Virus record (IMG/VR): IMGVR_UViG_3300006037_000026
Coordinates: 1-28,128 of that record
Direction: 5' to 3' (one strand)
Source of the DNA: a virus
Length of the DNA: 28,128 bases
Shown here: one piece after another, positions 1 to 28,128 of the stretch
How the letters are laid out: each line of letters starts with the position of its first letter
Position numbering within the stretch: position 1 is the stretch's first letter
The notes under the pieces: generated by a model
The model's database searches: none
Seen by the model: only the letters and a program-made list of their open reading frames with translations
Told to the model about the DNA's origin: nothing
Position numbers and translations under genes: made by a program

Positions 1-3000
1 CAGCAATGCAATACCCAAGTCATCGAGTTTGTTTTTCTTTTCGAGTGCAGCTGCAGCAGCAGCTGCTGCGTCAGTAAGTTTCCAAATTTCTTCTTGGATT
101 GCCTTAGCTTCTGGCCCAAACTTTTCAAGTTCCGCAAGTTCTTTGGCTCTCTCCAGCGCAACCGCTTCAGTTTCCTTGCCTTGTGCACGTAGCAGCAGGA
201 TGTTCAGATCGTTGACCTTAGCAAGTTTATCGGCAGCAGATACTACAGCGTCTGTTGCGCCCTCAGCAGCAGGCACAATACCTGCAAAGGCACCAGATAG
301 ACCCAGCAGCACTGCAAGCGTCTCTGCTCCATCCTTGCCCATTGCAGCATACTGCTCCACCAGTTTGCGGTACTCATCGCGGCTAGTGGGGAGGCTGATA
401 TTGTACTTAGCAAGTGCTTCCGTAACATCCCGGGTAGCGTTTGCCGCCTTCTCGCTGTCGGAATAGAAGTTATCGTAGTAGGTGGAGGAAACTGTAGCAA
501 GGTTTGCTACGCCTCCGGTTGCACGGATCAAAGCGGAAGCCGCCTCATCCGAGTAGTTTGCAAATCCCTTGATGTTTTTGGTCAGGGTGTCTAGAACAGT
601 CTTAGTGGCGTTGATCGTGTCAACTGCGGTACCAAGTGCATCCAGAGAAGGAGCATCGCCAAGTGCGGTCAGAATATCGTTAGCCCAGCCAGGGAGATTC
701 ATCTCTTTCAGGACTGCAGTAGCATCCTTAGCAAGTGCTGCCAAGTATTCTTTCTGGCCTGCTTCACCGTCAGCGAACACCTTCGGTGCCCACTTGCTGG
801 AGCGGCTATCGTTCCAGTTTACGAGTACCTTCTCCATGTTCTTGATGAGCAGGCCGCCCCAAGCACCGTCTTTACTGGAGTCATCAGCAAAACCAGTAGC
901 CACCGTGTAGCCACCCTTGCCGCCAAAGGTTTTAGAAACACTATCAAAAATGTTTACAAGTGTCTTGCTCACACTTGTCACTAGGTTTGAAGCTCCCTCG
1001 TTGTAATCTACTCCGCCAAAGCCCATACCAAAGTCACCATGCTTCTGGCTAGTCTTTAGTCCAGCTGCAGTGCTGTATTCGGCAAGTTGACCTACGTGGG
1101 GTGTACCGCTGGTGTCGAACTTTTTGACAAGTCCATACACCGCAAACGAAGCTAGCGCCCAGGGTCCAAGGGTTGCAGCAAGGTTTCCCAGGGTTGCTCC
1201 GATACCCGCAGCAGCCGATGCCGTAGCAGCAGCGGCACCGCCAGCAGCAGCAGCTGCTGATGCGGCAGCAGCAGCCGACGCAGAACCAAGACCAAGCGCA
1301 GAAGCGATAGCTGCATTTCCAGCCACACCGCCGAAAAGCGCACTTACGCCACTACCAATCATTCCGGAAGCAGTAGACCCAAGGCCCCCGCCAGCAAACG
1401 CGCTAAAAATATCCTTGCCAGCACCTAGCAAACTTCCCAGGTTACTACCAGTACCGCCAGCACCTCCGGTCAGACTACTGATAGTCGCACTGATAAAGGC
1501 TTGCAGAGGCTTCGTCAGAAGCTCCTTACGCAGAATAGCTACGAACTTGGCACTACCAGCTTTACCGCCTTCAAAGATCGACGTTTCAAATGCGCTGCCA
1601 ATCTCAGTTGCAAAAGACTCGATCTGAGCCTTACGTGCGTTCTCAAAAGCAATCTGCGAACGATCTTCAATGGACTTGCCAGCCTTTTCCTTAGCAGACT
1701 CTTGGGCTTTCTTCATCGCTTCAGTAATTCTGAGCAGAGAGTCGTAAGATTTAGTGGCGGCAGAATCTCCAGCAGCAAGTGCTGTGATGTTGGTTTGCAT
1801 GAAGTCCAAGGCTGCAGACTCAGCAGTCTTGTACGCAATATCCATGTCAGCAAGTTTTGCATTGAACTTCTCAGTTTCAATGGTTGCAGTTTCCGCTGCG
1901 GCTTTATTAGCCACATCCAGACTTAGAACAGACGTGTTGATGTTCTTGTACTGGTCCGCAGTTTGCTGCAGTGCTTTCAACTTGCTGATTTCGTCAGCGT
2001 CTTTCTTCCAGTACTCGCGTTCAGCGTCTGTCAGCTTCTTGATCTGACCTTCAGCCTTATACATGGCAACTTCCATGCGCATGTAGCTATCGACAGCGAT
2101 CTTCGCTTTGTCGGAACTGGCCCCATCCAAGAAGGTCTGCTGGGCGTCATCAAGGTTTAGCAGTTCTTGCTGCAGGGACCTAAGCTGATCACCCATCTTG
2201 GACTTTTCAGCTACACTGAGCGCTGCTTCAATCTCTTTGCGGCGCTTGTCATACGCTTTTGCGCGCTTAGCGGTTGCTGATTCAATGGCCGCAAGCGTCT
2301 CGGATTCATGCTGCTTGGTGTTCTTAAACAACTCAGCTTGATACTGGCCTTCCGAGATAAGTCCTGCACTGTGACGTGCATCCAGGATAGTTTGACTAGC
2401 TTCGTTATTGGCACGCAGCAGGTCTTGCTCTTGCTTCAGCCCAGTTTCTATGATTTTGATTGCTTGGTCTTTAGTGAGACGCAGGCCCTCAACATAAGTC
2501 TTACCGAATGCGCGACCAGCACCACCACCGAACTCTTGTTCTTGGTAAGCTGCGCCAGACGCTGAGTAAATAGCCTTGATTGCTGCGGCAGACTCAGCCG
2601 CAGCAACTGCAGCATCTTTATGGTTCAAGGCATTTTGAACGGAAGTTTGATGTTGCAGTTGCTCAGTTGCGCGTCCTACCTTAGCTATGTTCTCGCCCTC
2701 TTCTCGACGCAGGCCGTTACGCTGGGCATACAGTGCATTCAGTTTCTGCTCAACTGCAAGCTTTGCGGCTGAACTATTCTTGCCCATAGCCTCATCAGCC
2801 GCTTGCATTCTAGCCAGCAAAGCTTCATTCTTGGCAATCTCATCGGCGACTCCTTTGAGTCGTGGTGCAACTTCTCCAGCTGCACCCTGCGCTGCCTTTT
2901 CGCGGTCCAGAGCAAGTTGGGCCTCTGTCAGCGTCAGCCCGTCGATGCGCTTGTCATTCAAAGCCTTGATCTTGTCAGTCTCTGCTTGCAGACTAGCTAC

Positions 3001-5493
3001 AACTTTACCTTCGCGCAGGGTTGCTGCTGCGGCATCGGTGTCAGATGCTTTCTTGGTAAAGAAGTCGTATGCAATCCAAGCGGCAGTTCCTGCAGCAATG
3101 GCAATGTTCAGGTAGCCGTTGGCAGTCATCAACTTAGACATTGTGCCAATTTTGCCAGCAGAAGTCGCAGTACCAGCAGCTTCAGCAGCAGCGTTCTTAG
3201 CTTTAGCCGCTGTATTGGCTTCCAGAATTACAGTATTAGCTGTAATCAGTCCAGTTTGTTGCGTCCAGATGCCAATGCTACTGCGCATAAACTTGTCATG
3301 CAGGGCAAAAGTTGTCGTCAGTGCTGCCATGCCTACTTTGGCAGTAAGATAGATACCTCCAGCCCAAGCAATCAGCTTGCCGTGCTCCATCACAGTCTCA
3401 CCCAGCGAGGCAATGCCCCGAGTCAAGGTGGTCAGTGCAGAAACAAACTCTGGCGATGCAAAAGCACGCTGCATCAGATCAAAGATGATACGCAGTTGAG
3501 GCTCAACCTGCTCAAATGCCTCGAACATAGACGATTGCAGTGTAGCCCCAACCTTCTTGAACTCACTAGATGCAGTGGTTCCCATTTTCGCAGCAGCAAT
3601 TGCAGCATCACCAGCGGCACTCTCTACATTGCGAATACGTTCAGCAAGTGCGTTATTCGTTTCACTCCATTCCAGCAAGTTTCCGTTTACGTCCTTGATT
3701 TGCTTCTTGTACTCAACAATCAGAGCAACAGCATCTTTACCGCCTCGTTCAGAGAACACGGTAGCAAGCCAGTTCTTGCCGCCAACTGGTGTCAGCGTGG
3801 ACATAGCATCGCTCAACTGCTTGACGTTCTCAATCAGAGGCTTGACTGCACCAGTAGAAGTATCACGGAACTCAATGTTCAATGCCTTCAAGGCGTTCAC
3901 AACTTTAGGTGTACGACCAGAAATGTCGGTGTAGAAGTTACGGATGGAAGTACCGGCCGCAGAACCTTGAATACCCAGCTGAGCCAACACTTCAACCTGC
4001 ACTGCCACGTCAGTCAGAGAAGCGCCGAACTGTTCACCAGCAACCGATGCAGTTTTCAAAGCTTCACCGAACGATTCAACACTTGCCTTCGAGTCAGCTG
4101 CTGCACGAACCACAATGTCAGACGCCTGCCCAAAGCCTGCAGCACCCATACCGAAAGCTGTAGTCACAGACACCAAAGTCTCAGCAGCAGTCTTCAGATC
4201 AGTCGTACCAGCCACACTGAAGTTCAACACATCTTGAGTAACCGCCAACACTTCGTTTGCTTTCAGGCCAGCAAGTGTCAGCACTTGCATAGCCTCAGCA
4301 ATTTCGCGTGGACCGAATGGGCCAGTCTGACCCAGACGGATCAGTTCGTCGGACAGCAGCTTAACCTCAGAGGCAGTAGCCCCGCCAAGGGAGCCGATGA
4401 TTTCGAGCGTATGGGCCACTTCCATGCCCGTCTTGACGGTCTGCATGAAGCTGTTGGAGATGGCCGCGCCTGCAAACAGGGGAAGCAAGTTGCCCCACGT
4501 CAGCCAGAGCAAGTTGAAGCCCGAGGCAAGTCCTCGCATGGCCGAGTGCGCATCGTTGCCGTCGATGGCCAGTCTCTTCAGCTTGGTCGAAGCATCGTCA
4601 AGGTTTTTGAGTTCTCGGGGCTCAACAGTCTTGAACGTACTCAGGCTACTATAGCTGCCTACAGGATTAGCAGTCGCTACGCCGACAGAACGGCGAATAC
4701 GTTCACTCTCTGTTTTCTGTGCAGCAATAATTTCGTCTGCTTCTTTTCGCAATTCCGCCTTCACTCTGGCAATGTTGCCTTTGCCTCGTGCAAGTGAGTC
4801 TGCGTAAATGCCCGCAAGTGAACTACTGGTTGCCGCAGAGCGTGCTTCCATAGCTTTCAGTCCAGCTTGGAGTGCGGCTTCCTCTTCCTTAGTCGCGGCC
4901 AGCATCGCCTTGTAAGTCAGGTTGCCGCTCTTCTTCCAGTTGTCTAGCAACTTCTTGTGATACGGCGACAGTGCGGCACCAGACTCTTCAAGATCAAACA
5001 AGGCGCCCATACCTGCAGATTTGATCTTGGCATTAGGTTGCTGAGCAACCATTTCTTGATACAGCTTCGTCGCCTCTGCCTTGGCTGCTGCAGAGATATT
5101 ACGGAATTTCTTCTTCAGCGTGACTTCAGCAGTGTCCATGCTGGTACTCACACCTTGCTCAAAACCTTGCCCCAAGCCAATACCAGAAGTCTTGATCTGA
5201 GCACCCAGCACAGTCATCTCAGTCTTGATGATAGACGCAAGGTCTCCAATCGCTTGAGTGAAACCAGCCTTCAAGCTGTTCGCAGCCGTGTTCAGGCCCT
5301 TGACAGAATTTTTCAATTCTTCAAGTACCGAGCCGGAGCCCTTCATCCCCACAAGTATTTTTCTCAGCTCTTGGAGTGCTTTACCCGAGCCCTTGCCTGC
5401 TTCCAGTGTGGACTGTAGTCCGCTCAACATTCTTGTTGCGCGTTCTCCGTCTTCAGTGCCCGGAAATGAGAAAGAGAAAGTTAGATCGGCCAT
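1..5493 (-). CDS. Tail tape measure protein (TP901-like), 3' end beyond window
   Basis: An unbroken minus-strand frame of 1831 codons runs off the left edge. The tape measure protein sets siphovirus tail length and is carried inside the tail tube. The start is the ATG at 5493 (MADLTFSFSF), preceded by GGGGA seven bases upstream. A TP901-type core lies at about residues 325-600 (KTGMEVAHTLEIIGSLGG, LIRLGQTGPFGPREIAEAM). Hydrophobic segments follow near 701-724 and 781-811, then a long charged helical, coiled-coil-like stretch to about 1300, then a very Ala/Gly-rich segment at about 1338-1455 (poly-Ala from GCA/GCT runs), typical of membrane-active parts of tape measures. Its place directly after the frameshifted chaperone genes is canonical. 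The plus-strand open frames across it are shadows. The C-terminus, where a lytic domain could lie, is not visible. Confidence 0.95.
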   Translation of the reverse strand, partial: MADLTFSFSFPGTEDGERATRMLSGLQSTLEAGKGSGKALQELRKILVGMKGSGSVLEELKNSVKGLNTAANSLKAGFTQAIGDLASIIKTEMTVLGAQIKTSGIGLGQGFEQGVSTSMDTAEVTLKKKFRNISAAAKAEATKLYQEMVAQQPNAKIKSAGMGALFDLEESGAALSPYHKKLLDNWKKSGNLTYKAMLAATKEEEAALQAGLKAMEARSAATSSSLAGIYADSLARGKGNIARVKAELRKEADEIIAAQKTESERIRRSVGVATANPVGSYSSLSTFKTVEPRELKNLDDASTKLKRLAIDGNDAHSAMRGLASGFNLLWLTWGNLLPLFAGAAISNSFMQTVKTGMEVAHTLEIIGSLGGATASEVKLLSDELIRLGQTGPFGPREIAEAMQVLTLAGLKANEVLAVTQDVLNFSVAGTTDLKTAAETLVSVTTAFGMGAAGFGQASDIVVRAAADSKASVESFGEALKTASVAGEQFGASLTDVAVQVEVLAQLGIQGSAAGTSIRNFYTDISGRTPKVVNALKALNIEFRDTSTGAVKPLIENVKQLSDAMSTLTPVGGKNWLATVFSERGGKDAVALIVEYKKQIKDVNGNLLEWSETNNALAERIRNVESAAGDAAIAAAKMGTTASSEFKKVGATLQSSMFEAFEQVEPQLRIIFDLMQRAFASPEFVSALTTLTRGIASLGETVMEHGKLIAWAGGIYLTAKVGMAALTTTFALHDKFMRSSIGIWTQQTGLITANTVILEANTAAKAKNAAAEAAGTATSAGKIGTMSKLMTANGYLNIAIAAGTAAWIAYDFFTKKASDTDAAAATLREGKVVASLQAETDKIKALNDKRIDGLTLTEAQLALDREKAAQGAAGEVAPRLKGVADEIAKNEALLARMQAADEAMGKNSSAAKLAVEQKLNALYAQRNGLRREEGENIAKVGRATEQLQHQTSVQNALNHKDAAVAAAESAAAIKAIYSASGAAYQEQEFGGGAGRAFGKTYVEGLRLTKDQAIKIIETGLKQEQDLLRANNEASQTILDARHSAGLISEGQYQAELFKNTKQHESETLAAIESATAKRAKAYDKRRKEIEAALSVAEKSKMGDQLRSLQQELLNLDDAQQTFLDGASSDKAKIAVDSYMRMEVAMYKAEGQIKKLTDAEREYWKKDADEISKLKALQQTADQYKNINTSVLSLDVANKAAAETATIETEKFNAKLADMDIAYKTAESAALDFMQTNITALAAGDSAATKSYDSLLRITEAMKKAQESAKEKAGKSIEDRSQIAFENARKAQIESFATEIGSAFETSIFEGGKAGSAKFVAILRKELLTKPLQAFISATISSLTGGAGGTGSNLGSLLGAGKDIFSAFAGGGLGSTASGMIGSGVSALFGGVAGNAAIASALGLGSASAAAAASAAAAAGGAAAATASAAAGIGATLGNLAATLGPWALASFAVYGLVKKFDTSGTPHVGQLAEYSTAAGLKTSQKHGDFGMGFGGVDYNEGASNLVTSVSKTLVNIFDSVSKTFGGKGGYTVATGFADDSSKDGAWGGLLIKNMEKVLVNWNDSRSSKWAPKVFADGEAGQKEYLAALAKDATAVLKEMNLPGWANDILTALGDAPSLDALGTAVDTINATKTVLDTLTKNIKGFANYSDEAASALIRATGGVANLATVSSTYYDNFYSDSEKAANATRDVTEALAKYNISLPTSRDEYRKLVEQYAAMGKDGAETLAVLLGLSGAFAGIVPAAEGATDAVVSAADKLAKVNDLNILLLRAQGKETEAVALERAKELAELEKFGPEAKAIQEEIWKLTDAAAAAAAALEKKNKLDDLGIALL

Positions 5494-5495
5494 TA

Positions 5496-5520
5496 AAAAT
5501 CCCCGCGTTGCGGGGATTTT
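5496..5520 (-). terminator. Hairpin terminator/attenuator overlapping the tape-measure RBS
   Basis: A perfect 11-bp stem (AAAATCCCCGC / GCGGGGATTTT) with a 3-nt loop. On the minus strand it ends in a run of five T. It touches the stop codon of the chaperone fusion (5519-5521), and its 3' arm contains GGGGA, the only Shine-Dalgarno-like sequence for the tape measure ATG at 5493. The hairpin could therefore both terminate upstream transcripts and mask the tape-measure RBS. Confidence 0.8.
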
Positions 5521-6306
5521 ACCTTTTCTGGCGCTTTCTAGGGGCGACAGTAGTCTTAGTCTCAGGCTTTACTGCTGTCTTCTTACGCTTAGCTGTAACA
5601 GCATCAAGCCAAGCTCGGTCCAGTGTAACCATGTAATCCCGGAAACCTTGGAAATCGAGTTGGATGAAGCTGTTCCAGAATATCCGAATCTCAGCAGTAG
5701 TCAGAGGTAGCGGGCCAGAGTCTACATATCTCCTATCCCGTGACAACTCCATGAACTGACTGTAGTACCAATACTGCACATCAGTGAGTACTGGTCTAAT
5801 CTGAAGAGCCGGAGGTGTGATCCCCGACTCTTCTTGAAACTTCAACAGTTGGGGTACTTGCTCGGCCCACTCAGTAGACCAAGCTAAGTACTCTGTTAGT
5901 TTTTTTCGTCAGCTTCTTCCTGCACTGCTTTGTAAGCCTTCTCATCTTCAGCCTGCTTCGTGACCCATTCACGGAACAGTTTCAGAGCAAGCAGCTTCTT
6001 CGCATTGGCCACACTGTATTCCGACAGGTCTTCACCTTGGAATACCAGTTTACCCTTCCAGCCCAGCAGCACAGTGCTGGCCAGAACGTCCACAAAAATT
6101 TCTTCACTCTTGGCTTCACCAACATCACCACCTTGGTCGATCACTCGCTGGTTCTTCTTCACCAGAAACGCAATCTTCTTTCGGTAGTTGGCGTTGCCAG
6201 AACGGGCAACCAGAAACTCCACACCATCACGGTAAGGAACCCACACACCGTCTTTCTCGGTTTCAGGGTTAATAGCAAAATCAGCAAAAAGGTCAACAGC
6301 ACTCAT
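5519..6306 (-). CDS. Tail assembly chaperone fusion (G-T type) made by -1 frameshifting
   Basis: The second chaperone frame (ending at TAA 5519-5521) has no convincing start of its own; its first possible initiator is a TTG at 5845 with no RBS. It is joined in frame to the upstream chaperone by a -1 slip at A AAA AAC (5899-5905). Reading resumes at the C of that heptamer (5899) and stays open to 5522. The predicted fusion is 262 residues: 136 from frame 0 and 126 from frame -1, with a basic C-terminal tail (KRKKTAVKPETK...RKRQKR). In lambda and many siphoviruses the equivalent G-T protein binds the tape measure while the tail tube assembles around it. The position between tail tube and tape measure genes fits exactly. 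The slip is inferred from sequence. Confidence 0.88.
5854..5905 (-). promoter_or_regulatory. Programmed -1 frameshift signal: slippery heptamer plus hairpin
   Basis: The heptamer A AAA AAC occupies 5905-5899 in the frame required for -1 slippage. Seven bases downstream a stem forms between 5891-5879 and 5865-5854: 12 pairs including one G-U, one bulged A, and a 13-nt loop. The end of the loop (AGTGGG) could pair with CCC-A-ACT just 3' of the stem to give an H-type pseudoknot. Heptamer, spacer and stem all match known stimulators. Confidence 0.85.
5896..6306 (-). CDS. Tail assembly chaperone, short frame-0 product (G type)
   Basis: A 136-residue acidic protein (MSAVDLFADFAINPE...) that ends just after the slippery sequence (GAA AAA AAC TAA). 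The start chosen is ATG 6306, because GGAG lies six bases upstream; a GTG at 6327 would add seven residues without that RBS. It is the unshifted partner of the tail chaperone pair, expected in excess over the fusion and absent from mature virions. The identification rests mainly on gene order and the frameshift architecture, since these proteins diverge quickly. A strong hairpin terminator separates it from the tail tube gene, and a putative promoter (-10 at 6342-6347) lies in its leader. Confidence 0.88.
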   Translation of the reverse strand: MSAVDLFADFAINPETEKDGVWVPYRDGVEFLVARSGNANYRKKIAFLVKKNQRVIDQGGDVGEAKSEEIFVDVLASTVLLGWKGKLVFQGEDLSEYSVANAKKLLALKLFREWVTKQAEDEKAYKAVQEEADEKN

Positions 6307-6341
6307 TATTTTCTCCAGTAGGTCCACGATTAGACCCGCAG

Positions 6342-6371
6342 ATTATAGCAGGACATTCGTGTTGCACAACA
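6342..6371 (-). promoter_or_regulatory. Putative late promoter for tail chaperone unit
   Basis: On the minus strand a perfect TATAAT (6347-6342) lies 35 bases before ATG 6306, with a weak TGTTGT -35 at an 18-bp spacing. The -10 context TCCTGCTAYAATC is shared with the promoter upstream of the terminase genes (19424-19436). It lies directly downstream of a terminator, as expected for a new transcription unit. Confidence 0.5.
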
Positions 6372-6399
6372 AAAAGCTCCCTAGGCTAACCTAGGGAGC
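6371..6399 (-). terminator. Intrinsic terminator after the tail tube gene
   Basis: A perfect 10-bp stem (GCTCCCTAGG / CCTAGGGAGC) with a 4-nt loop. On the minus strand it is followed by five T (6375-6371). It lies about 40 bases after the tail tube stop codon and should terminate that highly expressed transcript. Confidence 0.85.
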
Positions 6400-6437
6400 A
6401 TAAAGATTGGCGTCAGCCAACCACCCACAGGAGAACT

Positions 6438-7661
6438 TTATGGCGTAACAGCGGCTCCGATACGGTCAATGAACATGACCTTGCGCAGCGCAGGCACCAC
6501 ATTACCCAAGTCCAGGAGGGCCGTCAGGCTGATCTGGGCCATCAGATCGGCGTCCTTACCCCCGGCATTCACAGTGTACGTAGACACGTTAGCAGCAGGG
6601 AAGGTGAACACATAACCGTTGCCATCCACGTCAAAAGCCGTGAAAGCAATTTCAATGTTCTCGTTTTCCAAGAACTCACTGTAGAAAGTGGCACCAGCAG
6701 CGAAGTAAACTTCAATGTCAATGGTGGCAGCAATGGTACCAGAACCGATACCAACGGCACCCAGAGAACAGATAGCGTTCTGTGCACGCAGAGCATTGTC
6801 GTAGGACAGGGCAATGGAGTTGATGAACGTACCAGTCAGGGGTGCACCCTTAGCCCACAATGCGCAAGTAGTGCCACTGACACCAGACATGATCTGGTAA
6901 GCTTTAGAAGCTTGCGGAGTACCGGGCAGCATGGTTGCGTCATCTTGCTCTGCGTCTTGACCCATGAAGGTGAATTCAAGCGTAGACAACGAACCCGAGG
7001 CAATGTTCAGCGACATGGAGCTGGCAGTCATACCTGTAAACAGGAAGTACTCACCAACATCAGCGGCTTCACGTTCAAACGAGAAGCTCGGCTGAGTCAC
7101 GCCATTCGACAAACGGGAAGCCTTGACCACAGTAGCCGCAAACGGGCCACCAACGATAGCAGGAGTACCGGGGTCCAGCGTGATGATTGTGGTAGTAGGG
7201 GCCACAGTTTTGCTGACTCGGAACAGTTTATTGTCATTGGCTGAACCAGTACCACCTACGGTGAACCACTGACCAGGCTGCAGGGCTGTAAAGATACTTG
7301 TTCCAGTAGTAGCTACAGACGCAGTGATCGCAGTTGCAGTAAACGTGCCAGAGAAAACCACACCAACACCATTCGTACCAAACGGCACATAAGCTGATTG
7401 CAGGGTGGCTTCAATCAGAGGATCGTACTCAGCGTACTGCATCTCACCCTGCACACCGCCGCTAGCTTCGGCAGAGGTAGCAATCATGCTGGTTACAGCA
7501 CGGTAAGCATTGATTTCAGCAGACGATTCTTTGCTAAGGGTGAAGTTCAGAGACTCACCAGTGATGCGTAAATCCTTGGGGTTGCCTGCCACAGGAGTCT
7601 CACCAAAGACGGTTTCTTTGATGTAACGTACCTGTACGCGGGAGGTTGATGCGAGTGCCAT
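6438..7661 (-). CDS. Major tail (tube) protein
   Basis: A 407-residue protein beginning MALASTSRVQVRYIKETVFG, rich in beta-forming residues (T, V, G, S). The N-terminal pattern (early KETVFGETP, then RITGESLNF) is typical of siphovirus tail tube subunits, which stack as hexamers around the tape measure. An Ala/Thr/Gly-rich middle section (about residues 100-180) may be an added surface domain. The start ATG 7661 has GGAG eight bases upstream. The gene is bounded by its own putative promoter (-10 at 7689-7694) and by a strong terminator (6371-6399), in line with the high, separate expression of tube protein. Its position between tail terminator and tail chaperones is canonical. Confidence 0.85.
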   Translation of the reverse strand: MALASTSRVQVRYIKETVFGETPVAGNPKDLRITGESLNFTLSKESSAEINAYRAVTSMIATSAEASGGVQGEMQYAEYDPLIEATLQSAYVPFGTNGVGVVFSGTFTATAITASVATTGTSIFTALQPGQWFTVGGTGSANDNKLFRVSKTVAPTTTIITLDPGTPAIVGGPFAATVVKASRLSNGVTQPSFSFEREAADVGEYFLFTGMTASSMSLNIASGSLSTLEFTFMGQDAEQDDATMLPGTPQASKAYQIMSGVSGTTCALWAKGAPLTGTFINSIALSYDNALRAQNAICSLGAVGIGSGTIAATIDIEVYFAAGATFYSEFLENENIEIAFTAFDVDGNGYVFTFPAANVSTYTVNAGGKDADLMAQISLTALLDLGNVVPALRKVMFIDRIGAAVTP

Positions 7662-7688
7662 ATGGAATTCTCCAATTAAGATTCTTGC

Positions 7689-7694
7689 ATTATA
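7689..7694 (-). promoter_or_regulatory. Putative -10 box for the tail tube gene
   Basis: A perfect minus-strand TATAAT lies about 28 bases before ATG 7661 in the otherwise empty 91-base gap. No good -35 hexamer is visible at 16-18 bp, so an activator or another sigma factor may be needed. Confidence 0.4.
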
Positions 7695-7752
7695 CTGAGG
7701 CAGTAAAGTTTATCAGTTACAGAACCTCGAACTTGAGGCTACAGTAATAGAA

Positions 7753-8175
7753 TCATGGTAGTGAGTCGTACCAGAAGGGCACAAGTGCCGCCTGAGACAC
7801 CCACCCGTTCATGGTAGGCGATGACGAGAACCGGGCCGCATACGTCCGCAGGGGTGGCATGGTATCCGACATGTGGATGGCCCCATAGAAGTGGTCCAGC
7901 AGGTCGTTGGACTGCTTGGTGCCTCCGCCGTCCTTTGCCCGCACGGCCAGCACCAGCGTGCCCAGCACCCGGTGCCCCGGCGTCTTGGACAGGTCGATCT
8001 GGTAGCCATCCTGATACACGATCTTGACTTGCAGGAACGGGTGGCTCTGGGTAGCAAGATTTATCGTGTTGATGTTGTCGTACTCAACCTCAAGTGGGAA
8101 GGCAGTCCACGTGGATTTCAACGCTTCAATTCGTTGGTAAAGTGCGACTTTAGCTTGTTCTCTGGTAGTAGCCAT
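7753..8175 (-). CDS. Tail terminator / tail completion protein (DUF4128-like)
   Basis: A 140-residue protein (MATTREQAKVALYQRIEAL...). It shows the pattern of small tail-terminator proteins: an N-terminal helix, then short strands (FPLEVEYDN, HPFLQVKIVYQDGYQ, VLGTLVLAVRAKDG) and a C-terminal PFWYDSLP. In this family (gpU/DUF4128-like) such proteins cap the tail tube and join it to the head. It begins one base after the upstream gene's stop codon and precedes the tail tube gene, the usual position. The region is locally more GC-rich than its neighbours (cgg/ccg-rich between about 7800 and 8000), which may mark a mosaic exchange. The family call is from pattern and order, not a search. Confidence 0.7.
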   Translation of the reverse strand: MATTREQAKVALYQRIEALKSTWTAFPLEVEYDNINTINLATQSHPFLQVKIVYQDGYQIDLSKTPGHRVLGTLVLAVRAKDGGGTKQSNDLLDHFYGAIHMSDTMPPLRTYAARFSSSPTMNGWVSQAALVPFWYDSLP

Positions 8176-8176
8176 A

Positions 8177-8710
8177 TTATTCCGCCAATCCTCTCAGATA
8201 ACGAAGGTTGTTGTACTTCATGGAAGCGTAGCCAACCATAGCGACTGCACCGTAACTGGGTAGCAAGTTCTCAGGTCGAATTTCGTGCTGCGTTCCGTCC
8301 ATACCTTCTGGACCAATGTTGTTCTCTACGTCTTCGGCATAGGGTGCGTAATTGACAATCTTCACACTGGAGTTCCACTTAATGCTTGCGACTTTTGGAA
8401 GCTCACGAGCAAGTGTGCTCGCCACTGCCGGGTTGTCACCCATCTGGTGGGGATCGTAAAGTGGCTCCCATGCGTAGGGTGTCATGTATTCAGGTAAAGG
8501 TTTATAGCTTCCCTTTGGGCTTGAGGCATGCTCCACGTACCACTGACTAGCAAGGTTCCCACTCCACTGCGGGGAGTTGGTTACCAAGTCTGTCAGTACG
8601 TGCTTGACAATCCGACGCTTCGTATCTGCGATCTGGCCGTGGATAAGCAGCTTGTGTTTCTCAAGCTTTCTCATTGCTGCCTGCAGCCCCGTGAAGCCGA
8701 TTGACGCCAT
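8177..8710 (-). CDS. Head-tail joining / HK97 gp10- or gpZ-like tail completion protein
   Basis: A 177-residue protein from ATG 8710 (MASIGFTGLQAAMRKLEKHK), chosen because GGAG lies six bases upstream; a start at 8737 has no such site. The start overlaps the upstream stop codon as TAATG, suggesting translational coupling. A basic helical N-terminus is followed by SGNLASQWYVE and later VNYAPYAEDVENN, the arrangement seen in HK97 gp10-like and minor tail Z-like proteins (helix, SGNL turn, YAxYVE-like motif), which act at the head-tail interface. It sits between the connector and tail terminator genes, as those proteins do. Confidence 0.65.
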   Translation of the reverse strand: MASIGFTGLQAAMRKLEKHKLLIHGQIADTKRRIVKHVLTDLVTNSPQWSGNLASQWYVEHASSPKGSYKPLPEYMTPYAWEPLYDPHQMGDNPAVASTLARELPKVASIKWNSSVKIVNYAPYAEDVENNIGPEGMDGTQHEIRPENLLPSYGAVAMVGYASMKYNNLRYLRGLAE

Positions 8711-9564
8711 TACGCTCTCCGCAGATGTACGTTCCACGCATCTTGGTACGACGTGATTCTCTCAACGCGCCAAGGTTCGGAATTAATCACAACGCGCTGG
8801 CCAGCCGCAGGTGTAATAGAAGTCTTGGCAACGATCAAGGTTTTATCGCCCTGCAAGTTTCTTGGGTCTGCCTGAGTCTGGTAGGCGTACAGCATGTACA
8901 TCTCCATCAGAATCCCCGGAATCACCTGACTGGCCGCAGTGACCTCGGTAACTGGGTTCACTGCACCTTCAAAGACCGCAGTAACTTCACAGTTAGTAGC
9001 AGGCCCGCTAGCAGACTCTGGTGAAATCTCATCAGAGGCTACTGTCCAGAAACCCTCTACCTCACGGTATGTGCTGCGGATGTGCAGAAACAATTCGTGG
9101 CTTCGCAGGAACTGCCCGTCCACAGGCCACTCTGTACTGGCCAAATTCACGTTGTAAAACGGAGTGTACTCTGAGTTCGTGTTCGTGTTTACGGTATCCT
9201 TCAAGTACATCGTATGCCCGTACATAGAGGTGCCGGGGGCGTTACCTAGTGCAGCTTGTCCTGGGGTTAGCAAGTCAAAGTTGTGCGTAACCAATTTCGC
9301 AGAGCAAGTCTTTCGGATAGGTGCGTCGAAGAAGCTATCAGAAATAAACTCCCCCATCAGCCACATCTCATCACCAATGGTCACGACTCTTCGTGGAGCA
9401 GGTTGCACTTCAGGTGCGACTGAAACTGTACGCCGACGTTCAAAGCTTCCATCAGGCTTCGATGCTTCAAAGCTTCCCCACTGGCCTTTAAACAGGAAGT
9501 CGCCCGTGTACCCATCCGTAACGGTATCGCGGTCAAAAAACTTTGCTGCATTTTTCAGTTTCAT
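8710..9564 (-). CDS. Putative head-closure (stopper) protein
   Basis: A 284-residue protein (MKLKNAAKFFDRDTVTDGYTGDFLFKGQWGSFE...). I do not recognise the full-length family. The last 40 residues (GQRVVINSEPWRVERITSYQDAWNVHLRRA) resemble the end of small siphovirus head-closure beta-barrels, and the position between the head-tail adaptor and the gp10-like gene supports that role. It is much longer than the usual 100-120 residues, so an extra domain probably fills the middle. It overlaps the thioredoxin gene by ATGA at its start and its TAA overlaps the next ATG at its end, so it belongs to a tightly coupled operon. Confidence 0.5.
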   Translation of the reverse strand: MKLKNAAKFFDRDTVTDGYTGDFLFKGQWGSFEASKPDGSFERRRTVSVAPEVQPAPRRVVTIGDEMWLMGEFISDSFFDAPIRKTCSAKLVTHNFDLLTPGQAALGNAPGTSMYGHTMYLKDTVNTNTNSEYTPFYNVNLASTEWPVDGQFLRSHELFLHIRSTYREVEGFWTVASDEISPESASGPATNCEVTAVFEGAVNPVTEVTAASQVIPGILMEMYMLYAYQTQADPRNLQGDKTLIVAKTSITPAAGQRVVINSEPWRVERITSYQDAWNVHLRRA

Positions 9565-9797
9565 TTGATAAACTCTAGCAGTTGTTCTTTTGTCTGGGCA
9601 CCGTAACGACTGCCTTTATAGGTGTAGTCGTCATACAGCTTCAAAGTCGGTACACCTCGTATACCGTGAATCTCCGCAATGTTCGGTTCATCTTCAATAT
9701 CAATCTTGACGACCAGAATATCCAACCCCTCCAGAAGTGGAGCAAGTTGTTTACACGGGCCACACCATTTCGCGGTGAATACTTTAAGATGCTTCAT
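9561..9797 (-). CDS. Thioredoxin-like protein
   Basis: A 78-residue mini-thioredoxin. W-C-G-P-C-K (residues 11-16) is the classical redox-active motif and GVPT with cis-Pro50 the second hallmark; the VKIDIEDEP strand and KLYDD strand fit the fold. It lacks the N-terminal alpha/beta part of full thioredoxin (about 105 residues) and resembles short phage thioredoxin/glutaredoxin proteins. It should be a cytoplasmic thiol-disulfide exchanger. It shares ATGA overlaps with both neighbours (9794-9797 and 9561-9564), so it is co-translated with head-tail joining genes. That placement suggests a role in virion assembly or host takeover late in infection, not DNA synthesis; this is inference. Confidence 0.85.
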   Translation of the reverse strand: MKHLKVFTAKWCGPCKQLAPLLEGLDILVVKIDIEDEPNIAEIHGIRGVPTLKLYDDYTYKGSRYGAQTKEQLLEFIK

Positions 9798-10285
9798 GTG
9801 CCTAGGATTGGATCAGTAGCGAGGCCAGCAGTTGAGGTGTAAACCCGGCTTGCGGCTGGGTTTACATTCTCACCTAGACCTTCGAGGGCCGCTACCAGTC
9901 TGTTTCGCAGGTTCTGGTAGCCAATATTCACACTGTTACGTAAGTCTTCAAACGGGTCGGTTACACGATCTGTCTCGGCACGTCCGTCTGTAATCCGCTT
10001 AGGCGCGAACAGAGCGATACTGGTGAGCAAGTTTCGACTTACCGCATACGCTGAAAAAACCTGTGCCACGTTCAGGAATCTCTGCTGTGCTGTTGTCAGT
10101 GGTGGGGGAGTGGCATTGAGTGTCTCGTAGAGACTTTCCACGTCTGAGTGTACGTCTCCCAAGTCGAACTGCAGAACCTGCAGGTAGATAGGGAGTGCCA
10201 ATGTCACATCCTCAAGTTCTTCTTCAGATACGCCTAGAACGGCTCGGATTTCGTCGTATGAGGTGAAGTCTGTGAGTACGGCCAT
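9794..10285 (-). CDS. Head-tail adaptor (connector) protein
   Basis: A 163-residue mainly helical protein starting MAVLTDFTSYDEIRAVLGVSEEELED. The short N-terminal 'FTSYDEIRAVLGVSEEEL' helix pair is characteristic of siphovirus head-tail connector proteins that dock under the portal. ATG 10285 is preferred (GGA nine bases upstream); a TTG at 10297 would add four residues. It heads the connector unit, with a putative -10 box at 10309-10314, and overlaps the thioredoxin gene by ATGA. It is now separated from the capsid genes by the inserted plus-strand homing endonuclease. Confidence 0.7.
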   Translation of the reverse strand: MAVLTDFTSYDEIRAVLGVSEEELEDVTLALPIYLQVLQFDLGDVHSDVESLYETLNATPPPLTTAQQRFLNVAQVFSAYAVSRNLLTSIALFAPKRITDGRAETDRVTDPFEDLRNSVNIGYQNLRNRLVAALEGLGENVNPAASRVYTSTAGLATDPILGT

Positions 10286-10308
10286 AGCGAGTTCCAATGT
10301 GAAGAGGT

Positions 10309-10314
10309 ATTGTA
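10309..10314 (-). promoter_or_regulatory. Putative -10 box for the connector unit
   Basis: Minus-strand TACAAT lies 23 bases upstream of ATG 10285, in the context CCAGCTTACAAT, similar to CCTGCTAYAAT at the other late promoters. No convincing -35 is visible. A promoter here would let connector genes bypass the inserted endonuclease and its terminator. Confidence 0.35.
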
Positions 10315-10329
10315 AGCTGGGCCAGAAAG

Positions 10330-10351
10330 TTTGTTGTTACAGAGCAACAAA
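10330..10351. repeat. 7-bp inverted repeat between divergent promoters
   Basis: TTTGTTG (10330-10336) and CAACAAA (10345-10351) are perfectly inverted around 8 bases. The element lies between the putative connector promoter and the endonuclease promoter and could be an operator; no T run follows, so it is not a clear terminator. Confidence 0.3.
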
Positions 10352-10356
10352 GATGA

Positions 10357-10386
10357 TTGCATTGTTCAGCTTCACTGAGGTACAAT
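10357..10386 (+). promoter_or_regulatory. Putative promoter of the homing endonuclease gene
   Basis: TTGCAT (10357-10362) and TACAAT (10381-10386) are separated by 18 bases and lie 20 bases before ATG 10407. The -10 matches consensus at five of six positions and the -35 at three of six. It gives the plus-strand insert its own expression signal. Confidence 0.45.
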
Positions 10387-10406
10387 CAGGCCAGATTGGA
10401 GTGACT

Positions 10407-12047
10407 ATGGCTAAATTGACTTTTGAAGATGCGGTTGTGAAGGCTAAGGCTGTGCACGGGGACACCTATAAGTACACCGGGTTGACTCGGGAAGGGATTT
10501 ATGTTTACTTGGAGATGGTGTGCAAGGACCATGGGGCGTTTAGGCAAACTGTCAGTAACCATGTGTCCGGTAAGAAAGGCTGCGTTAAGTGTGGAGGTAA
10601 ATTCCCACACACATTGGAGACGGTTAAAGAAGCTGCAGCTAAGTATGAGTTTGGCTACGACTACTTGGAACTCATCCGTGGTGGGAAATATCCTAAGTTA
10701 AGAATGCAATGCGCAAGCCATGGAGAATTCACTATGAACTTGTACAACCATTTGTCTGGCAAGGGTTGTGAGAAATGCGGGGAAGAAGAAATCCAGACAC
10801 CTCTAGAGGAGGTAAGACAACGAATATTGGAGAAAATGGGGGCTAAATACAAACTAATAGGTGAAGCAGATAGGAACACTTCTGACGCTAGACAGTTTGA
10901 AATTGAGTGCCCAGATCATGGTAAGTGGGTGGCTACTTTATCGGGCATAGGTTTTGGCCATAGGTGCAGGGGTTGTGGTGACATTGCCAGAGTTGAAAAA
11001 GTAAGAGTTAGAATAGAGGATGTAGAAGCATCAGTAAAGGGAACTAATGCAGAGAAGTTTAAAATTATGGGTGTGGACCTTGTTCAGCTTACAGGTAAAA
11101 TTGCCAGCGTGGTAACTGCTGAGTGTCTCGAACATGGACAATTCACCAGAAGAGCTGATATGTTTGTTAAAGGGTATGGCTGTCCAGTCTGTGCTGGAAG
11201 TCTTGGGTCTGGCACACTATTCGACTGGCTTAGAACGTTAAAGGTTGAAGTTGTGCCTGAGGTACTGCTTGGAACAGGTAAACAGCGATGGGATTTTTAC
11301 CTGCCAAAACAGAAGTTAGCTATTGAGTATAACGGTACGCTATGGCACTCCTCCTACTATAAGTCTTCTACATACCATCGTGACAAGTCTCTGGCATCAC
11401 TCGCTGTAGGAGTACGAACCATTCATATATGGGAAGACGAGTGGCTGGAAAAACCTGAAATTGTAAAGAACGTGGTAAAGGCAGCTTGTGGGTTACTGAC
11501 TGAAAAAATGTACGCCAGAAAGCTGATCGTCCGAGTTGCAGACGGAGCACAGGATTTTTTAAATGCTAACCACATACAGGGATTTTCCAGAGGCTCCAAT
11601 TACCTGGGGCTATATCAAGGCGCTACCTTGGTAGCAGTCCTAGGGTACGCCCTTAGAGACACAGGAAGAGGTAAAGGGTATGACAGTAGCAAGTGTGAGA
11701 TAACTCGTTATGCTTCTTCTATTAGAGTTGTGGGAGGTTTCACCAAGCTTCTTAAAGCTTTACTAAAACTACACCCCACAATCAAGACAGTAGCTACGTT
11801 CAGTGATACAAGAATCTTCTCTGGAGATATGTACGCAGCGACAGGTTTCAAAGAAGTAGAGAAGCTAAAGCCGGATTATTTTTACGTACAGAAGGGTAGA
11901 CGTGTACACAAGACTGCGTTGATTAAAGGGCGGCTAACCCTTCCTGAGGGGGTACCGGACTCGTGCACTGAATCTGAGAGAGCGGATGCACTGGGGTACT
12001 CAAGAGTATATGACTGTGGCAAGATCAGGTGGGAGTACACACCATGA
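10407..12047 (+). CDS. Free-standing homing endonuclease (DUF723-like repeats, Vsr/EDxHD-type nuclease, DUF7487-like C-terminus)
   Basis: A 546-residue protein, opposite in strand to all surrounding genes. ATG 10407 has GGAG six bases upstream; the longer frame from 10263 has no RBS. Residues 1 to about 265 hold four zinc-ribbon repeats of the form C-x2-HG-x-F...H-x2-G-x-GC-x2-CG (for example CKDHGAFRQ...GCVKCGG; CASHGEFTM...GCEKCGE), as in DUF723 regions of phage homing endonucleases. A nuclease domain follows: RWDFYLPKQKLAIEYNGTLWHS, then YHRDKSL, whose acidic and His residues fit the Vsr-like EDxHD class. The C-terminus (FLNANHIQG, CEITRYASS, FSDTRIFSGDMYAATGF) matches the GNAT-like domain fused to many such enzymes. 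DNA here is more A/T-rich and lacks the ACTTGC word common in nearby genes. It is probably a selfish insertion between gene boundaries. Confidence 0.85.
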   Translation: MAKLTFEDAVVKAKAVHGDTYKYTGLTREGIYVYLEMVCKDHGAFRQTVSNHVSGKKGCVKCGGKFPHTLETVKEAAAKYEFGYDYLELIRGGKYPKLRMQCASHGEFTMNLYNHLSGKGCEKCGEEEIQTPLEEVRQRILEKMGAKYKLIGEADRNTSDARQFEIECPDHGKWVATLSGIGFGHRCRGCGDIARVEKVRVRIEDVEASVKGTNAEKFKIMGVDLVQLTGKIASVVTAECLEHGQFTRRADMFVKGYGCPVCAGSLGSGTLFDWLRTLKVEVVPEVLLGTGKQRWDFYLPKQKLAIEYNGTLWHSSYYKSSTYHRDKSLASLAVGVRTIHIWEDEWLEKPEIVKNVVKAACGLLTEKMYARKLIVRVADGAQDFLNANHIQGFSRGSNYLGLYQGATLVAVLGYALRDTGRGKGYDSSKCEITRYASSIRVVGGFTKLLKALLKLHPTIKTVATFSDTRIFSGDMYAATGFKEVEKLKPDYFYVQKGRRVHKTALIKGRLTLPEGVPDSCTESERADALGYSRVYDCGKIRWEYTP

Positions 12048-12049
12048 GG

Positions 12050-12072
12050 AAGGCCCGCATTTCGCGGGCCTT
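12050..12072. terminator. Bidirectional hairpin terminator between convergent genes
   Basis: A 9-bp perfect stem (AAGGCCCGC / GCGGGCCTT) with a 5-nt loop. It lies between the plus-strand endonuclease stop (12047) and the minus-strand small gene stop (12076). T-rich sequence follows on the plus strand (TTGCTTTACTT); the minus side is less T-rich, so termination may be better on the plus strand. Confidence 0.7.
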
Positions 12073-12075
12073 GCT

Positions 12076-12315
12076 TTACTTCTTGGGTTGAGGTTTCTCA
12101 ACCTTAACCTCTTCCTTAACCTCTTCCTTAACCTCTTCTACCTTTGGCAAGGTGTAAGTCTGAATCACTGGTTGGGCATCCACCCAACCAGTCCGCAACG
12201 TCTGCACTGGAGTACGTGGAGGAAACGCAACTCCAGTCTTCGGATCAGTGAAAGTAAACTCTCCCGAGTTCACAAACCACTCACCTTTAGCATTCTCAAC
12301 AATAGGTTGTTCCAT
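12076..12315 (-). CDS. Small post-capsid protein of unknown function
   Basis: A 79-residue protein (MEQPIVENAKGEWFVNSGEFTF...). I do not recognise a family. It has a beta-like, aromatic N-terminal half and a charged C-terminus with a repeated KEEVKEEVK segment, encoded by a near-perfect 12-bp tandem repeat (about 12099-12140). A small gene between the major capsid and the first connector is common in siphoviruses, and this may be a head accessory or neck protein. No Shine-Dalgarno precedes the ATG; instead a stable hairpin (12323-12344) lies eight bases upstream, so it may be translated by coupling to the capsid gene. It is the last gene before the endonuclease insertion. Confidence 0.65.
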   Translation of the reverse strand: MEQPIVENAKGEWFVNSGEFTFTDPKTGVAFPPRTPVQTLRTGWVDAQPVIQTYTLPKVEEVKEEVKEEVKVEKPQPKK

Positions 12316-12322
12316 AGTAGGC

Positions 12323-12344
12323 AGTGGGAGCTTTCGCTCCCACT
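12323..12344 (-). other. GAAA-tetraloop hairpin in the capsid-gene 3' spacer
   Basis: On the minus strand a 9-bp perfect stem (AGTGGGAGC / GCTCCCACT) closes a GAAA (GNRA) tetraloop, six bases after the capsid stop codon. No T run follows, so it is unlikely to terminate transcription. It may stabilise the capsid mRNA end or control the next gene, whose only GGGAG lies in its 5' arm. Confidence 0.6.
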
Positions 12345-12350
12345 TTCCAA

Positions 12351-13562
12351 TTAAGGTGTGATCACCATTGCATCAAACAGTCGCAGGTCAGTGTCACCGA
12401 AGGTACGGAACACTTCCTCGGACCAGTCCATTCGCATACTCGTGGTGCGCTTCATCGCGTACTCTTCAACCGCGTTGTAAATAGCACTGGTGTCGCTCAC
12501 CATCGTGATAGCTGCGGACGCATCCAGAGCATAGATGGTGTTGGCTGGCACTGGACCACCATCAGTAGCAGGTTCAACCAAGAAGATTTTCACATCACCA
12601 CCGAAGGTGTTGTTGATCATCACGCCTTGTGGGTCGATACGAGCCAGCGTTGGGTCATAATTCACAGTACCGGGGCGACCAGTACGACCTTCAACCTTCA
12701 GGTACGTGTCCAGGTCCATGATCGCATGCGTGATCTTGCGGAACTTGCGATTGCGGGCCAGGAACTTCAGCCAAGCGCGATGGGTCAGCACACCACCAGT
12801 AGATGCTGCATCTAAGCTGGACGAAGCCACCACAGGGACAGCACCCACCACCAGATCAGCATTACCGTTGAACAAGTCGCTCACGTAGCGGTACGCACGT
12901 TCGTCACGTTCCACTTCCAGATAACGCGCCGTGGTCATGGTCACGAAATCCAGAGTCGTAGCACGCAAGGCTTGGTCCGTCCACTCCATACCAATTGACC
13001 ATGCGCCTATGCGACGGATGCGGTCATGGGTCTTGAAGGTCAGCATCTTGTGTGGGTATGCGCCCTGCACAGCACGACCAGCCTTGGCTTGTTGAGGGCC
13101 ATCTGGGGTGTTGTAGTCAATGACTGGCTGCTCGAAAACACCAGTGTTGACCGACAAACGCGTACCGACCATGCTGTCAAAGGTCACAATGTCAGTCGTG
13201 CGGTCTTTGGCGACTTCAGACTCAATGCGGTCGATGATCGAGATGACCGTCAGAGCACGGGAAGCTGTACCGAAAGGTGCAGTGTTGGCTGCAGTATTAG
13301 ACACCGAAGCGTCAATACCCAACAGCTCACCCATAGACTTGGCACGAATACCAAATGGGTTTTCCTTGCCTGGACTGCAGATACCAGCAGAAGCTTGGAA
13401 CTGACGGAATGCAGGACCAATCTCCAGATTGGCATCTGGGAACTTGTTGTTGATGTATTGCGCAGGAGTGCTACCAGCAGCCTTGGCACCTTGCAGCATT
13501 TCCTCTGCAGTGATTTCGACTTCTTGTTGCGAACCGTCGCTGTCGATAAATTTGAAACCCAT
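12351..13562 (-). CDS. Major capsid protein (HK97-fold expected)
   Basis: A 403-residue protein (MGFKFIDSDGSQQEVEITAEEML...). The order decoration protein, capsid, connector and the sequence features fit a major head protein: N-terminal charged arm, then ASRALTVISIIDRIESEVAKDRTTDIVTFD, an internal VERDERAYRYVSDLFNG helix and RAWLKFLARNRKFRKITHAIMDLDTYLKVEGR (a spine-helix and nucleotide-like 'measured position' segment common in these proteins), ending in RLFDAMVITP. ATG 13562 has GGGAG seven bases upstream. It should be the most abundant virion protein; the gene is followed by a tetraloop hairpin. The plus-strand frame of 534 codons overlapping it is a shadow. The HK97 fold is inferred from context. 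Confidence 0.88.
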   Translation of the reverse strand: MGFKFIDSDGSQQEVEITAEEMLQGAKAAGSTPAQYINNKFPDANLEIGPAFRQFQASAGICSPGKENPFGIRAKSMGELLGIDASVSNTAANTAPFGTASRALTVISIIDRIESEVAKDRTTDIVTFDSMVGTRLSVNTGVFEQPVIDYNTPDGPQQAKAGRAVQGAYPHKMLTFKTHDRIRRIGAWSIGMEWTDQALRATTLDFVTMTTARYLEVERDERAYRYVSDLFNGNADLVVGAVPVVASSSLDAASTGGVLTHRAWLKFLARNRKFRKITHAIMDLDTYLKVEGRTGRPGTVNYDPTLARIDPQGVMINNTFGGDVKIFLVEPATDGGPVPANTIYALDASAAITMVSDTSAIYNAVEEYAMKRTTSMRMDWSEEVFRTFGDTDLRLFDAMVITP

Positions 13563-13577
13563 GATTTACTCCCTGTA

Positions 13578-14054
13578 TTAGATACGTTCGATGACACCAA
13601 CAGTACCGACAGCACCCGTGCCCACAGGGCCGAGACTCACGACACGCCAGTTGAATTTAGCTACCGTTTGGGCAGTGGCTTTACGCACCTTGGGGAAACC
13701 ATTTGCGTTAACCGTACCCTTGGCTTCTGCTGCACCAGCAACCACCAGATCATTGATGGCAATAACACCAGTACCGTCAGCCTGGATGCCGTCGAACGTC
13801 ACGCGAACGCGGCCTTTTTGCAGCACACCACCAATGGTGTAGCCATTCTGAGGTGCCAGCTCAATGCTGTAGACAACACCTTCAATTGCGTCACCAGCTG
13901 CGCAGTTGTCGTAGCGGGACTCTGCCACCAGCTTGGAAAACTTGCCGACTTCAGCTTGGGTGACTTGATTGACAGCACCAGTGCCAGCACCGTAGCGCAC
14001 AGCTACGACTGCCTCATCTGGAACAACGGGAGAGATAAAGTGATCGCGTGCCAT
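13578..14054 (-). CDS. Putative capsid decoration (cement) protein
   Basis: A 158-residue, Val/Ala/Gly-rich, beta-rich protein (MARDHFISPVVPDEAVVAVRYGAGTG...). It lies between the protease/scaffold gene and the major capsid gene, the classical place of head decoration proteins such as lambda gpD, which trimerise on the expanded capsid. An alternating hydrophobic pattern (EGVVYSIELAPQNGYTIGGVLQKGRVRVTF) supports a beta structure. ATG 14054 has AGGGG upstream and starts 10 bases after the previous stop. No specific family motif is recognised, so the role rests on position, size and composition. Confidence 0.6.
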   Translation of the reverse strand: MARDHFISPVVPDEAVVAVRYGAGTGAVNQVTQAEVGKFSKLVAESRYDNCAAGDAIEGVVYSIELAPQNGYTIGGVLQKGRVRVTFDGIQADGTGVIAINDLVVAGAAEAKGTVNANGFPKVRKATAQTVAKFNWRVVSLGPVGTGAVGTVGVIERI

Positions 14055-14063
14055 GTTGGCCCC

Positions 14064-14612
14064 TTATTTGTTGAGAGATTGGACTGCAGAGCGGAACTTG
14101 GGATCGACAGCAGCAGGCTTTTTGTCTGCAACTGTGGTACTAGCGGTAGTTCCTGCTACACCGCCAACCTTAAATTTGCTGGTGAATGCCGAAGACAGAC
14201 TTGCATGCACTTCCAGAAGAGATGCTGCAGACATGCCAGAAGTTTCCACACGTTGACCCAGAGCAATGCTCATATTGCCAACCGCCATAGCCACGATAGC
14301 AGACAGACCAGATTGACTGGCTTGCAGATCAGTGACTTGGGACTTGACAGTAGCCAGCTCCATAGCAGACGTGGCCACAGCAGCTTGAGCAGTAGACAGC
14401 TCACCCTTCAGGAACGCCACAATAGCCGTGTCATCGGTTGCTGGAGGCTTTGCAGCGGCTTCTACAGCAGCCGCTGCGGCTTCTGCGTCCACCACAGCCT
14501 GAGCCGCAGCAGCCACTTCCTCTGCAGTCGGCTCGGTAATTTCAGCAGCCGCACCGGGGACACCAGCTGCAAGTGCAGCCAGCTGGTCAGCGGTCAGGTT
14601 TTTGTTCTTCAT
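14064..14612 (-). CDS. Putative nested capsid scaffold (Nu3-like internal start)
   Basis: Within the protease frame, ATG 14612 (codon 302) begins MKNKNLTADQLAALAAGV, exactly at the junction between the protease domain and the Ala-rich, helical C-terminal region (182 residues: AAAAQAVVDAEAAAAAVEAAAK, then LKGELSTAQAAVATSAMELATVKSQVTDLQ, a coiled-coil pattern). GGA lies nine bases upstream, a weak RBS. In lambda the scaffold Nu3 is made in the same way inside gene C. The start is inferred from the domain boundary and by analogy. Confidence 0.55.
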   Translation of the reverse strand: MKNKNLTADQLAALAAGVPGAAAEITEPTAEEVAAAAQAVVDAEAAAAAVEAAAKPPATDDTAIVAFLKGELSTAQAAVATSAMELATVKSQVTDLQASQSGLSAIVAMAVGNMSIALGQRVETSGMSAASLLEVHASLSSAFTSKFKVGGVAGTTASTTVADKKPAAVDPKFRSAVQSLNK

Positions 14613-15515
14613 TTCAGGTCCAGTGTTTAGGATATTGCCGTCATTATGAGGCAGATTTTCTGCAGCCACCAGTGAAGCTGTTGCAGTACCTGCAATGTTG
14701 GCAGTTTTCCGTGGTGCAAGTGTCCGAGACGAAGCTGCATAGGCAAGTGCGTCTTCATACGTGCCCACCTTGTCCACCAAGCCAGCCTCTACGCCACGCT
14801 TGCCCATGAACACCTTGCCTTGGCCCATAACCTGATCGGCAATGATGTAAGTCGTGTTACGGTTTTCAGCCACAGTGTTCGCAAAACTCTCATACAAGTC
14901 ATCTAGCATGATTTGTGCCTGCGCCTTAGCTTCTTCTGAGAGCGGCTCGTATGGGTTCTCCAGCATCTTGTACTTGCCAGCTCGCATAACCGTGATAGTC
15001 TCTCCACGATCAGCAAGTGCTTTACTTACCTCTCGATGAATCTTCACAGTACCAATAGACCCATTCATCCCCGTGTCGGAAGTCGTGATGTGTGGTGCTG
15101 CGCTACCAATCCAGTAAGCTGCGCTAGCTGCCATGTCGCTGAAAGCAGACGTAGGTTTAACTTGTGAAACCTGTCGCACGAACTCACTAGTACCAGACAC
15201 ACCTTCAACACTACCACCTGGACTACGGATAGCAAGCATGATGCTTGTAGCGCCTTTATCTTGAATGGCTTCAATTAATGCAGACTTAATATCTTCGTAG
15301 CCAGTAATGCCGAAGAAGCGGTAGAACCCTGCTTCACCGGGGGTCAAGTGGCCCACGATCTTCACCACACCTACGCTACCCTCGCGCTCGTACAGCGGAG
15401 GCAGTTCCAGTGAGTCTTCATTACCACCCTTGTCCAAGAAGTCTTCAGCCTTGGCCACGCAGGCCATATAGTCGTTGTAGCTCTCAGTGCTACCCGCCCA
15501 AAAAGTCTTAAGCAT
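14064..15515 (-). CDS. Head maturation protease, S49 (SppA-like) family, with C-terminal scaffold
   Basis: A 483-residue protein. Residues about 47-260 form an S49 serine peptidase domain: oxyanion-type RSPGGSV (97-103), nucleophile Ser131 in MAASAAYWIGSA, and the catalytic Lys region RAGKYK (178-183), the Ser-Lys arrangement of SppA and lambda gpC. The remaining approximately 180 residues are Ala-rich, helical and scaffold-like. Such proteins cleave the scaffold and capsid arms during head maturation. ATG 15515 (AAGGGG upstream) overlaps the portal gene by 8 bases. The C-terminal part is probably also made separately from an internal start (14612). Confidence 0.88.
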   Translation of the reverse strand: MLKTFWAGSTESYNDYMACVAKAEDFLDKGGNEDSLELPPLYEREGSVGVVKIVGHLTPGEAGFYRFFGITGYEDIKSALIEAIQDKGATSIMLAIRSPGGSVEGVSGTSEFVRQVSQVKPTSAFSDMAASAAYWIGSAAPHITTSDTGMNGSIGTVKIHREVSKALADRGETITVMRAGKYKMLENPYEPLSEEAKAQAQIMLDDLYESFANTVAENRNTTYIIADQVMGQGKVFMGKRGVEAGLVDKVGTYEDALAYAASSRTLAPRKTANIAGTATASLVAAENLPHNDGNILNTGPEMKNKNLTADQLAALAAGVPGAAAEITEPTAEEVAAAAQAVVDAEAAAAAVEAAAKPPATDDTAIVAFLKGELSTAQAAVATSAMELATVKSQVTDLQASQSGLSAIVAMAVGNMSIALGQRVETSGMSAASLLEVHASLSSAFTSKFKVGGVAGTTASTTVADKKPAAVDPKFRSAVQSLNK

Positions 15516-17001
15516 TGGGATTCCCCTTCGTTTGTTTTGGCGTATCAGCAGCTACCTTATCCGGTGCGCCTCCACCCATAGTTGATGTAGTAGACAATGG
15601 ATTGACAATCGCACCAGCAGTCCCAGATTTGAACATAGTGCCAGCCAATGGCACATGTCCTTCTCGTGGCAGGTTTCCGGTCAGGTCGATACAGGCATCT
15701 TCATCCGTGATGAAGCCCAAGGACAACTGCTCCAGAATACGACTCTGCTTCATAGCTTTGAACGCTTCCAGCTCATCCTGCGGACGTAGGTTCAAGTCCT
15801 CGTAGCGGAACTCGACATAGCAATCCTGAGCCATCAAGCGTACAGCCTGCGTCAGCATGCGACTGTACATGTTGTTCAGCTTGCGACGTACTACGTCAGC
15901 ATTCTTCAAGAACAACATCGTGGATGTAGCAGCGCCAGAAGCTTGTGAATCCCGACCAAGCACTGCAGGCATAGTCTTTGCACCAGCAGCTAACTTGGAC
16001 TCAATCAATTTCTGCACAGCATCCATCGTGGATGCAATGTTACCTGCGCTCTGCCCATCTGTCCCCATCATCTTGTACTCAATAGAGTCAAAGTGAACGA
16101 GTGCATCTTCTGGATTCAGGCCTGACAAGGTATTAGTAACCGCCGAGATAATCTCGTTGTAGAACGCTCCCAATTTCTCAGGGTCATTCAAAATCGTTGG
16201 ATCAATAGACTTATTGATCTTCTCTTCCAGAATCTTCGCAGTCAAGCGCGGCTGAATAACACGCTGCATCGACTTACGCAAGTCATTCAGGAACTGCGCA
16301 TCAGCAAGCACGCTCTGAATCGCTGCCTCAAAGTAGCTGGACGAGTACGCATTCAGCAAGTCTTGATCAAGACTTGCATAGAAAAACGTTGGAATGTCCA
16401 GGCTGACTTCAGCACCACCAATCACTTGGATTGGATAAACACCGTTATCTTCTTCCTTGAACTGAATCTTGGTCGTACTCACTGCTTGCAAGAACAGAGG
16501 CATGCGCATCTTATCCAGTGCAAGCTCCAATCCCATGCTGCCATACAGCACCAACTCTGCAGCAAGACTCTCACTCAATGACTGCAAGTCCGTAACGGGG
16601 TTGTAACCCAGCGTTGGGTCACCTAAAAACGTAACGCGGCGCAGAATCTCTTGAGCAAGTTTTGTAGCTTCCACGTTCAACGTCCCGTCCATGTCTCGGG
16701 CCTTGATCGTATAGGACTCTGGGATACCCACTCGCAGGTAGCTCGACTTGGTAGCAGCCAAGTCAGGTGACGCAGCAGCGTAATCTCTGATTACGAGGCG
16801 CGTATCAGCACCTTGGCGGTACGTGGTAATGTCTGTATTGGCCAGCCGACGATCAGGACGCAGGATCGCACTGGTCTGCTTGGCAACCCCTGTCTTCCAG
16901 CTTTGCAGCGCGACAGGACGGTTTGGCGGACGCAGGAATGGTACGCTAGGCAGCTGCCCGGGTCCGGCAAAGATGTTTTTTATCGAGCTGAGCAGGTTCA
17001 T
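15508..17001 (-). CDS. Portal protein
   Basis: A 497-residue protein between the large terminase and head protease, the canonical place of the dodecameric portal through which DNA is packaged. It shows portal-like features: an N-terminal region with NTDITTYRQGADTRLVIRDYAAASPDLAATKSSY, a central EELVLYGSMGLELALDK-type segment (LAAELVLYGSMGLELALD), a long helical stem (LNPEDALVHFDSIEYKMMG...MDAVQKLIESKLAAGAKTMPAVLG), and a C-terminal clip/wing with QDELEAFKAMKQSRILEQLSLGFITDEDACIDLTG, typical of lambda B/SPP1-type portals. ATG 17001 has only a weak GGTG. The C-terminal tail is Pro/Thr/Lys-rich and probably disordered. The 58 bases before it hold no gene. Confidence 0.82.
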   Translation of the reverse strand: MNLLSSIKNIFAGPGQLPSVPFLRPPNRPVALQSWKTGVAKQTSAILRPDRRLANTDITTYRQGADTRLVIRDYAAASPDLAATKSSYLRVGIPESYTIKARDMDGTLNVEATKLAQEILRRVTFLGDPTLGYNPVTDLQSLSESLAAELVLYGSMGLELALDKMRMPLFLQAVSTTKIQFKEEDNGVYPIQVIGGAEVSLDIPTFFYASLDQDLLNAYSSSYFEAAIQSVLADAQFLNDLRKSMQRVIQPRLTAKILEEKINKSIDPTILNDPEKLGAFYNEIISAVTNTLSGLNPEDALVHFDSIEYKMMGTDGQSAGNIASTMDAVQKLIESKLAAGAKTMPAVLGRDSQASGAATSTMLFLKNADVVRRKLNNMYSRMLTQAVRLMAQDCYVEFRYEDLNLRPQDELEAFKAMKQSRILEQLSLGFITDEDACIDLTGNLPREGHVPLAGTMFKSGTAGAIVNPLSTTSTMGGGAPDKVAADTPKQTKGNPNA

Positions 17002-17059
17002 AGTACACCATTGTCACATGAGAACGGGCCATAGACTGCTACAGCCCGAAAGATTGACC

Positions 17060-18757
17060 CTATCTACCGTGCGTTCTGTATGTCGGACCCTTCACTGCGA
17101 ACGCCAAAGGCACACCAGCAGACGCGATTCCCAAGCCTCCAGCCATACCCCGCATCTGCGTAGCAAGCCAGAGATAGAGCGTAGCGAAGTGGTAATGGTC
17201 ATTTTCATCCCCAGTCTTCGTCCACACGTAAGTCAGCTCACCATCCTTCGTGAACTGCTGCACGCGCTTCAGTGTCAGCATTTGCGCCTTGTAATCGTCA
17301 TTCTCTTCAGACGATTGAATCACCAACTCCCCGTTCTTAATCACACCCAATAATTTGTCAAGTGCAACTGTACGGTTAACCTTCACTAGTTTCAGGTCTA
17401 GCTTACCTTCTTGCAACTCTTCTGGCTTGTCGTGCACCGTAAATGGCTGCGTCGTCTTAGTCGTCGTGAAGATTGCACCAAAGTGGTTAGGCCGTGCCTT
17501 TGTCAAGCGGGTAACAAGGTCCAGGTAGGGTTGGCTGTCCATTACGTGCATCACAACCCGATACTTCGCAAGTAACTCACGAGAGCGCTGCTCAAATTGA
17601 GTGTAATGTACCCGTTCGCGGTGAACAATCGTCAGAATGTTCTGGGAATTGAGCTTTCCAATGCAGATGTGGCACGTAATACCCATGTCTGAGCCCATCA
17701 CATGGTACTCAGACGTGAACAAATCAGCTTGCAAGGTGCTCGATTCAATGTCCGTAGCAAGGATTGACTCGTTCTTTTCTTCGCCAGTTAGACCCAAAAC
17801 CTGGTTCTTGAACTCAGAATATCGCTCAAATTCCGTAGATCGAGACACCATATAGCTCGGCACAATGATCTTTGGGACTGAAAATGGGCTCACAAACCAC
17901 GCATTTGCATCATGATTATCGTCTGGATTCTCACAAACGAACTGCATTTTGGCTGAATCAAGTTCTGGATCAAGTCCACACTTAGGGCAGTGCAGCTTTG
18001 CCTGCTTCCAGCGCAACGTGTGCAGGTTCTTCTTGGTAACTTCCTCCAACTTGCCGTCGTAACCTGGAATCTTGATGTGCTGAAAGTAGTCAGGCAAGAA
18101 TGTGTGGTTGCAGTGTGTGCAAGTTGCTAGGTGGCGGTAACGCTTTGCCGTTTCTGCCTCTTTACTCACCCCAAACTTGTCAATCGTGGGTGTCGAAAAG
18201 ATTTTCCGCAGCTTGTGAGTACGGTTCTGCAAGCGTGAAACGTAAATCGAAGCTTTTGTCGTATCACTTTTGTCAAACTCATCATGGATGATGGCGTTTG
18301 CAGGTGTAGACAGCCCAACATTCTCAGACTTGGTACCCCGGAACATCAAGAAGCTATTCTTTCCGAACTGCTTCATCTCACTGTTGTTCATGCTCGGGTT
18401 AACAAGTCTCTTCACTTCTGGTGACCCGTCGATCATCGGGTCAATACGTGTTCGATTGTTGTTTTCCGCGTCCGTTGCCGTGGGGAAAGTGTAGATCGCA
18501 GTGAAGTTGTCTTGCGTGCAGCACAAAGCTACCGCATAACGGTATGAGAGTTCAGATACACCCACCTGTGCGGGCTTAACTGTGATGCTAGTACGTGCTG
18601 CGTCAGCAAGTATTGACAACTGAAATTCATAATTTTCAAAAGAAAACTTTTTGTCGTTCAGATACGTGTTCTTTTCGATCCACGCGGACAAGTCTGTAAT
18701 CCCATACGTGTTCTTAACAGCTGCCCTGACTCTATCGAAGTGGTCTTGGTAGTTCAT
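17060..18757 (-). CDS. terL: Terminase large subunit (packaging ATPase/nuclease)
   Basis: A 565-residue protein with the layout of large terminases. The ATPase domain has a degenerate Walker A (VKPAQVGVSE, about 60-69) and Walker B with catalytic acid (NAIIHDEFD, 154-162). A zinc-ribbon-like pair C-x2-C lies at 213-216 (CTHC) and 257-260 (CPKC), as in GpA-type terminases. The nuclease domain starts at MGSDMGITCHICIG (acidic residue 357), followed by MHVMDSQPY and a C-terminal DENDHYHFATLYLWLA. It drives ATP-dependent DNA translocation through the portal and cuts the concatemer. It overlaps the small subunit candidate by ATGA (18754-18757), showing translational coupling. Confidence 0.92.
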   Translation of the reverse strand: MNYQDHFDRVRAAVKNTYGITDLSAWIEKNTYLNDKKFSFENYEFQLSILADAARTSITVKPAQVGVSELSYRYAVALCCTQDNFTAIYTFPTATDAENNNRTRIDPMIDGSPEVKRLVNPSMNNSEMKQFGKNSFLMFRGTKSENVGLSTPANAIIHDEFDKSDTTKASIYVSRLQNRTHKLRKIFSTPTIDKFGVSKEAETAKRYRHLATCTHCNHTFLPDYFQHIKIPGYDGKLEEVTKKNLHTLRWKQAKLHCPKCGLDPELDSAKMQFVCENPDDNHDANAWFVSPFSVPKIIVPSYMVSRSTEFERYSEFKNQVLGLTGEEKNESILATDIESSTLQADLFTSEYHVMGSDMGITCHICIGKLNSQNILTIVHRERVHYTQFEQRSRELLAKYRVVMHVMDSQPYLDLVTRLTKARPNHFGAIFTTTKTTQPFTVHDKPEELQEGKLDLKLVKVNRTVALDKLLGVIKNGELVIQSSEENDDYKAQMLTLKRVQQFTKDGELTYVWTKTGDENDHYHFATLYLWLATQMRGMAGGLGIASAGVPLAFAVKGPTYRTHGR

Positions 18758-19119
18758 TTGGTGGGCAGCAAGCGCTGGTAGACCTCAAAGAATTCATCTT
18801 GCACTGTAGCTGGGGCGCCCTTCATGGCGTGAATAATACAGTCTTCCATGATTTTGATTCGCTCTGCGTTGTACAAGTCGGTTTGCATCTTGACTACATC
18901 TCTCAGAATAGCAGTGATAGTGTTCATCACTTGAGCTACTTGATTTGCAGGTGTGCCTTCAGGAATATCGTCCAGGTAGTCCTTGGCCGTGTTGTACTGC
19001 TCAAGTAGCTCTACCTCAAGGTTCAAGTCCTTAAGCTGGTCTACGCGGATTCTCTGGCGGTCGAATATCGGTAGCGGCTGCGCCTCATGCAAGTCCAGGT
19101 CTTCAAGTCCGTCGTGCAT
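18754..19119 (-). CDS. Probable terminase small subunit or packaging accessory
   Basis: A 121-residue helical, acidic protein (MHDGLEDLDLHEAQPLPIFDRQRIRVDQL...) immediately upstream of the large terminase with an ATGA overlap. ATG 19119 is chosen because AGAGG lies eight bases upstream; the longer frame to 19179 has no such site. A long helical middle (LKDLNLEVELLEQYNTAKDYLDD...VAQVMNTITAILRDVVKMQTDLYNAER) fits an oligomerisation core of a small terminase, but it lacks a visible helix-turn-helix. The DNA-binding function may sit in the preceding 103-residue HTH protein, with which it overlaps by 17 bases. The role is inferred mainly from position. Confidence 0.6.
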   Translation of the reverse strand: MHDGLEDLDLHEAQPLPIFDRQRIRVDQLKDLNLEVELLEQYNTAKDYLDDIPEGTPANQVAQVMNTITAILRDVVKMQTDLYNAERIKIMEDCIIHAMKGAPATVQDEFFEVYQRLLPTK

Positions 19120-19414
19120 TGGAAGCCTCTTTGAGCTTGTACGCTTTCCTGATCCTGTGTGCGGTGGAAATGGAAACATTGGCGACCTTTTGTATTTCTT
19201 TGGGTGGCAAGTTGCCCAGCGTCATGCGGAATGCGCGTCTGGCCTTGAGCAAGGTGTTACTCTTGACTTCGGGCTCAACCGGGGCGCGCTCTATGGCCCG
19301 CCTGATGGCCGCAGCATGGAAGCCTGTGGCGAGGGCGACGGCTTCACTGGAAACCTTGCGTGCCATATATAGAGCCAGCAGGTCAGCCGGGATTGAGTCT
19401 TTGATCTTTTTCAT
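19103..19414 (-). CDS. Small helix-turn-helix protein at start of packaging operon
   Basis: A 103-residue basic protein with two HTH-like segments: VSSEAVALATGFHAAAIRRAIE (about 22-43) and PPKEIQKVANVSISTAHRIRKAYKL (about 71-95), the latter a good homeodomain-like match. It opens the terminase operon and could be the DNA-recognition half of the terminase small subunit or a late-gene regulator. The ATG lies only 10 bases after the putative -10 box and has no Shine-Dalgarno, so the message may be leaderless or a different start may be used. The repeated dyads at 19479-19581 are candidate binding sites. Confidence 0.65.
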   Translation of the reverse strand: MKKIKDSIPADLLALYMARKVSSEAVALATGFHAAAIRRAIERAPVEPEVKSNTLLKARRAFRMTLGNLPPKEIQKVANVSISTAHRIRKAYKLKEASNARRT

Positions 19415-19424
19415 ATTGTGGTGG

Positions 19425-19454
19425 ATTGTAGCAGGAAGTGTTGGTTTTGTGCAA
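19425..19454 (-). promoter_or_regulatory. Putative late promoter of the packaging/head operon
   Basis: Minus-strand TTGCAC (19454-19449), an 18-bp spacer, then TACAAT (19430-19425). The -10 context TCCTGCTACAATC is almost the same as at 6341-6353. The expected start point falls only three to five bases before ATG 19414, implying a nearly leaderless transcript. Confidence 0.5.
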
Positions 19455-19478
19455 CAGGGCGTGGTTGCTGGAAGTGAT

Positions 19479-19581
19479 GCTATAAAAATGATAGCAAAAG
19501 TTTTGGAGGGTGAAAAATTTTGGATCGGAACGGGTAGTTGCTATGAAAATGATAGCAAAAAGTTGCTATAAAAATGATAGC
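19479..19581. repeat. Three GCTAT-N7-ATAGC dyad repeats upstream of the terminase promoter
   Basis: The 17-bp dyad GCTATRAAAATGATAGC occurs at 19479-19495, 19540-19556 and 19565-19581; copies 1 and 3 are identical and copy 2 differs by one base. The flanking sequence is also partly duplicated (AAAGTT, then TGAAAAATTT after each outer copy), giving two diverged units of about 50 bp. They lie 25 or more bases upstream of the -35 box. They may be operator sites or small-terminase binding (cosB/pac-like) repeats. Confidence 0.75.
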
Positions 19582-19835
19582 AAAAGTTGTGGGAGTTGAA
19601 AAATTTGGAGGGTGGACCTGAGAGCACCGGCGCGTTTCGCATGGTGAAATACCATACCCGTCACCCGTTGCAAAATTACAACACCCATACCCACCTTATA
19701 ACCAGAAGTGATATTAATCAAAACACGCCAGAACGCACCAGAACGGCCTACACGCCTTCGCCACCGTTACCCACACCAGCCTATCAACCTGAAACAGCGT
19801 CCGCCATAGGCCCGGCCATGCCCCTTTAAACCACA

Positions 19836-19886
19836 TGTGGATAACGTTATCCACAATCAATATAGGAGTGGATATGCTGTGGATAA
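19836..19886. promoter_or_regulatory. Three exact DnaA boxes
   Basis: TTATCCACA, the strongest DnaA box sequence, occurs as TGTGGATAA at 19836-19844, TTATCCACA at 19847-19855 and TGTGGATAA at 19878-19886. The first two are inverted around CG and form a perfect 20-bp palindrome; the first and third are 42 bp apart, close to four helical turns, on the same face. This clustering suggests host DnaA binding at a replication origin or DnaA-controlled promoter. Confidence 0.8.
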
Positions 19887-19891
19887 CCGTA

Positions 19892-19972
19892 GTCTTATAT
19901 AAGACATAAGACTAGTCATACACATCATATGGATGATCTATATGATACATATGATACATATGATGTGTATGA
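19892..19972. repeat. AT-rich palindromes and 9-bp tandem repeats beside DnaA boxes
   Basis: A perfect 14-bp palindrome GTCTTATATAAGAC (19892-19905) is followed by a second ATAAGAC and GACTAGTC. A 16-bp inverted repeat (19916-19931 with 19957-19972) encloses a 25-bp loop, and TATGATACA is tandemly repeated near 19941-19958. Very AT-rich and next to DnaA boxes, this could be a duplex unwinding element. Confidence 0.65.
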
Positions 19973-20008
19973 ATGGACATGAATTTTCATATTCGCACCA
20001 CAACCTGC

Positions 20009-20140
20009 TATTAGGGTAAACCCTTAGAAAATACTTATCCCTGTGGTGTCGGAACAACACCAATCCATGCACAATGGAGTCTCGCCAGTGATCGGACTGG
20101 CCACGGTGGACAAGGCAACGTATTAGGGTAAACCCCTAGA
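20009..20140. repeat. Two copies of a TATTAGGGTAAACCC element
   Basis: TATTAGGGTAAACCC followed by YTAGA occurs at 20009-20028 and 20121-20140, 112 bp apart, with one mismatch in 20 bases. Each copy is an imperfect dyad (TTAGGGT / ACCCYTA). A related but longer hairpin (AAGGG-AAAA-CCCTT) follows the next gene at 20922-20947. They may be operators for the gene at 20236. Confidence 0.6.
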
Positions 20141-20235
20141 TACAGCACCACCTAAACGTTCTTACAATCGAATCAGGCGCTTTTGCCTGCCGCACCACTT
20201 CAATAGGTGCAACCTTTAGGAATGGAATATCAATC

Positions 20236-20889
20236 ATGAACTACGCTTCCCTTTTCACAGCTGACGTGACAGGCGCAGCATTTGACGCTGCGATTGAAAT
20301 GGATGCATCCAATGGCCGGGTTAACCATGCGTTCCGCTTGGCACTGGAAACTGCATACGGTGTGTCGCTGCCCGCGTCACCAGCGCAGGCAGTATCCGCG
20401 ATCAATCGGTTTCTGGCGGAAAACAAGGCGCCTAAGCTGGCAGCGGGCCCGGGTTCGCGTGCGGCTGCACTGACTGTAGTGCAGGCCATGCATGCACTGG
20501 CAACCATTCTGCACACTGGCAAGGCTAAGGGGGTGCATGCACCCCTGCCCCTGCCTGCATGGGCTGACCCTGTTGCGCTGGCTGACAAGGTGCTGAAGGC
20601 GAAGCAGGCCCGTGAAGCGAAGAAGGCCGCCGCCCCTGCGGTGATTGACACCAATGCCACGGTTACCGCCCCCATCCCGGCTGAAGTGCGCCCTGTGACG
20701 GATACCGCTGCACTTAGCGCCAGCGTCAATGCTGTAATTGCAGCTGCCAAGGCGGGTGTGCTGACAGCAAAGCAAATCACGGCCCTGCGTGCTGTGCTGG
20801 ATACCGCACAAAGCCCCGCCGTCACCCCCGCAAAGGCCCACAAAGCCATGCCAGTAACGGTTACTGCGCCTGAACCTGCGCTGCACTAA
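20236..20889 (+). CDS. Alanine-rich hypothetical protein next to the putative origin
   Basis: A 217-residue protein (MNYASLFTADVTGAAFDAAIEMD...). I do not recognise it. The N-terminal half is helical with a conserved-looking core (SNGRVNHAFRLALETAYGV, then AVSAINRFLAENKAPKLAAG and AALTVVQAMHALATILHTGK); the C-terminal half is Ala/Lys/Pro-rich with a second helical repeat (ALSASVNAVIAAAKAGVLTAKQITALRAVLDTA). GGAAT lies about nine bases upstream of the ATG. It is clearly more GC-rich than the DNA on both sides. The alternating helices and Lys content would fit a nucleic-acid or structural role, but nothing specific supports a function. It stands alone between the DnaA-box region and a pair of hairpins. 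Confidence 0.7.
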   Translation: MNYASLFTADVTGAAFDAAIEMDASNGRVNHAFRLALETAYGVSLPASPAQAVSAINRFLAENKAPKLAAGPGSRAAALTVVQAMHALATILHTGKAKGVHAPLPLPAWADPVALADKVLKAKQAREAKKAAAPAVIDTNATVTAPIPAEVRPVTDTAALSASVNAVIAAAKAGVLTAKQITALRAVLDTAQSPAVTPAKAHKAMPVTVTAPEPALH

Positions 20890-20896
20890 TCAACGC

Positions 20897-20947
20897 CTAG
20901 GGGCGGTTGCCCCTAGTGCCTTGATATAAGGGAAAACCCTTATATCA
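20897..20947. other. Tandem hairpins downstream of the Ala-rich gene
   Basis: Two strong stems follow the stop codon. The first is CTAGGGGC / GCCCCTAG with a GGTT loop (20897-20916). The second has an 11-bp stem, TGATATAAGGG / CCCTTATATCA, with an AAAA loop (20922-20947). Neither is followed by a T run, so they may terminate with a factor or stabilise the 3' end. Confidence 0.55.
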
Positions 20948-21166
20948 GTGCATTGTCACTGCCCTGGCTGAATCATTGCCCATAGCTGCAATGTGACACC
21001 TAGGCCGATCATTAAAAATCCGCGCCCTGCAGTAGTCCGGCTTATCGGGCTCTATATCTGGTGTGAATACTTGAAAAAGTAACGCCCCGGGAATATCGGC
21101 AAAAGAACGGGAAACTAGTCACATTCTGGGAATGTGCGATGAAAACGCCCCGGGAAATTGCCCACA
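20948..21166. other. Noncoding stretch with small hairpins and a repeated ACGCCCCGGGAA
   Basis: No gene is seen. ACGCCCCGGGAA occurs twice (about 21082 and 21149), and CACATTC / GAATGTG forms a 7-bp stem with a 3-nt loop at 21120-21136. CATTGC and GCAATG are also inverted near 20974-20993. Confidence 0.45.
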
Positions 21167-21514
21167 TTACAGCCGTATAAAGCTCTGAAACGGTAAAATC
21201 TGCATGGCTTTAGCATCATGTAACGCATGGTGCGCATCCCAGAGCAAGTTGGGCAGTAGCGTTAGGCGCGTGCTTAGTACTCTGGGATTGTATGCTGACT
21301 GCATGCTAATACCCGACACGCAAGCCCTTTGGCTTGCATCCCAGCTTGTTAGGGTATTGAAGATCATTCCCGCTAACGCAATGAATGATAGTAGTAACGA
21401 TTCACACGACAAATCTCTTACAGCAATGTAACACTGTTCCTTTTGACCCTTGCGGGCTTTTAGGTAAAACGTGGTGGATACGCGCTACACAATAAATATT
21501 CAGTCGGTAAGCCT
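21167..21514 (-). pseudogene. Possible decayed 3'-5' exonuclease (DEDDh, Rv2179c-like) remnant
   Basis: An open minus-strand frame of 116 codons including its stop, without a good start or RBS. Near the end it reads NLLWDAHHALHDAKAMQIL, matching the ExoIII motif (H-x-A-L-x-D-A) of DEDDh exonucleases. Before that, YNPRVLSTRLTLL resembles the strand leading to it, and IAVRDLSCESLLLSFIALAGMIFN loosely recalls the ExoI region (D-x-E-T-L...ILSIGAV-x-FD). The spacing between these parts is far too short for the roughly 170-residue domain, and ExoI is not intact (D-L-S-C-E). An internally deleted pseudogene is the simplest reading. The alternative is chance similarity; the overlapping plus-strand frame is less protein-like. 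Confidence 0.35.
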
Positions 21515-21811
21515 GTTACCTGTACAGGATGGCTAAGATTGGCCAGAATATATCGTGCCTAGTTTGCGGGCAGAATGCAAAACCGTTGACTCTTACGGGA
21601 ATAAGTTAAAACTGCACTAACTCCAGTCTAAACAGGTAGAAATCTATATAGCTATAGTTGAAAAAATGCCGCTGTCAGCATTGAATGACAGAACAAACCC
21701 AAGGGCTATCCACTCGATAGCCCATCCCTAAGCAAAATCAATGCTTAGGGATGACTCTTGCGGACACCTTCAAAATTTCCCACCTTAAACGCACACTTAA
21801 AAGGACAGATC
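21515..21811. other. Structured noncoding leader with successive hairpins
   Basis: No gene is seen. Three stems follow one another: CTGTCA / TGACAG (about 21672-21691), GGGCTATC / GATAGCCC with a 5-nt loop (21703-21723), and a 12-bp stem CATCCCTAAGCA / TGCTTAGGGATG with a 7-nt loop (21723-21753). They end about 60 bases before the small-gene operon and could be terminators, a small RNA or a regulatory leader. Confidence 0.5.
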
Positions 21812-21949
21812 ATGTACAAATTTCTCGAAGATTTCGCCGTAAATGGCCACATCATTGCCCGCAAAGGACAATTCATGTTCTCGTTCTGCTATGACAGACT
21901 CACCCAAAAACCCACGCAAGTTTGCTGGGTGGCAAGTGGGGCGAAGTAA
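21812..21949 (+). CDS. Small hypothetical protein (45 aa)
   Basis: MYKFLEDFAVNGHIIARKGQFMFSFCYDRLTQKPTQVCWVASGAK. ATG 21812 has AAGGA about seven bases upstream. It is not a recognised family. The TAA at 21947-21949 overlaps the next ATG (TAATG), so the two should be translationally coupled. It is the first gene of a three-gene micro-operon downstream of a hairpin-rich leader. Confidence 0.6.
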   Translation: MYKFLEDFAVNGHIIARKGQFMFSFCYDRLTQKPTQVCWVASGAK

Positions 21950-22107
21950 TGTCATCCATCTCCAAAGCCCCAACACTGCCAGAACACTACGCACTCATCT
22001 ACTACAACGGCAAGTTTGAAGCCTGTAGTACAAAAGCCGCACTTGAAACCCTGATTGCGGAATGCGTTCTCAACAAAATCAACTTCGAGGTGATCCATCA
22101 TGGCTAA
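21949..22107 (+). CDS. Small hypothetical protein (52 aa)
   Basis: MSSISKAPTLPEHYALIYYNGKFEACSTKAALETLIAECVLNKINFEVIHHG. The start ATG 21949 overlaps the previous stop as TAATG and has GGGG nine bases upstream. The pattern, a short strand pair (YALIYYNGKFEACST) followed by a helix and a strand (FEVIHH), resembles small phage proteins with a compact alpha/beta fold, but no family is recognised. It overlaps the following membrane-protein gene by 8 bases. Confidence 0.6.
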   Translation: MSSISKAPTLPEHYALIYYNGKFEACSTKAALETLIAECVLNKINFEVIHHG

Positions 22108-22267
22108 ATACTTCGCTGCATTCATCATGTGGATTTCCATTCTGATCATTGCAGGTCTCACAGTGAAAGCCTGCATCGACCTCAATCCGTGGATTGCTGC
22201 TGCCATTGCAATTCCAGTTCTTTTCGTGGGGTATCGCTGTGGCCAATACATCGACAGTTGCGATTGA
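22100..22267 (+). CDS. Small membrane protein (55 aa)
   Basis: MAKYFAAFIMWISILIIAGL, then TVKACIDLNPW, then IAAAIAIPVLFVGYRCGQYI and DSCD. Two hydrophobic segments (about residues 5-22 and 31-46) predict a hairpin inner-membrane protein with four Cys/charged turn residues. It overlaps the previous gene by 8 bases, and GAGG lies upstream of the ATG. The function is unknown; size and topology would fit small phage membrane proteins such as holin-like or superinfection-exclusion proteins, but no lysis genes lie nearby. Confidence 0.6.
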   Translation: MAKYFAAFIMWISILIIAGLTVKACIDLNPWIAAAIAIPVLFVGYRCGQYIDSCD

Positions 22268-22465
22268 ACTCACAATCGACTGAAAGCCAAACTGCAGAAT
22301 CAAGTGCACTACTATCCAATCGAGACTTGTTTTGCAGAAGGTAGGTCATACCGTGAAGCTGCGATGCAAGCTGGACTCGCAAAAGGGCGCTTGCTGCGTG
22401 ATGCACAGATAGAAAGCATCCGGATTCACTACAGAAGCCCGTACTATTTTGGAACTTCAATTTAG
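22268..22465 (+). other. In-frame coding-like extension after the membrane protein stop
   Basis: Directly after the TGA the same frame stays open for 65 codons and looks protein-like (HNRLKAKLQNQVHYYP, later GRSYREAAMQAGLAKGRLLR and IESIRIHYRSPYYFG). No ATG with an RBS precedes it; GTG 22304 is the best possible start. It may be a separate small basic helical protein or the broken 3' half of a longer membrane gene. Its last codons overlap the first iteron copy. Confidence 0.35.
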
Positions 22466-22694
22466 GTTTGGAACTTCAATATTGGCCAAAAAGAGGGGTA
22501 TAACTTCAATATTGAGGCCTCAAAATCGCCTTCAGTGTTGAAGTTATACCCCCTCAATATTGAAGTTCCAAAAACGGACTCTAAGCGGGATGCACCAATT
22601 CAGGGCACAAAAAGTGCTTGGAACTCTACTATTGGCCTCAAAAACAGGTTTGGAACTTCAATATTGACCCAAAAAACGAGGAACTTCAATATTG
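22451..22694. repeat. Eight-copy iteron-like array, core GGAACTTCAATATTG
   Basis: Copies on the plus strand start at 22451, 22470, 22500, 22620, 22652 and 22680; two are inverted at 22533-22547 and 22555-22569. Four (22470, 22555 inverted, 22652, 22680) are identical over 15 bases; 22451, 22500, 22533 and 22620 diverge. The copies at 22500 and 22533 are part of a perfect 15-bp inverted repeat (22495-22509 with 22538-22552). Such arrays bind initiators, partition proteins or repressors. The region is AT-rich and ends at a strong hairpin. Confidence 0.85.
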
Positions 22695-22707
22695 ACCCAA
22701 AAAATTT

Positions 22708-22752
22708 GCTTAAAAAAGAGGCACTCAGCCAAAAAATGCCTCTTTTTTAAGC
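22708..22752. terminator. Bidirectional terminator closing the iteron region
   Basis: A perfect 16-bp stem (GCTTAAAAAAGAGGCA at 22708-22723, inverted at 22737-22752) with a 13-nt loop. T runs lie within the stem on both strands, so it could stop transcription from either side. Confidence 0.75.
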
Positions 22753-23025
22753 ACCTTAGGCGATTCGGGAATTTAACCCTGTGGCAATCTCACTTTTATA
22801 GGCCTTTTTCAACACTTACTTACAGCTTTTGCAGCTTTTGCGTTGACAAGTCGCTCAAAAATCCTGGGAAATCCCGTTTTATAAACTCAATTTTGCAGAA
22901 TTTCTGTGTATAGATGTTTCCGGATTTACAAGTGAAGTTACAAAGCCTGTTCTAAATTGATAGCAGGCAAGCAAGGCCCAGCAAGGGTTTCAAGCCAATT
23001 CCTTCCTAAAAAAAATCAAATAAAG
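22753..23025. other. AT-rich noncoding stretch
   Basis: I see no gene. A consensus TTGACA is present at about 22843, but no -10 box lies at a suitable distance (TATAAA is 31 bases away). GATAGCAGGC at about 22960 resembles the late -10 context GATTRTAGCAGGA on the minus strand but lacks the TAYAAT core. Confidence 0.4.
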
Positions 23026-23190
23026 CTCTACCACTCAAGGGGACCAATCTATAGAGCCTAATTTTTTTTACGTTTTTCTAAACAGTCCCTTAAAGCTCCA
23101 ACTTTTGTTGAAAGTAAACCTTTTAGGAGCCTGTTTGAAAAACGTTTTCTTTTTTTAGGCCAAAGCAAGCGCACCCCTTGAGTGGTAGAG
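23026..23190. repeat. 165-bp nested inverted repeat
   Basis: Outer arms CTCTACCACTCAAGGGG (23026-23042) and its inverse (23174-23190) are perfect over 17 bp. Inside lie further arms: GCCTAA / TTAGGC, ACGTTTTTC (23070-23078) with GAAAAACGT (23137-23145), AAACAG / CTGTTT, and GCTCC / GGAGC, closing on a CAAC-TTTT-GTTG loop. The whole can fold as one long interrupted stem, as DNA cruciform or RNA, 45 bases before the accessory operon. Confidence 0.7.
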
Positions 23191-23233
23191 TTCCACCCCC
23201 CCAATCCCTCCAATCCTTCCCTGAAAGCCTTCC

Positions 23234-23521
23234 ATGCTCTTCATCAAACACACTAGAACCAACGTCATCAGAGCAAGAGTCCTAGACTTGCTCCAGGATG
23301 AGGTGCCACGAACAGCCTTGGAGATTGGGCAAGACTTGATCTACGAGAAGACTCCCGGAGCCCTTCACGCACAACTTAGGAAAATGTGTGACGAATACCT
23401 GATTCATAAGACTAAGAAGAAGCTGCCCCGTTGGCACCCAAGAACAAAGCAGTGGGTCGAATTCACAACCACCGCCTACCTTATAGGCCCACCACCGCCC
23501 AAACAAGCCGAGTGGTTCTAG
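23234..23521 (+). CDS. Small winged-helix-like protein, first gene of accessory operon
   Basis: A 95-residue protein (MLFIKHTRTNVIRARVLDLLQDEVPRTALEIGQDL...). Residues 10-65 have the pattern of a winged helix: helix (VIRARVLDLLQ), turn, TALEIGQDLIYEKTPGALHAQLRKMCDEYLIHKTK as the helix-turn-helix with wing. The C-terminus is Pro-rich (GPPPPKQAEWF). It could be a DNA-binding regulator of this operon or of the nearby repeat region. The RBS is weak (GAAAG). The nested inverted repeat lies just upstream and is a candidate control element. Confidence 0.6.
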   Translation: MLFIKHTRTNVIRARVLDLLQDEVPRTALEIGQDLIYEKTPGALHAQLRKMCDEYLIHKTKKKLPRWHPRTKQWVEFTTTAYLIGPPPPKQAEWF

Positions 23522-23532
23522 GAGATGCCGCC

Positions 23533-24390
23533 ATGCCCGGTACCGCCACAAACATCCCCGCCACGGCCTCCAGCAGCCCCGCCAGCAGCCCTGACATAAG
23601 ACTTGCTACCCAGCCCTCAGAAACCCTTGCTGAGGCCCCTGAGGCTCAACAATCCAGACAGGACGCACTTGCCTTAAGCACCCTGCTCTTAGGCACCATG
23701 AGCGGGACAAGCTCTCGCGGAGAAACCTTGCTAGGCACCCTGTTCGACGCCACTCTAGGCCGTCTCTTCGCCGTCTCTTCACCCGACCCCAGCAATTCGG
23801 CCCCCGTGCCCATCTGGCACGCCTCACAAGACCCTATGGTGCCCGTCCACGGCCACGGACAAAGCCCACCACCCACAGAAGGCCCACGTATGCCACCCAT
23901 CGCCTGGCCAGGCCCCTCCAGCGGGCCTAATCCCGCCCTCACGTCCGACACGTCCCTCACGTCCGACACGTCCGACACGTCCGACACACAACTTGCACCC
24001 CGGCAACCCGCACCCCTCCACACCCAACGCACCATGTTGGAAAGGGGCACCCGCGTCATCATATGGAAGGAAACGCCGCGTCAACCCAGCTACAAGATCA
24101 TGGAGACTTGGCTGGGCTGGGTCACCTACGGCCCAACAGGCCAAGACCGAACCTTCAACACACTTGCTGAGGCCGAAACGCACATGGAATCCCTGTGTAC
24201 GTTCAGCCGTTTTGTGGCGGACAGAACCAACCACAGAGACTTCTTTGCACTGATTGAAGAGGACGGTTATTGGACTAACAGCCGCGAAACGTTTGAAGAA
24301 GCGGAGCGCAGCAAACGTTGGACAGAAAACAGCCGAATTGTGTATGTGTCCCAACTTGCAAAGCTGTGGGAAAACGGAGAGGTGTATTGA
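23533..24390 (+). CDS. Pro/Ser/Thr-rich protein with C-terminal folded domain, unknown function
   Basis: A 285-residue protein; ATG 23533 is chosen because GGAG lies eight bases upstream, 11 bases after the previous stop. About the first 170 residues are low complexity and probably disordered (Pro, Ser, Ala, Thr), including a TSD repeat from a 9-bp tandem array. The last 120 residues look folded and aromatic (RTMLERGTRVIIWKETPRQ, YGPTGQDRTFNTLAEAETHM, NHRDFFALIEEDGYWTNSRETFEEAER). The family is not recognised. It is followed after two bases by the first repeated-domain gene. Confidence 0.65.
   Translation: MPGTATNIPATASSSPASSPDIRLATQPSETLAEAPEAQQSRQDALALSTLLLGTMSGTSSRGETLLGTLFDATLGRLFAVSSPDPSNSAPVPIWHASQDPMVPVHGHGQSPPPTEGPRMPPIAWPGPSSGPNPALTSDTSLTSDTSDTSDTQLAPRQPAPLHTQRTMLERGTRVIIWKETPRQPSYKIMETWLGWVTYGPTGQDRTFNTLAEAETHMESLCTFSRFVADRTNHRDFFALIEEDGYWTNSRETFEEAERSKRWTENSRIVYVSQLAKLWENGEVY
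23941..23985 (+). repeat. Five 9-bp tandem repeats (ACGTCCGAC)
   Basis: Five in-phase 9-bp units ACGTCCSWC, with the second unit variant (ACGTCCCTC), encode TSD-TSL-TSD-TSD-TSD in the disordered part of the Pro-rich protein. The unit length keeps the reading frame, so copy number could vary by slippage without breaking the gene. Confidence 0.85.
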
Positions 24391-24392
24391 AA

Positions 24393-24737
24393 ATGAGTCA
24401 ACTTGCTAAAGGATTTCCCATGATCTACCCTAAAATTGACCTGCCATCGCACCTTAAGCCTGCGATGCAGAACCTGTACTTCTACTACAAGCGCACCTAC
24501 ACAGGCATTTATCTGTGCTTCGCGGCATCCGAGGCTAATTTTCAGGGAATTCTCTCAGAGAACGATCAGCTGGGAATCGAAAATCTGATAGCAGACTCAC
24601 TTGAAGATTGGAGTTTTCTGAGCAGCTGGTTGTTCGAGAAGAATATCCACCAGAAAGCCGGATGGCTAGACGCCCTATCCCTCGACCAGGAACGCCAATT
24701 CAGAATCGACTGGATGAAGGAGATATTGAAATGCTGA
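24393..24737 (+). CDS. Repeated-domain family protein, single copy (A)
   Basis: A 114-residue protein from ATG 24393 (GAGAGG upstream). It is one copy of a domain that recurs in this operon: PSHLKPAMQNL, then GIYLCFAAS, then IENLIADSLEDW, LSSWLF and a final FRIDWMKEIL. The same landmarks occur at 25236 and three times at 25570. The pattern (short N-terminal helix, Y/W-L-C-F/L-A hydrophobic helix, D/E-A/S-L helix, terminal R-x-D-W-L/M helix) implies an all-helical fold of about 100 residues. I do not recognise a known family. It overlaps the cupin-like gene by seven bases. Confidence 0.75.
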   Translation: MSQLAKGFPMIYPKIDLPSHLKPAMQNLYFYYKRTYTGIYLCFAASEANFQGILSENDQLGIENLIADSLEDWSFLSSWLFEKNIHQKAGWLDALSLDQERQFRIDWMKEILKC

Positions 24738-25234
24738 ATCACATCAAAACGATGGCGCACAGCCCGTTGCGCAATTACAGAATCCCAGGCTTGACAAGCA
24801 GCTTAGTCAGAAACGTGCGCCTGTTTGAGTGCGAAAGAAGCCATGAAGAGGCTATTGTGCCGCACTCACACCGCTTCGATTTTCAATGTCTTGTCCTAAG
24901 AGGTGTTGTGCGGAATGTGTTGTGGTTACCGAACGCTCAAGGTGATCTGTTCTCACTTTCTACTCTGGAGTACGGAAACAAGCCGGGCGAGTACACACAA
25001 ACCAGGGGTACCGCACAAGGTTACTTCAGCCGCAGTGAAACACGGTACATGGAAGGCGACACTTACGGTATGCGCCACACCCAGATTCACTCCATCTTCT
25101 TTGAACGTGACACGGCAGTGCTCTTCTTTGAAGGGCCTGAATTGACCAACGAAACTTGCATTCTTGAGCCTGTCTCGAATGGCAAGGCTGTTCCGACCTT
25201 TGAAACCCGTCCTTGGATGTTCCAGAAAGATTAA
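24731..25234 (+). CDS. Cupin-like protein
   Basis: A 167-residue protein from ATG 24731 (AAGGAG eight bases upstream; the frame to 24608 has no RBS). PHSHRFDFQCLVLRGVVRNVLW is a good cupin motif 1 (H-x-H...G), with a plausible second part HTQIHSIFFERDTAVLFFEGP, where the His and Phe residues fit motif 2. Cupins are small beta-barrels that often bind a metal; enzymatic or sugar-binding roles vary, so the substrate cannot be told. It lies between two repeated-domain genes and overlaps the first by seven bases; it ends one base before the next ATG at 25236. Confidence 0.7.
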   Translation: MLNHIKTMAHSPLRNYRIPGLTSSLVRNVRLFECERSHEEAIVPHSHRFDFQCLVLRGVVRNVLWLPNAQGDLFSLSTLEYGNKPGEYTQTRGTAQGYFSRSETRYMEGDTYGMRHTQIHSIFFERDTAVLFFEGPELTNETCILEPVSNGKAVPTFETRPWMFQKD

Positions 25235-25235
25235 T

Positions 25236-25568
25236 ATGTTCAAATTTCTGCTTCGGAAACCGAAGTTCCCTGAACTTGCCCTCCCGAGCCACCTCAAACC
25301 TGCCCTGCGAATGGTGGAAGAGGTGTTTCTGCAACAAGATATGCAGTGGTTGTGTCTGGCAGTAGACACAGCACGTCGTAAAGGCAAGATTACAGAGCAG
25401 GAGGGTCAGGAGCTTGACCCGTACATCAAGAAAGCCCTGGGTTGCTCCTTTCTGACCTCTTGGTACATCAAGGAGGGCGGCAAGTCCCACTTGTGGCTGG
25501 ACAACCTGACCTACGAAGACTGCCGCAACCTGCGAATCGACTGGCTGGATCACCTCTTGAAAGACTGA
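25236..25568 (+). CDS. Repeated-domain family protein, single copy (B)
   Basis: A 110-residue protein with the same landmarks as the gene at 24393: LPSHLKPALRMVEEV, then QWLCLAVDTARRKGKIT, then DPYIKKALG, SFLTSWYI and a terminal LRIDWLDHLL. The shared PSHLKPA and R-I-D-W motifs make paralogy with copy A clear. ATG 25236 has only GAAAG upstream; the longer frame from 25164 lies inside the cupin-like gene. It ends one base before the next gene (ATG 25570). Function unknown. Confidence 0.75.
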   Translation: MFKFLLRKPKFPELALPSHLKPALRMVEEVFLQQDMQWLCLAVDTARRKGKITEQEGQELDPYIKKALGCSFLTSWYIKEGGKSHLWLDNLTYEDCRNLRIDWLDHLLKD

Positions 25569-25569
25569 A

Positions 25570-26541
25570 ATGAACAAGCACCCAACCACCAAACTGCCCA
25601 AAACCCTTGAAGGTACCTTCAAACTGTTGCAAGCTCATTATGAGAAGGTTGAAACTACTTACCTGTGCTTTGCCTTGGCGAGCCTCTTTGAACTTGAGGA
25701 AATCACAGTAGCCCAATACCATGAAGCCAAAACCTTCATCGAAGATTGTCTGGGCGGACCCCTCAACGATTTGGGCGGTTACTACCTCCGCCAAGGTGTG
25801 CGAGTGTCAGACAAAAGAGCCATCCGCAAGGACTGGCTCAACTGGCTACTTGCAAACGTCGCAAACGTCGCAAACGTCGCAAACGTCGAGTCCGACTACA
25901 TTCTGCCAAGCCTGCCAATGCCTGAAAACTTGCGTCCGGTGTTTGAAATGGTGCGGAACAGGTTGCAGCACCAGCGTTTCCCCTACATCTGCTTTGCTCT
26001 GCGTGACTTGGAGGATGATGGGTGTATTACCTATACTCAACACCAAGCTGCAAAAGACTTCATCATGGACGCCTTCGAGGGGCTCACCACGGAATTGGTC
26101 GAGTACATGATGAAAAAGGCGGGCTGCACAGACCGCGAAGACATGCGGCAGTGGAAGATGAAGTATGACCAGCGCCAGACACGCATCGACTGGTTGGACA
26201 AGATGCTTGCTCGACCGATGCCGGAAACGGAGCCAAAACGCCGCTTCCCCGACACACCTTGCCCAATGCACATCAAGGCAATTTTCCGCAAGCTGGACTA
26301 CAACCCAAAATCCGGAGACATGACGTTCCTGTGCCTCTACATCGCCAACGCGTGCTCCTTAAGATGGATTGAAAAGGAGTACGCTGTCGATTTCATCAAC
26401 AAGGCGTTGGGCGAGCAAGGTTATAGAAGTAATACCCGCACCTTGAACCTGTGGCTGGAGAATGAGCATGGCTCGAAACAGCAAGATGTTAACCAAAACC
26501 GTAAGGAGTGGATCGAGTGGATCGAATGGCTGAAGTCCTGA
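25570..26541 (+). CDS. Three-copy repeated-domain protein
   Basis: A 323-residue protein made of three consecutive copies of the domain seen alone at 24393 and 25236. Copy 1 (residues 1-94): TYLCFALASLFELEEIT, TFIEDCLGG, AIRKDWLNWLL. Copy 2 (about 108-215): MPENLRPVFEMV, PYICFALRDLEDDGCIT, DFIMDAFEG, TRIDWLDKML. Copy 3 (about 226-323): MHIKAIFRKL, TFLCLYIANACSLRWIE, DFINKALGE, KEWIEWIEWL. An in-phase ANV tandem repeat (25852-25887) links copies 1 and 2. It probably arose by fusion of paralogues. The function is unknown; a scaffold or multivalent binding protein is possible. Confidence 0.75.
   Translation: MNKHPTTKLPKTLEGTFKLLQAHYEKVETTYLCFALASLFELEEITVAQYHEAKTFIEDCLGGPLNDLGGYYLRQGVRVSDKRAIRKDWLNWLLANVANVANVANVESDYILPSLPMPENLRPVFEMVRNRLQHQRFPYICFALRDLEDDGCITYTQHQAAKDFIMDAFEGLTTELVEYMMKKAGCTDREDMRQWKMKYDQRQTRIDWLDKMLARPMPETEPKRRFPDTPCPMHIKAIFRKLDYNPKSGDMTFLCLYIANACSLRWIEKEYAVDFINKALGEQGYRSNTRTLNLWLENEHGSKQQDVNQNRKEWIEWIEWLKS
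25852..25887 (+). repeat. Four exact 9-bp tandem repeats (GCAAACGTC)
   Basis: Four perfect copies encode ANV-ANV-ANV-ANV, exactly at the junction between repeated domains 1 and 2. Like the 9-bp array at 23941 it keeps the frame and contains ACGTC. It looks recent and may vary in copy number, changing the linker length. Confidence 0.9.
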
Positions 26542-26804
26542 TTACACCAGAAGTCCTTCGCAATGTTGCGGAGGCTTACTACCGCAAGCCAGATCGACTG
26601 GAATGCTCAGCTGGCTTATGTCATGCGTTGGATGAATTGCAGGGCGTCAATTACGGCACAACGGAAACCTTCCTGAAGAAGGTTACCATGAGCCGTGACT
26701 GGAAACGGCATGCCATCTACCTGAGAGGTGATTGGGAGCAGAAGGCACTGTTCCTGCTCCTACTTGCCGAGTGGATGGAACTTGACCCGGAGTACTTCAA
26801 ATGA
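26517..26804 (+). CDS. Small protein, possibly divergent member of the repeated-domain family
   Basis: A 95-residue protein. GTG 26517 is preferred because a perfect AAGGAG lies eight bases upstream; the later ATG 26526 is 17 bases away from it. It overlaps the end of the three-copy gene. The sequence TPEVLRNVAEAYYRK, then CSAGLCHALDELQGV, then FLKKV, and a Leu-rich C-terminal helix (LFLLLLAEWMEL) loosely repeats the family landmarks (LxP helix, LC-x-A-L, aromatic helix). Homology is uncertain. It ends in ATGA shared with the 22-codon remnant. Confidence 0.6.
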   Translation: MDRMAEVLITPEVLRNVAEAYYRKPDRLECSAGLCHALDELQGVNYGTTETFLKKVTMSRDWKRHAIYLRGDWEQKALFLLLLAEWMELDPEYFK

Positions 26805-26869
26805 AACACCTCAGCTCCCACCAAGGCGTACTTGCCATGTTTGACAAAGCAATTAAGGCTGCATTATGA
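26801..26869 (+). pseudogene. 22-codon remnant of a DUF6197-like gene, still with start, RBS and stop
   Basis: MKHLSSHQGVLAMFDKAIKAAL matches the C-terminus of the next gene (HTHEGVMALFDKAIKEAT); the DNA shares TTTGACAAAGCAAT. GGAG lies eight bases upstream and ATGA overlaps connect it to both neighbours (26801-26804, 26866-26869). It looks like the last codons of a paralogue whose front part was deleted, kept as a translatable coupling minigene. Confidence 0.65.
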
Positions 26870-27198
26870 CACCCAAAGAAGTTCTTATTAAGGCGAAAGC
26901 CTTGATCGCTGACCGCAGAAACTGGATTCAAGGTATGGAAGCGAGAGCCGCCAGTGGACAGCCTCTTCCACCAGAACACCCAAGTGCTTGCAGGTTTTGT
27001 TCAATTGGTGCGGTTGAACGAGTGCTTGCGCCGCTTCCAGCTGCTGAGCACTACCGACTGAAAGAGCAGACGCTCAACGAGATTGAAAGCCACATCACCA
27101 CTTCAGCCGTAATTGGCAAGTTGTGGCGATTCAACGACAGCCATACACATGAAGGTGTGATGGCACTTTTTGACAAAGCAATCAAGGAAGCAACATGA
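26866..27198 (+). CDS. DUF6197-like small protein
   Basis: A 110-residue protein (MTPKEVLIKAKALIADRRNWIQGM...). It has the pattern of phage DUF6197-type proteins: helix and W near residue 20, a Cys-rich turn with CRFCSIGAVERVL (C-S-I-G), then helices and a final HTHEGVMALFDKAIKEA (N/D-x...h-x-E-x-V-x-x-x-D-x-A-I). The function of that family is unknown to me. AAGG lies seven bases upstream of ATG 26866. It is joined by ATGA to the remnant before it and to the next gene. Confidence 0.65.
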   Translation: MTPKEVLIKAKALIADRRNWIQGMEARAASGQPLPPEHPSACRFCSIGAVERVLAPLPAAEHYRLKEQTLNEIESHITTSAVIGKLWRFNDSHTHEGVMALFDKAIKEAT

Positions 27199-27581
27199 AC
27201 AAAGCTCGACTTCAAGAACTTGCGAACCTGCTTCGCAAGGTGCCACAAGACAAGTTCGATCTGCACAATTGGCGCGGCACGGCTAAAATCTACTGTGGTG
27301 CGTCTGAACTCACAGACGCCCACTTACAGGACGAAGCCTGCGGCACATCAGGCTGTGCTGTGGGTTGGGCCTGTGCCCACAAGCCGTTCCAAGATCAAGG
27401 CTTGAAGTGGGACGGTACGCCAAGTTTCGGTACTTTCCGAGCGTGGTGTGCTACTCGACAGTTCTTCGACCTGAATCCAGAGGGCTCACACCACCTATTT
27501 GACTCCGTTCACTATGTGGGCAAACCTACTCCGGCCCAAGTGGCTGACCGCATTGAAGATTACATCAGGAGAAACGCATGA
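27195..27581 (+). CDS. Small protein with GCAVGWA motif (DUF6197-related?)
   Basis: A 128-residue protein (MNKARLQELANLLRKVPQDKFDL...). The central CGTSGCAVGWACAHKPFQ has the C-A-V-G-W pattern seen in many small phage proteins and recalls C-S-I-G in the preceding gene, followed by an aromatic segment (FRAWCATRQFFDLNPEGSHHLFDS) and a C-terminal helix (TPAQVADRIEDYI). The domain is common in phage accessory operons, without a known function as far as I can tell. AAGGA precedes the ATG, and ATGA overlaps occur at both ends. Confidence 0.65.
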   Translation: MNKARLQELANLLRKVPQDKFDLHNWRGTAKIYCGASELTDAHLQDEACGTSGCAVGWACAHKPFQDQGLKWDGTPSFGTFRAWCATRQFFDLNPEGSHHLFDSVHYVGKPTPAQVADRIEDYIRRNA

Positions 27582-27850
27582 ACGACCAACGACGCAAAGC
27601 CATCAGCCTGCTGCTGGACAAGGTAACTGAAATGCGGACTACCGTAGAAGACCTCCGCAGTGAAATCGAAACCATCAAAGACGAGGAGCAAGAGTACTTC
27701 GACAACATGCCGGAAGGCTTGCAAGGCAGTGAAAAGGGCGACAAGGCTGGATCGACCATCGACAGTCTCGACACTGCCGTGCAGGCTATGGACGCCATCG
27801 AGACAGAACTTGAAGGGGCTGAAACCGCACTTGATGAGGCAATGTCATGA
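27578..27850 (+). CDS. Small coiled-coil phage protein
   Basis: A 90-residue acidic protein. Residues 1-38 (MNDQRRKAISLLLDKVTEMRTTVEDLRSEIETIKDEEQ) and the last 30 (IDSLDTAVQAMDAIETELEGAETALDEAM) are heptad-like helices flanking a conserved-looking turn, EYFDNMPEGLQGSEKGDKA. Proteins with the same DEEQ-x-Y/F-DNMPE-x-L-Q pattern recur in phages and plasmids, function unknown. GGAG lies seven bases before the ATG; ATGA overlaps join both neighbours. Confidence 0.7.
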   Translation: MNDQRRKAISLLLDKVTEMRTTVEDLRSEIETIKDEEQEYFDNMPEGLQGSEKGDKAGSTIDSLDTAVQAMDAIETELEGAETALDEAMS

Positions 27851-28110
27851 ATAATCAAGAATTCTTCACCAAAACCCTGAACCACTTGCGCAAGCAGGGT
27901 GTTGCTGCGATGGGGCCGAACGAGTACGGTGGTATGGAATGCAAATATCGAGGTGAAAATGGCACCTCTTGTGCAATTGGCTGTCACATTCCAGACGACA
28001 AGTACCAGCCCACAATGGAAGACCTGACGGTGAAGGCTCTGCTGAACACATACCCAGACCTGCAGCCCATCTTTGAAGGAACTGTCTGTGAAGAAGGCCC
28101 AACCCACTAA
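27847..28110 (+). CDS. Small protein with C-A-I-G motif
   Basis: An 87-residue protein (MNNQEFFTKTLNHLRKQGVAAM...). The core NGTSCAIGCHIPDDKYQP shares C-A-I-G with the genes at 26866 and 27195 and is a recognisable small phage family with an N-terminal helix, the Cys-turn, and an acidic helix (TMEDLTVKALLNTYPDL). GAGG precedes the ATG, and ATGA overlaps the previous gene. The remaining 18 bases to the window edge hold no gene start. Confidence 0.7.
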   Translation: MNNQEFFTKTLNHLRKQGVAAMGPNEYGGMECKYRGENGTSCAIGCHIPDDKYQPTMEDLTVKALLNTYPDLQPIFEGTVCEEGPTH

Positions 28111-28128
28111 TTGCTGCAATGCGCTGCT

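Follow-up and report, generated by a model that had tools for sequence, protein, structure and literature searches.

A putative superfamily of small helical phage proteins with repeated gene expansions and a three-domain fusion

The window analyzed here, 28,128 nucleotides of viral DNA (IMG/VR record IMGVR_UViG_3300006037_000026, positions 1 to 28,128), carries five diverged copies of one domain, which by profile comparison are homologous. Two of these form single-domain proteins (A and B), and three (T1, T2, and T3) lie in one fusion protein (T). The domain appears to belong to a superfamily of phage proteins that spans PHROGs 8421 and 2614 and, on weaker evidence, PHROG 35632. The three-copy fusion is unique in the sampled phages and is known from one contig. 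The present analysis adds the unification of these PHROGs, a signature for them, their repeated expansions, and the three-domain fusion; the parts were previously separate families without known function.

RESULTS

Five copies of one domain in a gene array

The genes for A, a cupin-like protein, B, T, and a small protein termed E all lie on the plus strand and almost abut, and copy A is preceded by a purine-rich Shine-Dalgarno-like stretch (Table 1). Each copy was left out in turn and scored with a profile HMM built from the others. The left-out copies scored from 36 to 68 bits, whereas the top score among approximately 1,900 scored shuffles per copy was 7 to 10 bits. These profiles link all five copies, as the preliminary description of this DNA had proposed. 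Pairwise protein identity between the window copies was 19 to 33%, and comparison at the DNA level found no significant similarity, which together argue that the duplications are old. Gene E, put forward earlier as a doubtful sixth copy, scored below the best shuffles and is not a member; it had no family match in Pfam or PHROG searches.

Table 1. Positions of the array genes, domains, and linker repeat in the window
Feature	Position	Strand	Evidence
Copy A, single-domain protein, 114 aa	24393-24737	+	Leave-one-out HMM 56 bits
Cupin-like protein, 167 aa	24731-25234	+	phrog_8313 E 8e-15; PHSH + downstream His
Copy B, single-domain protein, 110 aa	25236-25568	+	Leave-one-out HMM 68 bits; phrog_8421 E 1e-7
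T, three-domain fusion, 323 aa	25570-26541	+	Three HMM domains; phrog_2614 E 7e-12, phrog_8421 E 1e-11
Domain T1	~25570-25863	+	Leave-one-out HMM 41 bits
T1-T2 linker, in-frame 9-bp tandem repeat, protein ANVANVANV	25852-25888	+	TRF 4.1 copies, 100%
Domain T2	25885-26211	+	Leave-one-out HMM 57 bits; six-helix predicted structure
Domain T3, most diverged copy	26212-26538	+	Leave-one-out HMM 36 bits
Gene E (ATG 26526), rejected as sixth copy	26526-26804	+	3.4 bits

The fusion proposed for T was borne out as a single uninterrupted frame of 323 residues with three domain matches, which scored 110, 139, and 112 bits with a profile that includes those domains. Both domain junctions are open, so that a false fusion would take at least two independent errors. 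A near-identical contig, L023, ends at window position 23113, and the fusion therefore rests on one contig, with no second assembly across it. The linker between T1 and T2 is a perfect 9-bp microsatellite, (GCAAACGTC)x4.1. Tandem repeats of 9 bp occur at 23940-23987, 25852-25888, and 26506-26529, in neighboring genes and with two of the three within T, and are possibly slippage-prone linkers.

The structure of T2 was predicted with AF2 from an alignment in which the remaining window copies were joined by four relatives from Pseudomonas phages. In keeping with the helical domain anticipated from the sequence, the model predicts an all-helical protein of six helices (pLDDT 87.7, pTM 0.80); the model of full-length T was poor (pLDDT 56). 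Compared to solved structures, the T2 model had no significant fold match. Among viral models searched with Foldseek, BcepSauron proteins were the best neighbors (probability 1.00, E 0.014), followed by KPP21 among others, and LUZ7 and LKA1 ranked below these. All were at E 0.014 or worse; these modest values were taken as a lead and then checked by sequence.

A profile that bridges separate PHROGs

The window copies had no sequence relative in Pfam, NCBIfam, or PDB, and none of them corresponds to a characterized family. Weak matches to Pfam NUC129, PADLOC DpdC (0.03), and PDB Rabaptin (0.02, a coiled coil) were judged to be due to chance. T matched PHROG 2614 across two stretches, and both T and B matched PHROG 8421 (Table 1); A alone matched neither and scored 56 bits with the profile of the other four copies. 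All three PHROGs (8421, 2614, and 35632) are annotated "unknown function." The PHROG 8421 and 2614 groups do not detect each other, and the window copies match both (hhalign of the window copies versus the PHROG 2614 group, E 7e-6), so that the window bridges them.

A profile seeded with the five window copies only was iterated to convergence and collected 36 domains. Members scored at least 27 bits, compared to a top score of 9.3 bits among 13,552 decoys made by reversal or shuffling; unrelated phage loci searched alongside yielded no domains. The cysteine of the [YFW]-x-C helix was invariant in 36/36 domains, the five window copies included, and the R-x-x-W of the last helix was present in all 26 domains whose alignment extends that far, the alignment stopping before this motif in most rows of the Pseudomonas group. 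A tblastn search of 50,697 phage records with the fusion or B alone found no match because single copies are too diverged. Profile searches of genome contigs (Pseudomonas profile; Bcep176 gp40) also found no match, and thus no cellular members at that sensitivity, and the TerL relatives in IMG/VR were short contigs in which the domain was absent. A term search of a jumbo-phage review (PMC7824862) found no description of the superfamily.

Distribution and expansions in other phages

The 36 domains were single or paired in Pseudomonas phages, formed a cluster in PhiW-14, and numbered 16 in BcepSauron. With tblastn, PHROG 2614-type small proteins were found in approximately 200 P. aeruginosa phage records, with one copy in Litunavirus, a pair in LUZ7, and one or two adjacent copies in Pakpunavirus, some of which had a distant extra copy. 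The earlier label "unrecognised" therefore holds in that no characterized family matches the domain and fails in that members were already present in PHROGs and in these records. The PHROG 2614 proteins of Litunavirus, LUZ7 (ORF05-06), and Pakpunavirus share the [YF]-x-C helix with the window copies but have a C-terminal helix of the form W-x-x-[FY]-x-x-W-x-[YF]-x-D-L instead of R-x-x-W. Several Pseudomonas phage members were deposited as "wall-associated receptor kinase," a name that looks wrong for proteins of the helical family.

PHROG 8421 matched six proteins of the Delftia phage PhiW-14 (gp169, 170, and 172-175) within 2.6 kb, interrupted only by gp171, and was matched also by the BcepSauron copies. 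Its proteins differ from the window copies in that they are somewhat longer (118-148 aa) and are encoded by single-domain genes only. The five-copy profile matched BcepSauron, a Burkholderia jumbo phage, at seven places (best E 2e-8); 13 of its domains lie in one gene run (gp390-396 and gp398-403) and 3 in gp344-346. The BcepSauron copies resemble those of the window in their R-x-x-W ending and as the best fold neighbors of T2 but occur as sixteen separate genes with no fusion. Three of them, gp391, gp398, and gp400 (10336-10650, 12748-13056, and 13504-13860 of locus L047), carry the deposited names "histidine kinase?" or "HTH Cro," which look wrong for members of the helical family. In the stretches read, the Burkholderia phages Bcep176 and CSP3 had one copy each and Maja at least two. 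The CSP3 copy (L051 3146-3457) lies between the genes for the small and large terminase subunits, and Maja (L052 4587-8720) seemingly has four scattered copies (CPT_Maja_101, 100, 096, and 090), two of which are below the cut-off. PHROG 35632 comprises a tandem pair, ORF5 and ORF6, in the Pseudomonas phage LKA1, itself a weak fold neighbor of T2. LKA1 ORF6 joined the iterated profile at E 6e-10 and ORF5 was weak (E 0.16); the pair differs from the window copies in that R-x-x-W is not clear.

In a tree of the copies, whose deep branches are weak, the copies grouped by phage lineage with 3 changes, the minimum, compared to 16.6 for shuffled labels, and a single clade of the window copies was neither supported nor rejected (p-AU 0.435). 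This clustering by lineage suggests that the expansions were likely independent in each phage lineage.

Selection on the BcepSauron array

The array genes of BcepSauron were compared to those of BcepSaruman. The dN/dS values were 0 to 0.31 where computable, and those of neighboring genes were 0 to 0.37. By this measure, the array in these two phages is under purifying selection, which argues that the copies are used. Positive selection on the BcepSauron array was rejected, the values being no different from those of the neighbors, and the "fast selection" surmised in the preliminary description is not supported. The second cluster has one gene more in one phage (three) than in the other (two), and identity there is 31-81%. 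The picture is one of conserved use with occasional gain, loss, or replacement.

The cupin-like gene between the copies

The start of the cupin-like gene overlaps the stop of A. Relatives of its product, 33-47% identical, were found by tblastn in 15 phage records, including those of Serratia Myosmarvirus, PhiW-14, and EBPR siphovirus 1, and PHSH and the downstream histidine were invariant in an alignment of six cupin-like relatives. Pfam Cupin_1 matched one relative only, at E 0.0013, and the window protein had no match. In the records holding cupin-like relatives, the helical domain was not found except in PhiW-14, where the relative lies approximately 18 kb away from the helical-domain array. 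The gene is indeed embedded among the copies, as noted before, but its relatives occur in phages without the domain. We rejected a partnership because there is no linkage to the helical domain elsewhere; the gene is probably a passenger, and a joint function is not supported by these comparisons.

DISCUSSION

With slightly less than even confidence, we favor the reading that the proteins of this family share one scaffold and are early, cytosolic, host directed, and not part of the virion, with each copy having its own target. Its members would be small all-helical phage proteins (approximately 95-150 aa) of one superfamily, duplicated independently by several phage lineages, that act early in the cytosol on host factors in takeover or counter-defense. 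A small core (Y/F-x-C in helix 2, W/Y-L, and R-x-x-W in the last helix) would keep the fold while the remaining sequence drifts, letting each copy hold a different host protein. Duplication would then allow one phage to reach several targets, and the fusion would provide one polypeptide with three binding units and flexible linkers. We infer host-protein binding, a distinct target for each copy, and multivalency of the fusion from the features described above. The net charge of the copies ranges from -10 to +7 and their pI from 4.5 to 9.9, a spread that is expected if the surfaces serve different partners; alternatively, the copies could share a single function and have diverged because constraint on it was relaxed.

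The assignment to the early class is a prediction based on genome position, and for the window we infer it from gene order only. The LUZ7 members (ORF05-06) fall within the region predicted to be early; the LKA1 members (ORF5-6) are near the left genome end. Predicted early-region hairpin promoters precede genes 1, 12, and 13 (PMC3715699). Searches of PDB, Pfam, and NCBIfam, libraries that hold few known anti-defense or host-takeover proteins, found no match to such proteins by sequence or fold. LUZ24 gp4, an inhibitor of MvaT, is an early "ORFan" takeover protein of a P. aeruginosa phage (PMC4635203). ORFans of this type are small, cytoplasmic, early, and host directed, and their likeness to the helical family is by analogy only. 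Anti-defense, host-takeover, or adaptor activities are plausible candidate roles. The 2014 screen of early ORFans by Wagemans reportedly covered N4-like Pseudomonas phages. It is rather unlikely, though conceivable, that the scaffold, repeatedly amplified by phages of Gram-negative hosts, serves as a modular counter-defense toolkit, with a different host or defense protein inhibited by each domain and the fusion acting as a multi-target inhibitor.

Other explanations were weighed against this reading. The copies may instead bind one another in a hetero-oligomer of which the fusion is the tethered form, the subunits and not the targets having diversified. Paralogous subunits often remain clustered, and the window copies are adjacent, in the same direction, and probably co-translated, with three of them fused in one phage. 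However, many phages, such as Litunavirus, have one copy and no need of a hetero-complex, and copy number in one cluster differs between BcepSauron and BcepSaruman; we consider this explanation improbable. A role in nucleic acid binding or transcription modulation, to which we assign a similarly low probability, would fit with the fact that small helical early proteins often have such functions, and one BcepSauron copy weakly matches the "transcriptional activator" phrog_1324 (E 0.0019). The absence of a recognized helix-turn-helix, zinc, or other DNA-binding family, the lack of a significant match to nucleic-acid-binding structures, and the acidity of many copies (net charge to -10) argue against it.

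Large phages carry many small uncharacterized genes in their accessory regions, and the cluster that varies between the sister phages does so in both copy number and sequence, as would be expected if recombination in an accessory region had left largely redundant or drifting duplicates that do little by themselves. The low dN/dS values of the array (0-0.31), its intact frames, and the fact that the cysteine and R-x-x-W never vary where covered make this distinctly improbable. That the copies are minor virion or assembly proteins is highly improbable: a structural module does lie in the same window, to the left and on the opposite strand, but the members in PhiW-14, BcepSauron, and Maja sit in accessory regions, those in LUZ7 fall within the region predicted to be early, and the virion proteins listed for LIT1 include neither of the small early products (PMC3715699).

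Members of the family, which we take tentatively to be host directed, occur in Burkholderia jumbo phages as well as in approximately 200 sequenced phages of P. aeruginosa and are filed there as hypothetical or doubtfully named. The window copies join PHROGs that are kept apart in databases and yield a clear signature. The apparently independent amplification suggests a scaffold worth reuse, and the family offers a defined gene set for screens of host targets and defense evasion.

Other features of the window

Direct and inverted imperfect repeats at 22464-22704, between the structural and early modules, possibly mark a control or origin region. An inserted 546-aa open reading frame at 10407-12047 (plus strand) runs opposite to the structural genes, matches DUF723, an MTES_1575-type nuclease, and Mom-like sequences, and has a G-rich skew of its own; it looks like a homing-type element with a possible DNA modification domain. 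The array is followed by genes for a DUF6197 protein (26866-27198, E 2e-14), a phrog_889-like protein (27195-27581), and a phrog_17693-like protein (27847-28110).
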